The notes under the pieces: model-generated | Told to the model about the DNA's origin: nothing | The model's database searches: none | The model's input: only the letters and a program-made list of their open reading frames with translations | Virus record (IMG/VR): IMGVR_UViG_3300027743_000030 | Coordinates: 1 to 64,000 of that record | Origin: a virus | Strand: one strand, 5' to 3' | Length of the DNA: 64,000 bases | Shown: one piece after another, positions 1-64,000 of the stretch | Layout: the number at the start of each line of letters is the position of its first letter | How positions within the stretch are numbered: position 1 is the stretch's first letter | Program-made: the position numbers and the translations under genes

Positions 1-181
1 CCGACGATGACATTTGCCCAATCATGTCCACGCAGCGCCACAGGTAGATCGACCGCACATATTGAGTCAGCATTTCGCTCGAAGCACGATCGAGCGAGAC
101 TTGGGTGTGAACTGCCGACGTGACGGTGTTGCCGTTGCCGTTGACCACGGCCGGCGGTGCCGCCTTCGTGAACCAGCCCAT
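1..181 (-). CDS. Phage portal protein, N-terminal fragment (cut by window edge)
   Basis: The portal forms the dodecameric ring at the head vertex through which DNA enters and leaves. The ATG at 181 begins MGWFTKAAPPAVV and the frame stays open to the edge, including YLWRCVDMIGQMSS, which is typical of the early helix of HK97-type portals. It lies directly after the terminase genes in the minus direction, the classic packaging order. The C-terminal end of a portal lies at 63805-64000 on the same strand, so the two pieces are probably one gene split by linearisation of a circular map. Only about 60 residues are visible here. The identification rests on both fragments and their context. Confidence 0.8.
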   Translation of the reverse strand, partial: MGWFTKAAPPAVVNGNGNTVTSAVHTQVSLDRASSEMLTQYVRSIYLWRCVDMIGQMSSS

Positions 182-196
182 GGCAGCCTCCCCCGA

Positions 197-412
197 TCAG
201 GTGGTGCGGCGGTACGGTTTTGCTTTGACTGTCGGCGTGCCTGAGCTTTGGCCACCGTACTTGCGATCGATGTCCACCGGCTTCATGCCGCCGAGCTTAT
301 CCATGTTGATCTGGACAGCAGTCGTCACTGCCTGCCGCATGCCGCGATAATCGAAGTGGCGCGCGGCACTCACAAACTGTTGCCGGGCCTGTCCGCATCC
401 AGCGCAAGGCAT
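197..412 (-). CDS. Small conserved phage protein with CxxC motif
   Basis: This 71-residue protein starts MPCAGCGQARQQFVSAARHFDYRG at an ATG preceded by GGAGGGTT. The N-terminal CAGC pair could bind zinc. The middle part, ending in KPVDIDRKYGG, resembles small proteins found beside terminase and portal genes in Rhizobiales phages. It sits between the terminase and portal genes on the same strand with 15 bases to the portal start, so it is probably cotranscribed with packaging genes. Function unknown. Confidence 0.75.
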   Translation of the reverse strand: MPCAGCGQARQQFVSAARHFDYRGMRQAVTTAVQINMDKLGGMKPVDIDRKYGGQSSGTPTVKAKPYRRTT

Positions 413-517
413 TCTAACCCTCCACGATTGAACGGAAGCCGGGGGAGGGCTGCTGTGCCTCCCCACGGCCCCTCGGCTGACGCTGGGGACTTACCCAGGG
501 GTGCGCACGTCAGCGAG

Positions 518-601
518 CTATGGTGCCGGCGTCGGCGGCCACGGCGTCGGCAGCGTGCAAACCGCCGGACCACGGCAAATGTAAAAGATTTTGATCTGCA
601 T
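518..601 (-). CDS. Possible 27-residue Pro/Cys peptide
   Basis: A short ORF begins at an ATG with a perfect AAGGAGG ribosome site a few bases upstream, just after the large terminase stop. The product MQIKIFYICRGPAVCTLPTP continues into a proline-rich tail and holds two cysteines. A 57-residue gene in the head region at 58120-58293 has a similar CxGPAxxC segment. The strong ribosome site argues that it is real, but it is too short to be sure. Confidence 0.45.
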   Translation of the reverse strand: MQIKIFYICRGPAVCTLPTPWPPTPAP

Positions 602-611
602 GCTGGCCTCC

Positions 612-1940
612 TTATGCCATCGGAATGTGCGTCACCACTCGCGATAGCCGCGACAGTCCCCACACCATAGCATCAAGGCGGTTTGGCGATCCATCAACGG
701 ATCGATCCCATTCCCGGCTGAAAGACAGCATTTCGCCTTCCAGCTGATCCAAACCGCGATTGTGCAAAACGCGTCCCTTTTCATAGAGCAGCGAGATCGG
801 CTCGGCGCGGACGGTCTTGCCGCGCGACGCCACGACCTCCTGAACACGGACGGTCGGCTCCTTCCGCTTCTCCAGCAGATAGGCGCGTTCGGCTGCCTGC
901 TTGACCACCTCTTGCACCATGTCGCCGCCGAAGTTGCGTTCCACCACCACATCGTCGGCATCGAATTCATCGTGAGCGCGGATCACTTCGTCGCCCCACT
1001 GGCCGGGGCTGGCCGTCAGTGTGCGATCAGCGAGCACGCCATAGCGCCCATCGTTGAGCAGGGCACAGACCACGATCCCTACATCATCCGCGCCACCGGA
1101 CGGATCGACGCCCACCGTAACCAGCTCGATCTCCTCTTCCTTGATCAGCTCATGCCGCAGCCAGTCGTCCTTGAACAATGCGTTACCGGGATCGAGGATC
1201 ATGCCGCCCAGCAGCTCCTGCCGTCCGAGCCGCGTGCCCTCGTACAGCTCGCGCATCTTGCGCATGAACGACGCCGACAGGTGCTCGGCGTTGTCGAACG
1301 TGGTGCCGCTGGTGATCCGAATGTCATCCATCCGTGTCAGCTTTTTCATGAACGGAGTTGGACGCGGTGTCGTGGCAATCAGCACGCGAGGCTTGTCGCC
1401 AAGCCGCAGCCCAAACATCATCATGTCAAAGACTTCTTGCTGGTAGCGCATGCGCCCAATCTCATCGATCACCGCCAGCTCGCACTGCGGGCCGCGCAAC
1501 GAGTCCGGCTCCTCCCCGGAGAACATGACGGCCATGGCACCGTTGGGCCATTCCAGCCGGCGCTTCGATGCCACCCAGCGCGGGCGAAAGCCCTGCGGGG
1601 ACGTTGCCAGGATGCCGCTCGATCCCTCAAGGTTGACATCGTGCACGTCGGCAGTCGTGGGGGCGATGACGTGGATGCGTTTCAGGCCCGAGCGAACCGC
1701 CATGTGCACCGCGCTCGAAACCGAATGGGTCTTGCCTGTGCCGCGACCGCCCAAGAACAGCCAGCACCAGTCGAGATCACGCGGCGGCAGCTGCGCATCC
1801 CGCGCTGCAAATATCCAATCCTCTGCCATTTCGTCAGTGAGGCTGCGCGCCAGGACGGCGCGCTCGGCACTGCTCAACGCCGCCAGCCGGGCGCGGGCAT
1901 CGTGCACCCGGTTGATCTCCACGGCAAAGCGATCAAGCAT
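612..1940 (-). CDS. terL: Terminase large subunit
   Basis: This is the ATP-driven motor and nuclease that packages DNA into the prohead. The 442-residue length is normal for the family. Walker A is GGRGTGKT at about residues 64-71 and Walker B is ELAVIDE at about 154-160. The C-terminal RNase-H-like nuclease shows acidic residues in VGVDPSGGADDVG, in ERNFGG and in RLDAMVWGL near the end. The start overlaps the end of the small subunit by eight bases, so the two are translationally coupled. It faces the portal, as in most tailed phages. Confidence 0.97.
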   Translation of the reverse strand: MLDRFAVEINRVHDARARLAALSSAERAVLARSLTDEMAEDWIFAARDAQLPPRDLDWCWLFLGGRGTGKTHSVSSAVHMAVRSGLKRIHVIAPTTADVHDVNLEGSSGILATSPQGFRPRWVASKRRLEWPNGAMAVMFSGEEPDSLRGPQCELAVIDEIGRMRYQQEVFDMMMFGLRLGDKPRVLIATTPRPTPFMKKLTRMDDIRITSGTTFDNAEHLSASFMRKMRELYEGTRLGRQELLGGMILDPGNALFKDDWLRHELIKEEEIELVTVGVDPSGGADDVGIVVCALLNDGRYGVLADRTLTASPGQWGDEVIRAHDEFDADDVVVERNFGGDMVQEVVKQAAERAYLLEKRKEPTVRVQEVVASRGKTVRAEPISLLYEKGRVLHNRGLDQLEGEMLSFSREWDRSVDGSPNRLDAMVWGLSRLSRVVTHIPMA

Positions 1941-2394
1941 CCTTTATGGCCTCGCCCTCGATAATCGGGCCGTCTGCCAGACGGTCCAGTGCCGCCATGA
2001 TCCGGTCGGTCGAGGAGGCTTGCGCGGGCATCGCATCGTTGAGCGCAGTTTCGCCGCGCGGCTGAATGTCCAGCCCGAGATACTTGGCCCGCCGGTCCAT
2101 GAAGCGCACGCACAACGCGCCAGATTCATGATCCCCTTGACGGGCCTTCTGGTAGAAAATCTGCATCAGATCATCCAGGCGATCGAGATCGATCGCCAGC
2201 GCCCGTTGCCGCATGCTCGGATTGACCCCGCCCGACATGCGGGCGACTGCCGACGCGACCTCTCCCGCATCGGGATAGCCCAACGTCTCGGCAATCTGGC
2301 GTTCCGGTACGCCGTTGAGCCTGAGACGGAAGGCTTTGCGGTCCCGCTCGAAACGTTCCGCCACGTCTTGATAGCTGACAACTTCTGCCGACAT
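1933..2394 (-). CDS. terS: Putative terminase small subunit
   Basis: This 153-residue protein lies directly upstream of and overlaps the large subunit. The first 55 residues look like a helix-turn-helix with PERQIAETLGYPDAGEVASA. They are followed by a helical segment, LDRLDDLMQIFYQKARQGD, and RRAKYLGLD, a pattern common in small terminases that recognise the packaging site and form a ring. The assignment rests on this pattern and position, since small subunits are poorly conserved in sequence. Confidence 0.85.
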   Translation of the reverse strand: MSAEVVSYQDVAERFERDRKAFRLRLNGVPERQIAETLGYPDAGEVASAVARMSGGVNPSMRQRALAIDLDRLDDLMQIFYQKARQGDHESGALCVRFMDRRAKYLGLDIQPRGETALNDAMPAQASSTDRIMAALDRLADGPIIEGEAIKDA

Positions 2395-2400
2395 GGCGCG

Positions 2401-2613
2401 TTACCTGTGCTGTCTCGCCACGCGCGAGCGGCGCACCTGATCAACTCGGGGCCGTTCAACTTCGTGGCTGCTGCGAAAAACAACATGGCGTAAATGATGC
2501 GACATGGAGTGCCACAGCTCGTCGTCCTGTTCGCCCAGCCGCTTGCGCAGCTCGCGAAAATCTTCAAGGGCATGGCAGGCGTGGCGATGGATGGCGTCGT
2601 GATTGGTCCACAT
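2401..2613 (-). CDS. Hypothetical protein upstream of terminase
   Basis: A 70-residue ORF starts MWTNHDAIHRHACHALEDF, with GGGGA upstream, and ends seven bases before the small terminase start. It is histidine- and arginine-rich and helical in character, with no recognisable family. It fits the minus-strand packaging operon, but its start lies only 11 bases from the start of the divergent plus-strand gene at 2625, leaving no room for separate promoters. Its reality is uncertain. Confidence 0.5.
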   Translation of the reverse strand: MWTNHDAIHRHACHALEDFRELRKRLGEQDDELWHSMSHHLRHVVFRSSHEVERPRVDQVRRSRVARQHR

Positions 2614-2624
2614 CGGATTTCCCC

Positions 2625-3374
2625 ATGGAACTCGTGACGGATAATGCCGCCGTACCGGAAAAGGTGCAATGGCGTGGCGCGGAGTCGGTTCGACTCCCGG
2701 CAACGTCGCCCCGCCTTGGCCGCAAGCTGCTGGCGCGGACGCTGGTCGAGGCGTGGTGCGAGGGCTTGGAGCTGCGCCGCATGGCCGCGCTGGCATGGCG
2801 GCCCGGCGCGATCATTGAGCTGTCGAACGCCGCCGGGGCGCTGCTGGCGATCGAGCAGGGCTATGAGCCTGATCTGCAGCTGGAAGACTTCGGCGACATT
2901 ATCGTGGGCACGATCGGCAATGTGCTGCACGATCGCGGCGACGATCAGCGCGAGCCCATCACCTATACCGAGCTGGACGAAATGGCCGACGCCTATCTGG
3001 CGATGGTGCAAGCCGCGAATGAGCTGGACGAGCACAGCCCTGACGACGCCAAGTTCCTGCGCCAGACCCGCAAGCGGATCAACACCGCCGTGAGCTTGAT
3101 CGTCCGCGCCCCGCTGTTCGATCGCTCGACGTTCGAAGAGTGGGCACTGGTGAAGGAGCCCGACTTTTCCATGCTCGCTGGCGTCGAGGAGCATTACCGC
3201 CAGTTTAAGATCGACTATGACGTGAGAGACGTGGCCGACATTCTGGCCGCGCCGGTGCAGCCGATCGAGGAGTGCGCGCTCGCGCTGATCGATCAGGCCG
3301 CGATGATCCCACCGCTCGGCTTTCGCACTCTGCGCCAGCTGCTCCCGCGCGCCAGCTTCGTGCTCAACGCCTAG
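2625..3374 (+). CDS. Unknown acidic protein, lone plus-strand gene
   Basis: This 249-residue acidic protein has a consistent GC-rich third-position pattern, which argues for real coding. It starts MELVTDNAAVPEKVQWRGAE and is mostly helical. No motif or family is recognised and no strong ribosome site is seen. It stands alone on the plus strand inside the packaging region, divergent from the terminase block and convergent, with a four-base overlap, with the gene ending at 3371. That suggests separate regulation from the late genes, for instance expression in the lysogen, but this is inference. Confidence 0.65.
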   Translation: MELVTDNAAVPEKVQWRGAESVRLPATSPRLGRKLLARTLVEAWCEGLELRRMAALAWRPGAIIELSNAAGALLAIEQGYEPDLQLEDFGDIIVGTIGNVLHDRGDDQREPITYTELDEMADAYLAMVQAANELDEHSPDDAKFLRQTRKRINTAVSLIVRAPLFDRSTFEEWALVKEPDFSMLAGVEEHYRQFKIDYDVRDVADILAAPVQPIEECALALIDQAAMIPPLGFRTLRQLLPRASFVLNA

Positions 3375-3619
3375 TCCGGTATCTCGCCCACTTCGACCAT
3401 GATCGGCGGATGCTCGGTGCCGATGATCTGCACATGCACCGGCGCGCCCGCGTTGAGCGCGGCCAGCTCCATCGGCGTCGGAAACCATGCCGTGGTCATG
3501 CAGGGCGTGTTTTCGCCGACCACCTTGGCGTTAATCCGCTCGTCCCGGATCGGCAAGCCGATGAAGCCTTGCGACTTGCCGATGACGCGGGTGGTGCCTC
3601 TGATCCGGCCTACTTGCAC
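3371..3619 (-). CDS. Conserved small phage protein
   Basis: This 82-residue protein contains IGKSQGFIGLPIRDE, AWFPTPMELAALNAGAPVHV and HPPIMVEVG, a set of segments I recognise from conserved hypothetical proteins of Rhizobiales phages. It is compact and beta-rich, with no enzymatic motif. Its start overlaps the end of the neighbouring 64-residue gene, so they are coupled. Function unknown. Confidence 0.75.
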   Translation of the reverse strand: MQVGRIRGTTRVIGKSQGFIGLPIRDERINAKVVGENTPCMTTAWFPTPMELAALNAGAPVHVQIIGTEHPPIMVEVGEIPD

Positions 3620-3804
3620 GACGGCAGCGACGGGTAGCGCCGGCAGACTTTGGCGTGGACCTTTGCCTTCTGCGAAGCCGAGCCGTGCTGCGATACCCGA
3701 GCCAGCGCATTGGCTGCACGGGCGCGCGTGTCGATCGGATAAGCGCGCTTGCCGGGAAACACAAACGAGGATTTTGGCAGGCTGTTGCGCTTCGATGCTT
3801 TCAT
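3610..3804 (-). CDS. Small DUF6582-like phage protein
   Basis: This 64-residue basic protein starts MKASKRNSLPKSSFVFPGKR, with a strong AGGAGGAG ribosome site. The pattern LPxSxFxFPxxRxYPI, followed by a short helical segment ending in VCRRYPSL, matches a very widespread small phage and plasmid family often labelled DUF6582. Its role is not established. A strong hairpin lies just upstream of the ribosome site. Confidence 0.75.
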   Translation of the reverse strand: MKASKRNSLPKSSFVFPGKRAYPIDTRARAANALARVSQHGSASQKAKVHAKVCRRYPSLPSCK

Positions 3805-3826
3805 GATCTCTCCTCCTACGATTGAG

Positions 3827-3871
3827 GCCCGCGCGCCCCAGGTAAAAGGATTAAGCCCAGGACGCGCGGGC
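3827..3871 (-). other. Long GC-rich hairpin in the 5' leader of the 64-residue gene
   Basis: GCCCGCGCG at 3827-3835 pairs with CGCGCGGGC at 3863-3871. On the minus-strand RNA the stem extends through a G-U pair to about 12 base pairs. No U-tract follows, so it does not look like an intrinsic terminator. It sits about 20 bases before the ribosome site of the gene starting at 3804. A role in RNA stability or translation control is possible. Confidence 0.5.
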
Positions 3872-3947
3872 GACCGCTGTTGTTGCGGACACCGGCGGCT
3901 GGTCCGGTCGAGCCCATGAACGGATAAGCAAACTCGACGGCGGCAGC

Positions 3948-4148
3948 TTAGCAGTCGTCGTCCACGTCGCGGAAGTCGCCTTCATCCTCGATCTTGAGCT
4001 GGCTGCTGGCGAGCAATCGCCGCACGTCATCGGACGCAATGTCGGCGAGATACGCAACCGTATGTCCAGCCGGAATGATCAGCTTGCCGCCTCGACCGTC
4101 ATCAACTTCCAAATCCTTGTCGGTAACGTTTGTGAGCATGACAGACAT
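3948..4148 (-). CDS. Small acidic protein, unknown
   Basis: This 66-residue acidic protein starts MSVMLTNVTDKDLEVDDGRG, with GGAGG upstream of the ATG. The N-terminal half resembles the small beta-rich decoration-like or tail-accessory fold with an IIPAGHTVAY strand. The end is acidic (DEGDFRDVDDDC) with a terminal cysteine. It is the first minus-strand gene left of the 4.2-4.6 kb control region. Function unknown. Confidence 0.7.
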   Translation of the reverse strand: MSVMLTNVTDKDLEVDDGRGGKLIIPAGHTVAYLADIASDDVRRLLASSQLKIEDEGDFRDVDDDC

Positions 4149-4268
4149 CGGAGCTGCCCTCCTATTCGAGCTGCAGCACAGTGCCACAAGATCAAAAAGA
4201 ACGCGCAAAACTTGACTTTCCGCACTCGAAAATCGCCTAACTCCTTGTTTTGACGTGCCTTATACGGC

Positions 4269-4308
4269 TTGCGAAGCCCAGGGCAGCCGCTATAATCGAT
4301 TTTCGATT
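4269..4308 (+). promoter_or_regulatory. Candidate sigma-70 promoter with overlapping palindrome
   Basis: TTGCGA at 4269-4274 and TATAAT at 4291-4296 are separated by 16 bases, a good promoter match pointing into the plus-strand operon. The -10 box overlaps a perfect palindrome, AATCGA ttt TCGATT, at 4294-4308, a natural operator. A related 9-mer, CGAAAATCG, lies in the opposite orientation at 4227-4235. The 4149-4500 gap otherwise holds no gene. Confidence 0.5.
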
Positions 4309-4499
4309 AAGAAGTGAGTGTTTGCTACCCTGCTGTTTGACAATTCGAGCGCCGCACGACCCGCGTCCAAAGCGACGTGCGCCCTACCCGCAGCTCGATC
4401 CATAGTCGCTCCAAGTCATGCGCGCTTCGGCATTGCCCCCGAGGATCGAGCCCGACGCGCATAGATGTGGGAGAGACCGAAAACGACTCCATGACAGTG

Positions 4500-4616
4500 T
4501 GACAATACTTAGGACGGCATGACGCGACTCACGTTGCGCTCGTGCCGTCTCAAAGTGTTGCCTTCGCAACACTCGCCGCGCTTGCAGCGGCGCATCTCAA
4601 AATTGGAGTCACGAAA
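4500..4616 (+). promoter_or_regulatory. Three-hairpin intergenic RNA element, copy 1
   Basis: Hairpin 1 pairs GACGGCA (4513-4519) with TGCCGTC (4543-4549). Hairpin 2 pairs AGTGTTGC (4554-4561) with GCAACACT (4566-4573). Hairpin 3 follows with no gap: CGCCGC (4574-4579) pairs with GCGGCG (4587-4592), and its loop contains CTTGCA. GGAGTCAC and the start codon follow. Five more copies lie downstream with different stem sequences but the same plan. Confidence 0.85.
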
Positions 4617-4814
4617 ATGAAAGTAGAATTCAGAACCCACGAATACGAGTGGTCGCACGGCAAGCAGCCGCGCGGTTACGGCTATTGGGCGTTTAGCTTT
4701 CCCGGCACGCAAGCCGACTTCTTTTGGTTTCAAGGCTCGTACAGCGACGCCAAGAAAGCAGCCAAGGACGAAGCGCGCCGCCGCAACTTCGCAGAAGTGA
4801 AGGTGATGCCGTGA
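4617..4814 (+). CDS. Small protein, first gene of the MoxR operon
   Basis: This 65-residue protein starts MKVEFRTHEYEWSHGKQPRG, after GGAGTCAC and the first three-hairpin element. It contains GYGYWAFSF and a lysine-rich helical end, SDAKKAAKDEARRR, giving a mixed alpha-beta pattern like a small dsRBD- or DNA-binding-type fold. That is only a resemblance. The next gene starts inside its stop codon region (GTGA), so the two are coupled. Confidence 0.75.
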   Translation: MKVEFRTHEYEWSHGKQPRGYGYWAFSFPGTQADFFWFQGSYSDAKKAAKDEARRRNFAEVKVMP

Positions 4815-5014
4815 GCACGTCAATCGATCAGATCAGATTGGCTGACGGCTCGCGCGTTCGCTGCGGGCTGATCGTTCACCGCGTTGACGATCCGTTCCAC
4901 GTTGCGCGGATCGAGAAAGTTCACGGCGCAATGAAGCTGACTGTTCAATGGGAGAACGGGTGGCTTGAATTGGGCTGCGAGCCCGACGAATTCCAGCGAT
5001 GGAATGGAGAGTGA
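4811..5014 (+). CDS. Small beta-rich protein, unknown
   Basis: This 67-residue protein has a GTG start overlapping the previous stop. The sequence reads like a short beta barrel (RLADGSRVRCGLIVHRVDDP, then VARIEKVHGAMKLTVQW), perhaps SH3-like. No family is recognised. Its TGA stop is the first base triplet of the second three-hairpin element. Confidence 0.65.
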   Translation: MSTSIDQIRLADGSRVRCGLIVHRVDDPFHVARIEKVHGAMKLTVQWENGWLELGCEPDEFQRWNGE

Positions 5015-5111
5015 TCACTACAGAGCAGCGCCGCGCGCGCTGCTCGATAGTGTTCATCCTGAACACTCGCCGCCTTGCATGCGGCGTTTCTCGAAACATG
5101 AGTCACACATC
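5012..5111 (+). promoter_or_regulatory. Three-hairpin intergenic RNA element, copy 2
   Basis: The element begins at the stop codon with TGATCACTACAGAG. Hairpin 1 pairs GAGCAGCGC (5023-5031) with GCGCTGCTC (5037-5045). Hairpin 2 pairs AGTGTTCA (5049-5056) with TGAACACT (5060-5067). Hairpin 3 abuts it: CGCCGC (5068-5073) pairs with GCGGCG (5081-5086), with loop CTTGCAT. GAGTCAC precedes the MoxR start. Confidence 0.9.
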
Positions 5112-6134
5112 ATGACAAACCACCTTACCGCCCAGGCCGAGGTTTCCATCGCAACGGCAGCCGAGATGATGGAAGATTATACCGAGGCGGGCGACAACGT
5201 GTTCCTTTGGGGTGCACCCGGCATCGGTAAGACCGATATCGTGCACCAGCTCGGAGCGCGGAAGAAACGTTGCGTCCTCGAATTCCACGCAGCCTTGCGT
5301 GAGTCCGTTGATCTGCGCGGCGTTCCTTCCGTTGATCTCAAGACGGGGACCACCAAATGGTTCACGCCTGACGAGCTACCGCAAGCGAAGCGCGACGGCG
5401 AGGAAGGTTATCTGTTCCTCGACGAATTCAATCAAGCAAGCCCGCAGATGCAAGCGGTGCTTGCCGGGTTGGTGCTGTACGGGACGATTGGCGACTATCG
5501 CTTGCCGAAGGGCTGGCGCTGCATCGCTGCGGGCAACCGCGTCTCTGATCGTGCAGCTGCGCAGCGAATGCCCTCGCACATGCGAAACCGTTTCGCGCAC
5601 ATTTACTGTACGCCAGACGTGATTGCGTGGACGAATTGGGCCAGCACGAACGGCGTCGCACCCGAGATGGTTGCTTTCATTCGCTTGCGACGCGAGTTGA
5701 TCCACCGCATGCCTCGCGGTGACGAGAATGCGTTTCCCACGCCGAGGTCACTGACCAAGGCTGCGAAATACATCAACGCCGCTGATGATCGTCGCTTGCG
5801 ATTGTTAGCCGGCCTGATCGGTGACGACGTTGCAGCCGAGTTGAACGGCTTCATCCGGCTTTATCGATCGCTCGGCAGCCTGGAAGATATCGTGGCCAAT
5901 CCCGACCGCGCCAAGATACCGACCGAGCCAAGCGAACGATGGGCAGTCTGCACCGGCCTTGCGCGTCTCGCTGACCGCAAGAATTTCCCGCAGATCATGA
6001 AGTATGCCGCACGGCTCGACGGTGAGCCCGCGACGCTGCTTGTTCATGACGCAACGATGATCAAGCCCGAGCTAAAGCAGACGGCCGCCTATTCGAAGTG
6101 GGCCGTTGAACATTCTGACTTGATCCTACAGTGA
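5112..6134 (+). CDS. MoxR-family AAA+ ATPase
   Basis: This 340-residue ATPase has Walker A GAPGIGKT (34-41), Walker B YLFLDEFN (100-107), a sensor-1 asparagine in AAGN (about 142) and candidate arginine fingers in RNRF (about 158-161). MoxR ATPases act as chaperones that remodel or insert metal into partner proteins, usually with a VWA protein encoded nearby. Here the partners are the DUF3150-like gene and the metallopeptidase/VWA gene downstream. The upstream in-frame extension to 4965 is rejected because the ATG at 5112 follows the RNA element and its GAGTCAC site. The target in the phage cycle is unknown. Confidence 0.9.
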   Translation: MTNHLTAQAEVSIATAAEMMEDYTEAGDNVFLWGAPGIGKTDIVHQLGARKKRCVLEFHAALRESVDLRGVPSVDLKTGTTKWFTPDELPQAKRDGEEGYLFLDEFNQASPQMQAVLAGLVLYGTIGDYRLPKGWRCIAAGNRVSDRAAAQRMPSHMRNRFAHIYCTPDVIAWTNWASTNGVAPEMVAFIRLRRELIHRMPRGDENAFPTPRSLTKAAKYINAADDRRLRLLAGLIGDDVAAELNGFIRLYRSLGSLEDIVANPDRAKIPTEPSERWAVCTGLARLADRKNFPQIMKYAARLDGEPATLLVHDATMIKPELKQTAAYSKWAVEHSDLILQ

Positions 6135-6230
6135 CCACTACAGAGGGCAGCGCACGCGCTGCCTTCGATAGTGTTCATGTGAACACTCGCCCCTTGCAGG
6201 GCGCTGTCAGAAGACAAGGAGTCACAAGTC
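6132..6230 (+). promoter_or_regulatory. Three-hairpin intergenic RNA element, copy 3
   Basis: The element starts at the MoxR stop (TGACCACTACAGAG). Hairpin 1 pairs GGCAGCG (6146-6152) with CGCTGCC (6157-6163). Hairpin 2 pairs AGTGTTC (6170-6176) with GAACACT (6181-6187). Hairpin 3 abuts it: CGCCC (6188-6192) pairs with GGGCG (6199-6203), with loop CTTGCA. AAGGAGTCAC leads to the next ATG. Confidence 0.9.
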
Positions 6231-7289
6231 ATGACAACGAAACTCAAAGGTGCAGCGAAGCGCGAAGCTAAGGGCTTGCCGCCGATCAAGGCGCGCAAGC
6301 CAGTAGCTCCCAAGGCTGCGATGGCGATGATCAAGCCTGCAGCTGCAGACGTGATCAACGTACCGTATCGCGAGCTAACGAAAGCGCCGAGCAAACCCAG
6401 CAAGCCGCTTGCCTCGCCGCTGTCTCGCAAGGCGACGCTTGTGTCAGTCGCTGTTGCACAGTGGACGGCCCGCAAGCTGGACCGCAAGCTGACCAACGAA
6501 GTGTTGCGCTCGAAAGGCGCGACGCCAGATGCCGGCCGGTTCAACAAGTTGCTGATCGAAGCCAAGCACCTCGAAAAAATCGGCTCACTCGTGTCGCAAG
6601 CGCGCAACGCGCACTATCGCTACACCAAGCCGTGGTGCGATGACGGTATGCGAATTCTGCCGAACGAGCTTCACCAGAAGTTCGCCGACGAATTCCGTCG
6701 CATCAAGCGCGAGTTCCACGAGGCGGCCGATGAATTCTGCCGCGACTATCCCTCGTTTATCGAGGAGCGCAGAACGGCGCTTGCGAAGATGTTCAACGAG
6801 GCCGACTACCCGAGCGCGCGGGACATTCGAAGCAAGTTCAAACTCGACTCGAAGTTGTTTCCCGTCCCCGACGTTGGCGACTTTCGCTCTGATACTCTCG
6901 ACGCTGACACGATCGAGGATATCAAGCGCGATCTCGCCGAGACAAACGAACGCGTGTTGAGCGACGCCATGAAGCACTCGGCCGAGCAGATCATCAAAGT
7001 GGTCGGCCACATGTCGGAGAAGCTGCACGAGTACAAGCCGAGCAAGAGCAAGAAGGGCAAGAAAACATTTTTCACCAACTCGCTGGTGGAGAATGTTCGT
7101 GAGCTTGCAGACTTGCTGCCTGCGTTCAACTTCACCAACGATCCCGAGTTGAACCGCATTGCAGCTCGCATGAAGCGCGAGCTATGCCAAGACGATGCCA
7201 AGGAGCTGCGGGTGAGCGAACGCGTGCGCGTCACCGTGCAGAAGTCGGCAGACGACATCCTGAAAGATGTCAACAAGCTGCTAGGCTGA
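6231..7289 (+). CDS. DUF3150-like protein
   Basis: This 352-residue protein has a basic, Ala/Pro/Lys-rich N-terminus (about 1-75), then a long helical region beginning LVSVAVAQWTARKLDRKLT that resembles the phage DUF3150 family. Such proteins are encoded between MoxR-type ATPases and VWA proteins in several phages. That context is matched exactly here, which supports the call. Lysine-rich KSKKGKK lies near residue 275 and the rest is charged and helical. No catalytic motif is visible. It may be an adaptor or substrate of the MoxR/VWA pair, which is inference. Confidence 0.65.
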   Translation: MTTKLKGAAKREAKGLPPIKARKPVAPKAAMAMIKPAAADVINVPYRELTKAPSKPSKPLASPLSRKATLVSVAVAQWTARKLDRKLTNEVLRSKGATPDAGRFNKLLIEAKHLEKIGSLVSQARNAHYRYTKPWCDDGMRILPNELHQKFADEFRRIKREFHEAADEFCRDYPSFIEERRTALAKMFNEADYPSARDIRSKFKLDSKLFPVPDVGDFRSDTLDADTIEDIKRDLAETNERVLSDAMKHSAEQIIKVVGHMSEKLHEYKPSKSKKGKKTFFTNSLVENVRELADLLPAFNFTNDPELNRIAARMKRELCQDDAKELRVSERVRVTVQKSADDILKDVNKLLG

Positions 7290-7383
7290 TCGGCCATAGC
7301 GTGAACGGCGAGCGCGCCTCGCCGTTTGCAGTGGGGCCGTACCTCACTCCGTCCTTGCAGACGGTCAATCAAGGAGTCACACA
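7287..7383 (+). promoter_or_regulatory. Three-hairpin intergenic RNA element, copy 4
   Basis: Hairpin 1 pairs AACGGCGAG (7304-7312) with CTCGCCGTT (7318-7326). Hairpin 2 pairs AGTGGGG (7330-7336) with CCTCACT (7342-7348), using one G-U pair. Hairpin 3 abuts it: CCGTC (7349-7353) pairs with GACGG (7360-7364), with loop CTTGCA. AAGGAGTCAC follows. This is the most diverged copy and gives the clearest compensatory changes. Confidence 0.9.
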
Positions 7384-8772
7384 ATGGAAAATCATGACGT
7401 GGACAAGACAGCTGCTCAACGCGTTGCAAAAGCGCGCGCCGAGCTGATCTTGTCGCAAGTGTTCTATTCCGTGCTGGTATCGAACGTTGATCCCAAGCCG
7501 TCGCGAGCCGTTCCCACGATGGCGACCGATGGGCGCAACCACTTCTATAATCCAGACTTCATTGCGACGTTGACACAGACACAGCTGCTCGCAGTGCAAG
7601 CGCACGAAAGCGAACACGATGCCCGCCGCCATCACAGCCGCAGAAACGGCCGTGATCCCGAGGAGTGGAACATCGCTTGCGATCTCGCAATCAATCCTGA
7701 TCTGCAAGACGCAGGCTTCCAGCTCCCCGAGTGGGTGCTGCTCGATCGGAAATACCGAGGCATGTCTGCCGAGGATATCTACCGAACGCGGGAGCTTGAT
7801 CGCGCCAAGCAGCAACAGCAGGACGATGATCAAGACGAGCCTTCGGAAGAGGAACTTGACGACGCCGAGGCCGAGGCGAACAAGGGCGACGCTGACGACG
7901 ACGACAACGACAACGACAACGACCACGGCGACTGCAACGAAAACGAAGACGAGGACAGCAGCGGCGACACCGGCGACGGTGACGGCGACGAGCAGTCAGA
8001 GGATGACGCCAGCCCCGGCGACGGGGAGGGTGAAGGCAAGGGCGATCCGACAAGCAGCGGCGACCCTGGCCGCATGGGCGAAGTGCTCGACGCTTCCGAG
8101 AACGTCGCCGAGCTGGCAGCTGCAGACAGTCAGTGGGAAACAATCCTGCGACAAGCTGCATTCCTTGCCGAGAAACGCGGCACGATGCCCGGCCATGTCA
8201 CGCGTGAAATCAAGCGCGCTGACAACCCGCCGCAAGACTGGCGTGAGACGTTGCGAGCATACTTTGATCAAGGCTCGCTCAAGATCGAAACATGGAACCG
8301 GCCCAATCGTCGCTTTGCCGGTGCGGGCATTTACTTGCCCGGCCAGCGTCGCGACGGCATCAACCGCGCCGTGTTTCTGATCGATACCAGCGGCTCGATG
8401 GATCAAGTTGCGCTCGCTTGCATCAACAATGAAGCCCAAGCCGCGCTGGACGACGGTGTGCTTGATGAAGTTGACGTGATCTATGGCGACACGCGAGTCA
8501 CTCGTGTCGACAACTACCGCCAAGGCGACGAAATACAATTCGATCCCCGAGGCGGGGGCGGCACTGATCTCAAGCCGCTGTTCAAGCACGTAGCAGACGA
8601 AATTGAGGACGCGTCCTTGATCGTCTGTTTCTCAGACATGGAAATTGGCGATCCTGGCCCCGAGCCCGCGTGCCCCGTGCTGTTCGCAGCAACGGGGTAT
8701 CCCGAGAGCGTGCGCCGTTATCTCGCCAATGCTCCGTGGGGCGCGCCCGGCATCGATGTCGGCACGCATTGA
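7384..8772 (+). CDS. Putative metallopeptidase with VWA-like domain (DUF2201 type)
   Basis: This is a 462-residue protein. The N-terminal domain has a zinc-peptidase motif, HESEH (74-78), followed by EWNIACDLAIN, the layout of the putative metallopeptidase domain found before VWA-like domains in DUF2201 proteins. Residues of roughly 135-225 form a very acidic Asp/Asn/Glu linker. The C-terminal VWA-like domain carries a MIDAS-type DTSGSMD (about 333-339), GGGGTDLKPL and a later acidic residue in CFSDME. Such proteins are classical partners of MoxR ATPases. The HExxH suggests it may cleave or bind metal, but activity is not shown by sequence alone. Confidence 0.85.
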   Translation: MENHDVDKTAAQRVAKARAELILSQVFYSVLVSNVDPKPSRAVPTMATDGRNHFYNPDFIATLTQTQLLAVQAHESEHDARRHHSRRNGRDPEEWNIACDLAINPDLQDAGFQLPEWVLLDRKYRGMSAEDIYRTRELDRAKQQQQDDDQDEPSEEELDDAEAEANKGDADDDDNDNDNDHGDCNENEDEDSSGDTGDGDGDEQSEDDASPGDGEGEGKGDPTSSGDPGRMGEVLDASENVAELAAADSQWETILRQAAFLAEKRGTMPGHVTREIKRADNPPQDWRETLRAYFDQGSLKIETWNRPNRRFAGAGIYLPGQRRDGINRAVFLIDTSGSMDQVALACINNEAQAALDDGVLDEVDVIYGDTRVTRVDNYRQGDEIQFDPRGGGGTDLKPLFKHVADEIEDASLIVCFSDMEIGDPGPEPACPVLFAATGYPESVRRYLANAPWGAPGIDVGTH

Positions 8773-8867
8773 TCACTAAGCGCGGCCCTGCGGGGCCGCG
8801 TCATAGTGTTCAATCGAACACCCCGCACTTGCAGCGGGTGATCTGCAAAAGGAAAGGAAGTCACATC
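8770..8867 (+). promoter_or_regulatory. Three-hairpin intergenic RNA element, copy 5
   Basis: The element starts at the stop codon (TGATCACTAAG). Hairpin 1 pairs CGCGGCCC (8781-8788) with GGGCCGCG (8793-8800). Hairpin 2 pairs GTGTTC (8806-8811) with GAACAC (8816-8821). Hairpin 3 abuts it: CCCGC (8822-8826) pairs with GCGGG (8834-8838), with loop ACTTGCA. GGAAGTCAC precedes the ATG. Confidence 0.9.
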
Positions 8868-9134
8868 ATGACTGCTACCAAACGTAAACCGAGCCCCGTC
8901 ATGCAACGGGCCGGGCGCGACGCGCGCGTCAGCAGGGAGGTCAATGCTGCTCTGGCTCAAGTCGAACGCGAGTTGATCGCTATCATCAAAAAAATCTGCG
9001 CTCCACGCTACAAGCAGAAAGAGACGATCAGCCCCGCTCAAGCCTATCGTCTCGCCAATCAGCGTCATCGTGGACCGGGACCGACGCCAGCGCGGCTGAT
9101 GTACAAGATACAAAACGGCAGCAAAGTACCGTGA
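8868..9134 (+). CDS. Small basic protein, unknown
   Basis: This 88-residue basic protein starts MTATKRKPSPVMQRAGRDAR at the ATG following the fifth element. It has a helical core (VNAALAQVERELIAIIKKI) and an Arg/Pro-rich end. The composition suggests nucleic-acid binding, but no family is recognised. Its stop codon begins the sixth element. Confidence 0.65.
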   Translation: MTATKRKPSPVMQRAGRDARVSREVNAALAQVERELIAIIKKICAPRYKQKETISPAQAYRLANQRHRGPGPTPARLMYKIQNGSKVP

Positions 9135-9227
9135 TCACTGCAGAGGGGCTGCAACGTGCAGCCCTTCGACAGTGCTCATCCGAGCACTCCCGCCTTGCAG
9201 CGGGTTATCTGAAAAGGAGTCACGTCA
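9132..9227 (+). promoter_or_regulatory. Three-hairpin intergenic RNA element, copy 6
   Basis: The element starts at the stop codon (TGATCACTGCAGAG). Hairpin 1 pairs GGGCTGCA (9146-9153) with TGCAGCCC (9157-9164). Hairpin 2 pairs AGTGCTC (9171-9177) with GAGCACT (9182-9188). Hairpin 3 abuts it: CCCGC (9189-9193) pairs with GCGGG (9200-9204), with loop CTTGCA. AAGGAGTCAC leads to the next ATG. Confidence 0.9.
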
Positions 9228-9398
9228 ATGGAACCCTATACAATCTTTCTGATCGTCTGCGCTGTCTTGGGCGTTCTGCTCATTCGCTACATGGGCGGCA
9301 ATAACCCATTCACCACGCGGCTTTGCAATGCGTGTCGCGAAGTCATCAATGACCGTGCGGAAATCTGCCCGCACTGCCACACCGCGACCGGGAAGTGA
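9228..9398 (+). CDS. Small membrane-anchored zinc-ribbon protein
   Basis: This 56-residue protein has one N-terminal transmembrane helix (YTIFLIVCAVLGVLLIRYMG) and a C-terminal zinc ribbon made of CNAC and CPHC pairs. The sixth three-hairpin element with AAGGAGTCAC supports the ATG. Zinc ribbons on membrane anchors often bind proteins or nucleic acid at the membrane. The function here is unknown. Confidence 0.75.
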   Translation: MEPYTIFLIVCAVLGVLLIRYMGGNNPFTTRLCNACREVINDRAEICPHCHTATGK

Positions 9399-9403
9399 TC
9401 GCG

Positions 9404-10126
9404 ATGACAACGATCCCCAAATGGAAACCGCTGCGGCGCGCCGGCACCAAGCCAGCGTCTGCAGCATTGATCGGCGAGACAATGCGCATTTACAAAATCA
9501 ACGCCGAGGAAGCGAAGCGCATGCTGGATGAATACGAATCGGGAAGCGAATACTGGCTCAACGATCTGTATCAAGTGCAAGTGCGTCGCTTCGACGTTGC
9601 CGGTGTGCACATCAACATCCGGCGACGCGACGGCGGCCCGATCCTGCGTGACTGGCGACACTTCCAGCAGATCAAGAATGAGCTGCTGGGGCCAGAGTGC
9701 GAAGCGATCGAGCTGTACCCCGCCGAGAGCCGCAAGGTGGACGAGTCGAACAAGTACCACCTATTCGGCTACAGCGACGGCCGGCGCATCCCGATCGGCT
9801 TCGAAACTCGCAACGTCAATCTGGACACGCAAGGCGATCGCAAGACCGATCGTGGAATGCGTCAGCGCGGCAAGACGATGGAATTCCCCGAGGGAGTTCC
9901 GACGCGGCGTTGCCAAATGTGCGGAGCGATCGAGGACGAAATGCACCACGATCGATCCGCGCGCGATCGTGTCACGACGCTGAGCCAGATCACGCATGAA
10001 GACAAGCCGATGCTGGTTTGCATGTTGTGCGAGGAAGGCCACAGCGAATGGAAAGCGGCGCAATGCTGTTCCTATCACGCCAACGGCGGCGACTTGTCGC
10101 TTAGTTGTGGCGGGGACACGCCATGA
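9404..10126 (+). CDS. Conserved phage protein (DUF7694-like) with C-terminal zinc motif
   Basis: This is about 240 residues. The segments RDGGPILRDWRHFQQIKNEL, CEAIELYPAESR and YHLFGYSDGRRIPIGFETR are typical of a small conserved phage family (DUF7694-like) of unknown role. The C-terminal 80 residues add cysteine pairs in RRCQMCG and CMLCEEGH and a further CC, probably a zinc-binding module, giving a two-domain protein. A GTG at 9395 overlapping the previous stop is an alternative start to the ATG at 9404. Confidence 0.75.
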   Translation: MTTIPKWKPLRRAGTKPASAALIGETMRIYKINAEEAKRMLDEYESGSEYWLNDLYQVQVRRFDVAGVHINIRRRDGGPILRDWRHFQQIKNELLGPECEAIELYPAESRKVDESNKYHLFGYSDGRRIPIGFETRNVNLDTQGDRKTDRGMRQRGKTMEFPEGVPTRRCQMCGAIEDEMHHDRSARDRVTTLSQITHEDKPMLVCMLCEEGHSEWKAAQCCSYHANGGDLSLSCGGDTP

Positions 10127-10362
10127 GAACGCTCGCCATCTGCGCCGTCCTGATCGTCCTGACAGGATCGGCGACTGCCGGCTCGGCATCGTACTACCGA
10201 GCCAACGGCAGCTATGCCGGATCATCCATCACTCGCAACGGCCACACCACCTACACCAATTCCGGTGGGGCCTATGTCGGATCGTCCAGCACGCGCGGAA
10301 ACACCACGACGGTCTATGATCGCAACGGCAGCCGCGCCGGATCGATCGTGGGGAGACGCTGA
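10123..10362 (+). CDS. Small secreted Gly/Ser-repeat protein
   Basis: This 79-residue protein has a clear signal peptide (MRTLAICAVLIVLTGSATAG, cleavage probably after ATA or AGS). The mature part has short repeats of the kind YxxNGSYAGSS, GAYVGSSSTRG and YDRNGSRAGS. This resembles small exported hypothetical proteins common in Rhizobiales genomes. It overlaps the previous gene by four bases and is followed immediately by the next. A periplasmic location is inferred. Confidence 0.7.
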   Translation: MRTLAICAVLIVLTGSATAGSASYYRANGSYAGSSITRNGHTTYTNSGGAYVGSSSTRGNTTTVYDRNGSRAGSIVGRR

Positions 10363-10363
10363 C

Positions 10364-10546
10364 ATGAACCGCAGCGACTTCTTTGATCAAGGTTACGAGC
10401 AGCACAAGGACGCCCCCGACATGCTGCTCGCGGAAGTCTGGCGTTTTGCTTGCATGTTCATCGATGATCAAGAGAATGCCCGCGCCTTCGTTGAAGGCTA
10501 CACCGCCGCGCGCAAGCAGCGCGACGAGCACCAGAAGGAAGACTGA
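10364..10546 (+). CDS. Small helical protein, last gene before terminator
   Basis: This 60-residue acidic helical protein starts MNRSDFFDQGYEQHKDAPDM. No family is recognised. It ends just before a strong intrinsic terminator, marking the end of the MoxR operon. Confidence 0.7.
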   Translation: MNRSDFFDQGYEQHKDAPDMLLAEVWRFACMFIDDQENARAFVEGYTAARKQRDEHQKED

Positions 10547-10551
10547 AACTC

Positions 10552-10589
10552 AAAAGCCCCGACTGCGCGAGCAGCCGGGGCTTTTTTTT
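10552..10589 (+). terminator. Rho-independent terminator of the MoxR operon
   Basis: AAAAGCCCC (10552-10560) pairs with GGGGCTTTT (10577-10585). An inner CTGC-GCGA-GCAG hairpin with a GNRA tetraloop sits inside, and eight T residues follow at 10582-10589. This is a textbook terminator for plus-strand transcription. Confidence 0.93.
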
Positions 10590-10840
10590 GGCGTGCCGGT
10601 CTTGCATTCCGACAGCCCGCCGCGCGCTCTGCGAGTCACGAGCACGGCGCGCGCGATTGCGCAAACGTATCGGCTTCGCCTCGCACTCGCAACGGACCAT
10701 TTGCCCAAGTCTAGCGCGTTCGTTTTCAACTTGCGGCGAGGCTGTGCGGTGACGTTTTCATCTTGCAAAAATATCCCTTGTGCAAGACCGGGGACTCCTC
10801 TCAACTCGCAATCGCAAATGTGTTGCCAGCCAAATGGAGA
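10590..10840. other. Non-coding gap, no convincing feature
   Basis: About 250 bases follow the terminator without a supported gene on either strand. A promoter for the next small plus-strand genes probably lies here, but no box pair stands out. Confidence 0.4.
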
Positions 10841-11035
10841 ATGACCGTGTTTAACGACGAGAAACTGGCGCGCGAACCGCGCCCTTATGCGCCCTGCCTT
10901 GTGCTCGGCACCGTGAAGGCCGAGGGTCCGCGACGCATCAGCTACTACCGCGCGCACGATGGGCTGCTGATTTTCATCACGCGGCATTGGGGCGTGCACA
11001 CTGTGCCCTGCCCGCAATGCGAGGACGCATCGTGA
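10841..11035 (+). CDS. Small protein with terminal CxxC
   Basis: This 64-residue protein starts MTVFNDEKLAREPRPYAPCL, with a GTG two codons later that is better placed behind GGAG. It is beta-rich (ISYYRAHDGLLIFI) and ends in CPQCEDAS, a possible half zinc knuckle. Function unknown. The next gene begins in its stop codon. Confidence 0.6.
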   Translation: MTVFNDEKLAREPRPYAPCLVLGTVKAEGPRRISYYRAHDGLLIFITRHWGVHTVPCPQCEDAS

Positions 11036-11211
11036 AGCGATCTCGCAAGCAGCCGCCCGCGCCGGTGCGCTTGAACGCAGTCGGCAAGCCGCTGTCCCCG
11101 CTGTTCGATCCCAAGTGGAAACGCAAGATGCCGCTCACGTCGATCCGGCGTCTGCTCGTGCCCTATCGTCCCGGCACGATGCGGTGGGTTCACGAACGCG
11201 AAGACGCCTGA
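11032..11211 (+). CDS. Small basic protein, unknown
   Basis: This 59-residue Lys/Arg/Pro-rich protein has a GTG start overlapping the previous stop. It contains LFDPKWKRKMPLTSIRRLL. The basic charge suggests nucleic-acid binding, but nothing specific is recognised. Confidence 0.5.
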   Translation: MKRSRKQPPAPVRLNAVGKPLSPLFDPKWKRKMPLTSIRRLLVPYRPGTMRWVHEREDA

Positions 11212-11220
11212 ACACGTTCT

Positions 11221-11255
11221 GCCGCCGATACACCCCCGGCGGCCGAAGGGGCCGC
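11221..11255 (+). promoter_or_regulatory. Mutually exclusive hairpins in the ASCH gene leader
   Basis: GCCGCC (11221-11226) can pair with GGCGGC (11238-11243). Alternatively GCGGCC (11239-11244) can pair with GGCCGC (11250-11255). The two stems share bases, so only one can form at a time. This gives a possible attenuation or translation switch about 60 bases before the ASCH ribosome site (AAAAGGAG). Confidence 0.35.
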
Positions 11256-11316
11256 GTTGCGATTGGTATTCAGTCCGTGACGCAGCCCCACCTTTCTCTA
11301 ACAAAAGGAGCCGCTG

Positions 11317-11679
11317 GTGAAAGCGATCTCAATCAAGCAGCCGTGGGCGCACTTGATCATTGCTGGCTTGAAGCCGATCGAGAACCGGACGTGGACGACA
11401 CGCTATCGCGGGCCACTTTTGATTCATGCGTCGCGACGCATGTGCGTGGAAGTCGAAGCGATCGAGCAAGCCTTCGGCGTCGCGATCGATCGCAAGCAGC
11501 TGCATTTCGGCGCGCTGATCGGTGTCGTTGATCTGATCGACGTGGTGAAGGAATCGGCATCGCCCTGGTTCGAAGGGCCGTTCGGTTGGGTCATGAAGAA
11601 CGCGCGACCGATCAGGCCCGTCCCTTGGCGCGGCCAGCTCAGTCTTTTTGATGTCGCCCGCAAACTGGAGGAGCTGTGA
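11317..11679 (+). CDS. ASCH domain protein
   Basis: This 120-residue protein has a GTG start with AAAAGGAG upstream. The pattern ISIKQPWAHLIIAGLKPIEN, then TWTTRYRGPLLIHASRR, is the ASCH signature: a PUA-like beta barrel that binds RNA or modified nucleotides. Phage ASCH proteins are proposed to act on RNA, and some family members are nucleases or amidohydrolases. The GALIGVVDLIDV strand and C-terminal PWRGQLSLFDV complete the fold. It is coupled to the next gene by ATGA overlap. Confidence 0.88.
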   Translation: MKAISIKQPWAHLIIAGLKPIENRTWTTRYRGPLLIHASRRMCVEVEAIEQAFGVAIDRKQLHFGALIGVVDLIDVVKESASPWFEGPFGWVMKNARPIRPVPWRGQLSLFDVARKLEEL

Positions 11680-11852
11680 TGTTCGTTTTATTGGCATACG
11701 AGAAGGACGCGGACGGCTTCGTGCTCGCGATGGTGATTGGGCCATTCGATGACGAGGCCGACGCGTGGACATTTCACGAAGGCAACGTGAGCTGCGACCA
11801 CGCCGACGTGGTGCGGCTCGTGAGCGTGCAAGAGATCAACGAGGCAAAGTGA
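11679..11852 (+). CDS. Small acidic protein, unknown
   Basis: This 57-residue protein starts MFVLLAYEKDADGFVLAMVI at an ATG overlapping the ASCH stop. It has an alternating beta-alpha pattern and a highly acidic composition. No family is recognised. Confidence 0.65.
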   Translation: MFVLLAYEKDADGFVLAMVIGPFDDEADAWTFHEGNVSCDHADVVRLVSVQEINEAK

Positions 11853-11865
11853 AAGGAAGAAAGCC

Positions 11866-12063
11866 GTGGTTAAGAAAAGCAATCCGATTTTTGAATCTGA
11901 AATGTGCCGCTCCAATCGCGTTCAAGGATTGACCGATGGGCGGCGCGATCTCAAAGCCGAACTCGATGCTGTGCACGCCCTCATGTTAGAGCGCGAGCGG
12001 CAGGGATTGGTCGAAAATGTCGGCTGGCGGAAATGGGTCGTGCTCTATGGGGGTAAGTCATGA
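11866..12063 (+). CDS. Small helical protein upstream of resolvase
   Basis: This 65-residue protein has a GTG start behind AAAGGAAG. It carries a short helical region (LKAELDAVHALMLERERQG). The resolvase ATG overlaps its end. Function unknown. Confidence 0.6.
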   Translation: MVKKSNPIFESEMCRSNRVQGLTDGRRDLKAELDAVHALMLERERQGLVENVGWRKWVVLYGGKS

Positions 12064-12611
12064 CTGCCTACGGCTATGCGCGCGTTTCGACGCGCGATCA
12101 AGACTTGAGCGGCCAGCTTGCCGAGCTGACGGCCGCCGGCTGCGCTCACGTCCATCAAGAGAAACGCTCCGGGGCAAAGACCGACCGCCCAGAGCTTGCA
12201 AACGTCCTTGCCAAACTTGGCGCGGGCGACGTGCTGATGGTGACGCGGCTCGATCGGCTGGCACGATCGACGCGCGATCTGCTCAACGTCATCAATGAAG
12301 TGTCAGCGCGCGGGGCCGGCTTTCGCTCGCTCAAAGATGCGTGGGCCGACACCACCACACCGCATGGGCGGCTGATGCTGACAATCCTGGGCGGGCTCGC
12401 TGAATTCGAGCGCGAGCTGATCAGAGCACGCACCGGCGAGGGGCGGCAGCGCGCACAAGCGCGCGGCGTGCGCTTCGGCCGGCCGGGCAAGCTCACGAGC
12501 GCTGATCGCCGCGCGATCCGCGATCGACTGCAGCGCGGCGAAACGCAAGTATCGATCGCGAAAGCTTTCGGCGTGCACGAGGCGACGATCAGCAGGAGGA
12601 AGCGAACGTGA
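12060..12611 (+). CDS. Serine recombinase (resolvase/invertase family)
   Basis: This 183-residue protein has the small resolvase/invertase length. The catalytic serine is S10 in YARVSTRDQ, with conserved R8 and Q13. The second catalytic cluster is RLDRLARSTRDL (about 62-73). TILGGLAEFERELI is the usual E-helix dimer region, and a C-terminal helix-turn-helix (VSIAKAFGVHEATISRR) binds the crossover site. Enzymes of this kind resolve multimers or invert short segments. It is not a large serine integrase. In a phage without a visible integrase, a multimer-resolution role is plausible. Confidence 0.92.
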   Translation: MTAYGYARVSTRDQDLSGQLAELTAAGCAHVHQEKRSGAKTDRPELANVLAKLGAGDVLMVTRLDRLARSTRDLLNVINEVSARGAGFRSLKDAWADTTTPHGRLMLTILGGLAEFERELIRARTGEGRQRAQARGVRFGRPGKLTSADRRAIRDRLQRGETQVSIAKAFGVHEATISRRKRT

Positions 12612-12706
12612 AAACGGTTGACGTGCTCGTGGTCGTTGTCTGCTCGCTGTTATTTTCAATCGCGGCGGTGCTCACGGCACTCGCCGTCTATGCATGGACA
12701 CACTGA
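12608..12706 (+). CDS. 32-residue single-pass membrane peptide
   Basis: The GTG start overlaps the resolvase stop. The product is almost one transmembrane helix (VLVVVVCSLLFSIAAVLTAL). Such short membrane peptides are common in phage early regions. Function unknown. Confidence 0.55.
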   Translation: MKTVDVLVVVVCSLLFSIAAVLTALAVYAWTH

Positions 12707-12707
12707 T

Positions 12708-13292
12708 ATGGACGGAATCGACGCTGACGTGGTGCCGACGCTGCCGAGCGACATCGCATCGTTCTGGCACAAGCACCCGCTCGACAAGCGCGCCGAGCGC
12801 AAGATTGCCGACGTTGGCAATGGTCAATACGTGGTCGAGATACGCGGCACGTTTGAAATCTTTCGCTTCAGCGTGCCCGAGTACGGCGAGGTCGTGTTTG
12901 ACATTCGCGGCATCAAGGACGCGCTCGCTGACGGCAAGCTGCAGTTTCGAATGTACGAGATGCAGCTGATCGCGGAGATGGTCGAGCATGTGCGCAACAA
13001 CAACGGCGTGGAAGTCGGACGCATGCGCGAGCTGACCGCCGCCGATCTGGAGCGGCCCGGCATCATGGCGCTGTGGCCGGACTGGCACACCACCTGCATC
13101 GACGGCAACAATCGCATGGTGCGTCGCTGGGATGACGGGCTGCGCACGTTCCGCTTCGCGCTGATCGTGATGGACGAGACGATCCAGCCCTATGTCTGCC
13201 GGCCGGGCGAGGAAGCTGACACGTTCCTCGATCGCGAAAACGAAGCACGCGGCTTGCAGTCGATCGCACGCATGATTGTGCCGCACCAATGA
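12708..13292 (+). CDS. Conserved phage protein, possibly ParB-like fold
   Basis: This 194-residue protein starts MDGIDADVVPTLPSDIASFW. A segment near the end of the second half (TCIDGNNRMVRRWDDGL, then FRFALIVM and PYVCRPG) resembles the DGxHR core seen in ParB/sulfiredoxin-like domains and some phage hypothetical proteins. This link is tentative. The beta-strand-rich N-terminal half (VVEIRGTFEIFRFSV) is unassigned. The end overlaps the next small membrane ORF by four bases. Confidence 0.6.
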   Translation: MDGIDADVVPTLPSDIASFWHKHPLDKRAERKIADVGNGQYVVEIRGTFEIFRFSVPEYGEVVFDIRGIKDALADGKLQFRMYEMQLIAEMVEHVRNNNGVEVGRMRELTAADLERPGIMALWPDWHTTCIDGNNRMVRRWDDGLRTFRFALIVMDETIQPYVCRPGEEADTFLDRENEARGLQSIARMIVPHQ

Positions 13293-13387
13293 ACGACTGG
13301 AGCAACGAATACATCCTCGCGGTGTCGTGGGTGCTATCAATCGCGCTGTTCGCGGTGTTCTGCGCAACGCTGCATCGGGTGATCTGA
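13289..13387 (+). CDS. 32-residue membrane peptide
   Basis: ATGA overlaps on both sides suit translational coupling. The product has one transmembrane helix (ILAVSWVLSIALFAVFCATL). Function unknown. Confidence 0.55.
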   Translation: MNDWSNEYILAVSWVLSIALFAVFCATLHRVI

Positions 13388-13746
13388 TGCGCTTCGATCT
13401 CACTCGGCCGTGCGGCAACTGCCCGTTCCGCAATGACATCCATTTCGGGCTGCGCCCCGAGCGCGTGCGCGGCATTCTCGGCGGCGGCAAAGGGCGCGAT
13501 TGGTTTCCCGCGCCTTCGTTCCCCTGTCACAAGACGATCGAATATACCGACGACGACGGCGCGATCATTCCGGCGACAGCGCAGCAATGTGCGGGCGTGA
13601 TGATCATTCTGCACCGCGAGAACAGGCACAACGACGCCATGCAGATTGCCGAGCGTCTTGGATTGTGGGACTCGTCCAAGCTCAATCTGACCGCGCCGGT
13701 GTATGCTTCGACCGCAGCTGCAATCCGGGGACAGGACTATGACTGA
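13387..13746 (+). CDS. DUF6283-like cysteine protein
   Basis: This 119-residue protein contains TRPCGNCPFR, FPCHKTIEY and QCAGVMIIL, the conserved cysteine/histidine pattern of the DUF6283-type small proteins seen in many phages and thought to bind a metal. The start ATG overlaps the previous stop. The function of the family is not known. Confidence 0.8.
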   Translation: MRFDLTRPCGNCPFRNDIHFGLRPERVRGILGGGKGRDWFPAPSFPCHKTIEYTDDDGAIIPATAQQCAGVMIILHRENRHNDAMQIAERLGLWDSSKLNLTAPVYASTAAAIRGQDYD

Positions 13747-13903
13747 GGAAGATCACACCAAGCTGCTGCGCTGCGTGCTCAACGGCATGGGCAAGTGCCT
13801 CGCCAACATTCCCGAGGCTTGCCTATGCCTGCAGATGCCGCCCGACGTGTTCGAGGCGGCGTGGCGCTACTTCAATGAACCGCTGCCGCTCGATAAGGAT
13901 TGA
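13739..13903 (+). CDS. Small cysteine-containing protein, unknown
   Basis: This 54-residue protein starts MTEEDHTKLLRCVLNGMGKC and contains CLCLQMPPD. It is helical, with an eight-base overlap with the previous gene. No family is recognised. Confidence 0.6.
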   Translation: MTEEDHTKLLRCVLNGMGKCLANIPEACLCLQMPPDVFEAAWRYFNEPLPLDKD

Positions 13904-13908
13904 ACATC

Positions 13909-14094
13909 ATGAGCATCGATTGGACAGACGTGCACGATGATTTCGATAGCGACGGCAATTTAATCGGCGACACGCAGCGGAGGAAGGTTCCCAACGGCTA
14001 TCTGTACCGCACGCGCATTTTAAACAGTGATGGATGGCAAGCCGTCGCGCTGTGCTTCGTCCCCTACGTTGATCCGAGCGACTTAATACCATGA
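13909..14094 (+). CDS. Small beta-rich protein, unknown
   Basis: This 61-residue protein starts MSIDWTDVHDDFDSDGNLIG, with AAGGA upstream. Its end overlaps the next ATG. Beta strands are suggested by NGYLYRTRILNSDGWQAVAL. No family is recognised. Confidence 0.6.
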   Translation: MSIDWTDVHDDFDSDGNLIGDTQRRKVPNGYLYRTRILNSDGWQAVALCFVPYVDPSDLIP

Positions 14095-14405
14095 CGGTCG
14101 TTTGGGAGCTGCTGCACCCGGAAATGACCATTGGTCATCTTGGCTTTCTGCTCGACTGGCTGGACACCGACGATCCGCGCAGCGCGAGCGATCAGATCGA
14201 CGCTCACTACCAGCACGGCGGCGGCTGGTTCCCGTTCAAGGGCCACCGGCTCGCTGATGACAACTCACTGCAGTATCCCGAAGACCCGCCGCTGCAGCCG
14301 CTGGCGCAAGCGCAGCTGCGAGACGAGCTGGTGGTGCTCTATCAACACTCGTGGGTGGCGATCATTCAGAAGGATCGCAGCTTTGAAGTCGCCAGGATCG
14401 ACTGA
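14091..14405 (+). CDS. Conserved phage protein, unknown function
   Basis: This 104-residue protein contains MTIGHLGFLLDWLDTDDPR, DQIDAHYQHGGGWFPFKG and WVAIIQKDRSFEVARID. I recognise the set as a conserved family in Rhizobiales phages and prophages, with unknown function and no catalytic motif. It overlaps the preceding gene by four bases. Confidence 0.8.
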   Translation: MTVVWELLHPEMTIGHLGFLLDWLDTDDPRSASDQIDAHYQHGGGWFPFKGHRLADDNSLQYPEDPPLQPLAQAQLRDELVVLYQHSWVAIIQKDRSFEVARID

Positions 14406-14415
14406 CGTGGTGATC

Positions 14416-14622
14416 ATGTGGACGGTGTATCACCGCCCGAAGGATCACCCCGACGCGCGCTGGGTGGCGCGGCGCTTCGAGGTCACCAACGTCGTCAAGC
14501 CCACCAATGACATGTTCGTGGCCGACTCGCTCAACGAGCTGCGCATCCTGCTGCCGCGCGGGCTGCACTGCATGCCGCGTCAACCCGACGATGATCCGAC
14601 AATCGTGGAAGTGTGGCTCTGA
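14416..14622 (+). CDS. Conserved small phage protein
   Basis: This 68-residue protein starts MWTVYHRPKDHPDARWVARR and ends DDDPTIVEVWL, a recurrent small alphaproteobacterial phage family (VTVYDHPRDYP type). GTG codons at 14407 and 14410 are alternative starts. Its 3' end overlaps the end of the convergent minus gene by about 43 bases. It closes the plus-strand early block. Confidence 0.75.
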   Translation: MWTVYHRPKDHPDARWVARRFEVTNVVKPTNDMFVADSLNELRILLPRGLHCMPRQPDDDPTIVEVWL

Positions 14623-14741
14623 TCGGGTGGCGGTCGTCGCTCAAAGCGCCGGATCAGCTCCTCCAACATCAGCAAGTCGGAATTCTTGAACCACACCGAC
14701 GCGGCGCGGCGCAGCGCGTTGATCAGCTCGGCGTCGGTCAT
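14580..14741 (-). CDS. Small helical protein, end of the ParB/ABC operon
   Basis: This 53-residue ORF starts MTDAELINALRRAASVWFKN at an ATG overlapping the preceding gene's stop. A helical start is followed by a polar tail. It is convergent with and overlaps the plus-strand gene ending at 14622. It is likely the last gene of the minus-strand operon. Confidence 0.6.
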   Translation of the reverse strand: MTDAELINALRRAASVWFKNSDLLMLEELIRRFERRPPPDQSHTSTIVGSSSG

Positions 14742-15016
14742 TTGTCGAGCCCCTTCCATCGCCGCAGATCAGCAATCGCGGCGTCGGCCTCCGCGAGTTC
14801 CGCCCGCAGCTGTTGGCGCAATTTCTCCTGCGCAACCATCAGCCGCGCGATCTCTGCGGTGTCCCGAAGTATCTTGGCTCGCAGCGCTTCGATGTTGCCG
14901 CGCAATTCGATGTTATGCACCCGCAGCCGCTTGATCTCGATGGAGGCCTCCCGCCGAACATCGTGATACTCATCCATATCGTCGGGATCGAGCAGCCGCT
15001 CAACGATGTCGGTCAC
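14738..15016 (-). CDS. Coiled-coil phage protein
   Basis: This 92-residue protein has a GTG start in TGACCGACATC overlapping the upstream stop. It starts MTDIVERLLDPDDMDEYHDV and continues as a coiled coil (EIKRLRVHNIELRGNIEALR, then IARLMVAQEKLRQQL). Such proteins are abundant in Rhizobiales prophages. Function unknown. Confidence 0.75.
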   Translation of the reverse strand: MTDIVERLLDPDDMDEYHDVRREASIEIKRLRVHNIELRGNIEALRAKILRDTAEIARLMVAQEKLRQQLRAELAEADAAIADLRRWKGLDK

Positions 15017-15186
15017 TTCCTTTTCTCCCGCCGCATGGCTTGGCGCAGCTTTTCCTGCGCCTCGTCGTTGACCATGCGCTCGGCGCGGTCCCGTGCTGCC
15101 AGATAACCCACGATCATAATGAACACGATCAGAAACAACGCCAGCACGCCCACGACCAGCAAGGCGCTCATCAGGGTGTCGAGCAT
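15013..15186 (-). CDS. Small membrane protein with charged tail
   Basis: This 57-residue protein has an N-terminal transmembrane helix (SALLVVGVLALFLIVFIMIV) and a highly charged C-terminal helix ending REKRK, an inner-membrane topology with a cytoplasmic tail. It overlaps both neighbours. Function unknown. Confidence 0.65.
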   Translation of the reverse strand: MLDTLMSALLVVGVLALFLIVFIMIVGYLAARDRAERMVNDEAQEKLRQAMRREKRK

Positions 15187-15611
15187 GTGTACTCCTCCCA
15201 GCTCAACGCCCGCAGACGCGGCGACGCTGCCGGATAGCCGTTGATCTGCGTCACCAGCTGCGCCAGATCGAACGCCGTCAGCAGATCATCAAAGTGATCG
15301 TCGCCCGGCCCGTGGCACTGCGCATAGACCGGATTGAACCGGCCGTTGAGCCGGCGCAAGGCTTGCGCAATCCTGCGCGGATCGGTCGAGCAGTACCAGC
15401 CGGCAAACGCGATCAGGTGCAGCTGCGGCGCAACCCTGGTGAGCCAGTCGCTGAAAGCGCTTTGCTGATCCCGCGACAGCCCATCGGCATCGATGCACCA
15501 GCGCAGGCGCGGACACTGATCCATCAGCGAGAGCATCAAGCCGGTGCCAGCACAGACCAGCAGCGACGGCTCGGGCCGCTCGCGGTACTCGATCGCCCCG
15601 AAGCTGTTCAC
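15171..15611 (-). CDS. Hypothetical protein
   Basis: This 146-residue protein has a GTG start overlapping the upstream stop. It contains SLLVCAGTGLMLSLMDQCPR and a helical end with DDLLTAFDLAQLVTQI. It has an alpha-beta pattern with several cysteines. No family is recognised. Confidence 0.6.
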   Translation of the reverse strand: MNSFGAIEYRERPEPSLLVCAGTGLMLSLMDQCPRLRWCIDADGLSRDQQSAFSDWLTRVAPQLHLIAFAGWYCSTDPRRIAQALRRLNGRFNPVYAQCHGPGDDHFDDLLTAFDLAQLVTQINGYPAASPRLRALSWEEYTCSTP

Positions 15612-15799
15612 TCCTCGCCGCCACCAGCGATGGCCTGGATCACCGCCGCCATCGTCTCGCTGATCATGAAGGTCAACACCCCGTTGCCGGCGGCGATCGT
15701 CACCCGCACATGATCGGCATTCTCCTCGAAGGTGATCACCCGCGCCAAGTCAATCAGCACTTGCTTGCCGTCCAGCTTCTTGAGCAACAGCGGATTCAT
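15608..15799 (-). CDS. Small beta-rich protein, unknown
   Basis: This 63-residue protein starts MNPLLLKKLDGKQVLIDLAR. It is likely a short beta sheet followed by a helix (ISETMAAVIQAIAGG). It overlaps the preceding gene by about 50 bases in another frame, a long overlap even for a phage. Confidence 0.6.
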   Translation of the reverse strand: MNPLLLKKLDGKQVLIDLARVITFEENADHVRVTIAAGNGVLTFMISETMAAVIQAIAGGGEE

Positions 15800-16007
15800 C
15801 GGATACCCCCTCGGCCTTGCGGATGCGATCGATCATGCCACAGACCGGACACTTGCGCGGCCGGAAACCGTGCGGGCAAAGCACTTGCGCCAGCAGTGCC
15901 TCGGCCTGCTCGCGATCGAGCACGATGTGGCCCTGCCCCTTGCCGGACGGCCCGCGCCAGGAAAGCTGGCGCTCGATCTCGGCAAAGATGGCCGCCAGCT
16001 GCATCAC
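15750..16007 (-). CDS. Small protein with zinc knuckle-like CxxC
   Basis: This protein is 85 residues long, with a GTG start and a second in-frame ATG. It has a helical N-terminus (MQLAAIFAEIERQLSW) and a segment LCPHGFRPRKCPVCGMIDR carrying C-x-H and C-x-x-C ligands, probably a zinc-binding site. Function unknown. Confidence 0.65.
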   Translation of the reverse strand: MMQLAAIFAEIERQLSWRGPSGKGQGHIVLDREQAEALLAQVLCPHGFRPRKCPVCGMIDRIRKAEGVSDESAVAQEAGRQASAD

Positions 16008-16207
16008 GCCCCCGTGGTGTAGCCGCCCGACTTGACCACGGTGTTGCCCTTGCGATCGCGGATCACGTCATGACGCGTGCGCGGGGTGCCAACCGTGTGC
16101 GGCTTGAACACCAGCGCCGGCTGCTTGATCAGAACCGGCCGGTGCGCTGCCGGCGCGATCGAGCCCCACGCCGTGCTGCGCAGCAATCGTTGCTTGAGGT
16201 TTATCAT
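16004..16207 (-). CDS. Small basic protein, unknown
   Basis: This 67-residue basic protein starts MINLKQRLLRSTAWGSIAPA and ends in a Gly/Lys-rich beta-like segment (VIRDRKGNTVVKSGGYTTG). It has four-base overlaps on both sides. No family is recognised. Confidence 0.55.
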   Translation of the reverse strand: MINLKQRLLRSTAWGSIAPAAHRPVLIKQPALVFKPHTVGTPRTRHDVIRDRKGNTVVKSGGYTTGA

Positions 16208-16518
16208 CCGTGCTTCCGTAATGTGACGCCGTGTCGGCCCAGCACGTCACTCAAGGCGTCGACCGACATTACCCCGAGATTGGACATCCGCAACAGCTTG
16301 GTCCGGCTCAAATACGTGACCAGATCATGCACCGTCTGCAACGGCGGATGGCCGTGCTGCTCGCGTTCTTTGTTCTCATACCAAATGGCGGTGTGGAAGC
16401 GCACGTTGAGCGGGCTCCGCAGCTCGATCGATTCGAGCGGCGTGGATAGGAACTCGTTGCTCGGCGACAGCCGCCGCCACAGGATCGTGGCGTCAACAAA
16501 ATCCCACGCCTGCGTCAT
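16204..16518 (-). CDS. Protein with RNA polymerase alpha-CTD-like helix-hairpin-helix domain
   Basis: This 104-residue protein starts MTQAWDFVDATILWRRLSPS. Residues of roughly 60-100 (LQTVHDLVTYLSRTKLLRMS, then NLGVMSVDALSDVLGRHGVT) match the pattern of the bacterial RNA polymerase alpha C-terminal domain: a first helix, LLxxxNLG, then a second helix ending GxTL. In the host this domain contacts UP elements and activators. A phage copy could retarget transcription or only bind DNA. The ATGA overlap with the ABC/GNAT gene implies coexpression. Confidence 0.7.
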   Translation of the reverse strand: MTQAWDFVDATILWRRLSPSNEFLSTPLESIELRSPLNVRFHTAIWYENKEREQHGHPPLQTVHDLVTYLSRTKLLRMSNLGVMSVDALSDVLGRHGVTLRKHG

Positions 16519-17651
16519 ACCGGCTCCGTCAGACACACCCGCTCGGCCAGGGCGCGATCGGCCTTGGCCCCAACATATACAAAGCTGGCGGTGAAACGAT
16601 CCGACGCCCGGTAGCTGCCAAGATGGGCCTTGGCCCCGGTGTCGCGGGCGGTGCGTGAGGGTGCGCGCGTCATGCGCCAGTTGGGATCATGCGCGGCACC
16701 GGCAATCTCGGCCGGATGCCCGGTGTTGCGAAACACCCGAAAGTCCATCGCCGAGTACATGCTGGCACACGCCGTGATCAGCTTGTTGCCAATGCCGCAG
16801 CCCTGATAGTCCGGCAACACCACTGACCTATGCCCGCGCACCGCACGCTGATGGGTCGAATGCCGCCCGACAAACGGCAAGTAGCTGTGAAACGCCACCG
16901 CGCGGCCCTCGGTGAAGGCGCAGAAACACCGGGCACCCTTGTGCAGCTCTGCCGTCAAGTAGTGGTGGCGAGAAAACAAACGCCACGCCGAACTATGCAC
17001 GCGCGCAACGTCGAGCTGGATGGCCGGTCGTCGCCGAAGCAACCTCCATTGAAAATCATCGCTCGCCGGCAGGTAAATCCAGTCCGGGTCGAGCCAGTCA
17101 ATCACGTCGTCATGACAGGTCACCGCAATGAACTTCTGGTTTCTTTTGCGCACGGTCTTGGCCACGGCAAGGCTGCCGATCTTTCCGACCACGCGGTCGA
17201 CCACGCTGGTGAACTCGTCAAATACCAGGAGCCCGGCATGCTCGGCCAAAGCCCGCGCCAGCGTGGCGCGGAACTGCTCGCCGTTCGACAGCACACTATG
17301 CGGACGCAGCCAGCTCGGCGGTGAGCTGAAACCCACCGACGACAGCAGCATGGTGATGTCCTTGATCGACATCGCGGCGGGAAACTCGTCAATCACCGCG
17401 CGGTCGGCATGCCAATCGAGAGTGGTGGTGTAAGCTTCCGGCCAAAGTGTTTTTGCAATCGTGGTCTTGCCGCAACCGCTCGGGCCGACAATCAAGCCCA
17501 CTTGCCACTCGTGCTGATCCAGCGGCAAGCTGACACGCCACTCCAACTCGCTGCGATCGGACGGGGACACGTCAAATATCCCCTCCAGCTGCATCACCCG
17601 CGCACTGCGCACAATCGGTGAAGAGCGCTTGATGGTCGCCGATAACGTCAT
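16515..17651 (-). CDS. ABC-type ATPase fused to GNAT acetyltransferase
   Basis: This is a 378-residue two-domain protein. The N-terminal ATPase has Walker A GPSGCGKT (56-63), an ABC signature-like LSNGEQFR (121-128), Walker B LLVFDEF (141-147) and an H-loop histidine in TCHDD (about 180). The C-terminal half is a GNAT fold with the acetyl-CoA loop YQGCGIGNK (282-290) after beta strand SVVLP. There are no membrane segments, so it is not a transporter. Such ABC-GNAT fusions beside ParB-like genes have been predicted to act on DNA, in the same broad fold group as phage Mu Mom. That function is inference. It overlaps the ParB-like gene by four bases. Confidence 0.85.
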   Translation of the reverse strand: MTLSATIKRSSPIVRSARVMQLEGIFDVSPSDRSELEWRVSLPLDQHEWQVGLIVGPSGCGKTTIAKTLWPEAYTTTLDWHADRAVIDEFPAAMSIKDITMLLSSVGFSSPPSWLRPHSVLSNGEQFRATLARALAEHAGLLVFDEFTSVVDRVVGKIGSLAVAKTVRKRNQKFIAVTCHDDVIDWLDPDWIYLPASDDFQWRLLRRRPAIQLDVARVHSSAWRLFSRHHYLTAELHKGARCFCAFTEGRAVAFHSYLPFVGRHSTHQRAVRGHRSVVLPDYQGCGIGNKLITACASMYSAMDFRVFRNTGHPAEIAGAAHDPNWRMTRAPSRTARDTGAKAHLGSYRASDRFTASFVYVGAKADRALAERVCLTEPV

Positions 17652-18232
17652 GCAATCAACGCCCGGCAGCGAACGCCGTCAGCGGCGAGACGTGTCAGCA
17701 GCTCGGCTTGCTGCTGCTCGTCTTTGCACTCGATCAGAATTTGGAACGTCGGCGTTAGCTCCGGTGGCAGCGGCGGCTCGTCGGCGAGCAACTTCATCAG
17801 CTGCTTGTCCTCGAAGCCCAAGGCCTGGGCGTCGAAGTCGTCCTTGATCGCCAGCAATTCCTCCAGGAGAACATCGTCGTGCCAGTTGCTGGTTTCAGAG
17901 AGCCGGTTGTCGGCAATGCCGTAAGCGCGGCATTGGGCCTCCGACCAGCCTCTGGCGATCATCACCGGAACCTCTTGCAGGTTCTCCAGCTGCGCGGCTT
18001 GGAGCCGCCCGTGGCCCGCTATCACCGTGCCGTCCTCGCGAATGAGGAGCGGAATCGTCCAGCCAAATTGTCGGAGAGATGCCCGCAGCTGATCAATCTG
18101 CGTGGAAGGATGCGCACGCGCGTTTCTTGCGTAGGGTTTTAGTTTGGCAATCGGCCAGCGCTCGATCTGCGGCTGACGCTGCTCGGGGCCAAAGACCGGC
18201 GACTCGGTTGGCTGCGCTCGCTGCCCGCGCAT
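17648..18232 (-). CDS. ParB-like nuclease-domain protein
   Basis: This 194-residue protein contains the ParB/Srx core WPIAKLKPYARNARAHPSTQ, then QIDQLRASLRQFGWTIPLLI and VIAGHGRLQAAQLENL, with the conserved GHGRL box where ParB proteins bind or hydrolyse NTP. The C-terminal 90 residues are acidic and include a DxQALGF element. Stand-alone phage ParB domains often accompany DNA methyltransferase or modification genes. Here the partner is the overlapping ABC-GNAT gene. The start is at a four-base gap from the DNA-binding gene upstream. Confidence 0.9.
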   Translation of the reverse strand: MRGQRAQPTESPVFGPEQRQPQIERWPIAKLKPYARNARAHPSTQIDQLRASLRQFGWTIPLLIREDGTVIAGHGRLQAAQLENLQEVPVMIARGWSEAQCRAYGIADNRLSETSNWHDDVLLEELLAIKDDFDAQALGFEDKQLMKLLADEPPLPPELTPTFQILIECKDEQQQAELLTRLAADGVRCRALIA

Positions 18233-18235
18233 CGC

Positions 18236-18442
18236 TCATTCCGCCGCGCGCTTGGGCTGTAACTGCGCCAGAAGGGCTTGTAGCCGCTCCTCCTCGCCCT
18301 CGGTGATGCGACGCTCATAACCAAGATTAATGGTCGCAACGTCGCCCTTGTTGACCGCATCGTAAAGCAGCCGCGCCGAGATGCCCAAACGCTTCGCAAC
18401 CGCCTCGATCGTGCGCTCGGGAAGCCACGTCTTGTTGCTCAT
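18236..18442 (-). CDS. Small helix-turn-helix DNA-binding protein
   Basis: This 68-residue protein has GAGG before the ATG. It carries a MerR/excisionase-like helix-turn-helix (TIEAVAKRLGISARLLYDAV) and a wing-like NLGYERRITEG, then a helical tail. It is probably a regulator or architectural protein of the ParB/ABC operon. An excisionase role is less likely because no integrase is seen. Confidence 0.75.
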   Translation of the reverse strand: MSNKTWLPERTIEAVAKRLGISARLLYDAVNKGDVATINLGYERRITEGEEERLQALLAQLQPKRAAE

Positions 18443-18633
18443 TGCCACCTCGGAGGCGGGGTGATGATCGCCGCCAGCTGCCGCATCAAGGGACAATCCG
18501 GGCCCGGCGTCTTGCCACACCCCGGCGTGAATGGACAACGCGGTCGCTCGTCACGCTCCAACTCGCCCGCACAGTCGAAGCCCACCAGATCAAGGTCAAA
18601 CCCGTGCAGGATGTGGCTGAGCGCAAAGTCCAT
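18439..18633 (-). CDS. Small cysteine-rich protein, unknown
   Basis: This 64-residue protein starts at ATG 18633 with MDFALSHILHGFDLDLVGFD. A cysteine set (CAGELE, CPFTPGCGKTPGPDCP) could bind zinc. It overlaps the next gene by four bases. No family is recognised. Confidence 0.65.
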   Translation of the reverse strand: MDFALSHILHGFDLDLVGFDCAGELERDERPRCPFTPGCGKTPGPDCPLMRQLAAIITPPPRWQ

Positions 18634-18666
18634 GCCGCACAAGCTGCCACGAGTTGGGCAAGCTGG

Positions 18667-18843
18667 CTACTTGTGACCGCGCTTGCCGCCGCCGTGAACG
18701 CCGCGCTTGTAACCCTTGTTCAAGGCCGCGTTGCTGATCGCAGCCGCAGAGGATTTGTCAAACGTGCGCTTGAGGGCCTCGTAGGTCGCAGGGTTCTTGA
18801 TCGACTTGCCGTGGCTGCCACCACGCTTGCCACCTGTGGGCAT
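18667..18843 (-). CDS. Small basic KGG-type protein
   Basis: This 58-residue protein has GGGAGAG before the ATG. It starts MPTGGKRGGSHGKSIKNPAT and continues YEALKRTF, then AAISNAALNKG and a Gly/Lys-rich end. This resembles small basic phage and plasmid proteins of unknown role. It is the first gene of the minus operon left of the non-coding region. Confidence 0.75.
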   Translation of the reverse strand: MPTGGKRGGSHGKSIKNPATYEALKRTFDKSSAAAISNAALNKGYKRGVHGGGKRGHK

Positions 18844-19242
18844 CTCAGCTCTCCCATTGAACCTTTGTGGCAGCTCAACGATTATGGTTCCACGATCGAT
18901 CCCTTGCCCCCCATCGGTCGGTCGTGCCTCACACTGTTGCTGACGACAGCAGGGCCGCCCGCCGTTCCCCCCGACACGAGCGGCCCTGTCCTTTTGCCCT
19001 CTCCCCCGCACGATCCCCACCCCCCAGGCTCAACACGCTCGCGGCTAATCTGAGGCAGCGCTGCATAAGCTGGGAACGTCAGCTGTGCGGGTTCAATGGC
19101 CGGGAGCTACTGGATAAGCCCCCAACGCAAATAGCCCACCAGCGAGCGGCTAATGAGCTTTTAGAGGGGGTCGTGTCCCGAGTGGGTGCCGCTGAGCCGC
19201 CGCCGCCGCCTCGCGCCCTGGGAAAAAAGGCGGGAGGGTGAA

Positions 19243-19335
19243 ATGGAAACCGAAATTATTCTTCCCGATCAAGGAGGTAGGCGGAGCAAGTTTAAAACGG
19301 CAGTCATAATGTCGCAATTTGGTTGTGCTGAATAG
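19243..19335 (+). CDS. Possible 30-residue peptide
   Basis: The ATG is preceded by GGGAGGGTG. The product starts METEIILPDQGGRRSKFKTA and ends at a TAG just before the hairpin region. Codon use is less GC-biased than that of its neighbours. It may instead be a leader peptide or chance. Confidence 0.3.
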   Translation: METEIILPDQGGRRSKFKTAVIMSQFGCAE

Positions 19336-19356
19336 ATAAGTAGGATCAATAGGTTA

Positions 19357-19441
19357 GGTGACTACATAGTAGCTATGGGGTAGTCACCGAGAGAATTCTA
19401 TTCTCGGTTGGTGATCTTGCGAAACTTGTAATTATTGCAAG
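19357..19441. other. Cluster of three strong hairpins, possible structured RNA or single-strand origin
   Basis: Hairpin a: GGTGACTAC (19357-19365) pairs with GTAGTCACC (19380-19388), with an inner ATAG/CTAT stem and a GGG bulge. Hairpin b: GAGAAT (19391-19396) pairs with ATTCTC (19400-19405). Hairpin c: CTTGC (19416-19420) or CTTG (19425-19428) pairs with GCAAG (19437-19441), alternatives that exclude each other. The region is AT-rich compared with its surroundings. Confidence 0.6.
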
Positions 19442-19779
19442 GACGCGACGCACTTGAGCAGGCGACGCGACGGAGCGGGGGGAGTGCAGACCATGCGTGG
19501 ATCAGCACAAGATCGAGCAGATTAACGCGGTAATGCGCGCCTTACCGGCCCAACGTGACTGCCTGCAGCTGCAGCTCGTCGTCAGCTCAATCCGAGTCGA
19601 GTTGGGCGATGGAGGATGGGGGTGGGCCAGCATGGGCGCGGGGATTTGATTCGTGTTGGGAAAATAATCCGGCGGCGCTGTGCGGGGGTGGCCCTTCGGC
19701 GGGCGGGTACGTCTCTCGGCGGCCAGTGTTCGTGGATCAAGCGCGAGCTGAGAAACGGAAACAGAAAGTGAAATTGGCA

Positions 19780-20009
19780 GTGACACGTACCTCTTACATT
19801 AGTTTTGTATGCATGCGCATTACATAGGATAATAACCTGTCACATCTGTCACAAGTGTCACAAGCGGCATGGCACAAGGGTTTGTGTGATGACACATATG
19901 ACGGGAGTGACGGGACTTTTCCTTCTACCGCAGCGCACTATCGGCGATGAATATCCAACACGTGTCACACGTGTCACATACGTCATGGCAGTGACACGTG
20001 CGAGTGACA
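19780..20009. repeat. TGTCAC iteron cluster, candidate replication origin
   Basis: Direct TGTCAC copies start at 19838, 19847 and 19856 with exact nine-base spacing, and at 19963 and 19972, again nine bases apart. Inverted copies (GTGACA) lie at 19780, 19991 and 20004. Degenerate TGACA/TGACG sites lie between. Tandem iterons next to a replicative helicase gene are typical of initiator-bound origins in phages and plasmids. Confidence 0.65.
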
Positions 20010-20065
20010 CGAGACCTTGCGGCACTTGCCGCCAGTTTTTAAACCGATGTCTTAGGATAAGGGGA

Positions 20066-21475
20066 TCAGTCGGGTCGCTCGGTGATATCGAGCAGTCTGA
20101 TGCCGTCGAGGCCGCGCGCCTTAGCGGAGCGCCATCGTTTGAAGCCCTTGGCTTCCATGCGTTCGACGAAGGCTTTCTGAGTTCCGCAGCGTTCTTTGGT
20201 GGCTTCGCAGAACAGCTTCCAGGAGTTGAACAGCTCGGCAGAGGATGCGCGTGCGTTGACATCGGTTGTGAGGCAGGACTTATCGATCCATTGCTGCAGG
20301 GCGTCTTGGTTTTCGAAGTAGTCGGCGGTTGCGCCGAGGACGGCGGCGGGTGGCATCAGGCCCATGTGCTGCCATGCGACGAAGCCGTCCATGATCCAGC
20401 TCAAGATGCCGGGATATTCCGGCACCAATTTATCGAACAGCCCGAGATCGACTTCGCTCTCGGCGATCTCGACGGTGAAGGGGATCAGCTGCAGGCGGCG
20501 GCGCATGGCGCGATCGGCATTGCGGATGACTGGCTTGTTGTTGCCGACGACGATGATTTTGTATTGCGGCAGGTACTCGAAGGAATTCTGCCGCATGAAG
20601 TTGGCGCGCACGGTATCGCCGCCGGTGAGCTGCTTCAGCTTGGCCTCATCCCAGGACTGGTTCTGTGCTGTCTCGGCGGTGAGCACCAAGCGGGTGCCGC
20701 GCAGCGATGCCAGTTCTTCCTTGTGCTGGGGATGTGTGGTGGCCTGCAGCAGCTCCAGCGACGCCTGGGCGGCATAGTCGCCGAGCACGGCCTTGACCGT
20801 GTTGAGGAACGTGCCTTTGCCGTTCTGTCCGGTGCCGTAGCAGAAGAAAAAACTTTGCTCGGACGTATACGGCGAGGCGCAATAGCCGCAGACGCGCTGG
20901 AGATAATCGATCAGCTCCTGATTGTTGTCGGTGATGCGTCGCAGGAAGGTCAGCCACGTTGGGCAGACTGTTTGCGTGGCGGTGACCGCCGTCATCTTGG
21001 AGCAGTAGTCTTCCCGCCGTTGTGGCCCGAGCTGCCAGTCGCCGGGCCGATCGAGCCGCACGCAGGTTGTTGCCATGTTGAGCACCGGGGTCTGATCGAA
21101 CAGCCCCATGGGGTGCGCGGTCTCGTCCTTGATCCGCTCGGAGCAGCGTCGGACCAGGGCTGCGCTTTCGGCGGTGCGTTTGTCGCCCTTCTTTTTGAGC
21201 CCGGCGCAGATCGTGCGGCACAGCTCGGCCATGCGGCGGTTGACGGTGCGCTGCTGATCGAATTGCCAGACGTGGCCGGTCCATTCATGGAACCCGATCG
21301 CCTCCAAGAAAACGAACCGATCGCCGTGGCGCTGCATGAACAGCCGCACCACGGCTTCATCGGTCAGCAGCCAGTTCGGCGCGAGCCAAGGATCGGGGTG
21401 CAACGGCACCACGTTGAGCGTGGGTTGCTCGTTCTCGTCTAGGCCACGATCGTCGCCCTGATCATCATCCGCCAT
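20066..21475 (-). CDS. SF3 primase-helicase (D5/P4 family, helicase part)
   Basis: This 469-residue protein has the SF3 Walker A GTGQNGKGT (about 214-222), the following acidic region LVLTAETAQNQSWDEAKLKQ with the family KQLTGGD motif, and motif C with the sensor asparagine IIVVGNNKP. The upstream D5-type domain (FDQTPVLNMATTCVRLDRPG, then PTWLTFLRRI) is typical of P4/D5 helicases that unwind the origin. The Toprim and zinc-finger primase parts are encoded separately upstream at 22508 and 23384, so the primase-helicase is split over three genes. Iterons lie just beyond its stop. Confidence 0.93.
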   Translation of the reverse strand: MADDDQGDDRGLDENEQPTLNVVPLHPDPWLAPNWLLTDEAVVRLFMQRHGDRFVFLEAIGFHEWTGHVWQFDQQRTVNRRMAELCRTICAGLKKKGDKRTAESAALVRRCSERIKDETAHPMGLFDQTPVLNMATTCVRLDRPGDWQLGPQRREDYCSKMTAVTATQTVCPTWLTFLRRITDNNQELIDYLQRVCGYCASPYTSEQSFFFCYGTGQNGKGTFLNTVKAVLGDYAAQASLELLQATTHPQHKEELASLRGTRLVLTAETAQNQSWDEAKLKQLTGGDTVRANFMRQNSFEYLPQYKIIVVGNNKPVIRNADRAMRRRLQLIPFTVEIAESEVDLGLFDKLVPEYPGILSWIMDGFVAWQHMGLMPPAAVLGATADYFENQDALQQWIDKSCLTTDVNARASSAELFNSWKLFCEATKERCGTQKAFVERMEAKGFKRWRSAKARGLDGIRLLDITERPD

Positions 21476-21488
21476 GCGCCCCGTTTCC

Positions 21489-21683
21489 TCACAGCAGCCG
21501 CTCGCCGGCTGCTAATTGTTGCTGTTCGTAGTCGTGCTCGATTGCTTCCATGATGGCGATCTGCAGCGCCGCCGCGTGCGGGGTCATCTTCCCGAGCTGC
21601 ACTTGGCGCTTGTAAAAAGGCCGCCGCATTTTCAGCTCGCGGCGCACCTCGTTGAGCTTTTCGGTGGCGCTAAACTCCCGCAT
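21489..21683 (-). CDS. Small helical protein in the replication operon
   Basis: This 64-residue protein starts MREFSATEKLNEVRRELKMR. It is helical and charged (AALQIAIMEAIEHDYEQQQL). It resembles small phage replication-region proteins. Function unknown. Confidence 0.65.
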   Translation of the reverse strand: MREFSATEKLNEVRRELKMRRPFYKRQVQLGKMTPHAAALQIAIMEAIEHDYEQQQLAAGERLL

Positions 21684-21954
21684 CGGCTGCACTTTCGTCC
21701 GATGTTTCCCGTGAAACCTGCCCCCGGCTGCGTGCCGCTTGGCCGTAGGCCGTCACCTGATAGCGCGCCGGGGATGATCCTGATCGCTCGACCCATCGCT
21801 TGCGCAGGAGCGAGCGCAGCACACCGCGATGGAACACCGCCGGCAGCTGGCCGTCGCCGAGCAGCAGCCAGGTCAACAAGGTCCGCTGCTTGGCTGACAT
21901 CGGCTCGCGCTTGGGACGCGGCAATCGGAACAGCTCGCGCTGGAACGCCGACAT
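21670..21954 (-). CDS. Putative winged-helix-like protein
   Basis: This 94-residue protein starts MSAFQRELFRLPRPKREPMS. It contains a helix-turn-helix-like stretch (QRTLLTWLLLGDGQLPAVFH, then VLRSLLRKRWVER) and a strand ARYQVTAYGQAA, like a small winged-helix domain. A GTG at 21960 overlapping the previous stop is an alternative start. DNA binding is likely but the target is unknown. Confidence 0.6.
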   Translation of the reverse strand: MSAFQRELFRLPRPKREPMSAKQRTLLTWLLLGDGQLPAVFHRGVLRSLLRKRWVERSGSSPARYQVTAYGQAARSRGQVSRETSDESAADAGV

Positions 21955-21956
21955 GA

Positions 21957-22511
21957 TCACCTCGCCGCCGATGATGAAACGATGCGCAACGTGATGGCCG
22001 CCAGATCAGGCTGCAGCTCGCGCAGCCGCGCCACCGCCGCGTCGAGTGTGCCCAGCTCGATCTGCGGCACCCACCAGCACGGCGGATCAGCCGTGGCGTG
22101 CCAGAAGTCGGCATGCTTGCAGTCGGTGCCGAGCTTGAACCCGCGCAGCCAAAAATCGGGGTAGCTCCCGACCATCATGGCAAAAATGCTGCGGTCGCTG
22201 TCCTTGTGATAGATCAGTAAATGGCCGTCCATGTGCTCGGTGTGACGGACCTCGATCACGCCGCCAACCTCGCCGCCGGATATCTCCTTGCCGCCCGGAA
22301 CCCAGGCCAGATTCATGATCTGCGAGCAGGCGATCTCGCCCATGATCCCGCCCACGCCATCGGCAATGCGCGCGTGCATCAAGCGCTTGCTCTTGCCGCC
22401 ATGATCGCCTTCGCGCCCGCCGTTGTGGACCTTGCGCAGAATCTGCAACATCGTCACCTGTATGGCGCACATCGCATTCTCAGCCGTCAGTGTGCAGCGC
22501 CGCCCGATCAC
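21957..22511 (-). CDS. Conserved phage protein, nuclease-like fold possible
   Basis: This protein is 184 residues long, with a GTG start overlapping the Toprim stop. The order of helix GGIMGEIACSQIMNL, acidic strand VGGVIEVRHTEHMDGHLLIY and strand FAMMVGSYPDFWLRGF resembles small phage proteins with a restriction-endonuclease-like core (helix, E, then strand with VxV). The usual lysine is replaced by R in EVR, so activity is doubtful. It lies between primase components. Confidence 0.55.
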   Translation of the reverse strand: MIGRRCTLTAENAMCAIQVTMLQILRKVHNGGREGDHGGKSKRLMHARIADGVGGIMGEIACSQIMNLAWVPGGKEISGGEVGGVIEVRHTEHMDGHLLIYHKDSDRSIFAMMVGSYPDFWLRGFKLGTDCKHADFWHATADPPCWWVPQIELGTLDAAVARLRELQPDLAAITLRIVSSSAAR

Positions 22512-23218
22512 AGCGCGCCCTCCTGCATTTGCTGTTGCACAATGTCGGCCGCGTCCTTGCCAGTCCGATCGACCGTGAAGGCAGCCGCGCGTCGCCCGGC
22601 AGCGTGCCAGCGCGCCAATACTGCCGCCGCCGCCCCCTCGCTGGTTCCCGATCGGCCGTGCTCGCGCTTGCCGTCGTTGTCGGCCATGACGATCAACTCG
22701 CCGACGAAAAACAGTTCCGGCAACCGCTCGATCGCTCCCGCCGAGCCGAGCGCCCAGGTTGGGGTGTAGCCGAGCTGCAACAGCGCCAATCCCGTCTCGA
22801 AGCCCTCGCACACATGCAGGCGCGGAATGAACCATGTCTGTGCGCCGGTGCAGCAGGCGCGATGGCCGATCAGCTTCATCGCCGTGCCGCGTGTCGGCCC
22901 GAGCATCATGCCGCGCCCGTCCTTGCGGTAATCCTTGGTCAGAAAAATCCGCTGCAGCGCGGTCGGGGTGTCGCCCTCGATCGAGCGCATCAGCACGATC
23001 AGCGCCGGGGCCACACCGCGCTCGCGTGGACAAGCCGGATGGAACCGGGCCTCGACTGTGCTCGGCAGCACCAACCCACGCATGGCAAGATAAATCTCGG
23101 CCGGCGAGCCAACCGTCGGCTCGCCCTGCTCCCACACCGTCAACGCATACTTGGTCTTGCGTGCCCGCTCGGCACGGTCGAGATCACGCTCCATCCGATC
23201 GCGCTCGGCGTCATTCAT
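22508..23218 (-). CDS. Toprim-domain primase component
   Basis: This 236-residue protein starts MNDAERDRMERDLDRAERAR. The first 120 residues match the region before Toprim in phage and plasmid primases (YLAMRGLVLPSTVEARFHPA). The Toprim core has the glutamate motif VCEGFETGLALLQLG and the DxD-type metal site ELIVMADNDG. It would make RNA primers together with the CHC2 zinc protein encoded upstream and the SF3 helicase downstream. ATGA overlaps couple it to its neighbours. Confidence 0.9.
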   Translation of the reverse strand: MNDAERDRMERDLDRAERARKTKYALTVWEQGEPTVGSPAEIYLAMRGLVLPSTVEARFHPACPRERGVAPALIVLMRSIEGDTPTALQRIFLTKDYRKDGRGMMLGPTRGTAMKLIGHRACCTGAQTWFIPRLHVCEGFETGLALLQLGYTPTWALGSAGAIERLPELFFVGELIVMADNDGKREHGRSGTSEGAAAAVLARWHAAGRRAAAFTVDRTGKDAADIVQQQMQEGAL

Positions 23219-23387
23219 GACGCGGCTCGCAAATCTTGCAGCGCACGCGACCGCACGGCGCGACGCCAGGACGCGGCCACACCGCACGCATGAATCGGGA
23301 GCGCAACCAGCCGGGCGAGTACTGGCCCTCGATCTTGACCGTCTCGCGCTCCTGCGCTGACGGCGGCTCGCGCCGTGCGCGCTTCAT
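23211..23387 (-). CDS. Small basic CxxC protein
   Basis: This 58-residue protein starts MKRARREPPSAQERETVKIE and ends CGRVRCKICEPRHE, with three cysteines that could hold zinc. It overlaps both the CHC2 and Toprim genes, so it may be an accessory of the split primase. This is inferred from position only. Confidence 0.65.
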   Translation of the reverse strand: MKRARREPPSAQERETVKIEGQYSPGWLRSRFMRAVWPRPGVAPCGRVRCKICEPRHE

Positions 23388-23614
23388 GCCCGCCGCCGCT
23401 TGCGCTCGGGTTCGTCCCACAAACCGCGCGCGCGGAACGCAGCGATGATGTCCTCGGGAGCGCAGTTGCGAAAGCACTTCACCACGATCGCGGTGTGACC
23501 TTGAAAGAATGAAAGTGAGGGATCGTGATCGTCATGCGCCGGGCAGCGCGCGATGAAATACTTGCCCATGCGTTTGGCGCGGATGCGCGCCGCCAATGCT
23601 GCCGCCGTCGTCAC
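23384..23614 (-). CDS. CHC2 zinc-finger primase component
   Basis: This protein is 76 residues long, with a GTG start behind GAGGAGG. It carries the CHC2 zinc-binding pattern: RCPAHDDHDPSLSF, then VVKCFRNCAPEDII, with ligands C-x2-H and C-x3-C. In DnaG- and D5-type primases this module reads template DNA. Here it is a separate polypeptide 166 bases ahead of the Toprim gene, with one small gene between. Confidence 0.88.
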   Translation of the reverse strand: MTTAAALAARIRAKRMGKYFIARCPAHDDHDPSLSFFQGHTAIVVKCFRNCAPEDIIAAFRARGLWDEPERKRRRA

Positions 23615-23712
23615 TGCTGCCTCCTCTACATAGCGCCGCCACTATGCTGCAGACCCGACCACTGTAATTTTTTCTTACATGTCACACTCCAAGACGGGCT
23701 TCGCCCTTTCGC

Positions 23713-24126
23713 TCACACTCCGATCGAGACGCGCACCACGCGCCACGCGCGCAATGCTTCCATCACATCTTCGAACTTGTCGGTGATCAGATAACCGTGG
23801 CCGGCTTTCATCAAACGAAACGCCAGCGCCTTCTGCTCGTCGGAAGGATGCTCGCCTTTGCGCTTTAGTTCAAGGAAGCAAACCGGGCCGCCAATGTGCG
23901 CGAGCTGAAAATCCGGCCAGCCGCGCTGCACGCCCATGCGCTTGAGTTTTCCCGCCGTGGCCGGATGCCGCCACTCGCCGGCAGGGAAATGCGTCCACGC
24001 CCAATCGTTTGTGCACCAACGACGCAGCACGTCGGCAACCATCACATGCAGATTGAACTCGGGAGCCGGCGGCGGCTTCACGCCACGCTGTCGCTTGCCC
24101 TTGAACAAGTGCAGCTGTGCAGCCAT
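23713..24126 (-). CDS. VRR-NUC domain nuclease
   Basis: This 137-residue protein has the VRR-NUC core GVQRGWPDFQLAHIGGPVCF, then LELKRKGEHPSDEQKAL. The metal-binding PD and ExK residues of the PD-(D/E)XK fold are intact. Phage VRR-NUC proteins are thought to be structure-specific endonucleases in replication or recombination. The ATG overlaps the Cro-like gene's stop. The 97-base gap to the CHC2 gene is the only break in this operon. Confidence 0.92.
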   Translation of the reverse strand: MAAQLHLFKGKRQRGVKPPPAPEFNLHVMVADVLRRWCTNDWAWTHFPAGEWRHPATAGKLKRMGVQRGWPDFQLAHIGGPVCFLELKRKGEHPSDEQKALAFRLMKAGHGYLITDKFEDVMEALRAWRVVRVSIGV

Positions 24127-24377
24127 CAACGCGCTCGCGATTGTCGCTTGCTGCCCTGGATCACGCGCTGCATGCGCTCGTCACCATGCGGGCACAACAG
24201 CCGCGCCGGTATCTCGCCCTTGGTGACGTGCTCGATCAGCAATGCCATCTCCCAGCTGGCGTGCCCGCGCCGCTTGGCCCAGTGCACCGCATTCTGCGAA
24301 TAGCCGATGGCAGTGCCCAACGCAGCCTCGCTGCCGAAGCGGGCAATAGCTGCCTCCATGAGCTTGCGCGCGCTCAT
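24126..24377 (-). CDS. Cro/YdaS-type helix-turn-helix regulator
   Basis: This 83-residue protein resembles the YdaS/Cro family (RFGSEAALGTAIGYSQNAVH, then WEMALLIEHVTKGEIPARLL). It is divergent from the repressor gene at 24507 and is the first gene of the replication operon, the arrangement of a lambda-like switch in which it would block repressor transcription and allow lytic growth. A tail of basic residues follows the DNA-binding fold. Confidence 0.85.
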   Translation of the reverse strand: MSARKLMEAAIARFGSEAALGTAIGYSQNAVHWAKRRGHASWEMALLIEHVTKGEIPARLLCPHGDERMQRVIQGSKRQSRAR

Positions 24378-24441
24378 TAATTCTCCAGATTGAACGGGGA
24401 ACTTGCCGCAGAGTTATTCAGGCACATCTTGTAGCGGAATT

Positions 24442-24478
24442 CAACAATCGACTTTGGTTGGCAAACATACGATTGTTG
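24442..24478. promoter_or_regulatory. Inverted-repeat operator in the lysogeny switch
   Basis: CAACAATCG (24442-24450) and CGATTGTTG (24470-24478) form a perfect nine-base inverted repeat with a 19-base spacer. It is centred in the 129-base gap between the divergent Cro-like and repressor genes. The half-site spacing suits two dimers or one dimer spanning two turns. It probably controls both promoters. Confidence 0.65.
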
Positions 24479-24506
24479 TGGGCTGGATTGTAGAGGAGGA
24501 CAAGCC

Positions 24507-25145
24507 ATGGCATTCCAACAGAGCGCGCAGCCGCGTGCCGATATCAAGGACCGACGCAAGCAGCTCGGGCTGTCGCAACGCGAGCTGGCCGAGATCGTCG
24601 GCAGTCATGCCCAGACCGTAGACAAGATCGAGCGCGGGTACATCACCTTCTCGCGCTATCTCGATCCGATCGAACAGCATTTGGGCATCAAGCCGCAACT
24701 GGTCGAGGCGAAGGTCGCCGAGCAAGGCATTGATAAAATTCCTGTTTACGGTACAAGCGCCGTGACCATGCGGGCGATGTTCATGTTTCAGGAGCAAAGC
24801 GAGCCGGCACAGCTGGTGCTGCCGCCCGCCTGCTTGCGCGGCAAGCGCAGCGCCTACGGCGGCGTAGTCTCGACCGACGCCATGTCGCCGGTGTTCCAAT
24901 GCGGCGATTCATTCTTCTGTGACGCCAGCCTCGCGCCGAGCGTCGGTAAATTCATCCTGTTGCGGGAGAAGCCGCCGTGGCAGCGCGGCCGGATCATTCT
25001 GTGCCAGCTCGTCTCGTTCAATGAACGAGAATGGATCGTGTCGCTGCTCAACAGCGGCGGCAAGAACCGGCGCGCCCGCGAGGAGCGCTTGTCACGCGCG
25101 GAATTCCCGATCTGCCATCGTGTCGTCAGCAAGGATTTCTGCTGA
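24507..25145 (+). CDS. CI-like repressor with S24-like domain lacking the catalytic serine
   Basis: This 212-residue protein has GAGGA before the ATG. Residues 13-60 form a Cro/CI helix-turn-helix (RKQLGLSQRELAEIVGSHAQ). The C-terminal half is a LexA/S24-like fold (GGVVSTDAMSPVFQCGDSFF). At the usual nucleophile position, GDSMxP of the family, this protein has alanine (A125 in DAMSP), so self-cleavage is unlikely by the normal route. Induction would then need another signal or an antirepressor. Divergent from the Cro-like gene, it is the likely lysogeny maintenance repressor. Confidence 0.85.
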   Translation: MAFQQSAQPRADIKDRRKQLGLSQRELAEIVGSHAQTVDKIERGYITFSRYLDPIEQHLGIKPQLVEAKVAEQGIDKIPVYGTSAVTMRAMFMFQEQSEPAQLVLPPACLRGKRSAYGGVVSTDAMSPVFQCGDSFFCDASLAPSVGKFILLREKPPWQRGRIILCQLVSFNEREWIVSLLNSGGKNRRAREERLSRAEFPICHRVVSKDFC

Positions 25146-25221
25146 CACCGTTGGCTTAATCGAAGGTCTATTGACGCCCTTTCGCCGAACCGGGTAGGCT
25201 GGCTCGGTCAAGGGGAACTCA

Positions 25222-26043
25222 ATGGCACTGACCGCCGCCCAGCTCGCCGCGCGCGAAGGCAAGATCACCGCGTCATTCGTGCCGCAGCTGATGGCTGGCG
25301 ACATCGAGAAAATTCACAACAAGTGGCTTGAGCTGATCGGCGATCCGGGCTGGCAGCCCGAGGACATGACCAACAACTGGCCAGCGTTCCACGGCAGCTT
25401 TTCCGAGCCGCATGTCATCGACTGGCACCAGCGCCTGACACAGCAGCCGCTGACACGGCGCGGCGAGGTCGCACACCATCCGAGCCTGCCCTATGTCTGC
25501 GCCACGCTCGATTGCTTCCGCGAGGCCGACAGCTGCGTGATCGACTGCAAGTGCCCCGGCGCGTGGATGAAGCTTGATCATGTGCTGGCGTACTACCAGC
25601 CGCAGCTGATCGTGCAACGCCGTTGCGTCGAGTGCGACAACGTGGCCCTGCTGATCTCGCACGGCGGCGCGACGCCGGCTGAATATGCGGTGACAATCGA
25701 GCCCGACTACGAGGCCGTGGTGTGGGAGCGCATCAATCAATTCCAACGTTGCGTCGAGACGCTGACACCGCCGGTGGAGGTCATGCAGCTGCAGCCGCTG
25801 ACGCCGCCCGAGCAGTGGCGCACCATCGATCTTGATCAGGAGGGCGAGCTGCCAAATTGGGCACCTGACATGAAGGCGCAGCTGATCGAATGGTATGTCA
25901 CCCGCGATGCAGCGGTGGCCAACGAAGCCGCGCGCGACGAGATCAAGAAACTGTTGCCCGAGGATGTCGGCAAGTTGCGTTTTGCCGGAACGCTGGTGTC
26001 ACGCAACCGCGCACGCGCCGTCTCAATCAAACGAGGGAAGTGA
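25222..26043 (+). CDS. YqaJ-like recombination exonuclease
   Basis: This 273-residue protein follows the YqaJ/lambda-exonuclease pattern: REGKITASFVPQLMAGD near the start, GSFSEPHVIDWH, then CATLDCFREADSCVIDCKCP with the D...DxK metal-binding core. It would degrade one strand of dsDNA ends to create 3' overhangs for the RecT/Bet annealing protein at 28716. The two form a classical two-component phage recombination system. Confidence 0.88.
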   Translation: MALTAAQLAAREGKITASFVPQLMAGDIEKIHNKWLELIGDPGWQPEDMTNNWPAFHGSFSEPHVIDWHQRLTQQPLTRRGEVAHHPSLPYVCATLDCFREADSCVIDCKCPGAWMKLDHVLAYYQPQLIVQRRCVECDNVALLISHGGATPAEYAVTIEPDYEAVVWERINQFQRCVETLTPPVEVMQLQPLTPPEQWRTIDLDQEGELPNWAPDMKAQLIEWYVTRDAAVANEAARDEIKKLLPEDVGKLRFAGTLVSRNRARAVSIKRGK

Positions 26044-26051
26044 GGAGCCAC

Positions 26052-26282
26052 ATGACCAACAAGCGACGCACGAACCTGCAACCGGCAGACACCATTGCCG
26101 ACTCCGATCTGCCGGCCAATACGCAACCGGCGCGCCAGACACTGGCGGACATTCGCACCGAGGCCACCGCCCGCGTCGCTGACGCCGCCCACAGCGTCGC
26201 TCACACCATCGCCGATCTCGAAGCATGGCGCGCGGAGATTGATGCCACCATCGCGTTCCTGAAAGCGCAGCGCGGTCGATGA
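26052..26282 (+). CDS. Small helical protein, unknown
   Basis: This 76-residue protein has GAGGAG upstream. It has a polar N-terminus followed by a helical segment (SVAHTIADLEAWRAEIDATI). It overlaps the next start by four bases. Function unknown. Confidence 0.65.
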   Translation: MTNKRRTNLQPADTIADSDLPANTQPARQTLADIRTEATARVADAAHSVAHTIADLEAWRAEIDATIAFLKAQRGR

Positions 26283-26524
26283 TAAATCCGTTGCAGCACT
26301 GCTTGACTGGAGAGTCGGCGGAAATTGTTGACCGCATCTTGGGGCCGTTCCTGCACGACTGTATCGGCAAGAACGACATGAGCGTGGTCAGCGGTTTGCT
26401 GGCGTCTGCCGCAATCATCGTCGCCACGCACTGCCAGCGCACCGGCGATGACTTCGCGGAGCTGGCCGAAATAAGCCGCCAAAACTTTGATGCAGCGCTG
26501 GTGGTCGTTGGAGAGATCGCATGA
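26279..26524 (+). CDS. Small helical protein, unknown
   Basis: This 81-residue protein starts MINPLQHCLTGESAEIVDRI. It is helical, with two or three cysteines and a hydrophobic stretch (VVSGLLASAAIIVATHC). It overlaps both neighbours. No family is recognised. Confidence 0.65.
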   Translation: MINPLQHCLTGESAEIVDRILGPFLHDCIGKNDMSVVSGLLASAAIIVATHCQRTGDDFAELAEISRQNFDAALVVVGEIA

Positions 26525-27186
26525 ACGACGGTCACAGCAAGGAATACAACATCGCCGTGCAGCGATTGAAGATGCCGCCGCGCATGCTCAAGCTGCCGGT
26601 GGACGAGCGCGGCTTTCCGGTGCCGAAGTTCGTCCAGTGGATCGACGGCAAGCCCGACTTTCGCGTGGTCAACCAATCGTTCATGGCGAACGCGGTGCGG
26701 ATCAAGCTGTGCTGGCTGTGCGGCGAAGCGCTCGGCCGCTATCAGGCATTCGTCATCGGCCCCATGTGCTCGATCAATCGGGTATCGAGCGAGCCGCCGA
26801 GCCATCTGGAATGCGCGCGCTTCGCGGTGCAAGCGTGCCCGTTCCTGACGCAGCCCAATCGCGGACGCAATGAGCACGAGCTGCCCGAGCATCAAATGCC
26901 GGGCGGCATTCCGGTCCTGCACAATCCAGGCGTCACACTGGTGTGGGTGACGGAGAGCTACAAGCCGATCAGAGTTGCGCCGAAAAAGCCCCCGCTGTTC
27001 CAGATCGGCGATCCGACCAGCGTCGAGTGGTGGGCGCGCGGTCGCACCGCGACGCGTGACGAGATCATGGACGCGATCGCGAAAGGTCTGCCGTTGCTGG
27101 TGAAGGAGGCCAAGCGCGAAGGGCCGGACGCGGAGGACGCGCTGCGCGAGATGATCTCGGTTGGGCTGGCGCTGGTTCCAACATGA
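26521..27186 (+). CDS. Conserved phage protein with zinc-type cysteines
   Basis: This 221-residue protein contains the segments CWLCGEALGRYQAFVIGPMC, RVSSEPPSHLECARFAVQAC and PFLTQPNRGR. I recognise these as a conserved family in alphaproteobacterial phages and prophages, possibly zinc-binding through CWLC and later cysteines. LHNPGVTLVWVTESYK lies in the second half. The role is unknown. It sits between the exonuclease and RecT genes. Confidence 0.75.
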   Translation: MNDGHSKEYNIAVQRLKMPPRMLKLPVDERGFPVPKFVQWIDGKPDFRVVNQSFMANAVRIKLCWLCGEALGRYQAFVIGPMCSINRVSSEPPSHLECARFAVQACPFLTQPNRGRNEHELPEHQMPGGIPVLHNPGVTLVWVTESYKPIRVAPKKPPLFQIGDPTSVEWWARGRTATRDEIMDAIAKGLPLLVKEAKREGPDAEDALREMISVGLALVPT

Positions 27187-28547
27187 CCTTGCTCGATTTG
27201 CCGCGTGCCGGGTTGCGATGGTTGCGCACGTGGTGGCGGCAGGAACTGCCGCCGCCGCAGCTGCCACACTATGAACCACCGCCGCCGGTGCCGCCGGCAG
27301 CACCCGAAGTCGAAGCCGAAGCCGACCTTGACTCCTGGCAGGATGCCGAGGAACGGCATCAGTGGCGCTTTGAGCGCGAGGCCGTTGAGCAAGCCGGCAC
27401 GTTCTATTTTAAGGCTGCGATTTTGGACGAGCTGAAAGAGTATTTCGTTATCATCCGGCGACTGCGCCACGTCGATCGCGACGGTTACAATATGTTTGCC
27501 AAGCTCGGCGCTGCCATCCTGCCGTGGCAAACGCTCAGCGTGCGCAGGGAATTTCCGGCGATCTGGCATGACCCGAAGACGCGGCCCGGCTTTGGTGCCG
27601 TCTGGTTCTTTGATCCTGACGACAAGCTGTTCCTTCCGGTCAAGCTGGCGATGTTTCAGAAGCTGGACGCCGCGCCGCGCGGTGTCGAAGCAACCCCGCA
27701 TCAGGTCTATTGCGTCACGCTGTACTATGACCGCGTAAAGGTTCAGGCCGGCGACAAAAAGTGGCTGATCAAGCGGCTGCGCAAAGCCGGCTTCGGGATG
27801 CGCTATCACGTCAGCCTCGATCGCTCCGGCGATATCAAGCTGCTGAAAGAATTGATCACCCGCCACCACAAAATCGTCCGCAAGCACAAGCGATGGGATC
27901 GAAAGCAAACCCGGCCGCACGGCCCTGCCGGTTATCTTCCGCAGCAAGTTTGGGATTATCCCGACATGCTGGTCGACGTGTGGAAGGACTTCCAAAAAGA
28001 CTTCAAAAGCGTGATGGGCATCGATGAATACGTGGCTGACTTTTTCAAGATCGTGGCGCAGTTCGAACAGGGGCAGCACACCGGCATCCGCATCAACCTG
28101 CATGACGGCGACACGACGGCCGCCTTCGCCGTGGACTTCAAACGCTCGGCATATTTTTTCCGCGATCGCGAGATCACCGCGTTGGCGCGCGACGGCAGGC
28201 GCAAGCGCATCTTTCACATCGTGCGCCCGCACGCTCGCCATCTTGCGACCAAGGCAACCTACGTCAGAACGCACTTCCGGGGCTTGCGCGACTTCGAATG
28301 GAACGGCTACCGCGTGCACATCACCGTGCCGGGTTGGCATCATCCTGACTTGCTCAGGGCAACCTTCTCGGCAGTCATCATGCCGGATGACGAACCGATG
28401 CCGCCGGACATGATGACGGTCGAGCAGGGAGTCAAACGTCTCGCCGCCGGCATCGCCGGCAAACCCCACCGATGGAGCCCACATGAAAGCGACGATCGAA
28501 GTGAAGGACAAGAAGGAAGCCGAAGCTATCCGCACCGGGTTGGTTGA
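27183..28547 (+). CDS. Large unknown basic protein
   Basis: This 454-residue protein has a Pro-rich N-terminal segment (about 25-55) after a short hydrophobic/aromatic start, then a long globular part with FYFKAAILDELKEYFVIIRR and Lys/Arg/His-rich stretches (ITRHHKIVRKHKRWDRKQ). The last 65 bases overlap another gene in a different frame. No domain is recognised. The basic charge and position in the recombination block suggest nucleic-acid contact, which is inference. Confidence 0.65.
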   Translation: MTLLDLPRAGLRWLRTWWRQELPPPQLPHYEPPPPVPPAAPEVEAEADLDSWQDAEERHQWRFEREAVEQAGTFYFKAAILDELKEYFVIIRRLRHVDRDGYNMFAKLGAAILPWQTLSVRREFPAIWHDPKTRPGFGAVWFFDPDDKLFLPVKLAMFQKLDAAPRGVEATPHQVYCVTLYYDRVKVQAGDKKWLIKRLRKAGFGMRYHVSLDRSGDIKLLKELITRHHKIVRKHKRWDRKQTRPHGPAGYLPQQVWDYPDMLVDVWKDFQKDFKSVMGIDEYVADFFKIVAQFEQGQHTGIRINLHDGDTTAAFAVDFKRSAYFFRDREITALARDGRRKRIFHIVRPHARHLATKATYVRTHFRGLRDFEWNGYRVHITVPGWHHPDLLRATFSAVIMPDDEPMPPDMMTVEQGVKRLAAGIAGKPHRWSPHESDDRSEGQEGSRSYPHRVG

Positions 28548-28719
28548 TCCCAGCGTGCGCGCGTTCGTGGTGATCTTGGGCGTACTCAACGCCCTAACGC
28601 CGCGCGCCCGCGCTCGCGTTATGAACTACGTCAGCGATCGCTTGGAGGAGGAGGAAGCCGAGGCGGCCCAGAGCGCGATCAGCGGCGGCAGCAGCGGCAT
28701 CAAAGAGGTCAAGGCATGA
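28483..28719 (+). CDS. Conserved small phage protein
   Basis: This 78-residue protein starts MKATIEVKDKKEAEAIRTGL, a strand then helix with a charged tail. It resembles small proteins often encoded before RecT in Rhizobiales phages. It begins 65 bases inside the previous gene in another frame and overlaps RecT by four bases. Confidence 0.7.
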   Translation: MKATIEVKDKKEAEAIRTGLVDPSVRAFVVILGVLNALTPRARARVMNYVSDRLEEEEAEAAQSAISGGSSGIKEVKA

Positions 28720-29756
28720 ACGTTCCCGCACTGCGCCCAACCCGGCTGCCGATGCCGGCTGGCATAGACGATCCCGGCAAGTGGCGCGTGCTGGTCGAAG
28801 CGATCTTTCCCAATGCGCAGAGCGCGGAGTCGGTGCTGCTGGCACTCGAATACTGCAAGCAGCGCAATCTCGACGTGCTCAAGAAGCCCGTCAACATCGT
28901 GCCGATGTGGAACAACAAGCTTGGCAAGTATGTCGAGACGATCTGGGCCAGCATCAACGAGATCGAGGTCACCGCCGCGCGCACCGGACAATGGGCCGGC
29001 ATGGACCCACCGCAATGGGGGCCAATCGTGCCGCGCAAGTTCACCGGCCGCAAAAAGGATCGCGGCGGCTGGGTTGATGCCAGCGTGGAGGTTGCCTATC
29101 CCGAGTGGTGCGCGGTCACGGTGTATCGCACCATCAGCGGCATGCGCTGCGGCTTCACCGAGCCGGTGTACTGGCTCGAAGCCTATGGCCGTCTCGGCGG
29201 CAGCGAGTTGCCCAACGACATGTGGTGCAAGCGACCGCGCGGGCAGCTGCACAAGGTGGCGAAGGCTGCCAGCTTGCGCGCGGCATTCCCCGAGGAGGGC
29301 GACTATGCCAGCGAGGAAATGGAAGGCGCAGTGATCGACGCGCCCGCGCCGCCACCGCCGCCGGCACCGACCGACAAGTGGGTGCCGCCCGAGGACATCC
29401 CAGCCGACGAGCCAGACGGCGAGGAGAGCGTTGATCCTGAGACGGGCGAGGTCGGCCCGCGCTTGATGCCACGCGGCGATGAAGAGGAATGGCGCGAGTG
29501 GTGCCAACGCTTCCTTGCCGAGCTGCGCACGGCACACGGCGGCCCTGGCGCGCTGGTGGAAGTCGATGCATGGGAGGCAGCAAACGCCGAGATCATGGAT
29601 CAGCTCAAGACCGAAGCGCCCAAGCTCCACGTCCAGCTCAAGGCGGCGATTGGCCGCCATCGTGTCTCGTGCGTCGGAGAGCAGAAGCAGGAGAAGCCGC
29701 CCGATGATCAGCAAGGAAGCACAGGAACAGCACCCGCGACTGGTGAAGCTGATTGA
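28716..29756 (+). CDS. RecT/Bet-family single-strand annealing protein
   Basis: This 346-residue protein follows the Bet/RecT pattern: ESVLLALEYCKQRNLDVLKK, PVNIVPMWN, RTGQWAGMD, WCAVTVYRTISG and PNDMWCKRPRGQLHKVAKAA followed by LRAAFPEEG. The middle C-terminal part is Pro/Glu-rich and probably flexible. It anneals complementary single strands made by the YqaJ exonuclease. The long acidic C-terminal extension (about residues 205-346) is larger than in lambda Bet and may bind a partner such as host SSB. Confidence 0.9.
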   Translation: MNVPALRPTRLPMPAGIDDPGKWRVLVEAIFPNAQSAESVLLALEYCKQRNLDVLKKPVNIVPMWNNKLGKYVETIWASINEIEVTAARTGQWAGMDPPQWGPIVPRKFTGRKKDRGGWVDASVEVAYPEWCAVTVYRTISGMRCGFTEPVYWLEAYGRLGGSELPNDMWCKRPRGQLHKVAKAASLRAAFPEEGDYASEEMEGAVIDAPAPPPPPAPTDKWVPPEDIPADEPDGEESVDPETGEVGPRLMPRGDEEEWREWCQRFLAELRTAHGGPGALVEVDAWEAANAEIMDQLKTEAPKLHVQLKAAIGRHRVSCVGEQKQEKPPDDQQGSTGTAPATGEAD

Positions 29757-30210
29757 GGCTGCGTCAAGCTCGGTTGAGCAGATATTCGCCAAGGCCGGCA
29801 GCGTCGCGTCGATGTTTCACTACGTCAAGAACAACGGCGACCACATCGTGACGCTTGCGCCGGTTCATCTGGAGAAGGACGAGGGCTTCGAATTGATGCG
29901 CACGATATTTGCAATTGAGAATGCCGTGGCGGTGATGTTCATCGGCGAGGCGTGGACGTTCGTCGCTGACATCAACGAGGCGCGTGCACATGTCGAGAGC
30001 GGACGCAGTGCCGTTGATCATCCCCGGCGGATCGAGATCGTAACCTTTGAAGCCGAGGACAGCACCGGCACGCTGTCCGGCCGTCGCACGATCGAGCGGC
30101 CAGCAGGCAAGCGCCCGCAGCTCGGGCCGTTGGAAATCGAGACGAGTAAATTCGCCACCGGCCGTCTGGTTGGAATGCTGCCGAAGCCGAGCAAGGCGAC
30201 GTTGCAATGA
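29704..30210 (+). CDS. Hypothetical protein downstream of RecT
   Basis: This 168-residue protein starts MISKEAQEQHPRLVKLIEAA, within the last 53 bases of the RecT gene in another frame. An alpha-beta pattern is seen in TLAPVHLEKDEGFELMRTIF and IEIVTFEAEDSTGTLSGRRT. No family is recognised. The position suggests a recombination accessory. Confidence 0.65.
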   Translation: MISKEAQEQHPRLVKLIEAASSSVEQIFAKAGSVASMFHYVKNNGDHIVTLAPVHLEKDEGFELMRTIFAIENAVAVMFIGEAWTFVADINEARAHVESGRSAVDHPRRIEIVTFEAEDSTGTLSGRRTIERPAGKRPQLGPLEIETSKFATGRLVGMLPKPSKATLQ

Positions 30211-30323
30211 TGGTCGAGCCCATTGCGTTCATGCTGATTATCTTCGCCTCGTTTGCCTGGGGTTATTCCATCGGCCATCGCAAGGGACGGGACGATGAAG
30301 CCTTCCGGCGTTCGCAACAATGA
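30207..30323 (+). CDS. 38-residue membrane peptide
   Basis: Two in-frame ATGs overlap the previous stop. The product is one transmembrane helix (IAFMLIIFASFAWGYSIG) with a charged tail. Function unknown. Confidence 0.55.
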   Translation: MMVEPIAFMLIIFASFAWGYSIGHRKGRDDEAFRRSQQ

Positions 30324-30799
30324 AGCGCGTCAACTATATCGTTGGCGTAGCCGCCGATGGAGACGTGCTGGTGCCTGCCGACAGCGAAGCGCGCGGGCAG
30401 CTGGTCACGCTCGAACACGGCGAGAAAGTCTCGGTCGAGATCACGCGCCCGCGCCAATCGGAGCCGATCAAGTTCCGCGCGCACATCCATCTGACCTTGG
30501 AGCGCGTCGCTGCCGCGATGTCACGGACGGTTGGCGTGATCTGGAGCGTGCGCGCATTGCGCGGCTGGCTGTGCATCCGCACTGGCCGCGTGGATGTTCT
30601 GACATGGCCGCCAAAAAGCACGGTGATCCCGCATGCGATCGAGGACATGAACGCGTTGGAGCTGGAGGCATTCTGGAAGGACGCTTGCCAAGTGATCATT
30701 GCTGTCGTGTTGCCGCTGTTGGCAACGGACGAAGCTGACGACATCCGCACGCGTCTCATGTCATGGAGAGAACTCAATGGCGATCACCAGAGGTTTTAA
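30320..30799 (+). CDS. Hypothetical protein, possibly NinB/DUF1367-like
   Basis: This 159-residue protein starts MKRVNYIVGVAADGDVLVPA. The run VSVEITRPRQSEPIKFRAHI followed by a helix, and later HAIEDMNALELEAFWKDACQ, recalls phage Nin-region proteins (DUF1367/NinB type) that assist recombination. The match is weak and no catalytic residues can be named. It overlaps both neighbours. Confidence 0.55.
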   Translation: MKRVNYIVGVAADGDVLVPADSEARGQLVTLEHGEKVSVEITRPRQSEPIKFRAHIHLTLERVAAAMSRTVGVIWSVRALRGWLCIRTGRVDVLTWPPKSTVIPHAIEDMNALELEAFWKDACQVIIAVVLPLLATDEADDIRTRLMSWRELNGDHQRF

Positions 30800-31010
30800 T
30801 CGGGGGCCGATTCAGCAACGCGGCATGGCTCGCATGCCGAGCGCCAATCCACGCGCGATCGCCGCGCTCACTGCCTTTGCGCAAGCCAGCAAGACCGGCC
30901 CGATGAACTTCGACCAGCTCTACCGGCATTTGGTGGAGGGCGGGTTTCAGCCCAACGAAGCGCATCTGGCGGTGGAAAGTTTTGTGCGCAGCGCGAGGGG
31001 CAAGCGATGA
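30777..31010 (+). CDS. Small basic protein, unknown
   Basis: This 77-residue protein starts MAITRGFNRGPIQQRGMARM, with a helical C-terminal half (LYRHLVEGGFQPNEAHLAVE). It overlaps the previous gene by 23 bases. Function unknown. Confidence 0.6.
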   Translation: MAITRGFNRGPIQQRGMARMPSANPRAIAALTAFAQASKTGPMNFDQLYRHLVEGGFQPNEAHLAVESFVRSARGKR

Positions 31011-31213
31011 CGAGTTTCGATGATTTTATCCGCAGCATGAACCGGCTGGACGATGACGTGATCTGGCACATTGCCACGATGGCGGCGGCCGTTGCTGGTG
31101 AGCGCGCACAGCAGCGCGGCCATGACGACATCGAAAAGGTTTGCATTGAGTTCGTGGAAGCGATGGCCGACAAGGCGGGCACGCATGCCATGGTCTATAC
31201 ACTCGATGCCTGA
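31007..31213 (+). CDS. Small helical protein, unknown
   Basis: This 68-residue helical acidic protein starts MTSFDDFIRSMNRLDDDVIW. It is coupled to the previous gene by ATGA overlap. No family is recognised. Confidence 0.6.
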   Translation: MTSFDDFIRSMNRLDDDVIWHIATMAAAVAGERAQQRGHDDIEKVCIEFVEAMADKAGTHAMVYTLDA

Positions 31214-31300
31214 TCTCCCCCAGAGGGAGCGGCGGCGGTGTGGATTTACAGTTCCCCGATGAAGCGCCGCCGTCGTCACTCTTTAACCTGAAAGGACACC

Positions 31301-31801
31301 ATGACTATGACCAACGGACGCAAGCCGCCGATGCCGACACCGACCATGCCGCGAGCTAACACGCTGCCGCCAACCACGCACAACATTGATCCGGTGCAGG
31401 ACGAATACGCGGAGGAGGCGGGCCGCGCCGCTCAACGCTTCCACGACATGCGCACGGAGATCGGCCGCCTCACGCTTGAACTGGAGACGTGGCGCAGCCG
31501 GGCGGTCGTCGCCGAGGATGGATTGAAGCGCGCCGATCAGCGCGAGAAGGACTTGCACTTGAAACTGGAGAACGTGGCGGCCAAATTAACGCACGAGCGG
31601 GACGTGTATCGCGATCGGCTGACAACGCTCAAAGCCGAGTTTGCTACCGCCGGCAATATCATTCTCCATTGCATCAAGGTTTCGGAAGACATGATGACGC
31701 TGGGCGAGCGCGTGGAGGCGCACGATCATCTGGAAAAGCTGGCGCAGGAGCTGGACGAGCCGTTGCCCAAGGTGGTGACGGATGGGCCAAGGGAGAGCTA
31801 A
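31301..31801 (+). CDS. Coiled-coil phage protein
   Basis: This 166-residue protein has AAAGGA before the ATG. A Pro/Thr-rich N-terminal 30 residues precedes a long coiled coil (EIGRLTLELETWRSRAVVAE, then KDLHLKLENVAAKLTHERDV). Such proteins are common in Rhizobiales phages near late-early genes. Function unknown. Confidence 0.7.
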   Translation: MTMTNGRKPPMPTPTMPRANTLPPTTHNIDPVQDEYAEEAGRAAQRFHDMRTEIGRLTLELETWRSRAVVAEDGLKRADQREKDLHLKLENVAAKLTHERDVYRDRLTTLKAEFATAGNIILHCIKVSEDMMTLGERVEAHDHLEKLAQELDEPLPKVVTDGPRES

Positions 31802-31803
31802 CC

Positions 31804-32019
31804 ATGCCCGACAACATGTTCGGTCTAAAGGAACGGATCGCGTCGAGCGACCGGTTTACGGACAGTGAAAAACTGTTCCTGCAGGAGGCGGTGAATCTCA
31901 TTGCCAAGACCAATGGCGTAGTCGAGCCCGGCAACCCGACGTGGAAAACCATTCCCGCCGAAAGGGTGTTCGAGGCTGGTGCAAAGCGTTGCCCGACGTG
32001 TGGCGCGGCGGCGCTGTGA
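31804..32019 (+). CDS. Small protein with terminal CxxC
   Basis: This 71-residue protein starts MPDNMFGLKERIASSDRFTD and ends CPTCGAAAL, a likely half zinc site. The next gene begins at a GTG overlapping its stop. Function unknown. Confidence 0.65.
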   Translation: MPDNMFGLKERIASSDRFTDSEKLFLQEAVNLIAKTNGVVEPGNPTWKTIPAERVFEAGAKRCPTCGAAAL

Positions 32020-32300
32020 GAGCGAGCGATAAGAAGTTGTCCATGGCCTTGCGCAAAGCTGGCCTGGATGAAATGGCGACGCGTGCCGAGGCGGGCTACT
32101 ACAACGAATTTTTTGGGCCACTCGACACACCCGAGCTGCAGCTGGCCGACGATCTTGCCAAGATCGGCACACCGAAAGCGATGGCGGTGCGCCGACTGGT
32201 CATCGACGGCGAGTTTGATGCTGGCTCAGACGAGTCCGAAGAGTGGGCACAGTCGCCGGAAGGCAAAGCTGCGTTCGGCAGATTGATTTCAAAGCTGTAG
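32016..32300 (+). CDS. Conserved small phage protein
   Basis: This 94-residue protein has a GTG start in GTGAGAGCG. The pattern MALRKAGLDEMATRAEAGYY, PELQLADDLAKIGTPKAMAV and RRLVIDGEFDA is recurrent in Rhizobiales phages. Its role is unknown. It is the last gene of the plus-strand early block and overlaps the convergent membrane gene. Confidence 0.75.
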   Translation: MRASDKKLSMALRKAGLDEMATRAEAGYYNEFFGPLDTPELQLADDLAKIGTPKAMAVRRLVIDGEFDAGSDESEEWAQSPEGKAAFGRLISKL

Positions 32301-32558
32301 CAACCACCAGATCAGCGCGCCGATGACCAGCCAGAGCGGCATCGCCAGCGACGCGCCGATGATCAGCCCGCGAAAGAACAAGCAGCACGGGCAGTCGGTG
32401 AAAACATATTGTGTAACACGGCTGCTCCAATGATCTTTCGACTGGCACCAGCTCGGCGTGAACGTCTTCGAGCCCCAGGCAAGGAAGTTGGACAGCCAGT
32501 TGTCAGCCCACTCAACCGGGCTGTCGGGGTGCGGATCATCTTCGGGACGAAATTTCAA
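32289..32558 (-). CDS. Membrane protein with CPCC motif
   Basis: This 89-residue protein has an aromatic soluble N-terminal part (ADNWLSNFLAWGSKTFTPSW), then CPCC, then a hydrophobic C-terminal segment (GLIIGASLAMPLWLVIGALI). It is probably an inner-membrane protein. It is convergent with the previous gene and starts back-to-back with the plus gene at 32559. Function unknown. Confidence 0.7.
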   Translation of the reverse strand: MKFRPEDDPHPDSPVEWADNWLSNFLAWGSKTFTPSWCQSKDHWSSRVTQYVFTDCPCCLFFRGLIIGASLAMPLWLVIGALIWWLLQL

Positions 32559-32756
32559 ATGAACACACCGAAACTCTCATTCCGCGCAGGTTTTTGGGAC
32601 GACGTAGCTTGGGGCGCACCAGATAGTCCGGTGCGCCCCCTCTGTGCGAAGTGTCACGGCCCGTTGCCAGAAGTGCCGTTGATGCTATCTCGCGACGACG
32701 GCTCCATGATCCAACTGTGCAACAAGTGCACAGAGGCGTGGCTCGTTATGGTTTAG
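32559..32756 (+). CDS. Small zinc-ribbon protein
   Basis: This 65-residue protein starts MNTPKLSFRAGFWDDVAWGA and carries CAKC and CNKC pairs 31 residues apart, a clear zinc ribbon. It stands alone on the plus strand between minus-strand genes, and its stop overlaps the stop of the proline-rich late gene. Function unknown. Confidence 0.65.
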   Translation: MNTPKLSFRAGFWDDVAWGAPDSPVRPLCAKCHGPLPEVPLMLSRDDGSMIQLCNKCTEAWLVMV

Positions 32757-33466
32757 CCGCGCCGGCCCTTCGGCTGCGCGCCGCCAGCTTCGCCGGGCTC
32801 GGCCGGCAGCGTGTTGTCCGGCCTCAAGCCGGGCACCTGCGGCGTGACCGGAACCCACGCCCAACCATGGTTAGGGACGAAGGCAATCAGCCACGCGCCG
32901 GCCTCACCACTGTCCGGCGCGCCCGGCAAGGTATTATCGGGACGCCCACCCTGACCTCCCGGCAAACCCTGATCGGGCCTCGGCTGATCTCCCGGCAGGC
33001 CCTGATCCGGGTACGGCGGTAGGTGGATCGGATGCGACGGCCGACCGGGTTCGCCTGCGATTGGATGCGCCGGATAGACCGGCACATAGATCGGATGCGT
33101 CGGCTCGCCTGGAGCCCCCGGCGCGATCGGATGCACCGGATAGACCGGGATATAGATCGGATGCGTCGGCACGCCCGGCGGCTTCGGTAGACCCTGATCG
33201 GGACGCTCGCCGCCAGAGGGCGGTATCCATGGATGCTCCGGTGCGCCGTCTCCTGGCAGGTAGATCGGATGCGTCGGCGAGCCGGGCACGCCGCCCGGCG
33301 CGATCGGATGGGTCGGGAAGCCCGGACCCTGCGACGGATAAAGTGGGGGCTGTGGAAGCGTGTTGTCGGGACGGCCGCCGCCTGCGCCGATGCCGCCGCC
33401 CCAACCGGGATCGACGGGGCCGCCGCCGCCGACAGGAATGATCATTGCTAGAGTCGGGTTCGTCAT
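32753..33466 (-). CDS. Proline/glycine repeat protein
   Basis: This 237-residue protein is built of short repeats: PTHPIYIP or SHPIHLP units (about seven), PDNTLP units (three) and PDQGLP units (three), with Gly/Pro-rich links. No signal peptide or catalytic motif is seen. Repeat proteins of this type occur in Rhizobiales prophages near lysis or tail genes. The composition suggests an extended, perhaps virion- or envelope-associated protein, but the function is unknown. Confidence 0.75.
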   Translation of the reverse strand: MTNPTLAMIIPVGGGGPVDPGWGGGIGAGGGRPDNTLPQPPLYPSQGPGFPTHPIAPGGVPGSPTHPIYLPGDGAPEHPWIPPSGGERPDQGLPKPPGVPTHPIYIPVYPVHPIAPGAPGEPTHPIYVPVYPAHPIAGEPGRPSHPIHLPPYPDQGLPGDQPRPDQGLPGGQGGRPDNTLPGAPDSGEAGAWLIAFVPNHGWAWVPVTPQVPGLRPDNTLPAEPGEAGGAQPKGRRG

Positions 33467-33483
33467 TTCAGTCCTCCTGTTGC

Positions 33484-33786
33484 TCAGTTTATGCGACGGC
33501 CTAACGTCTCGGGGATCATGATACTCGGCGTCGGTGCCAGCTCAGCACCGATGGCCGGACCCTGGTGATGACCGATGACGCGCACCGCCGGAAGACCGAA
33601 CAACAGCGCGACGATCAAGTAAAGCGCGATCAATGCCACCACCAACAGGTAAAGCCGCTGGACATTCCAGTCGATCGGCCATTGCATCCACTTTGCAAAC
33701 ATGACGATCACCGCGCCAACGAGCACGAGGATGGCCACGATGATCGCAACGTTGATGATGCCGAGAACAAAACCGCTGAGAGACAT
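33484..33786 (-). CDS. Two-helix membrane protein, candidate holin
   Basis: This 100-residue protein has a strong GGAGGTAAAG ribosome site. There are two transmembrane helices (FVLGIINVAIIVAILVLVGA and LYLLVVALIALYLIVALLFG) separated by a short Lys/Trp loop, then a soluble tail. Size, topology and position near the endolysin fit a class II holin, which would make the lesion that releases the lysin. Holins share little sequence, so this is inference. Confidence 0.6.
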   Translation of the reverse strand: MSLSGFVLGIINVAIIVAILVLVGAVIVMFAKWMQWPIDWNVQRLYLLVVALIALYLIVALLFGLPAVRVIGHHQGPAIGAELAPTPSIMIPETLGRRIN

Positions 33787-33860
33787 GGGCTTTACCTCCA
33801 CAGGAACTATAAAGTCTGCCGCCGAGTTATCTCGACACTGCCAACCATGAGGAAACGACC

Positions 33861-34085
33861 ATGGCCGAACCACGCAAGGACGAGCAAGACGAGCAGAACA
33901 AGAACCCACCACCCGGCTCGCAGCCGAACTATCCGCAGCCTGGACAGGGCGGCTTCCAGCCCGGCCAGAACAACCCGCAGAACCAGCCCGACCAAGACCA
34001 GCGCCAGGGCGGTAAAGAACAGCGCCAAGGCGGCAAAGAACAGCACCAGGGCGGTCAGAACCAAAGCGACAAGCGCGACCGCTAA
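33861..34085 (+). CDS. Gln/Gly/Pro-rich hydrophilic protein
   Basis: This 74-residue protein has GAGGA before the ATG and no hydrophobic core. It starts MAEPRKDEQDEQNKNPPPGS and ends with three near-copies of RQGGKEQ. It is encoded on the plus strand between the holin-like and spanin-like minus genes. The antisense reading gives a leucine-rich hydrophobic ORF that looks like a membrane protein but lacks a good start. The ribosome site favours the plus strand. Confidence 0.55.
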   Translation: MAEPRKDEQDEQNKNPPPGSQPNYPQPGQGGFQPGQNNPQNQPDQDQRQGGKEQRQGGKEQHQGGQNQSDKRDR

Positions 34086-34435
34086 CCACGAGGCGTCGGG
34101 AGCGGCACGTCACACAACGGCGGCTCCCATCGCAACGCCATTGCCCGCGATCGGATATAGGCACTGATCGCCTGTTGCGTCCCGAGCTGCGCACGCTTCG
34201 GCTGGTCAATGGGATCAGTCACAAACAGCACGAACAGCTTGGCGGTATGCTCCACGAACGCCTCATCATAGGCTCGCAACGACAGCGCACGGACGCGCTC
34301 GCGCGTCTCAGGATCAACGCAGGCCGCCGCCGGCTGTGAACTCGACTGCCTCGCGACCAAAACTGCCACCGTGCCGATCAGCACCAGTATCGCCATAAAC
34401 ACAACGACGAAGGTGCCGAAGGCGAAGCGCGTCAT
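34082..34435 (-). CDS. Single-pass membrane protein in lysis cassette
   Basis: This 117-residue protein has an N-terminal transmembrane helix (FVVVFMAILVLIGTVAVLVA) and a periplasmic-type helical domain with two cysteines (AACVDPE and PLCDVP). It overlaps the endolysin gene by four bases. Position and topology suggest a spanin-like or lysis-timing role, but it lacks the long coiled coil of Rz, so the function is uncertain. Confidence 0.6.
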   Translation of the reverse strand: MTRFAFGTFVVVFMAILVLIGTVAVLVARQSSSQPAAACVDPETRERVRALSLRAYDEAFVEHTAKLFVLFVTDPIDQPKRAQLGTQQAISAYIRSRAMALRWEPPLCDVPLPTPRG

Positions 34436-36009
34436 GCCGATGGAGCCATCGCCACGATCATCTCAACGGTCTGCAGCAACGTCACTGCGTCCCGCGATAA
34501 CGTGACCGCCTTTTCGTTGATCGGCCCCCAATGCTTGCGGCGCATGCGCAGGCCGACTGCCGTCGTCATCACCGCAAAAGCGGGCGAGTATTTCGCCAGC
34601 CACTGATAAGCCGCGCCATTGCCGCTGCCGTACACGTCGAGATTGCCGGTGGTCGGATTGATGGTGAGGGCGAACGTCGGCAGGAAGCCGTTGGGGTTGT
34701 CCCAATAGACCGCCATCAGCTCGCTCAGCGACTCGTCGGCGCTCTCCATGTTCCAGCTGGTCTGGAACAGGCCGGCTTCGCATGTGTCGGATTCGATATT
34801 GCTGGCCGACATGTCGCGGCCTTCGCAATACTTACCTGACGACTCGCGCATGCCTAAGCCGATCATCAGCGTGAACAGCCCGCGCAACGCCTCGACACCA
34901 GCCCGATCCACTTCGATGCCGAGCTTGTCTAGGTCGGTTTCGTACCAAGCCAGCGCGTCGGTTTCTTCGGAACCGGGGATAACGTCGGCGGCCATGGCCT
35001 CGGCCCACGACTTGCCCTGCCCCAGCTCGATCAGCGCGAGCGCGTAGCACAGCGCCATGCCGGGGATGTAGCCGGGCGGGGCGCGGCCGCGATCCGGCCA
35101 GGAATAGAACATCAGCGGCGATGCCTTCGCCAGCAACGTGACGGCGGTGGCGATGCCGTCCGGCAGGCGCACGCTGCCGGTCATCATGCGAGCAGCGAGA
35201 TCATCCAGCGAAGCCCACGTTGCCGGCCCGACAACGCCGTCAGCGGCGAGCCCATCCGCGCGTTGGAACGCCTCGACTTGCGTTGCCGTCACTGATCCGA
35301 ACGCACCGTCAGCGGGGATGCCAAGCACGGCTTGCACCACGGCCACGTCAGGACCGCTGTCGCCCTTGCCGAGCACACGTCGATCGGTCGTTGGCGGCAC
35401 CGGCTCGATCGTTTCCGGCGGCCGTGGAAATGGGAGGCTAGGATCAGGCGGTGTCGTCGCCTCTTCGTCCGCGATCGCAGCGGCGATGGCATCACAGATC
35501 ACGTCGAAGTTTTCCCGGTACAGCGCGGCGTCGGCTTCGGAGTTCACGAAGCAGATTTCCAGTAGCACCGCAGGTTTTTCAGTCTGATTCAGGAATGCCA
35601 GATTGCTCGAATACTTTGGTCCGCGGTTGATGAAGTCGCCGGCATCGCTGATGGCATTGACGAGCTGCACCGCAGCTGCCTGCCCGGTGTCGGACTTGTA
35701 GAACACCTCGCAGCCGACCGGATTGCTGGTCTGATTGCTGCCGTTGAACGTGGCACTATTGAAATGCACGCTCACGTCCAGATCGCGATCCTGGCTGTTG
35801 TGGAATGAGATTATGCGATCCAGATTTTCGCTCTGGTCGTTGCTCACGTCATCATGGAACGTCACCACGTTGACGCCGAGCTGGCGCATGATGGTGGCGC
35901 TGGCGTTCACCACGCGCCGCGCTTCGTTGACCTCATCGAGTCCCCACGGCGACGGCCCTTCCGCGCCTCTGATGTAGAGGCCGTGGCCGGACGACATAAC
36001 GATACGCAT
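34432..36009 (-). CDS. Endolysin: amidase, peptidoglycan-binding and lysozyme-like domains
   Basis: This is a 525-residue modular protein. Residues 1-180 form an N-acetylmuramoyl-L-alanine amidase (Amidase_3 type: MSSGHG start, DVSVHFNSATFNGSN, VLLEICFVNS). Residues of about 210-275 form a PG_binding_1 domain (LGKGDSGPDVAVVQAVLGIP, then DGVVGPATW). The remainder resembles a goose-type lysozyme or transglycosylase (GLGMRESSGKYCEGRD with a glutamate, then EAGLFQTSWN). Two different cutting activities in one protein would be efficient for host lysis. No signal peptide is seen, so it needs a holin. Confidence 0.85.
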   Translation of the reverse strand: MRIVMSSGHGLYIRGAEGPSPWGLDEVNEARRVVNASATIMRQLGVNVVTFHDDVSNDQSENLDRIISFHNSQDRDLDVSVHFNSATFNGSNQTSNPVGCEVFYKSDTGQAAAVQLVNAISDAGDFINRGPKYSSNLAFLNQTEKPAVLLEICFVNSEADAALYRENFDVICDAIAAAIADEEATTPPDPSLPFPRPPETIEPVPPTTDRRVLGKGDSGPDVAVVQAVLGIPADGAFGSVTATQVEAFQRADGLAADGVVGPATWASLDDLAARMMTGSVRLPDGIATAVTLLAKASPLMFYSWPDRGRAPPGYIPGMALCYALALIELGQGKSWAEAMAADVIPGSEETDALAWYETDLDKLGIEVDRAGVEALRGLFTLMIGLGMRESSGKYCEGRDMSASNIESDTCEAGLFQTSWNMESADESLSELMAVYWDNPNGFLPTFALTINPTTGNLDVYGSGNGAAYQWLAKYSPAFAVMTTAVGLRMRRKHWGPINEKAVTLSRDAVTLLQTVEMIVAMAPSA

Positions 36010-36010
36010 A

Positions 36011-36544
36011 TCAGCCCTCGATCAGCGCCCGCTTGGCGGCCCTTGGGCGCTTGGTGATCCTGGCCGCCATCTCTTGCATGTCGTCTCTGGTGTAGAGCGC
36101 CATTTCGCGCCAGACGCTTTGCACGTCTTGCCCATCGAACAAGCCGCCAGCATCAAGCACGATGGTGACGGGATCGTCCCAGCGATACACGGTGCCGTCA
36201 GGATATTTCCACGCCGCCATCATCTTGTCCTTGTCTACCGGGTCGGCGATGGCGTTGATGATTGCATCGGCGTCAGCTTCGGTCTTGCCGTGATCGGCAA
36301 GCCACGACAAAAATTGCCGATGGCTCACTGCCACTAGCGCCGCTTGCGTCGGATCGGGCGGTGCTGGCGCGACGAATCCGCCTTCCTCGGTCCAGGTGTA
36401 ATACGGCTGCACCTCCGGCCCGCACTCGATCCAAGTGCCCGGCACGGTTGCGCCGAACACCTGATCCGGCGTCACGTCCATGCCGGCCGGTGGCGTGAAC
36501 ACTTCGGCCACCACGCCGTCGACCACCCGCGCATAATGAGCCAT
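36011..36544 (-). CDS. Tail-fibre-associated protein, chaperone-like
   Basis: This 177-residue protein starts MAHYARVVDGVVAEVFTPPA, a form common in tail fibre assembly proteins and short fibre-end proteins. YYTWTEEGGFVAPAPPDPTQ follows, then a helical domain and KYPDGTVYRWDDPVTIVLDA. It lies directly after the fibre genes in the transcription direction, as fibre chaperones usually do. Confidence 0.65.
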   Translation of the reverse strand: MAHYARVVDGVVAEVFTPPAGMDVTPDQVFGATVPGTWIECGPEVQPYYTWTEEGGFVAPAPPDPTQAALVAVSHRQFLSWLADHGKTEADADAIINAIADPVDKDKMMAAWKYPDGTVYRWDDPVTIVLDAGGLFDGQDVQSVWREMALYTRDDMQEMAARITKRPRAAKRALIEG

Positions 36545-36556
36545 GCCGCCCTCGCT

Positions 36557-37720
36557 TTAGTCCTGCCGGACATGCGTGATCTTCACGCGCCCATTGGCCC
36601 CGGCAAGCTGGTAGCCGTAGTAGTAATTGTCGCTTTGATTGCCCGATCCACCACCGCCCGGTGGCAAGCCGGCATTGCCTTGCATGGCGTACAAGCGCCC
36701 GCGTGCGGTGCCGCCGCCGGGCGAGCCGCCCAAGCCCCAAAACACTTGATGCGGGAAGCCACCCGAGCCGTCGATCATTTCCATCCCACCAGTGCCGCCC
36801 TGACCCGGCGTCGATCCCACTTCGCCGTCGAGGTTGCCGCCGCCGCCGCCAACGCATGACATGAGCACCGGGCCACTCTGAATCGAAATGCTGGTGGTGC
36901 CGCCGGGAAAACCGCGATTGCCGCCGGCCTGATTGCCTTGCCCGCCAACGCCCACGATCAAGTTTAGAATCTGTCCGGTGACCACCCGCAGGTAGAGCAA
37001 GCCGTATTGTCCACCGCCACCGCCGCCGCCGCCGCCGCTACCAGTGCCAGCCGCACCGCCGCCGCCCGCGCCCCATGCCTCGATGCCGATATTGGTCACC
37101 CCGGTTGGCACCGGCCAGCTGGTCGAGGCGTTGAAAATCAGCACGGTGAGATCGAACGCATCACCGCCGAATTGCGAGGGTACTGGACCCACGACGTAGA
37201 ACGATCCGCCGTAGAAAATCGCCTCGAATGGCTTCAGCGCATATAGGTCTTGCGGCGCGAGATTCAGCCCGTCGTTGCGCACCACTGGCACCGGGCCATG
37301 GCCGTCGAGATTAACCGTCACCGGGCCGGTGTTGGTTTTCTCCGGCAGAATGCTCAACGTCATGAAGTTGTTGTAAGCGGTAGACGGTGGATCGAGCGTG
37401 GCGGTGAAGTTGTTGGGGCCGCCGACGAACACGGTGCCGCGTGGCAATCCGCGCTGGATCAGGTAGCGCGCGGCGAGTTCGAGGTTTGTCAATCGATTGG
37501 GATTGTACGGCAGCATGGCGCGGTCAATGAGCGCCTCTTGCTCGCTGATCAATGAGTTGACCACTTCCGGCCGCAAGCGCACGTCGCAGCCGTTGCCGTA
37601 GTACAGCGCAGCGGTGCCGACCGGCGCGGTGACAGGCGGGTAGGCGTGCGTCGGATTCAGCTGGTCGTTAGCATTCGGTGCCAGACCGCCATCAGCTGCA
37701 GCGGGGAAGATACCGCTCAT
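36557..37720 (-). CDS. Tail fibre with glycine-rich tip
   Basis: This 387-residue protein has an N-terminal about 100 residues (MSGIFPAAADGGLAPNANDQ, RPEVVNSLISEQEALIDRAM) that share a layout with the start of the larger fibre gene upstream. The second half is a polyglycine adhesin (IEAWGAGGGGAAGTGSGGGG, then GGQGNQAGGNRGFPGG, ending NGRVKITHV). Such tips, as in S16 gp38, form glycine-helix bundles with variable loops that contact the receptor. It is likely a distal receptor-binding protein. Confidence 0.8.
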   Translation of the reverse strand: MSGIFPAAADGGLAPNANDQLNPTHAYPPVTAPVGTAALYYGNGCDVRLRPEVVNSLISEQEALIDRAMLPYNPNRLTNLELAARYLIQRGLPRGTVFVGGPNNFTATLDPPSTAYNNFMTLSILPEKTNTGPVTVNLDGHGPVPVVRNDGLNLAPQDLYALKPFEAIFYGGSFYVVGPVPSQFGGDAFDLTVLIFNASTSWPVPTGVTNIGIEAWGAGGGGAAGTGSGGGGGGGGGQYGLLYLRVVTGQILNLIVGVGGQGNQAGGNRGFPGGTTSISIQSGPVLMSCVGGGGGNLDGEVGSTPGQGGTGGMEMIDGSGGFPHQVFWGLGGSPGGGTARGRLYAMQGNAGLPPGGGGSGNQSDNYYYGYQLAGANGRVKITHVRQD

Positions 37721-39747
37721 GTTTCACCCCTTTGCTGCACATGAATTCTTGATGTGAGCGTGGCGACTTGTTCTTCGAGTTGGTCAATGCGGCGCATTGC
37801 ATCTTGCAATGCCTGGATCAACGCCGGCACACATTTGGAATAGTCCACCGACCATGGCGTGAAACCCGTTTCGCCCGGTTCGCCCGTGCCCTTAACGACA
37901 GCTTGAGGCAGCACCGGCTCGAGTTCCTGCGCCATCAATCCAACGGCATGCCCACCGCCATCTTTCCAGTCGAATTCCTGCACCGCCAGCGCGTCGATGA
38001 TTTCGCGGCCGCGCTCAAACGGTACGTTGTTTTCTTTCAACCGAATGTCAGAGCTTTCAGCGTACACGGTCGAATAATCGCTGATTCCGATCACGCCAAC
38101 CTGGGTGCCGACGTAGTTGTTGAACGAGCACGCATAGTTGCCGGCACCGGACCCGCCGGTGGCGGATCGGCCCCAGAACGTGATGCCGATGTGGCCCCAA
38201 TATGTGTTGATCTGACATTCGGAGTTGCCGAAGAACGACACCGCGCCGGCCCCTCCGGTATAGGGGCCGATGCCGACAAGGCCATCGGTGCGACGAATGG
38301 TGAAAGAGTTCTGATTTATTGCGCCGGCATCGCTGTAAGAGAAGATCTGAAAATCATCCCGCGCGGCGTTGCCAATGCCGCGCATTGACCAGCGCCCAAC
38401 GGTGTTTTTCTTGAACAGTATTTCGCCAACGTAGGTTGCGCCCGGCGAGTCGACAACAAGTTGTGCATTGTTGGCGGCCGGCGCTTTCAGTGTGAGCGAC
38501 GGCGCGTTGAACGTCGCGGTGCCGGTGGCGCGCGCAATCAACAGCGGCGTGGTGAGTTGTGAGTCGGCGTCGGAATAGGCATCGATGCGGAAATCGCTGC
38601 CGGCGTTGCTGCCGGCCTCGGCGGTGCTATCGCCCAGCACCAAACGCCACCGCCGCTTGTTGTCGATGCGATTGAACCCGCTGATGGCGGCATCGTTGCC
38701 TGGGTTCTTGTAGATGCGGAACGTCGGTGCCGGGTCGTTGATCCAAACACTTTTGAACTTGGCCACACCGGAAGCACGGTCGATCACCAGCGGCGAGTCG
38801 ATGCGCGCGCCGGCATCGTCGCAACGGGTGAGGGCGTAGTTCGCACCGGCGTTCGCCCCTCCTTCCGGGTCGGCGTTCATTTCCGCCAGCCACCGGTCGG
38901 TGCCGTTGCGCTGGTAGTGCACGAACGCCGGATCGTTGGTTGCCGTGGAGCTGAGATTGAGTGCCGGCTGCAGTTTGGAGATGGTGACGTTGCCGGTAAA
39001 AACGCCGCCGGTGACTGGCATGTAGGACGGCCCGCCAGCTGAGATCGGCGTCCAGCCATTGTTCAAGCGGGCATAGGTTTGCCCGTCAGTCGGCGCGTCG
39101 CCGATCTTGGTGTCGGCGTATTGCTTCGGCACCGCCTCAAGCGGCAGCGTCGGATCGCCGTGCAGAATGAGCGGGCCGGTGAGCTGACCACCGGTGAGCT
39201 GCAGCACCTGAGTCCACGCTGCACCCATGCGGCCATAAGCGAACGTGTCCACCGGCGCTTCCGGCATCGAGACAATAGCCGCGTCCACGTATGCCTTGCT
39301 GGCAGCATGCTCGGGCGCGCCGGGAATCACTGGCACCACCAGCGGGCCGGTCATGGTGTCGCCGGACTTGCTGACCTTGAGCGCGTCGCCGTCGTCCACG
39401 TACTGCTTGGTGGCGGCATGGTTGGGGGCGGTTGGAGCGCCGGGCAGGATGATCGGCCCGGTCACGGCACCGCCGGCCGCGTCCAGCTTCAAGTCAAAGC
39501 GCGCGATCAGCGCGTCGCCGAGATTGGTCACCAGATTGGTGTTGAACGAGTAGCCCATACGATCGACAGCTGCCAGGAACTCGGAGCTGATCGAGTTCAT
39601 CTGGCTGTCCGTGAGCATGGTGCTGCAGTCGGACGCGATATAGAACGGCCCGCCACCGATCACCGTGTGGGCTGGGATATACCCGTTAGCAACACCCGGC
39701 CCAGGCGGCACGCCGCCCATATTTTCCGGTGGGAAGATTGCTGCCAT
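37717..39747 (-). CDS. Tail fibre with C-terminal peptidase_S74 chaperone
   Basis: This protein is 676 residues long from ATG 39747. It has an N-terminal attachment domain shared with the neighbouring fibre, repeats of GPIILPGAPTAPNHAATKQY and GPLVVPVIPGAPEHAASKAY type, and a beta-rich shaft. The C-terminal intramolecular chaperone domain (SDIRLKENNVPFERGREIID, then WKDGGGHAVGLMAQELEPVL) is peptidase_S74-like and normally releases itself after trimerisation. An upstream GTG at 39786 is possible, but the alignment with the neighbour favours MAAIFPPEN. Confidence 0.88.
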   Translation of the reverse strand: MAAIFPPENMGGVPPGPGVANGYIPAHTVIGGGPFYIASDCSTMLTDSQMNSISSEFLAAVDRMGYSFNTNLVTNLGDALIARFDLKLDAAGGAVTGPIILPGAPTAPNHAATKQYVDDGDALKVSKSGDTMTGPLVVPVIPGAPEHAASKAYVDAAIVSMPEAPVDTFAYGRMGAAWTQVLQLTGGQLTGPLILHGDPTLPLEAVPKQYADTKIGDAPTDGQTYARLNNGWTPISAGGPSYMPVTGGVFTGNVTISKLQPALNLSSTATNDPAFVHYQRNGTDRWLAEMNADPEGGANAGANYALTRCDDAGARIDSPLVIDRASGVAKFKSVWINDPAPTFRIYKNPGNDAAISGFNRIDNKRRWRLVLGDSTAEAGSNAGSDFRIDAYSDADSQLTTPLLIARATGTATFNAPSLTLKAPAANNAQLVVDSPGATYVGEILFKKNTVGRWSMRGIGNAARDDFQIFSYSDAGAINQNSFTIRRTDGLVGIGPYTGGAGAVSFFGNSECQINTYWGHIGITFWGRSATGGSGAGNYACSFNNYVGTQVGVIGISDYSTVYAESSDIRLKENNVPFERGREIIDALAVQEFDWKDGGGHAVGLMAQELEPVLPQAVVKGTGEPGETGFTPWSVDYSKCVPALIQALQDAMRRIDQLEEQVATLTSRIHVQQRGET

Positions 39748-39810
39748 TCGTCCCGCCCCGCTCGGTTTCGGCGGGATAATAGACACAAATCCGGTAAAGC
39801 GGAAACGGTA

Positions 39811-40293
39811 CTAAACGTCGAGGTAGCGGCGGCGGGCCTGGATCGCCCAGATCGTGCCCCTTGTCACACCAAACTGCGCCGCCAGGGCATCGCGGGAGAG
39901 ATCGCTGGCGCGGATGGCCCGAATTTGCCTCGCGTTGAACTTGGCACGAGCCGCCCTCACGCCCTGACTGATCACGGATCGAGGCCGCCGGTTGTTGTTC
40001 TGCTCGGTCCACGTCGCCCAGCAGCAGTTGTCCGGCCCATATCCTCGGTCATTATCGATACGTTCCAGCGTGAGGCCGGCCGGCTTTTCGCCCATATCAG
40101 CGAGAAAGTTGGCGAACGATCGCCAGCGATCGCACACCGTTATGCCGCGATCGACATAATTCGGCTCGCGACGGCAGCGCGAGCGCATGTCCTTCCACGC
40201 CTGATAGGTTGGTGTGATCTTGCCGTTTGAGGCGTGGCCGTGCGTCACCGGCCCGACTGGCTTACATGATGCAGTCCGCTTCACTTTTTTCAT
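39811..40293 (-). CDS. HNH homing-type endonuclease
   Basis: This 160-residue protein starts MKKVKRTASCKPVGPVTHGH. It contains TYQAWKDMRSRC, GITVCDRW, FLADMGEKPAGLTLERIDND and the GYGPDNCCWATWTEQNNNRR stretch, the hallmark of free-standing phage HNH endonucleases. A C-terminal helix-turn-helix (ALAAQFGVTRGTIWAIQ) gives DNA specificity. It overlaps the baseplate gene end by 32 bases and sits between baseplate and fibre genes, so it is probably a mobile insertion. Confidence 0.88.
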   Translation of the reverse strand: MKKVKRTASCKPVGPVTHGHASNGKITPTYQAWKDMRSRCRREPNYVDRGITVCDRWRSFANFLADMGEKPAGLTLERIDNDRGYGPDNCCWATWTEQNNNRRPRSVISQGVRAARAKFNARQIRAIRASDLSRDALAAQFGVTRGTIWAIQARRRYLDV

Positions 40294-41173
40294 ATACGCA
40301 CCAAAAAGCATTCCTCGGCAGAATCTGCGGCAGCAGCCACTTCCAGACCTCATAATACTCGGGGTCGTGGGGCTGTGGCGACGGCACGGACGGCAGCAGG
40401 CAATTGGGCGGGATCACGCGCTGACCGGGCCACATGACGATGTTGAGCGAAAGCACCGGATGGTAGCACGTCGGCACCATCGGGATCAGCTCGCCCTTGC
40501 CAGGGATCGGATCGTCAGCGCAGTTGATCTTATCGGGGCAGGACTGCTGGTCCCGCGCCATCGTCCACCAGCCGCTGGGGTGCTCGGCCGGGCAGTCGAA
40601 TTGCCCGGCATAGCGCATCACCATTTGTGCCCCGAACAGTGCCGCGAGCTGCGTGAGGAAATCCCAATTCATCACCTTGAACTTGAGCGACCAGATCAGA
40701 CAGATCAGCAGCGACAACACCTTGTCGCTCCACTCGCCCTCGCATTCGTCGGGAAACGTGATGCCGAGCCGGCGCGCCCACAGCTTCACGGTGAGCTGTG
40801 CACGGCAAGGGTCCAGCTCGCGGAGCAAGACGCACAGCGCCTCAACAGCAGTAAAGCCCACCGCGCCGAACGAATCGATTAGCGGACTGCCGACCAGCGG
40901 CTCGTCCGTGCAGGCGATCTGATCCTCGCAACAGCCGCCGACGATCAGCTGCTGGCAGCCCACCTTGTTGCAGCCGACAGCGGTCGCGCCGAGACTTTGC
41001 GACGGTGGAATCGGCACCGGCTGCGTGGTGGCGTTGTAGACCTGTCCTTCCGGCGCAAACGAGCGCACCGCACAGATAAAGAAGTCCTCGTCCACATCGC
41101 ACGGCGACGGCCCACAGCAGCCGTCCGGCACGCGGCATTGGATGCCCGGAAGATCGGGGCCGGATAGGTTCAT
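40262..41173 (-). CDS. Mu gp48-like baseplate/tail protein, cysteine-rich
   Basis: This 303-residue protein occupies the slot of Mu gp48 (DUF2313/YmfQ type), directly after the baseplate J gene. The central region, VLLRELDPCRAQLTVKLWAR, then WDFLTQLAALFGAQMVMRYA, fits that family. It carries about 21 cysteines, many in pairs (GCC, GCNKVGC, GCCEDQIAC). That is very unusual for a phage baseplate protein and may reflect metal sites or disulfides in the virion. Confidence 0.7.
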   Translation of the reverse strand: MNLSGPDLPGIQCRVPDGCCGPSPCDVDEDFFICAVRSFAPEGQVYNATTQPVPIPPSQSLGATAVGCNKVGCQQLIVGGCCEDQIACTDEPLVGSPLIDSFGAVGFTAVEALCVLLRELDPCRAQLTVKLWARRLGITFPDECEGEWSDKVLSLLICLIWSLKFKVMNWDFLTQLAALFGAQMVMRYAGQFDCPAEHPSGWWTMARDQQSCPDKINCADDPIPGKGELIPMVPTCYHPVLSLNIVMWPGQRVIPPNCLLPSVPSPQPHDPEYYEVWKWLLPQILPRNAFWCVYEKSEADCIM

Positions 41174-42414
41174 CTTGTTGCCCGCCTCTGATCAAGCAGC
41201 TGTTGCAGCAACGGTGGTGCTGGCTGGAAGGTGGACTCACGCAGCTCAACATCCTCCAGCACAAGAAAGTGGCCGCAGTCGAGATAGGCCCAGGCGTTGT
41301 CTTCGCGGCGCAGCGAGTCATCAAATTCCAGCGTCACGTCAGCGAAGCAATTGGCGGTGCCGGATGCGTCCATGGCAGCGGCGCGGATGTGCTCCTTGCA
41401 GATTTTGCTGCCGACGCAGTACACGCCGCGAATGAAGGCGCGGAGCGCCTGGATCATCCGCTCACGGGCATCGATCGGACAGCCCTGGAAGCAGTGCGCG
41501 ACCACGGTGAGCATGGTCGGAAGCGCCTGATAGTAGCGGCCGACAATGCCGACCGGGGCCAAGCCTTCGCCCTTGCCGGGATTGTGCCCCCACATCCACT
41601 CATTCATGGCGTCGATCACTTCGCACGGCGGCACGCCGTAGGGTGCATTGTCACGATCGCCGAACGCGCCTTCCATAAAGGGATAGATGCTGACCATCTG
41701 CGGATCACAACAGCCCTCGCATTCCTCGACGCAAGCGCGCGTGACGCCGGGATAAGTCGAGGTCGTCTCGACATACCACTTGAGATTGGTCGAGATTGCA
41801 TTGGCGCGCTCGGCCGCCACGATGCGTGCCCGCAGCGAGTCGCAGCTTTCATCGTCACTGCCGCCGGTCATGCCGTTGCCCACCACGATCGCATCGATAT
41901 CGATGCCGGGATAAGTCGTGGTGACGATCAACGCTGTGCCGGCTGGCATGTCGAACGCGGAGCCACCGGTGACCGAGACGACACGCACCACGGCACGGCC
42001 GGTGGTGTCGATCGTGGTGGGATTGAACGCCACGCCGGGATCAAGCTTGTATTCCCGCGCATCACCGGCAAAGCGAATGTTGGCGGGGATCACTGCGCCA
42101 GCGTCACCAGTGATCGCGACATAGCCCTTGGAGCGGGTCGCGGCGCGGAGATTGATGCCGTGCTGTGCGCCATAGATCACCAGATTGTCGCAGCACATGG
42201 TGACCGGATTGTTTTCTTTCAGCGCCTGCGTGACGAAGCCGTGCATGGTGTTGACCGCGCCGGCCATCACGAAGGCGAGCACGTCCTCGACCGACATGGG
42301 CAGCACCGGCGCACCGCCGAGCAGTCGCTTGCTCAACTCGGTGGCGATCGCCGATTGCAGCTCGCCGATATCAGGACGCGGCAGCGTGCATGAAATGTCG
42401 GTGATCAGTGCCAT
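41170..42414 (-). CDS. Baseplate J-like protein (Mu gp47 family)
   Basis: This 414-residue protein has the length and layout of Mu gp47/baseplate J: LSKRLLGGAPVLPMSVEDVL near the start, NLVIYGAQHGINLRAATRSK, AVIPANIRFAGDAREY, then DESCDSLRARIVAAERANAI and GVTRACVEE. It forms the wedge that links hub and fibres. Several clustered cysteines (CCDN, CVEECEGCCD) are extra to the family. Four-base overlaps couple it to gp48-like. Confidence 0.88.
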   Translation of the reverse strand: MALITDISCTLPRPDIGELQSAIATELSKRLLGGAPVLPMSVEDVLAFVMAGAVNTMHGFVTQALKENNPVTMCCDNLVIYGAQHGINLRAATRSKGYVAITGDAGAVIPANIRFAGDAREYKLDPGVAFNPTTIDTTGRAVVRVVSVTGGSAFDMPAGTALIVTTTYPGIDIDAIVVGNGMTGGSDDESCDSLRARIVAAERANAISTNLKWYVETTSTYPGVTRACVEECEGCCDPQMVSIYPFMEGAFGDRDNAPYGVPPCEVIDAMNEWMWGHNPGKGEGLAPVGIVGRYYQALPTMLTVVAHCFQGCPIDARERMIQALRAFIRGVYCVGSKICKEHIRAAAMDASGTANCFADVTLEFDDSLRREDNAWAYLDCGHFLVLEDVELRESTFQPAPPLLQQLLDQRRATR

Positions 42415-42415
42415 G

Positions 42416-43039
42416 TCAGAAGCCTCCGAATGCCGAGCCGAACGGGCGCTTGGCCTGTCCTGGCCGATACTCTTCCCACAGCCACGTCGAGTCGGGCATG
42501 GCCATGCCTTGAAATGCCATCGTGCGGCTGATGCCGGGGCCGGTGATCTTGACGATTAGACTCATGACCTTGCGGCTGGTGTACAGCGTGGTCACGTCCA
42601 GCGTGGCGACAATGCCCCAATTGATCAGCCAGTTCAGGGCTTCGAGCGCATACCGTTTGGCGGTGATCAGCGCCTCGTTGGTGGCGTAGCTCCATTTCAA
42701 CGACCATAGTTTGGAGCCAGTCGAGAACTGGTCGGTGCGAAACGAGTCGGCCCACCAGCCGCCGTCAGCTTTGCCGAGCGGATGCTCCTCGCACTCGACG
42801 CGCCCGCGCGTGAATAGCTGACGGATGATCCAGCTCTCTAGCCACTTGTCGCGATCGAGCGTGCCGAGATTGTTGACGTGCAGCGCAGGATTGCCGCCGG
42901 TGCAGTCGGTCGGACACGGGGCCGGCGTGCACTCGGGCACGCGCCGCATGGTAATCGGCCGTTCGAATAGCGGATAATTGACGGTGCGACAGACCGGCTG
43001 CGGCGGTGCGCAGATCGCGCCAGGGCTAACTGTGGCCAT
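42416..43039 (-). CDS. Mu gp46-like baseplate protein
   Basis: This 207-residue protein contains the GP46 signature (GKADGGWWADSFRTDQFSTG, SKLWSLKWSYATNEALITAK, AKRYALEALNWLINWGIVAT) and a beta-rich end, all typical of Mu gp46, a baseplate wedge component. The N-terminal 45 residues are an extra Cys/Pro-rich segment (ECTPAPCPTDCTGG). It is immediately followed by the baseplate J gene. Confidence 0.88.
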   Translation of the reverse strand: MATVSPGAICAPPQPVCRTVNYPLFERPITMRRVPECTPAPCPTDCTGGNPALHVNNLGTLDRDKWLESWIIRQLFTRGRVECEEHPLGKADGGWWADSFRTDQFSTGSKLWSLKWSYATNEALITAKRYALEALNWLINWGIVATLDVTTLYTSRKVMSLIVKITGPGISRTMAFQGMAMPDSTWLWEEYRPGQAKRPFGSAFGGF

Positions 43040-43096
43040 GATCTATCCCCTCACTTGAATCTCGGCGCGCGGACAAGATACCACGCCGCAGCGGGT

Positions 43097-43861
43097 TCAT
43101 GGATATCGATACCGCACGATGACGATCCCCGGATTGCCGTTGTATGAGTTGCCCGCCAATGCACCGCCGCCACTCCCATAGCCTGTAGAGAAGTTGTTGA
43201 TAGGACCACCGCGTGCGTAGGTCTGTGCTGTTCCGCTGATTGAACTGCTTATGCCCGCGCCAGCGACGCTATAAGCGCCAACACCTCCCGCACCACCGCC
43301 GCCCGATCCGACACCGCCGGAATAACCATTACCGCCGGGATATCCTTGACCCGCTATTCCAGCGCCGCCCGAATAGACGTTGCCGTCATTCTGAAAGCCT
43401 ACGCCGCCACCGCTTCCTCCGTCGCCGCCATAATAAGAACCGTAACTGAATCCATTGAACCAACTGTACGCTCCGCGACCTCCCCCGGTCGCAACGATCG
43501 TATCGAACGCTGAGTTACCACCGTAGCCGCCCATAGCAATTGACTGATTGCCGCCAGCGCCGTAGCTACCAACGGTGACCGCATAGCTTCCGACTCCCCG
43601 AGTCGTCGTGCCCTGCAACAATCCACCCGCGCCACCGCCACCGCCATAAGCGCCGCCGTTGTTGTTTGCGCCGCCGCCACCGCCTCCCGCGACAACAAGA
43701 TATTCAAGGGTGACAAGGCCGGGAGCCGAAACGATCTGAAGAGTCCCGCCGGCAGTGAACGTGTGAACTCGATAGCCGGCGATGTCAGTGATCACGCCGC
43801 CGACGGCAACGACTGGTGCGGCGCTAATGATGCCAAACGATGGCGGTGCGAGTGGAAACAT
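43097..43861 (-). CDS. Glycine-rich fibre/adhesin protein
   Basis: This 254-residue protein has a beta-strand start (GYRVHTFTAGGTLQIVSAPG, then VTLEYLVVAGGGGGG), a long Gly/Ser/Tyr-rich body with GGAGG and YGSYYGGDGGSGGG type repeats, and the closing strand GNPGIVIVRYRYP. This is the common phage glycine-rich domain with a beta frame and polyglycine core. It is likely a receptor-binding tip attached to the collagen-like fibre encoded next to it. Confidence 0.8.
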   Translation of the reverse strand: MFPLAPPSFGIISAAPVVAVGGVITDIAGYRVHTFTAGGTLQIVSAPGLVTLEYLVVAGGGGGGANNNGGAYGGGGGAGGLLQGTTTRGVGSYAVTVGSYGAGGNQSIAMGGYGGNSAFDTIVATGGGRGAYSWFNGFSYGSYYGGDGGSGGGVGFQNDGNVYSGGAGIAGQGYPGGNGYSGGVGSGGGGAGGVGAYSVAGAGISSSISGTAQTYARGGPINNFSTGYGSGGGALAGNSYNGNPGIVIVRYRYP

Positions 43862-44836
43862 TTATTGGTTTACGCCCTTGGCTACGCCGATTAGATCGTA
43901 GGTCGTGCCACTCCATCGAAATGTCAGGTGATCCCGCATCGTGCCGCTGACCCATGGGCTTTGCGTGTAATTTGCGAGTCCTTTGAAATTAGCGCCCCAC
44001 GTAACAGCGCCAGCGGCTGTCATCGAGATCGTGATTGATGTGTAAGTCCCGACTGCTGGATTGACTGACGGATTCGCAATAGTGAATGCGCCAGCAACTG
44101 CAGCAGTGAACGCTTGCGCTGCGGAGAAGTCCGCAGCCACCCCGTTGACGAGTGCAACCGGCACTGAGGTATAGATCGGGACGCCCTTGATCGTGGTTGC
44201 GTCCACCCAGACCGCGATTTGACCGGCGACCGGCGTACCCGAGCGCATGACATCGCCGACGCCAGCTGGCCCTTGCGGGCCAGTGTCGCCTTTCACCCCC
44301 TGCGGTCCTGTCGGCCCGGCCGGGCCGGTGGGGCCGGTGGGACCAGCGGGACCGACTGGACCGGGCACGGTGGAAGTTGGTCCGGTGGGACCGGTGGGGC
44401 CGGTGGGACCGGCGGGGCCGGCAGGACCGACTGGACCGGGCACGGTGGAATCAAGACCCGGAGGTCCAGGCGCTCCGGCGGGGATCGGCACCGGCGGCCC
44501 GACGAACCCGGCTTGGTCGGTGTATTCGAGCGCCTCGCCCGGTTGCAGGGCGAGCTTGTATAGCCGCGCGACCGTCGCGCCATCGGTGTGCAGCACCGCC
44601 ACGTCGCAAGCAATCGCATCCTTGTTGCGGATGTGCAGCGCCTTGACGTTGCGCTGCGCCGATGCCGCAGGCGCGCCGACTACGGTCGTGGTGGTCGCGG
44701 TCGTGATCGCGAGATTTGCGCGGCCGGGCGTGATCACACCAGCCAGAGTGTCCACCCAACTCGCATGCACGTCGAGCGCCGCCGCTTGGCCGCTGACGAC
44801 TTGCAACGCATCCGACGTTGAGGTGAGCAGGATCAT
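43862..44836 (-). CDS. Collagen-like tail fibre with shared attachment domain
   Basis: This is a 324-residue protein. Residues 1-115 ([20 protein letters not shown], then PGRANLAI) form an N-terminal domain shared with the next gene upstream. Residues of about 118-195 are collagen-like GXY repeats ([20 protein letters not shown]). The remainder is a beta-rich trimer domain. The collagen helix would make a stiff fibre. It adjoins the glycine-rich gene with no gap. Confidence 0.85.
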
Positions 44837-45795
44837 AGCTTGATCATCACATTCCAGAATGCGGTTGGTTGCATCACGTTGAACGGCGTGCCGCTACCGG
44901 CGGCATCAATCGTCACGGCGGTGCTTGTGCTGATAGAGTTTGAGTCCACGGCCACGAGGACATTGGGCTCGGTGCCGCCATAGGTGATGGTCGCGCCAGC
45001 CCAGGCCCAGAGATAATTGAAAGTGGTGCGCCCGCCGTGGCCGTGCGGCACCAACTCGGCCAGCGTCTGCGTATGCCGTTCCTCACCCAACGTTTGGCCA
45101 AGCGTGCGCGCGGTCAGGCCGCCGCCTGCGCCAGCAATGGCGAGTGCGCGGCCGAGTTGCTTGGTCAAGCTCATCCGGCAATGCGCCGCCCAGGCTGACA
45201 CTGCGTCGGTCTGTGCGGCGCGCGTCGTGGCAGTGCCCGTGCTGGTGAAGATCGGCGCGTTGGTATCGTTGATGTTGTTGAACAGAAGGGTAAACAGATT
45301 TTTGGTGTCGAGGTTGGCGCGCGTGGCCCCGGAGAGATCGTCGCCGATGGTGCCATCGTTCATGATGACCCAACCGGGATCGGCCACGGTCTTGAGCGTG
45401 AGCTTGGCGTCGCCAGTGGTGAAGCCTGCGCTCGACGCCGCGACGGTGACCGCAATCAGGAAGCCGTGCTCATCGATGTATTGCAGCGTGGCGGCTGGCT
45501 CCAGCGTAACCTTGTAGAGCTGCACCACAACCGCGCCATCGGCGTGTTGCACGGTGATGTCATTGGCCGCTGCGCCGCGATTGGACACCCACAGGCTTTT
45601 GAGATTGCGTTGCTTGCCGGCCGGCGGCGGCGGCACCACGTCGGTCGTCGCTGCGGTGGCAATGGCGGTGTTGGCGCGGCCGGGAGCGGTTGAGCTTGGC
45701 GGGGTGTTGTCCAGCCAATCGGCGTGCACGTCGATCGCGCCTGCAACACTGGTAACGAGCTGCAGCTTATCGGTTGGGCTGGTGAGCAGGATCAT
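44833..45795 (-). CDS. Tail collar-type fibre protein with shared N-terminal domain
   Basis: This is a 320-residue protein. The N-terminal about 115 residues ([20 protein letters not shown]) are paralogous to those of the collagen-like neighbour. The C-terminal part is collar-like: [40 protein letters not shown], and a final [15 protein letters not shown], as in phage tail collar fibres. It overlaps the neighbour by four bases. It is likely a short side fibre or its attachment partner. Confidence 0.82.
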
Positions 45796-45798
45796 GCG

Positions 45799-47028
45799 TC
45801 ACCAGACGTAGAGGCTGGAGTCGAGCGGCGCGGCCATCATGCCGCCAGTCCCTGGCGGCCCCTCCGGTCCCGCTGGGCCGGTTTCGCCGGCTGGCCCTGG
45901 TGGACCTACCGGCCCCTGTGCTCCAGGCACTCCCTGGGGGCCGGGCGGGCCGGGCGGCCCCTCCGGGCCGGGGGTTCCCTCCCCGCCGCCGGTGGCGTGG
46001 CTAGTCAGGTTGCCGAGCCCGTCGAGGTACAGCGGCTCGGCGATCGCCAGCGCCAGCTCCTGATCGGCGTCGAGATAGAACGGCTTTTTATAGTGCAGGG
46101 TGATATTCGCGCCGGTGACCTTGATCGGCGGGCTGGCCGTGGGCGGTGCGCCGCCACCGCCGCTGATGATCTGCCCCATCTGGTTCTGCAGCTGCGCGAC
46201 TGCAGCGCCGACGCCGAGCAGAGAGACGACACCATCCTTGCTGGTGGCCTGCCACGGCTTGGAGCCGTCCGGCCCCTTGGCCAATCCTTTCTCGCCGCCG
46301 CCCTCGCCGTCGCCGCCGCCGCCGCCTTCGTCATAAGCATCGAACGTCACCGCGTCCTGCGCCGGTGTCACCGACGCATTGCCGCCGGCCCTGTGGTCGC
46401 GAGCGTGATGGATGGCACCGACGTAAACGCCGCCCGACGCTTCGAGATAGACTTTACCGTCAACCTTTTGCTTGTGCTCCTTGGTGGCGAATTGCGTGCC
46501 GTTCGCCGCCTTGACGTCGAAGTTGCCTTGAGTGTTGTAGCCCTGGCCCTTGTCGGCATTGTTCTTGAAAACGTTTTTGGTGGTGCCGCTGACTTTCTGG
46601 TCCTTGCCGTCCCAGTGCATGCCGGCGACTCGACCTGAGTCTTTGGTTTGCCCCGGCTCGGGATCGTCGCTGCCGCCGCCGTTGCCGCCGCCGGCTCCGT
46701 TGCCGCCCTGCTTCTTTTCCTTCTTGTGCCGGATGAAAAGTTTCTTGTCGTCCGGTGCGTAGGCAAATGCTTCGTTCTCGTCCGGCTGCGGATGCTCCTC
46801 GCGATCGCCGATGATCCACGCAATGACACGGCGTGAGCTGTCACCGCCCACGTCGGCGGTAAAGACTTCGTGCTTGTCGGACGGCTTGACGTGCGCGACG
46901 TAGCCAACGGGATGCAGCACGTCCAGCTTGTCGTTCTCGATCTTGCTGCCGGTGATGACGCGAGCGCGGAGCAGCTTGCCGTCGTTGTAAACCTTCTTGA
47001 GATAGCCACGCCGGATCATGTTGCGCAC
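45799..47028 (-). CDS. Mu gp45-like baseplate spike with collagen-like tail
   Basis: This 409-residue protein has a GTG start. The N-terminal 95 residues ([20 protein letters not shown], then [20 protein letters not shown]) match the OB-fold start of Mu gp45-type baseplate assembly protein V. A Lys/Gly/Asp-rich linker follows, then a beta-helix-like region, then a C-terminal collagen-like stretch ([20 protein letters not shown]). A collagen segment on a spike-type protein is unusual. Mu gp45 is the membrane-piercing central spike. Confidence 0.8.
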
Positions 47029-47078
47029 TTTGTGCGACAGATGATCGACGTGCTACCATGACCAATTGGGACCGCCCA

Positions 47079-48197
47079 TCAGCCCACGCTCCCCGAGATC
47101 GGAGACGACATGAAGCTGCCGCTACCGGCCGCGCCGCCCTCATCGCCGCCGCCGCCCTCATCGTCGCCAAAGGTGTCCTTCGGTTTCAACGTGAGCGTGG
47201 CAAAGCGCGTGTCCTTGTCCAGCTCGAAGGTGACCGTGCTGATCTGCAGGTTGTCGGCGACGCCATCGACGGGGATAACCACCATGTGCATCTTGCCGAC
47301 CTTCCACAGCTGACCGCCGTCGTCGCTCCACGTTGACATGGTGAGCTGCACATCCAGGCCGTCGCCCTTGCGCCGTTTTGATTCGCCGACCGCGCGCTTT
47401 TTCAACGTCTGCTTGTCGTGGTCGCTGTCGATCAGCATGTGGAGGACACGCTTGTGCTTCACGTACTGATCCTTCGCCTCGCCCACCATTTCCTCGGCTT
47501 CCTTGCCGTACTTTTTATCGGTCGGGATCGCGTTGCCCTTAGCCTTGACCTCCGAATAGCGCGGGGACATGTCGCGCTTGACCGACCACTGGTAAAAGTT
47601 CTGCCCCAGGATCAGCGGCTGGCCGCTGCCTTCGTCGCTGCCTTTCTTGGACAGCACCGTGTTACCCTGCTCGTTCTCGGTGAAGGTCAGATTAAACTCG
47701 CGGCAAGCGCGACGCATGGCGCGCTCCACCGACTCGCCCTCCTGCAGAATGAACCGTTCCAGCTGCCGGCTTTCGCCCGACTTGTCCTCCAACTTTGTCT
47801 CATAGCCTTCCATCAGTTTCTTACTGATCTTGCCCGGCGACTTCTTGTTCTCCTGGCCGCTGGGATGATCGGCGTGGCTGTCCACGATCGAGGATGCCAG
47901 CCCACGGAATGAGATGTCGAGGCGGTAGGAATTCTCGTCGCCGTGCGACGTGCGGCTGTCAACGCGGAACGTGCAGGCGAGCTGGCCGTCCAGCATCAGC
48001 ACGCCTTTCACGCCGTCCATGATCTCTTGCACCGGCCCGGATGTGGCGCTCATCATTTCCGCGCCGGGCCATGCCAGAGTTACGTTGCCGCTGGAGGTGG
48101 CGTCTTCCTTGTCACGCTTGAACGTGAGCTTGAGGAAGTTGCCGAAGTTGCCCCCGGCAATGCTGATGAAACACGATCCGAATTCCTCATTAGCCAT
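47079..48197 (-). CDS. Mu gpP-like baseplate hub protein
   Basis: This 372-residue protein starts MANEEFGSCFISIAGGNFGN. It has a gpP/T4 gp27-like layout with two similar beta domains joined by an alpha-helical insertion (KISKKLMEGYETKLEDKSGE), and ends with a Gly/Asp-rich tail. It lies between the gpN-like and gp45-like genes, exactly as in Mu. The ATG at 48197 is preferred to an upstream TTG. Confidence 0.82.
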   Translation of the reverse strand: MANEEFGSCFISIAGGNFGNFLKLTFKRDKEDATSSGNVTLAWPGAEMMSATSGPVQEIMDGVKGVLMLDGQLACTFRVDSRTSHGDENSYRLDISFRGLASSIVDSHADHPSGQENKKSPGKISKKLMEGYETKLEDKSGESRQLERFILQEGESVERAMRRACREFNLTFTENEQGNTVLSKKGSDEGSGQPLILGQNFYQWSVKRDMSPRYSEVKAKGNAIPTDKKYGKEAEEMVGEAKDQYVKHKRVLHMLIDSDHDKQTLKKRAVGESKRRKGDGLDVQLTMSTWSDDGGQLWKVGKMHMVVIPVDGVADNLQISTVTFELDKDTRFATLTLKPKDTFGDDEGGGGDEGGAAGSGSFMSSPISGSVG

Positions 48198-48199
48198 GC

Positions 48200-49453
48200 T
48201 CAACTCGCAGGGGCGATGATCTCGTGGCCGATCCAGAACGGCGACATATGGGCGTTATAGGCTTCGACTTGCGCCAGCCGCCGGCCATCGGCGTAGAGTT
48301 TGTGCGACACCAGCACGGACGGCCATTGACCGTGGACCTCGCGCTTGACGATGCCGGGCAGGCGAATGTTTTTCAGCAGGATCGAACGTGCGGCTTCGGC
48401 ACGCGCCGCGCGGATGGCGGTGGAGAGCACGTCATAACAAACCTGCGAGGCCAGCTGCTCCTCGTCGTCATAGACCGCCATCACGAAGTCGAGGGCGAGA
48501 ATGGCTTCCGAGACGGTTTGGTAGGTGGTCTGTGCTGCCGTCAAAGCATAGTCGCGAATGAGCGACAGCCGTGCGGCGACGATCAGGCTTTCCACGCTCG
48601 GCGTGCCATCCGACTGCGCCACCACGAAGGCGTTAAAGCCGTGCAGCTTTTTGAGCGCGTCGAGATGCAGCCGCCGGATGGTGGCAGTGCCCTCCGCAAT
48701 CGGTGCGACCACATCGTCAAAATGGATGTAGCCGGCGCGTGTGCCGGTGACTTCGAAGGTGGCCGTGCTGTTGTCCGGCGTCTGCGCAAAGGCGAACGGC
48801 GACGGGATCGTGATCGGTTGCCGCGCTTGCAGAGTCTCGATCGTGACTGACGGCAGCGGCATGGCGCGGCCTTCGAGCACTGAGATCACGTCAAAGGACT
48901 CTTCGTCGCTCGCCGGTGCGACCAAACCGGCAAGATTGAGATCGATGGCGCGGGCCGCCTCGACCGCGTTGACATTCGGTTGCCAGATGGCGCGCAACGA
49001 CACCGCGTCGATCGCCGCCGTGCCCGATGTGTACATGTTGGTGACTGACGAGCCGAGCTTGTACGGAGCCATGCTGGCGTTGGCTTCGACAAAATCGAAG
49101 TCCAGCTTCGTGCGCTTGATGTCCCTGCGATAATCGGCCGCGATTTTCAGCGTGACGCAGGCGACTTGCTGGCCACCAAACATGGGGTGCATCAGCGTGC
49201 CGGGCTGCGGGGACTCGGCCGCGCGCGCCATGCGGTTCGACTGCTCGACCTGATCGCTGCCGATCAAATAGCCGGTAACGTGGAAGCGTCTGATCTTGCG
49301 GCCCAGGTCTTTGTAGCCGGTGTCTTCCGACAGCGGATATTCATACTGATCGCCGCGTCGTCCGAATTCATCGTCGGTCGTCTCGCATAGAAACGGCACG
49401 CCCTTCCACGAGGCGTCGTTGTAAGTGGGGACTACACAGCCCGGCGCTGCCAT
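48200..49453 (-). CDS. Mu gpN-like DNA circularisation/tail protein
   Basis: This 417-residue protein has an N-terminal 100 residues of the DNA_circ_N type (RRGDQYEYPLSEDTGYKDLG, RKIRRFHVTGYLIGSDQVEQ, then PGTLMHPMFGGQQVACVTLK). In Mu, gpN is a tail tip/hub component. It overlaps no gene and sits between the tape measure and hub genes. Confidence 0.88.
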   Translation of the reverse strand: MAAPGCVVPTYNDASWKGVPFLCETTDDEFGRRGDQYEYPLSEDTGYKDLGRKIRRFHVTGYLIGSDQVEQSNRMARAAESPQPGTLMHPMFGGQQVACVTLKIAADYRRDIKRTKLDFDFVEANASMAPYKLGSSVTNMYTSGTAAIDAVSLRAIWQPNVNAVEAARAIDLNLAGLVAPASDEESFDVISVLEGRAMPLPSVTIETLQARQPITIPSPFAFAQTPDNSTATFEVTGTRAGYIHFDDVVAPIAEGTATIRRLHLDALKKLHGFNAFVVAQSDGTPSVESLIVAARLSLIRDYALTAAQTTYQTVSEAILALDFVMAVYDDEEQLASQVCYDVLSTAIRAARAEAARSILLKNIRLPGIVKREVHGQWPSVLVSHKLYADGRRLAQVEAYNAHMSPFWIGHEIIAPAS

Positions 49454-49462
49454 GACCTATCC

Positions 49463-51940
49463 TCAATTGTGCCCAGCGCCCGAAGGCTTATCGGTGCCGA
49501 CGCCCGGCGGCGTACCGCGACTGCCGGGAGCGGCGACTGCGCCGGGAACGTTGACGTTCACCGTGGCCTTGCTGATCGCAGCCGCAGCTGCCGCGCCGAT
49601 CGCACCGCCGATCTGGCCGGGATTGATCGCACCGGCGAATGCCTTGCCGCCGGACGATCCGGCTTCGCTGATGCCTGCCTTCGCTGCGTTGCTGAATGCG
49701 TTGCCGCCAGAGGTGCCGGCGGTGGTCACACCGGACTGCACGCCGCTGGAGAACGCGGCAGCGGCATTGGTGGCGGCGGTTTGCAGATCGGTCGATGGCG
49801 CAACGGCCGGTTTCATTGCTGGCGGCTTGCCGCCGATCGGCTTCCCCTCGGTGTCCACGCGCACATTGCCCGGCGGTTGCGTCGATATCGGTGCCGGCGT
49901 CATTCGCGAGGTTACAGTTGCGGTGTCGGCGTTGACCGTGACTGCCGGCGGTTTGATTACCGGCGGAACGCCACTAAAGCGTTCATCGAATGTCGCCGCT
50001 TTCGGTCGCCCAAAATACGCTCCCTCGCCTTCCTTCTCTATCAAACGTTGACGTTCCCGCTCGGCGTGCTGTCTGTCGGCTTCTTCCTCCTCTGGCGTTT
50101 TTGGTTGGTCGACAAGCCCCAGCTTCCTTAGATTTGCCTTCACCGATTCCCAGAATACCTTCATGTCCTTTTGAACGAATTCGAGCAGTTGCGCCGAACC
50201 TTCGCCCGATGTCATGCCCGCAATTGCTTTGGACATCATGCCGTTGAACGCCGTTTGCAATTTGGCGACGATGGTCCCTGCGGTTTCATTCTCGATGTTG
50301 AAGCCTCCCAGCGCAGCATTTATCTGCGACGTGATATTATTCACCCAACCCGAATCGATTTTACCGACGGTAATTTTTAACAGTTGCCCGCCAAGGCTGG
50401 CCAAGCGTCCAGCAAGTTCCGATATGCCCGGCCCGATTTCCAATGCCTTGGCGTTGAGTGCGCCCAATGCTTGATTGACGCCCGGCATGGCAAACGTGCC
50501 CATGCGGTCGAACGACTCCTTGAGTTGGCTGGCGAGTTGACCGCGCAACAAGATGTTCTCTTGCGCCTGTTGCAATTGCGTTTTTTCGTCGGCCAGTCCT
50601 GCGCCGTAGGCTTGCTGAATTTTCGCTTGGTTTTCGCGGTTCTGTACCAGCGCCTTTTTGCCGAAGGCAGCCGCTGTGGTGTAACCCTCCGGTAACAGCG
50701 CGACATCTTTCCAAAATTGGTCGAGCTTCTCTTGTGCCTTCTTCTTGGCTTTCGGCGAGGGCGCGCCGGTGACCGCCTCTTCCAGTTCCTCGCGTTTGCC
50801 GGCGAGGATTTCGCCAATGCCGTAGGCGTCGAGTTTCTTGCCCTCCTTTTCCGCCTTTTTAATCGCCTCTTGGCTGAGCCCCAAGCGGCCCATGATTCCT
50901 TTTTCACCGGCAATGCCGCGCTTGGCACGTTGAGCCGACAACAGTTTGGGGACGCCCTTCTCCAGTTGCTCGAAACTCTTGCCGAACACAGACTCGCCGG
51001 CCGCCTGCCGTGCTTCGATCTCGTCCACCTCCCGGCGTTTTTTCATCGCCTTGCCGGTATTCTTGACCAGATCGTCGGCCTGGGCGTTGGCAGCCTTGAA
51101 GCCGGTCGCCATGACGCCCAACGCGGCGGCCAAAGGCGCGGCCGCGATCGCCGCAGTGCCGAGGCCGCGCCCAAGCAATCCGATCGTGCCGGCACCGGCT
51201 ATGTCGCCCAGCCCGGTTGCCGCCGCTGTCTTGGACAGTGCAGCCGCAGCAAAATTGGCAAAGCCGCCACCTTTCGGCCCCTTCGGCGGCGGTCGTCCTG
51301 GCCCGCCGCCCACAGCCTTGGCTGCCGCCTGTGCCACGGCAGGCTTTGCAGCCAGTGCTGCGATGCCGGATGCCGCCTGCGCGGATGTGAGCCAGCCCAT
51401 GGCCGCGCCGGTCGTGTAATCCTTCTTGGTAAGCGCCTTGCTCAGAGCCGGTGGAGCACCGTAGCGCGCGCGGGCTTGCTCGGCCGTGTCGCGGATAGTG
51501 CCGTGCCCTTGCATGCGGGCAATCAGCCTGTCCGTCAGGCCGGTCGGCCCCGGCTTCTGTACCGGATAAACTTCCTTCTTGCGCGCCAGCACCTTGTCGC
51601 GAGCAGCCTGCGCCCTCGCCAAGCCGGTCAGGTTGGAGCTGCTCTTTGCCAGTGCGGCTTGTTGTGCGACCAGCGGCGCGACGATCTTGGCGGTCTGTGT
51701 GACCTGCCCCTGCAGCGGCTTGAGCATGCGGCCGGTGACGGCCTGCGACGCCATCATCTGCGTCGCAGCGCGTTTCATGGCGACGTTCTGCGCCACCATC
51801 TGCGCAGGACCGCCAAGGCCGCCGATGTGTTTGCTGCCGCTCAGTCCTTGCAGCGCCTTGATCTGCGCCGCCAGTGCTCGGATTTTGCCTTCGCCCTCGA
51901 CTGTGACGATCAGTCTGGCGGTGGAGGTAACGTCGGCCAT
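49463..51940 (-). CDS. Tape measure protein
   Basis: This 825-residue Ala/Gly-rich protein has helical stretches (IVTVEGEGKIRALAAQIKAL at the start, a long Lys/Glu-rich middle) and a hydrophobic segment GLGTAAIAAAPLAAALGVMA typical of tape measures. It sets tail length and is ejected during infection. It is the first gene after the tail chaperone frameshift pair and starts ten bases from the end of that fusion product. Confidence 0.85.
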   Translation of the reverse strand: MADVTSTARLIVTVEGEGKIRALAAQIKALQGLSGSKHIGGLGGPAQMVAQNVAMKRAATQMMASQAVTGRMLKPLQGQVTQTAKIVAPLVAQQAALAKSSSNLTGLARAQAARDKVLARKKEVYPVQKPGPTGLTDRLIARMQGHGTIRDTAEQARARYGAPPALSKALTKKDYTTGAAMGWLTSAQAASGIAALAAKPAVAQAAAKAVGGGPGRPPPKGPKGGGFANFAAAALSKTAAATGLGDIAGAGTIGLLGRGLGTAAIAAAPLAAALGVMATGFKAANAQADDLVKNTGKAMKKRREVDEIEARQAAGESVFGKSFEQLEKGVPKLLSAQRAKRGIAGEKGIMGRLGLSQEAIKKAEKEGKKLDAYGIGEILAGKREELEEAVTGAPSPKAKKKAQEKLDQFWKDVALLPEGYTTAAAFGKKALVQNRENQAKIQQAYGAGLADEKTQLQQAQENILLRGQLASQLKESFDRMGTFAMPGVNQALGALNAKALEIGPGISELAGRLASLGGQLLKITVGKIDSGWVNNITSQINAALGGFNIENETAGTIVAKLQTAFNGMMSKAIAGMTSGEGSAQLLEFVQKDMKVFWESVKANLRKLGLVDQPKTPEEEEADRQHAERERQRLIEKEGEGAYFGRPKAATFDERFSGVPPVIKPPAVTVNADTATVTSRMTPAPISTQPPGNVRVDTEGKPIGGKPPAMKPAVAPSTDLQTAATNAAAAFSSGVQSGVTTAGTSGGNAFSNAAKAGISEAGSSGGKAFAGAINPGQIGGAIGAAAAAAISKATVNVNVPGAVAAPGSRGTPPGVGTDKPSGAGHN

Positions 51941-51949
51941 TGATCACCC

Positions 51950-52710
51950 CTAGTAATCGTCAACGTCCGACTCTGTTGCGACCTCCGGTCTTGCCTCGCT
52001 GAGTAGCGCCACCATTCGCGCTAATCGTTTGATCGTTAAATGATCCCACGATCCAGGCGGCCAGTGGTGATTGAAGGCTATGATGTTGACGTTCTTTTCC
52101 ACCTCTCGCGCGATGTCACCAACTTTCCCATAATTTTTCTCCTGATCGCGTAGTAGTCCACGAAGTCTAGCGCGTTGATGATGGCATCGCTCATTGGCAG
52201 ATTGGTGCCGAGCAGCTTGCCAAACAGCCGCATGAACAACGAGAACTCCTGCCGCTCGCCGTTGCTGTCCAGAAACTCTGACAGCTCGCCGAGCGTGCGC
52301 GCGGAGAACTCAATCTGATGAACGACCTCGCCGTCGTCCTTGCCCGGTGTCAGGTGGATTGGATGCTGCAGCGTGTAAACGATCGGCGCATTCACGCCGT
52401 CGCCGTCAGCTTCCGCCAGATTGATATCGTCGGCCTCGCGTTGCAGCGAAGTCATTAAATCAATGACCTCGACCACGTCGCCCGACGACAGCTCGGACGC
52501 TTTGAACTCCTCGGGCTTGTCGCTACCGTTCAGGGCGCGGGCGTTGATCGCCACGAACGCCTCGATCCGTTTGGCGATCGTCGTATGGGTGAGACTGTCG
52601 AACAGCATCTTCGCTGTCGGCCGATAGAAAACAACCTCGTGGGCTTTGCTGCCGCTAAGGGTGGTGACATCCTGCAGTAACGGCAGCCGCGCATACTCTT
52701 GTTGAGCCAT
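51950..52710 (-). CDS. Tail assembly chaperone, -1 frameshift fusion form
   Basis: Reading shifts -1 at the GGGAAAG site. The short form continues to 52078, and the extended form reads VGDIAREVEKNVNIIAFNHH, then WPPGSWDHLTIKRLARMV and a C-terminus ending DVDDY at the stop 51950-51952. The extra domain matches the second half of Mu-like chaperones. The product is about 250 residues. Such fusions assemble the tail around the tape measure and are absent from the virion. Confidence 0.88.
52078..52710 (-). CDS. Tail assembly chaperone, short form
   Basis: This 210-residue protein belongs to the Mu gp41-like family (LPLLQDVTTLSGSKAHEVVF, then PTAKMLFDSLTHTTIAKRIE). It lies between the tube and tape measure genes, the standard place. 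Near its end ribosomes can slip at a canonical heptamer to make the longer form. Both forms are usually needed in a set ratio for tail assembly. Confidence 0.88.
   Translation of the reverse strand: MAQQEYARLPLLQDVTTLSGSKAHEVVFYRPTAKMLFDSLTHTTIAKRIEAFVAINARALNGSDKPEEFKASELSSGDVVEVIDLMTSLQREADDINLAEADGDGVNAPIVYTLQHPIHLTPGKDDGEVVHQIEFSARTLGELSEFLDSNGERQEFSLFMRLFGKLLGTNLPMSDAIINALDFVDYYAIRRKIMGKLVTSRERWKRTSTS
52123..52129 (-). promoter_or_regulatory. Programmed -1 frameshift site GGGAAAG
   Basis: On the minus strand the reading frame is G-GGA-AAG, exactly the X-XXY-YYZ heptamer used by lambda G/GT. It lies in the overlap where the zero frame ends at 52078 and the -1 frame stays open to 51950 and continues the chaperone domain. 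Confidence 0.93.
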
Positions 52711-52737
52711 AAATCCTCTGCTCGATCATCCCTTCCT

Positions 52738-53112
52738 CTATGCCGCCAGCGGCAGTAGTTCGATGATCTCGTCGGTGATCAGTGTCAGCTTTTGGGTGTT
52801 CTTTTTGGCGTCATACGCATCCTCCGCGATGTTGGATGCGTGCTCGGTGGAGAACGTGCGGCCGTCGCACAACTCGACCACCAGCGGGACGTTACAAATC
52901 TCTTGGAAGTAGCGGACGTACATGTCGATCGGCACCACGACGGTTGCTTCAATCGTTGGGTTGCGATCTTCCAGCGTCCACTCGCCGTCATAGGCTTCGG
53001 TGCGGCGCTGATTGGTCACGATCACGGTCACGTCGCCGTCCGATTGCAAGCGGATGGCGCGGCCCTGGATCGTGAAGTTGAGCACGCCCTTACATTTAAT
53101 GCAGATCGCCAT
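52738..53112 (-). CDS. Tail tube protein (Mu gpM-like)
   Basis: This 124-residue beta-rich protein is of normal tube size (FTIQGRAIRLQSDGDVTVIV, then EWTLEDRNPTIEATVVVPID). It lies between the sheath and chaperone genes, the Mu L-M-41 order. It carries a CIKC pair at the start. It forms the inner tube that DNA passes through. Confidence 0.88.
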   Translation of the reverse strand: MAICIKCKGVLNFTIQGRAIRLQSDGDVTVIVTNQRRTEAYDGEWTLEDRNPTIEATVVVPIDMYVRYFQEICNVPLVVELCDGRTFSTEHASNIAEDAYDAKKNTQKLTLITDEIIELLPLAA

Positions 53113-53130
53113 GGTTTAAGCCCCTTGCGT

Positions 53131-54657
53131 TTAGACCGGCGGGATGCACGAGAACTCGGGTGCCACGTCAATGCTGGTGGCAATGCGGGCGAGCTGATTG
53201 ACCAGATCAAGATCAATCATGACGTTGACGCGGTTGGGGTCGCAATTGTTGAACGTGTTTGTCCGTTCAACGCGCACCATCTTTTCCAGCGTCTCGGATG
53301 TGGGCTCGGCGGTCCAGCCGAATTGCGTGCCGCGCATCCAGGCGATGATCGACGCCTGCAGAATGCGGGGCGTGATGGCGCGCTTGCCCTGCGGAATGCG
53401 GGTGCCGTCATTCATCAGCGAGACGGACGCATAGTTGTGGCGATACCAATTGCCGAGATCGCGCACGAACTTGACCGTGGTGTAGCGACTCTCGACGCGC
53501 TGCCACGCACCGTCCGGCGCGCCAGTGTTGGGATCATACTTGTAGGTGGTCAGCGGCTCCTCAATCCACAGCTGCGTGTTGCGCAAGCCGCGCGAGTTGG
53601 CCACGTCCCAATTCATGATGCCAGCGTCATAGAAGGCGCGTTTCTCGGGCGTCGTCCACACCGTCGAGCACTGCCGCGAGTCGAACAGGAAGCCCAGGAA
53701 GCCGTTGTCATACTGCACCGGCCGCGATGGATCGTAGCAAGCGGTGCAGCAGACGCGCGATGTGGTAGCCGCCGCCATCACGTATCCGGGGTACTTATAA
53801 CCGGTGCGCACCGGCACCACGACTTCCTCGGGATTGTTGCGATCGCGACCGTAGGCGGCGATGGTGCCTGCGCTGGCGGTCTTGCTGTGGAAGAGATGCC
53901 CGCCTTTGAAGTTGCCTTGCACGCCGCAGCGCCAGTTCTGCCGCACGAGCTGGATGAACGCCTCAATGGCGATCTCCTCCTCGGTGCCCAAGCAGATGCA
54001 ATCCCACGGACAAGCCATCGCCGGGATCGCCGTGGTGTACTCGACCACGCCTGCGCCTTCTACGCCGGCCGCCTCGGTGACGGTGACGCCCTCGGGGAAG
54101 TCATCGCCAAACTGCGGGTTCCATACCGGCACGAACCAGTTGGATTGCTGGCCCTTGTTCTTGGCGGTGAGAGTGACGACAGCAGCCGCGCTGGTGGCCG
54201 TGAACGGCAGCATGGTATCGGCGTTGATGGCGGTGGTGAAGCCGAGCGCAACTTCATCGGCGGTCGCTCCGATGATCACGCCGACGTTGAAAATCTTATC
54301 GATCAGCGACCATGCCAGCACGCCGCTGTTGGTGCACGGCCCGGTAAAGGTCACCGTGTACGTGGCCGCCGTGCCAGCGGGAGGGTCTTCCAATGGAGCC
54401 ACGTACAGCGGCAACTCGGGACAGGTATTGAAGTGCTGCTCGGCCATCAGCGAGAGCACTGAGCCGGCCCCGAACAACTCGACCGCCTCCATCACGGAAT
54501 AAATGATGTAGAACTCGCCCGCCTCGGCGGTCCCATCGCTGGTCATTTGTGCGATATAGAGCGGCCGGCACAGCTCGGCGAGCGGCATGTAACCCGTGAC
54601 GCACCAAGTGAGGAAATTGCCGCGAGCCTGCGCCAGAGAGATGCGGTTCTGAGCCAT
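53131..54657 (-). CDS. Tail sheath protein (Mu gpL family)
   Basis: This 508-residue protein starts MAQNRISLAQARGNFLTWCV. It contains PLYVAPLEDPPAGTAATYTV, the beta segment typical of Mu-type sheaths, and a conserved C-terminal domain (WRHNYASVSL-type region, GTRIPQGKRAITPRILQAS, NRVNVMIDLDLVNQLARI). It makes the outer contractile sheath. Fourteen cysteines, including CPWDCICLG and VCCTACYD, are atypical and may form metal sites or disulfides. Confidence 0.9.
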   Translation of the reverse strand: MAQNRISLAQARGNFLTWCVTGYMPLAELCRPLYIAQMTSDGTAEAGEFYIIYSVMEAVELFGAGSVLSLMAEQHFNTCPELPLYVAPLEDPPAGTAATYTVTFTGPCTNSGVLAWSLIDKIFNVGVIIGATADEVALGFTTAINADTMLPFTATSAAAVVTLTAKNKGQQSNWFVPVWNPQFGDDFPEGVTVTEAAGVEGAGVVEYTTAIPAMACPWDCICLGTEEEIAIEAFIQLVRQNWRCGVQGNFKGGHLFHSKTASAGTIAAYGRDRNNPEEVVVPVRTGYKYPGYVMAAATTSRVCCTACYDPSRPVQYDNGFLGFLFDSRQCSTVWTTPEKRAFYDAGIMNWDVANSRGLRNTQLWIEEPLTTYKYDPNTGAPDGAWQRVESRYTTVKFVRDLGNWYRHNYASVSLMNDGTRIPQGKRAITPRILQASIIAWMRGTQFGWTAEPTSETLEKMVRVERTNTFNNCDPNRVNVMIDLDLVNQLARIATSIDVAPEFSCIPPV

Positions 54658-54730
54658 AGTCGGCCTCCCCAATCGATGCGGCAACCCGAAACGGTTGCGG
54701 CAAGTTACCGGAACTTATGGGCGACGGCAA

Positions 54731-55165
54731 TCAGCTGCCGCTTTGCCGGTCCTCTTGCCGTCGCTCCTCCTGCCGCTGCGGATAGGCCGCTCGTGCCTGC
54801 GACTGCGGCTTGGGCTGATCTTTCTGCTGCTTGTCATCCTCGCGCTTGCGGCGACCTTGCTGCCTGCCACCGAACTCGGCCGGCATCTTCCCCGGCTCCA
54901 AACCGGGCGTGACTTCGCTCTCAATCAGATCACCGGCCTTGATCGCCAGAACAAGGTTGGCGGTAAGCGGTGTCACCACGAAACGATCATGCGGAATGGG
55001 CATATCGTTGATGTCATAGACCACGCGGGGCGATTCATAATCGTTCCCCTCCTTGTCCTGAAACGTGTCCGTGGCTGCTTTTACCGACAGCATAAGGGCC
55101 TCGGTTTCGGCCAGGGTTTCCTTGGTGGCGGGGCGCTGGTTCAGCGTCGGGGCGTTGCGAGCCAT
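54731..55165 (-). CDS. Hypothetical protein with low-complexity end
   Basis: This is a 144-residue protein. The first 100 residues are acidic and globular (KEGNDYESPRVVYDINDMPI, then DRFVVTPLTANLVLAIKAGD). The last 45 are Gln/Arg/Lys-rich and probably disordered. It lies between the tail-terminator-like gene and the sheath gene, a place often held by small connector or sheath accessory proteins. No family is recognised. Confidence 0.65.
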   Translation of the reverse strand: MARNAPTLNQRPATKETLAETEALMLSVKAATDTFQDKEGNDYESPRVVYDINDMPIPHDRFVVTPLTANLVLAIKAGDLIESEVTPGLEPGKMPAEFGGRQQGRRKREDDKQQKDQPKPQSQARAAYPQRQEERRQEDRQSGS

Positions 55166-55168
55166 GGG

Positions 55169-55885
55169 CTATCTCCTGCTGTTGGGGCGCGGCGCGCCGC
55201 CGAGATTGGGCCAGTATGCACCCGGCGGCTCGGGTTCAGTCGCCGAATTGGGAGGGTCTAACACAAAAATGGTGGGATCGCCCGGCGCACACGGTGCGCA
55301 GGGATCGCACGGCGGCGGCCCGCAATCGTTGTGCAGCCTGATCTTTATGTCGCCCAGCTCGCTGCACTGCGGAGCTTGATCGCCGATCTCGGGCTCGCAA
55401 TCGAACCTGATCTGCTCGAAGAAGACGAACACGAAGGCGACCTTGACCTGGGGAATCTGCGTGCCCTCGATCCGCATGCCGGCGTAACCGGTCGGCTTGT
55501 AGTGCTCATTCGGCCGCCAGTTCACCAGCGCATTGATCAGCTGCTTTTCCACCAGCTCGATATCGTCGGCCGCCATCCACTCGTTTTCGCTGCCGCGCCC
55601 GTCCAGCTGTGCCAGGAAGGTGATCGAGCGCGGATTGGTAATGTCCTCCGTCTCAATCTCATCGGCCTTGAGGGTCGGGATACGAACCACGGTGGGCACC
55701 ACCAGCAGGTAGGGCGGCTTGAGCAGCGCCCAATGTTCCTGATCGAGCTGGCGCAGCACCAGCTTAATGTTGTCGCCAAAGATGGTGTTGGCGTTGCGCA
55801 GCCGGCGCACCACGGCGTTGAACAGGCTCTCGCTGTAGCCGAATTGAGCACGCAGGAGCGCAGCGGTGCTAGTCTGATCGTCCAC
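55169..55885 (-). CDS. Probable tail completion/terminator-region protein
   Basis: This protein is 238 residues long, with a GTG start overlapping the preceding small gene. It is mixed alpha-beta (LFNAVVRRLRNANTIFGDNI, then PYLLVVPTVVRIPTLKADEI) and has a Cys/Pro-rich tail (CGPPPCDPCAPCAPGD). Position after the gp10-like connector and before the sheath fits a tail terminator, but the sequence alone does not prove it. Confidence 0.6.
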   Translation of the reverse strand: MDDQTSTAALLRAQFGYSESLFNAVVRRLRNANTIFGDNIKLVLRQLDQEHWALLKPPYLLVVPTVVRIPTLKADEIETEDITNPRSITFLAQLDGRGSENEWMAADDIELVEKQLINALVNWRPNEHYKPTGYAGMRIEGTQIPQVKVAFVFVFFEQIRFDCEPEIGDQAPQCSELGDIKIRLHNDCGPPPCDPCAPCAPGDPTIFVLDPPNSATEPEPPGAYWPNLGGAPRPNSRR

Positions 55886-56045
55886 GTTTCCGGTCCCGTT
55901 CCAAGTCCCGAATGATTAAAAGTTCGGGCATGTTCTGCGCCACCCATTCGAGCGCGCGTGCCTTGCGCTCGGCTTCGGCCTTGCGTTTCGTTTCCGCGTT
56001 GAGCTTGTCGGCGATCGGTTGCTGTTCTGGAGTGAGCTTTGCCAT
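55869..56045 (-). CDS. Small charged helical protein
   Basis: This 58-residue protein starts MAKLTPEQQPIADKLNAETK and continues as a charged helix with several KAEAER-like runs. Its ATG overlaps the previous stop (TAATGG) and its end overlaps the next gene's GTG. It fits the connector operon. Function unknown. Confidence 0.6.
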   Translation of the reverse strand: MAKLTPEQQPIADKLNAETKRKAEAERKARALEWVAQNMPELLIIRDLERDRKRGRSD

Positions 56046-56425
56046 TAGCCTCCTCCGGTAAACTTCACCGCTGATGCCAGCTCAGCCTTCTCGGGCCGCG
56101 CCGATAGCGACTCGTCCAGCGCGTCCGGCAGCATCTTGCGCGCTGCCATTTTGGATGTGCCCGTGGTCAGGTAGCCGGCATAATCGACCTCCGAGAACAG
56201 CTCGCCCTCGCGGCCGGATGCCTGATAGTCGATTGACCCAATCAGCGCGCCGCTGATCACGCCCGGCCAAGCACCCGGCGCGGATGGCGATGCGCCGCTT
56301 GCGTTGCTGACGAAATGATTGCGCGCATCGTTGAGCCGACCTTCAATCCAAGCGGTTATGATTGCCTCGTTGACCTCGCACTTCGGCGCGTTCTCTACCT
56401 TCACGTCAATGCGGATGGTGATCAT
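56045..56425 (-). CDS. HK97 gp10-like tail/connector protein
   Basis: This 126-residue protein starts MITIRIDVKVENAPKCEVNE at an ATG four bases inside the previous gene. It contains SGALIGSIDYQASGREGELF and VDYAGYLTTGTSKMAARKML, the gp10 pattern of a dimeric connector-tail junction protein. The context between the head closure protein and tail genes is as expected. Confidence 0.82.
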   Translation of the reverse strand: MITIRIDVKVENAPKCEVNEAIITAWIEGRLNDARNHFVSNASGASPSAPGAWPGVISGALIGSIDYQASGREGELFSEVDYAGYLTTGTSKMAARKMLPDALDESLSARPEKAELASAVKFTGGG

Positions 56426-56922
56426 ATGCGATCCACCACATTCGGCAGCCCGCCGCCCATCGGCGAATCCCAGCTCGGCGGCGACTCTTGCGTGGCGGGA
56501 TCGGTGCGCACGTCCAGTACCGTCTCGATCGAGCACAGCAGCACCAGAAACCGGCGCACGCCGCCCATGTCCTTGGTCATGCGCACGCGATACCAAGTCG
56601 CTGTGTACTTGTCGGCGTGATAGACCCAATGATTCATGTCGATCTTAACGTCGGGCGGCGTGCGGATGACGATCTCGTGGCTCGGCGGCTTAAGCTGCCC
56701 GCCGCCCTGGCCCTTGCCCAACCCCGGCCAGACCGCCTGATAGTCCAGTATCTGCGTGGCCTCCATCGGCCGCACGCGACCGTGAACGCGGATCACGCCC
56801 GGCCGATCGACGACCGTGGATACGTTATCGTCAGGACGCTCGATCGTGGTGCAGATCACAACCACGTCACGCAGATCGCCGATCTGCGGCACACTTTCGC
56901 GGCGTTGATCAATGCGCGGCAT
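56422..56922 (-). CDS. Putative head closure/head-tail joining protein
   Basis: This 166-residue protein starts MPRIDQRRESVPQIGDLRDV. It is beta-rich, with a strand set typical of small head closure proteins (VVVICTTIERPDDNVSTVVD, then DYQAVWPG) and a charged end, DPATQESPPSWDSP. Placement between the adaptor and gp10-like genes supports the call, though the sequence match is weak. Confidence 0.65.
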   Translation of the reverse strand: MPRIDQRRESVPQIGDLRDVVVICTTIERPDDNVSTVVDRPGVIRVHGRVRPMEATQILDYQAVWPGLGKGQGGGQLKPPSHEIVIRTPPDVKIDMNHWVYHADKYTATWYRVRMTKDMGGVRRFLVLLCSIETVLDVRTDPATQESPPSWDSPMGGGLPNVVDRI

Positions 56923-56926
56923 GGCG

Positions 56927-57490
56927 TCACGCGATATAGGTCATGTGGGGCGCGAGGAAGCCTTTAGCCCCGCTGTTGGTCAGCACCTGATCGTCAATCT
57001 TTACGTCGCCCCGGTTCTCGACCATGTAGGCGAACAGCCGCGCCACCGCTTGCACGAACGATGGCGAGAACTGATCGCGGCAGGGATCGATCCGCTGGCC
57101 CACGTCGTAGACCGCCTGCAGGTAGCAGTAGCAGCATAGGCTCGGCGAGCAGCGCAGCTGCCAGCTCCAGTCGGAATTATGCGCGTAGGGATTGGGGAGA
57201 TTGCGATGGCCAGTCAGAGTTGGTGCATTGGGCGGCAGCACAGCCACCAGCGCCCCATTCGAGTACAGCTTAACGTCGCTGGTCGGCTTGCCGGTCAGCG
57301 ACACGGTGCCATCAGGGTTGACCGGCGCGATCTCATTGACTTGCCGCGCGGGGTAAACCAGCCCGATCGCCTCGCAGCACAGCTGCCACGCTGCCTCAAA
57401 CCAGTGCCGGGTTAGGCGCTCGTCAAAAGCACCATCGGTCGCCGCGTGGAGCTTGGCGATCTCATAAGCCGCCTCGAAATGGTCATCCAT
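56927..57490 (-). CDS. Putative head-tail adaptor protein, cysteine-rich
   Basis: This 187-residue protein starts MDDHFEAAYEIAKLHAATDG from ATG 57490. The helical N-terminal part could be an HK97 gp6-like adaptor. A beta domain with LRCSPSLCCYCYLQ and later DPCRDQ follows. Seven cysteines are far more than in typical adaptors. Position before the closure gene supports an adaptor or capsid-portal connector role. Confidence 0.55.
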   Translation of the reverse strand: MDDHFEAAYEIAKLHAATDGAFDERLTRHWFEAAWQLCCEAIGLVYPARQVNEIAPVNPDGTVSLTGKPTSDVKLYSNGALVAVLPPNAPTLTGHRNLPNPYAHNSDWSWQLRCSPSLCCYCYLQAVYDVGQRIDPCRDQFSPSFVQAVARLFAYMVENRGDVKIDDQVLTNSGAKGFLAPHMTYIA

Positions 57491-57504
57491 TCCACGACCA
57501 TCGG

Positions 57505-57924
57505 TTAGTGCCCGGCGTGCACGCTGATCGACACGCAATCGTTGATGATGATCTTACGGCCGTTGCAGTCCACCAAGCCGAGCGAGATGTCGAAGCGGAA
57601 GACCTTGCCCACCGGCACGTCGCCGGTCTTGATCATGTTCACGGTGACGCGATTGTCGCCGGTGATGACAGTGTTGCCCGGCCACGCATTGCTCGGCGGC
57701 GTGACGTGACCCGACACCAGCTCGATCTCAGCGATGTCGGCCGGCGCGGGCGGGTTGACCATCATATTGGTCAACGATGCTGCCTCGATCGATGCGAGCG
57801 TGAAGCCATCCACGCTGGCAAGCAGCCCGGTCCAGTCGATCTGCATTGGCACGGTTTCATTCGGCCGCACGTCCCAAACCATGCAAGTGCAGGCCGGATA
57901 GGGTGCGCACTGGAACGTCTGCAT
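57505..57924 (-). CDS. Probable structural protein with cysteine-rich start
   Basis: This 139-residue protein starts MQTFQCAPYPACTCMVWDVR and continues with beta-rich segments such as DFTLASIEAASLTNMMV-like strands, EIELVSGHVTPPSNAWPGNT and ISLGLVDCNGRKIIINDCVS. It looks like a small Ig-like or decoration protein. No family is recognised. Confidence 0.65.
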   Translation of the reverse strand: MQTFQCAPYPACTCMVWDVRPNETVPMQIDWTGLLASVDGFTLASIEAASLTNMMVNPPAPADIAEIELVSGHVTPPSNAWPGNTVITGDNRVTVNMIKTGDVPVGKVFRFDISLGLVDCNGRKIIINDCVSISVHAGH

Positions 57925-57927
57925 AGG

Positions 57928-58116
57928 TCACCGCCGGCAGGGCGCGATCAGCTTGGAGATGCGCCGTTGACTGTAGAGCGTGCGGATGCGGCGCTGTGAG
58001 ATCAGCACAGCGCCGGGACAACCGGGAACGGCAAACGCGACTGAGGAGGAAGACGTTTGCCGCCCGCCATAGGCAACGGTGCGCATTGGCGACGGCACCG
58101 GCCAGACCTTCAACAT
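57928..58116 (-). CDS. Small basic protein in head operon
   Basis: This 62-residue protein starts MLKVWPVPSPMRTVAYGGRQ and ends Arg-rich (QRRIRTLYSQRRISKLIAPC). It begins four bases after the previous gene's stop. No family is recognised. Confidence 0.55.
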   Translation of the reverse strand: MLKVWPVPSPMRTVAYGGRQTSSSSVAFAVPGCPGAVLISQRRIRTLYSQRRISKLIAPCRR

Positions 58117-58119
58117 TTA

Positions 58120-58293
58120 TTACCGCCGAGTCTCGGCTTGCTGACGCCGCTGCTGACCCTCAACGCCCTGGCCCTGAATGCCGCCGAACGTCGTGGTCCC
58201 CGTGGTCGTGCACATGCACGGCGACGGGAAATACTCGGTCACGCACGGAGCCGCCGGCCCGGCGCAGAGCATCATGCATCGATTCACCATCAT
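58120..58293 (-). CDS. Small Cys/Met/Thr-rich protein
   Basis: This 57-residue protein has a perfect AGGAGG ribosome site before two in-frame ATGs. It starts MMVNRCMMLCAGPAAPCVTE and continues FPSPCMCTTTGTTTFGG, then a Gln/Arg-rich tail. Its five cysteines resemble those of the 27-residue peptide near the terminase. The function is unknown, but the ribosome site shows it is expressed. Confidence 0.65.
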   Translation of the reverse strand: MMVNRCMMLCAGPAAPCVTEYFPSPCMCTTTGTTTFGGIQGQGVEGQQRRQQAETRR

Positions 58294-58296
58294 GGC

Positions 58297-58551
58297 TCAG
58301 TCCTCCTGTTTCCGTTTGCGCTTACCGTCGTCAACTTTTCGCAGCGACGATAGGTCCACCTCAAGTTGATTAGCCTCGTCCACGTCCTTCAAGTCATCGG
58401 CCGTGAGCTGCCGCGCCCAGCCGCGCTTGATCATGCTGGCGGCGGCCCAGTCCGGCACTTCGTAAACCTCTCCCGGTGCATACTCCATCAAGCTCACACC
58501 GTTGTTGAGCGAATAACGAACCGGCTCGTTGGCGATCATGCGAACGATCAC
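58297..58551 (-). CDS. Small protein, putative connector component
   Basis: This protein is 84 residues long from the GTG overlapping the previous stop, with a later ATG at 58539 also possible. It contains NEPVRYSLNNGVSLMEYAPG and EVYEVPDWAAASMIKRGWAR, then a charged end, a pattern seen in small phage connector-region proteins. Function inferred only from position. Confidence 0.65.
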   Translation of the reverse strand: MIVRMIANEPVRYSLNNGVSLMEYAPGEVYEVPDWAAASMIKRGWARQLTADDLKDVDEANQLEVDLSSLRKVDDGKRKRKQED

Positions 58552-58925
58552 CGCACGCTCTCCATGCTGACGACATAGCCGCCGCACTCTTGCTCGCTGG
58601 CCTCGTCTTCATCTTCGAACGGTACGACTCGCAGCCAGTCGGCGATGTGACGGCGGTACAGAAACTCGGCCTCGCCCTCAACCTTGTCGACCAGAAAGCC
58701 GCCGCGCACTGTGCCGGCCACCTTGTCGACCAGCTTGTCGGGATCGTGACGGCCGTTCGACAGGTTGGAAACTTCGCACCAGCACAGATCATCCGGTACG
58801 CCGCCGCGATCGTAGGTGTGCTGCAGACGAAAGCGCGCGGAGCCTTCCCCGCGAAAAACTATGCGGGCTGCTTTGCCGGTAACCGGCTGCGGCGTGACGG
58901 TGCCATGATCAAACAGAACATGCAT
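58548..58925 (-). CDS. Hypothetical beta-rich protein of the head-tail region
   Basis: This 125-residue protein starts MHVLFDHGTVTPQPVTGKAA at ATG 58925. It is beta-rich (CWCEVSNLSNGRHDPDKLVD, then VEGEAEFLYRRHIADWLRVV), with an acidic loop DEDEASEQE. It lies between the decoration-like genes and the connector genes. No family is recognised. Confidence 0.6.
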   Translation of the reverse strand: MHVLFDHGTVTPQPVTGKAARIVFRGEGSARFRLQHTYDRGGVPDDLCWCEVSNLSNGRHDPDKLVDKVAGTVRGGFLVDKVEGEAEFLYRRHIADWLRVVPFEDEDEASEQECGGYVVSMESVR

Positions 58926-58930
58926 CCGGC

Positions 58931-59572
58931 TCACATACCTGTGCGTCGAAGTCTTGTCACTGCCACCAGCAATTCCAGATTGGTCGCCCCTTGCGAAAAG
59001 ATGCGCACGAACTGCTTGGGGCATGCCACGGCAACCTGACAGATCGAGTGCGCCTTGATCGGGTTCTGTGCCGAGAGCGTGATGGAGGCGTCGCCCACAT
59101 CAACCCAGGTGAGGTTGAACGTCGAGCCGACGCCAGGACCGTTGCTGGAAACCTGCGGCCGTGGATTGGCTGGCGGCGTCCCGACAAGGCTGCCACCATC
59201 GGTCAGTGTGACGGCGCTGATCACGCCAGCGTTCACTGTTGCAACAGTCAACACGACACCATTGCCGAGTGAAATTCTATTCCCGACCGCATGGCCCGTA
59301 CCGCCAGAGACGATCGCCGCCGCATTGACGCGCTTGCTGGCCACAGCCGGGACCGGCGAGCACTCGGGGAGAATTTGCAACGGCCCCCAAGTGCCCGGCA
59401 CGCAGGGGTCACCGGGCGAAGAGTCGGCTCCCTGGAACGTGAACGTTCCGGTGGTAACGTCAGCGGCGGTCTGGTTGGCGAGCAGAAAAACGTAGGCAAG
59501 GCCGGGGCTGATGTCGGCGAACTTCGGCGACAACACGTTGAACGCGAGCGCAGACCCGGCCCCTGAGATCAT
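58931..59572 (-). CDS. Decoration-like protein with inserted beta domain
   Basis: This is a 213-residue protein. The outer parts (MISGAGSALAFNVLSPKFAD at the start, NPIKAHSICQVAVACPKQFV near the end) are clearly paralogous to the gene upstream at 59574. An insertion of about 70 residues (VSGGTGHAVGNRISLGNGVV, VNAGVISAVTLTDGGSLVG, then STFNLTW) matches a beta module found in many phage structural proteins. It is likely a capsid decoration protein with an extra surface domain. Confidence 0.75.
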   Translation of the reverse strand: MISGAGSALAFNVLSPKFADISPGLAYVFLLANQTAADVTTGTFTFQGADSSPGDPCVPGTWGPLQILPECSPVPAVASKRVNAAAIVSGGTGHAVGNRISLGNGVVLTVATVNAGVISAVTLTDGGSLVGTPPANPRPQVSSNGPGVGSTFNLTWVDVGDASITLSAQNPIKAHSICQVAVACPKQFVRIFSQGATNLELLVAVTRLRRTGM

Positions 59573-59573
59573 C

Positions 59574-59972
59574 TTACATTCCAGTCCGACGAAGCCGCGT
59601 CACCACCGCCAGGATGTCGAGCGTGCCGGCGGTGCCGGCGACGCGGATGAACTGCTTGGGACAGGCCACGGCGATATGGCACTGCGACATGGCCTTGATT
59701 GGATGCTGCGCGTCCACGACCACGATCGCATCCGGTGCAGCTGCGCCGAGCGGCGGCGAGCATTCCGGCTGCACGTCGAGCGGGGCGAAGGTGCCCGGCA
59801 CGCAGGGATCGTTCGCCGAAGCGTCCGCGCCCTCGATCGTGAACGTGCCCGTGGTCACGTCAGCCCCCGTCTGGTTGGACAGCACGATCTCATAGGCATA
59901 GCCCGCGCTGAGATCGGCATATTTCGGCGACGCCACATTGAAGGCGAGGACCGTTCCGGCCGCTGAAAACAT
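59574..59972 (-). CDS. Decoration-like capsid-region protein
   Basis: This 132-residue protein starts MFSAAGTVLAFNVASPKYAD, with AGGAG upstream. It is beta-rich and ends ACPKQFIRVAGTAGTLDILA. It lies directly after the capsid gene, where decoration proteins usually sit, and its paralogue follows. Two CxPxT/CxP segments (DPCVPGT and PECSP) are shared with the paralogue. Confidence 0.72.
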   Translation of the reverse strand: MFSAAGTVLAFNVASPKYADLSAGYAYEIVLSNQTGADVTTGTFTIEGADASANDPCVPGTFAPLDVQPECSPPLGAAAPDAIVVVDAQHPIKAMSQCHIAVACPKQFIRVAGTAGTLDILAVVTRLRRTGM

Positions 59973-60003
59973 GGTTGCGATCTCCTGTTTCGGGACTAGC
60001 CCC

Positions 60004-61356
60004 TTACTGAATGCGCAGCAAGCGACCGGCGTTGACGCAAAGCGGCGCGCCGCCGATGCGTGCCTCAAACTTGAACAGCACGCAGAAGCCCGCCGAGTAG
60101 GGGTCTTGCTGCATGGTGACCGCCTTACGATTGACGACCATGTACAGCTGCTTCCAATTGGCGAACGCCACCGGCGTTGCTCCCGGCACCGCGTCCGGCA
60201 TCTGGTTGGCGATCACCACCGGCGAGCCGGCAATGATGTACTGGCCGGCGACCAGCGGCGACGCGAGCATGATCGGACGGCCCATCGCATCCGACATGGT
60301 GAGCGTGAGTCCGAAGGTGTTGCCGTTCATCAAATAGCTGGTGCCCGGCCCCTGGAACGTGGTCGGCACCTGATACTTGAGCAGCACCAAATCCTGCCAG
60401 CCGAATTGCCCGGCCGGTGTCAGCGATCCGGTGTCACAGATCGGCATGCCCGAGCGCAGAATGCCGAGTGGCTTGCCGATACCGTCACCCGAGACGATGG
60501 ACGAGCTGATCTGGTTGCGGAAGGCACGGTTGACCTTGCCGAGCAGCCAGGACTCGATGTTGACGTTTGCGTCCTCCAGCAGATCGCGGCTGGTGCAGAC
60601 GATATAGCGCAGCGACTCGGGCTTTAGCTCGACCTCGCCCAAGCCATCGCCGATTTGCTGCGTCGGGTTGTTGGCGAAGCATTGCGACTCGCAAGCCCAT
60701 GCCGCCGTGTCCCAAATCTCGTTGTCGACCATGAACTTTACCGATGGCCCGCTGATGGTGATGTTTGCCATCAGGCCGGTGAGATCGGTCACGTCCTCGA
60801 TGCAGGACAGGATCGTGGCTGACATTTCCGGTGCCATCAGGAAGCCGGACGCACCGAGATTGAAGGTTGAGAGCGCCTTGCGTTGATCATCCGGCAGCGC
60901 CGCAATGTTGGTGCAGTGCATCAACGAGCGCACCGCTTTGACCGCCACCTGGGCAATGGCCAGCTCGTCCTCGGTGTAGCTAAAGGGATGATCGCCGCTG
61001 TCCGATCGCTTGGTGACGCGGTGGAAGTGCTTGGCTTCGAGCAGCCCAACCGCCGATTCTTTCACCGTCTCGTTATTGTCGGTGCCGCCGCCGGGCCGGC
61101 TGACCTTTTTGGAGAGCGTGTTGATCGTCTCCTGCAACGACTGCAAGGTGGTCGCCTTTTCGGCTTCCTCCTTCACGATCCGATCCAGCTTGGCCTGGAT
61201 GTCCGCGACCGTCTTGGAGCCGGCCTCTACGCCGTCCTTCAGCTCCTTGAAGGTGTCGATGCGGGCCGCCTCGGCCTTCTGCATCTCCTCGCCTTGTTTC
61301 TTGACCTCGGCCTGGACGGACTTGATCAGATCGGCAACCGTGTCGGCTACGGTCAT
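60004..61356 (-). CDS. Major capsid protein (HK97 fold)
   Basis: This is a 450-residue protein. The first 100 residues form a coiled-coil delta/scaffold domain (TVADLIKSVQAEVKKQGEEM, then LQSLQETINTLSKKVSRPGG) that the prohead protease should remove. The shell domain shows GFLMAPEMSATILSCIEDVT, SLRYIVCTSRDLLEDANVNI and IVSGDGIGKPLGILRSGMPI, the HK97 capsid pattern. It overlaps the protease gene by four bases. It contains about eight cysteines, which is unusual. Confidence 0.96.
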   Translation of the reverse strand: MTVADTVADLIKSVQAEVKKQGEEMQKAEAARIDTFKELKDGVEAGSKTVADIQAKLDRIVKEEAEKATTLQSLQETINTLSKKVSRPGGGTDNNETVKESAVGLLEAKHFHRVTKRSDSGDHPFSYTEDELAIAQVAVKAVRSLMHCTNIAALPDDQRKALSTFNLGASGFLMAPEMSATILSCIEDVTDLTGLMANITISGPSVKFMVDNEIWDTAAWACESQCFANNPTQQIGDGLGEVELKPESLRYIVCTSRDLLEDANVNIESWLLGKVNRAFRNQISSSIVSGDGIGKPLGILRSGMPICDTGSLTPAGQFGWQDLVLLKYQVPTTFQGPGTSYLMNGNTFGLTLTMSDAMGRPIMLASPLVAGQYIIAGSPVVIANQMPDAVPGATPVAFANWKQLYMVVNRKAVTMQQDPYSAGFCVLFKFEARIGGAPLCVNAGRLLRIQ

Positions 61357-62051
61357 GGCAAGCGCCTTTCCTTGACAGTATCAAAAAGTGCCTGGACCTC
61401 TGCGGCCAGCGCGGTGAATTTGTCGTCATCCTTCGCCGAGAAGCCATCGATCTCGGAAATGCCGATGCGGCCCGGTTGCGCCAGCAGCGCGTCGAAGCCC
61501 TTCTTCATCACCACATCAATGTCATCGTCGGTTAGCCCGTTGTCGCGCAGCCATTGCCACGTATCGTCACGCGACAAGCTCTTGACCGCGCTGATCCGCG
61601 CGCCCTTGTTGCAGGGCATGGAGCAGACGCTGCACTCCATCAGCTCGGCTTTTTTGATGTGGCGGATTCGCTTTTCGTGATCCCAGCTGGCACCGCCGGG
61701 CTCGATCAGATAGCCGACCGACAGGCCGGTGAGGAAGCGTTGCTTCATCAGCGCGTGGGTTTCGCGGCCCTTCTCGGTGAGCAGCGATATCTGTCCCTCG
61801 ACTTCGAGGCGGTCGCCCTTCTGTTCGAACTTGGTGTAACCGCCGATCAGGTAGTCGCGATTGTGATCGCGGTACATCTTAACTTCTTTGGGATCGATGG
61901 TGCCGAACGCGCCCGGCACAATGATGTCTCGCACGCGATCGGGGTGCGCTGTCGAGGCAGTGCCGGTGAAAGTCGCGATGTCCGCGCCTTCATTTAGGGC
62001 CTTGGTTTCTAAACCGCCCTCGCCGGTCCACGCCAAGTCTTGATACAGCAT
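61353..62051 (-). CDS. HK97-family prohead protease
   Basis: This 232-residue protein starts MLYQDLAWTGEGGLETKALN. The catalytic histidine is in MYRDHNRDYLIGGY and the serine in FLTGLSVGYLIEPGG, as in HK97 gp4. CSVCSMPCNKG near residue 150 is an extra cysteine set. It matures the capsid by cutting off the scaffold domain. A TTG at 62105 would add 18 residues and is less likely. Confidence 0.92.
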   Translation of the reverse strand: MLYQDLAWTGEGGLETKALNEGADIATFTGTASTAHPDRVRDIIVPGAFGTIDPKEVKMYRDHNRDYLIGGYTKFEQKGDRLEVEGQISLLTEKGRETHALMKQRFLTGLSVGYLIEPGGASWDHEKRIRHIKKAELMECSVCSMPCNKGARISAVKSLSRDDTWQWLRDNGLTDDDIDVVMKKGFDALLAQPGRIGISEIDGFSAKDDDKFTALAAEVQALFDTVKERRLP

Positions 62052-62151
62052 GTGTGCCCCGCGCTCGCGGCGACGCAGCCGCCACGGCTCGGGACCATAA
62101 GGCAATTACCGGAACCGTGCAATTCCCACCTGAAACGGGAAGGGGGGTGGG

Positions 62152-63315
62152 TCAAAGGCGCGGCAGCGTCAGGATGCGCATGCGGATTCTGCCTTTGCCC
62201 AGGAAGTACGCCGCCGTCGCCCGATGCGTCCCGTCCCACAGATAGGTCTTGCCCCGGTACAGAAACGCCAGCGGCTTGTCGTCGCCTTCGCCCGCCGCAT
62301 AGTCGCGAATGACAGCTTCCACCTTTCGCATGCCAACGCTCGGTTGGATGGCAGTCAATTCAGCCAGCTCAATGTCTTCCTCTGGTAGGTTTGCGCGTCT
62401 CGAAGGGATCGCTGCCGTGGCCTTGGCGATCTCGTCTGCGCTCGCTTGCGCAAATGGAACACGAACGCCGCCACCGCCCTTTTTAGGCTCGCCATCGACG
62501 CCGACTTCCTCTTGGCTGCGTAACAGACGGACAGCCTCATCCACATTGCGTTCGCCGCCGGCCGCAGCGACTGGCGGCGGGACCGCCGACTTGGGTTTTG
62601 TCTCATAAAGTACGCTGCAGCGGCAATTGACGATCTCCTCCGGGCCAGCACCCAAGCTGCTGTCGCCCGGCCGCATCAGCTGCGCACCGCCTACCGAGAA
62701 CGGTTCATTGAACGGCACCGACTGGCCGTTGGCGGCACGGTGCGTCGGCCGCGTCTTGCGGTCCCCGACCGCGAGCCACGTCTTGCTGGCAATGGTGATG
62801 TTTTTGGATTTCATTGACGCTTCGATCGCTGCCATGGCCGCATTGTGCGTCTCGGTGCGCGCGATCGCTGCCGCCCGACCGCGTGCCAGGGCCGGCGCTT
62901 GCTTTCTGATCTCCCGCGCGATCGCGTCCGGTCCTTTGCCTTGACGCATCTTGTCGGAGACGATGGTCGCGATCTGATCCTGCACCGACTGTGCAATGCC
63001 GTTGATCTGATCAGCGGCGTGGGCGTCGAGCCAGAATAGTTGCTCCTCCATGAACCGGGTGATCGTCATCGGCACCCCGGCCTTTTCCTCCAGCTTGGTC
63101 ACAGCGGCATACTGGTCACGATAGATGCGACGATAAAACAGTGCCAGCAACGGCCGCCCGCGCTGGCGGATGTACTCCTGCGCCTGATTGAAGCTGCGCG
63201 TGACCAGCAACCGGATCGCTGCCGCAATGATTGCCGCCAGCCGGACGTGGAGCTGTTGCTCGATCCTGTCGAGGTAGGCTTGGAACTCGCGATCGTCCTT
63301 AACGTCGATCAGCAT
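62152..63315 (-). CDS. Mu F-like minor head protein with C-terminal ParB-like domain
   Basis: This is a 387-residue protein. The N-terminal 250 residues are an SPP1 gp7/Mu F minor head protein (ARTETHNAAMAAIEASMKSK, KTRPTHRAANGQ, VNCRCSVLYETK), which enters the head and often travels with DNA. The C-terminal about 115 residues (TAIQPSVGMRKVEAVIRDYA, then YRGKTYLWDGTHRATAAYFL and RMRILTL) resemble a ParB/Srx domain with a DGTHR core. MuF proteins commonly carry variable C-terminal effector domains, so this could be delivered into the host. Confidence 0.85.
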   Translation of the reverse strand: MLIDVKDDREFQAYLDRIEQQLHVRLAAIIAAAIRLLVTRSFNQAQEYIRQRGRPLLALFYRRIYRDQYAAVTKLEEKAGVPMTITRFMEEQLFWLDAHAADQINGIAQSVQDQIATIVSDKMRQGKGPDAIAREIRKQAPALARGRAAAIARTETHNAAMAAIEASMKSKNITIASKTWLAVGDRKTRPTHRAANGQSVPFNEPFSVGGAQLMRPGDSSLGAGPEEIVNCRCSVLYETKPKSAVPPPVAAAGGERNVDEAVRLLRSQEEVGVDGEPKKGGGGVRVPFAQASADEIAKATAAIPSRRANLPEEDIELAELTAIQPSVGMRKVEAVIRDYAAGEGDDKPLAFLYRGKTYLWDGTHRATAAYFLGKGRIRMRILTLPRL

Positions 63316-63629
63316 TTGGTCAGCCGATAGAAACCATCATAGCCGCCGATGCGATAGCCCGCCTGCGTGATGGCATCGTTGATCTGCCAGACATGAGCCT
63401 TGAGCGTGGCGCGCGACTTCTCGCCATTCTCGTAAACGATGCCGAACAGATCGCGAGCTGAAATGCCGTCCGGCCCGGCCCTCATCACCACATCGAAGAT
63501 GCGCGCCTTTAACGGCGTGAAGCGCACGCCCATCCGCGTCTCGGGTAATGATTGGCCGCAGTAGCTGCAGCAACGGGGCCTGATCGAAACTATTTTCGCC
63601 GCATTCGAAACCGCACGCCCACCGGCCAT
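63309..63629 (-). CDS. Small winged-helix protein with CxxC
   Basis: This 106-residue protein starts MAGGRAVSNAAKIVSIRPRC. CSYCGQSLPETRM may bind zinc, followed by a winged helix (LKARIFDVVMRAGPDGISAR, LKAHVWQINDAITQAGYRIG) like response-regulator DNA-binding domains. It is common beside portal genes in Rhizobiales phages. Function unknown. Confidence 0.78.
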   Translation of the reverse strand: MAGGRAVSNAAKIVSIRPRCCSYCGQSLPETRMGVRFTPLKARIFDVVMRAGPDGISARDLFGIVYENGEKSRATLKAHVWQINDAITQAGYRIGGYDGFYRLTKC

Positions 63630-63808
63630 GGCAGATCAACTCCTACGAAGCTCTCGCCGCGCTGCTTGGTTTCGATGAACGTCGTGAATTCCGCTTCATG
63701 CTTCAAGCCGCAATCGCAACACTCCAGCTCAAAGCCCTTCATCTTTGGCGTGAACCACTTCGACCACTTGCTGGCCCGCGCGGTCATGCCTTTGCGGTCC
63801 CGCCTCAT
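63590..63808 (-). CDS. Small conserved CxxC protein beside portal
   Basis: This 72-residue protein starts MRRDRKGMTARASKWSKWFT. FELECCDCGLKHEAEF is the conserved core of a widespread small phage family found next to portal and terminase genes, with a CxxC zinc pair. The ATG overlaps the portal stop by three bases (ATGA). Role unknown. Confidence 0.8.
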   Translation of the reverse strand: MRRDRKGMTARASKWSKWFTPKMKGFELECCDCGLKHEAEFTTFIETKQRGESFVGVDLPWPVGVRFRMRRK

Positions 63809-64000
63809 CCCGCCTCGTTCTCCAGCTCCTTGCCCACATTGCTGGCCATGATCTCAACCTGCAGCCGTTGCCGGTTCAAAATCTCGGTCTGGATCGGCAT
63901 GTTCGACATCGGGTCTTCGTTCGGCGGATAGCCGAGCAGGGCGCGCTGTTCGTTCACCGTCAACATGGTGGCATTGCGAGCGATATCTACCAGCTGCAGC
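63805..64000 (-). CDS. Phage portal protein, C-terminal fragment (cut by window edge)
   Basis: The reading frame enters from the right edge and ends at 63805-63807. It includes MLTVNEQRALLGYPPNEDPM and PIQTEILNRQ, which is typical of the portal C-terminus (LTVNExRxxxGYPP). With the N-terminal fragment at 1-181 it implies one portal gene interrupted by the window ends. About 65 residues are visible here. Confidence 0.9.
   Translation of the reverse strand, partial: LQLVDIARNATMLTVNEQRALLGYPPNEDPMSNMPIQTEILNRQRLQVEIMASNVGKELENEAG

Follow-up and report, generated by a model that had tools for sequence, protein, structure and literature searches.

Operon Organization and Plan of the Element

The window analysed here, 64 kb out of a virus record of 65,017 bases that comes from a tailed phage as judged from its terminase, carries an operon whose junctions are bimodal in length, measuring -4 to +5 nt where no repeated element is present and 93-97 nt where one is. 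The operon lies on the + strand from 4617 to about 10360. Two small proteins are encoded first (from 4617), followed by a MoxR-type AAA ATPase (ATG 5112), a DUF3150 protein (ATG 6231), a DUF2201 vWA/metallopeptidase-like protein (ATG 7384), a small protein (ATG 8868), a zinc-ribbon protein (ATG 9228), and a DUF7694 protein (9404) with one further short ORF after it. The leader and the five intergenic gaps hold one element of 96-117 nt each. The stop-to-ATG distances of the five gaps are 100, 99, 97, 98, and 96, which break the frame, and readthrough of the stop codons into the next gene was therefore rejected. Near the operon a single sigma-70-like promoter was matched (TTGCGA-16-TATAAT, 4269..4296, +); it lies 5' of the leader and is weak, since one match was found in comparison to 1.6 expected by chance. 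No terminator-like site, that is, a GC-rich stem followed by a U run, was found on the + strand of the six gaps, and the element does not qualify as an intrinsic terminator or attenuator.

Each element follows the plan A, hairpin 1, B, C, hairpin 3, and ribosome site, where hairpin 2 is formed by B with C and hairpin 3 abuts it. Segment A, typically TGATCACTA, holds or closely trails the upstream stop codon; strand B is typically TAGTGTTCA, strand C is typically GAACACT, and the ribosome site downstream of the hairpins is of the GGAGTC type. The elements are GC-rich and strongly folded, all copies share one orientation relative to the stop and start codons, and near-invariance of sequence is confined to the hairpin 3 loop and GGAGTC, the stems being variable. 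Much of this had been described in the initial annotation and was borne out: three hairpins and then a GGAGTCAC-like site are present in all six gaps, which lie at the coordinates given there and five of which open with the TGA stop of the preceding gene (four in the form TGAxCACT), the loop CTTGCA occurs in 6/6 copies, the hairpin 3 stems it had named do pair, and the linker between hairpins 2 and 3 is zero in 6/6 copies of the window and in 44/47 elements family-wide. Copy 1, which had been counted as intergenic, does carry the element but has no upstream gene and sits in the operon leader, and the first ~12 bases, which had been taken as mere sequence before hairpin 1, are in fact a fourth pairing strand.

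In the leader, a block GACCGAAAACGACTCCATGACAGTGTGACAATACTTA (4475..4511, +) that is identical in phage L006 contains a 3-codon ORF, ATG-ACA-GTG-TGA (4491-4502, +), whose TGA stands at the start of segment A. The parse of copy 1 gave segment A TGACAATACTTA (4500..4511), which pairs with B, hairpin 1 (4512..4550), hairpin 2 (4554..4573, with B = AGTGTTGC and C = GCAACACT), hairpin 3 (4574..4592), and GGAGTC (4605..4610) before ATG 4617; these and the positions that follow are all on the + strand. Copy 2 consists of segment A TGATCACTACA (5012..5022), whose TGA is the upstream stop, hairpin 1 (5023..5045), hairpin 2 (5049..5067), hairpin 3 with CTTGCA in the loop (5068..5086), and a ribosome site TGAGTC (5099..5104) before the MoxR ATG at 5112. 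Copy 3, before the DUF3150 ATG at 6231, has segment A at 6132..6142, hairpins 1 to 3 at 6143..6166, 6170..6187, and 6188..6203, and GGAGTC at 6218..6223. Copy 4 departs most visibly at segment A, TGATCGGCCATAGC (7287..7300), which is altered jointly with B; its hairpin 1 (7301..7329) is followed by hairpin 2 (7330..7348, with B = AGTGGGGCCG and C = CCTCACT), hairpin 3 (7349..7364), and GGAGTC (7373..7378) before the vWA ATG at 7384. Copy 5 has segment A at 8770..8779, hairpins 1 to 3 at 8780..8801, 8806..8821, and 8822..8838, and the ribosome site GGAAGTC at 8856..8862 before ATG 8868. In copy 6, before ATG 9228, the CACTG of segment A, TGATCACTGCA (9132..9142), covaries with CAGTG in B, and hairpins 1 to 3 (9143..9167, 9171..9188, and 9189..9204) are followed by GGAGTC (9216..9221).

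A blind scan of both strands of the 64-kb window for the pattern hairpin 1, hairpin 2, hairpin 3, and purine-rich site recovered 5/6 copies and one other match (minus strand, 54741), in comparison to a mean of 0.8 matches in ten block-shuffled windows; the copy at 4500 was missed by the scan filter because of its longer hairpin 1. A search of Rfam 15 at gathering threshold gave no match for the window or for phages L018, L031, L043, and L046, and the best sub-threshold matches were at chance level, in agreement with the initial annotation, which recognised no known RNA motif in the element. The papers found in a literature search restricted to open-licence papers do not describe the present element.

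Covariation of the Pairing Strands

To measure covariation, 47 elements from 12 phage contigs were parsed on the three hairpins alone, with A:B pairing left unused. A MAFFT alignment misaligned the fast-changing arms, and the RNAalifold/Infernal model built from it yielded no pairs; covariation was therefore measured by a strand-swap permutation, in which strands of the same element were compared with strands exchanged between elements for all segment pairs. The results showed that the arms of hairpin 1 (z -18), hairpin 3 (z -14), and hairpin 2, i.e., B:C (z -11.5), all covary, as does A:B (z -8.3), while the next strongest segment pair (z -3.5) falls within hairpin 3 itself; since elements of related phages are not independent, these permutation figures should not be read as strict probabilities. 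The selected RNA structure that had been proposed from the six copies is thus upheld for all three hairpins, and the three-hairpin picture has to be amended by the overlooked fourth helix, A:B, which makes the element bistable.

The A:B helix was examined in several ways. Matched A and B strands gave -10.1 kcal/mol in comparison to -7.6 kcal/mol for exchanged ones, a difference reached in 0/20,000 permutations. With one element kept per B sequence (22 elements), which lessens and does not abolish the effect of kinship on the permutation figures, z was -5.1 for A:B and -8.7 for B:C, and both B helices persisted when positions were set independently of hairpin 2, B:C with a z of -11.2. A:B covaried again (z -4.6, 0/20,000 permutations) when the orthologous MoxR-DUF3150 gap alone was compared across 25 phages, where the parse had in some cases merged A:B into hairpin 1. 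The matching changes in A and B include CACTA/TAGTG, CACTG/CAGTG, CAATACT/AGTGTTG, CGGCC/GGCCG, CACACTG/CAGTGTG, TTGTTGC/GCAGCAA, and TGATCGCTA/TAGTGATCA.

A stable hairpin block that merely shields the gaps, stabilising the mRNA or insulating it from Rho without any switching, would account for the GC-rich and strongly folded elements, for the constant gap lengths, and for the relatives L010, L048, and L105, where only hairpin 1 is kept. A static spacer of this kind could do without the complementarity of B to both A and C, and yet both pairings covary among the 22 unique B sequences, so that we consider this explanation clearly unlikely.

The mispairs bear on whether the repeats are read as RNA or as DNA. 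Isolated internal non-Watson-Crick pairs of the + strand in hairpins 1 to 3, where the parser favours G-U, comprised 20 G-U in comparison to one A-C, and those in A:B, whose register was picked from Watson-Crick pairs alone, comprised nine G-U in comparison to three A-C. Because DNA-level palindromes would show no such asymmetry, the excess points to RNA of + sense rather than DNA. The strands A, B, and C are mutual inverted repeats, as might be expected of operator half-sites or of sites at which gene cassettes recombine, and in L006 the two copies around an extra two-gene segment have identical hairpin 1 arms, so that recombination at the elements does happen. As an account of the element itself, a DNA-level role is nevertheless very improbable, given that the asymmetry is strand-specific, that sequences differ among the copies of one genome and are complementary within each copy, and that all copies face the same way with respect to the stop and start codons.

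Two States and the Upstream Stop Codon

The A:B and B:C pairings are mutually exclusive, as B is shared by both. The predicted energy gap between the two states had a mean of 1.9 kcal/mol and was within 3 kcal/mol in 31/47 elements, and the predicted occupancies over the 47 elements were on average 0.68 for P(B:A) and 0.41 for P(B:C). When A was held single-stranded, the predicted P(B:C) rose to 0.87 and exceeded 0.5 in 41/47. The upstream stop codon lies 6-24 nt 5' of hairpin 1 in 40/47 elements. Comparison of the sequences thus shows the four helices, their mutual exclusivity, the placement of A at the upstream stop, and the response predicted for the masking of A. The structural evidence throughout is of two kinds, comparative and thermodynamic.

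Taken as a model, the most likely reading is a bistable intercistronic RNA that would report whether the upstream gene is translated or processed. In the form that we favour, A:B pairing would extend hairpin 1 into a stem of ~19 bp rooted at the stop codon, while B:C pairing would give a hairpin 2 stacked straight onto hairpin 3. A ribosome that terminates at the upstream stop would cover A and free B for the B:C form, and the A:B form would persist where the upstream gene is untranslated, so that the switch would tie the expression of each gene to its neighbour's translation across a ~95-nt gap, which exceeds the reach of ordinary stop/start coupling. That the element is a termination-sensing switch of this kind is quite possible, if somewhat short of probable. 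We infer the ribosome as the trigger and an output that affects how the next cistron is translated or how stable it is; effects on ribosome standby, mRNA ends, or protein binding to hairpin 3 are possible outputs of the B:C form.

Simple sequestration of the ribosome site is unsupported as an output, because predicted access to the site is alike in both states (0.34 vs 0.35), and in the swap test no segment covaried with it. A GACTCC in the operon leaders was also considered as an anti-ribosome-site strand and rejected; it is present in the window, L006, L043, and L046 and absent in L030 and L056.

The stop codon adjacency could also come from the compactness of phage genomes. A few elements (L040 7213, L029 9695) have no ORF ending nearby, the stop at copy 2 of L006 belongs to a reading frame of 29 codons, and in several copies A lies partly outside the footprint of a terminating ribosome. 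The leader mini-ORF of copy 1 has no good ribosome site at normal spacing, and short leader frames are common by chance and thus carry little weight as evidence. Comparable short frames were seen in the leader of L043 and perhaps in that of L094.

The main rival, by analogy, is an RNA processing site that refolds after cleavage. The early region of phage T7 carries RNase III sites that are intercistronic interrupted stems along one transcript, 5' of ribosome sites, and the present element resembles them as an interrupted intercistronic stem repeated along an operon. Hairpin 1 and A:B together make 18.7 +/- 1.8 bp, a tight sum for two helices that each vary in length; the terminal loops are small, and the stem is broken by an internal junction. 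This matches the long intercistronic stem, interrupted and spanning about two helical turns, of a T7-like RNase III site and speaks for the rival. Here, A:B with hairpin 1 would be an RNase III-like substrate, B would refold with C after cleavage, and the resulting 5'-terminal hairpin on hairpin 3 would protect the next cistron, so that the two pairings of B would be the states before and after cleavage rather than a translation sensor. This would explain why B has to pair twice. It does not require A to be at the stop codon or the ORF in the leader of copy 1, and hairpin 1 by itself is sometimes only 7 bp; the T7 sites are not known to have a refolding strand C, a conserved hairpin 3 loop, or a systematic stop-codon overlap. 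On this evidence we judge processing to be rather unlikely as the explanation.

The termination-sensing switch is also related in principle to the trp and erm leaders, in which mutually exclusive hairpins are chosen by the position of the ribosome on an upstream frame. Those attenuators are single leaders carrying a stalling signal, whereas the sensing frame of the present element would be each real upstream gene, with no terminator or clear anti-ribosome-site helix.

Comparison with Known Elements and Implications

Bistable RNAs are usually single leader elements. In the present phage, six copies that have diverged independently occupy successive junctions, and its relatives carry dozens more, so that the logic of the switch can be read from natural variation, in which B keeps its complementarity to the stop-codon segment as well as to C. 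The element, carried by a group of uncultured phages, looks like a small two-state RNA switch at each junction, of a kind absent from Rfam. More broadly, it may, as a tentative suggestion well short of an even chance, belong to a new class of cis-acting RNA switches iterated along an operon, in which each wide junction would sense translation termination, the stop-codon segment would compete for a shared partner, and expression would be relayed from cistron to cistron by ribosome arrival. If true, the genes of one complex (MoxR ATPase, DUF3150, and vWA protein) would be coordinated in a modular way across long gaps, and the element would offer a portable part for polycistronic design.

The nearest published analogue is the SAS/ESAS family of Cluster K mycobacteriophages, repeated short elements just 5' of many start codons (Pope et al. 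2011, PMC3203893). The ESAS include the ribosome site, have inverted repeats in about half of the cases, and are conserved per gene family, but the deviations seen in the left and right repeats lend no support to base pairing, and DNA-protein binding is the explanation preferred by the authors (PMC3203893). The present element is likewise repeated within one phage genome and includes the ribosome site 5' of the starts. It lacks the 13-bp GGGATAGGAGCCC repeat of SAS at start codons, its conserved sequence being GGAGTC, and, unlike the 17-bp imperfect inverted repeats of ESAS, which show no compensatory pairing, its arms covary strongly; it is further set apart by its fixed loop and by a third strand located at the stop codon.

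Translational coupling through RNA unfolding is known from the coat-lysis pair of phage MS2 and the VII-IX pair of phage f1, and the known cases hide the downstream ribosome site and involve genes that mostly overlap or are very close (PMC12548453). In these cases, as is proposed for the present element, upstream translation alters the RNA structure of the junction. The differences are that the gap here is ~95 nt, that every wide junction carries a copy of the element, and that the downstream site, rather than being hidden when uncoupled and open when coupled, is predicted to be equally accessible in either state. According to a 2025 review, the mechanism of translational coupling is not firmly established (PMC12548453), and the elements would make it testable in many paired variants.

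Distribution among Relatives and the Hairpin 3 Loop

The same operon and elements were found in a sister phage (L004/L007), and the same operon with seven element copies was found in L005/L006, whose MoxR protein is 88% identical; many further IMG/VR contigs have the operon and elements with MoxR proteins 38-70% identical. Copies 1, 5, and 6 of the sister phage are identical to those of the window and changes in its copies 2-4 are mostly in loops or linkers, while a single stem-arm base change, GAACACT to GAGCACT, still pairs. Distant relatives (L010, L033, L036, L120, and others) have the plan with other hairpin 3 loops or only hairpin 1, and an unrelated phage, L178, has the A-hairpin 1-B unit alone, without C or hairpin 3.

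The hairpin 3 loop is the same across the copies of one phage and different between phages, apart from some phages that mix loops, such as L046 with CTTGCA, CTTGCAA, and CTTGCT. Loop-loop kissing through the palindromic TGCA, as had been suggested for the window, did not hold up: the loops of wider relatives (CGCAA, CCGCAAC, TCGCAAC, CTAGCAA, CTTGCT, and others) are palindromic only in some cases, and the swap test gave no specific loop pairing save with hairpin 3's own neighbouring segments. A putative phage or host RNA-binding protein that reads CTTGCA/CTTGCAA and controls the whole operon would fit a loop and GGAGTC that are near-invariant amid varying stems, as well as the use of one loop per phage and differing loops among phages; given the mixed loops of L046, and with A:B left unexplained, we find this quite improbable as the whole account, and protein reading of the loop could be an added layer on the switch rather than an alternative to it.

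A megablast search with the first 25 kb of the window gave no phage match. Phage records with DUF3150 are 29% identical to the protein encoded here, and plasmid and chromosomal DUF3150 relatives are also distant, the best being from alphaproteobacteria at 42%, which as the closest cellular relatives give only a hint of the host. Longer DNA pattern searches placed the element mainly in the present phage group.

Apparent modular forms of the element and possible cassette gain

The first part of the element, consisting of segment A at the upstream stop codon, hairpin 1 and segment B, seems to be an independent module, since one phage contig (L178:8255-8295) carries such a unit, TGATCACTAAGG...CCTCATAGTGTTCA, immediately where a small gene has its 3' end, with neither segment C nor hairpin 3, and the MoxR/DUF3150/vWA operon was not detected in the contig stretch bearing it. 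In two other phage contigs (L010:1-6324 and L116) this operon is present and its gaps are mostly reduced to hairpin 1 and (A)AGGAG, with the pairing of the TGAT stop region and ATCA 3' of hairpin 1 retained in some of them.

In phage contig L006 (L006:12205-12800), two adjacent element copies with identical hairpin 1 arms flank a two-gene segment that is absent from the window, which suggests that this segment is a cassette gained through recombination or conversion at the elements.

Many hairpin 3 copies (L031, L043, L046, L030 and similar phage contigs) have a 5-bp stem and the 7-nt loop CUUGCAA, a form similar to the anticodon arm of a tRNA whose anticodon is UGC. The likeness is probably a coincidence, since the pattern is broken by other hairpin 3 loops.

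Genes in and near the operon

An ASCH-domain protein is encoded close downstream of the operon (11317-11676) and, because ASCH proteins have a link to RNA, it is a possible partner of the element; a similar reading frame is also visible in L006. A serine recombinase (resolvase) gene also lies close to the operon (12060-12608).

The vWA/metallopeptidase-like protein (7384-8769) falls in PHROG 1314, labeled 'HNH endonuclease'. This label is probably wrong for the protein, since Pfam assigns it to DUF2201 and shows no HNH domain in it. The same label has passed into many phage records.
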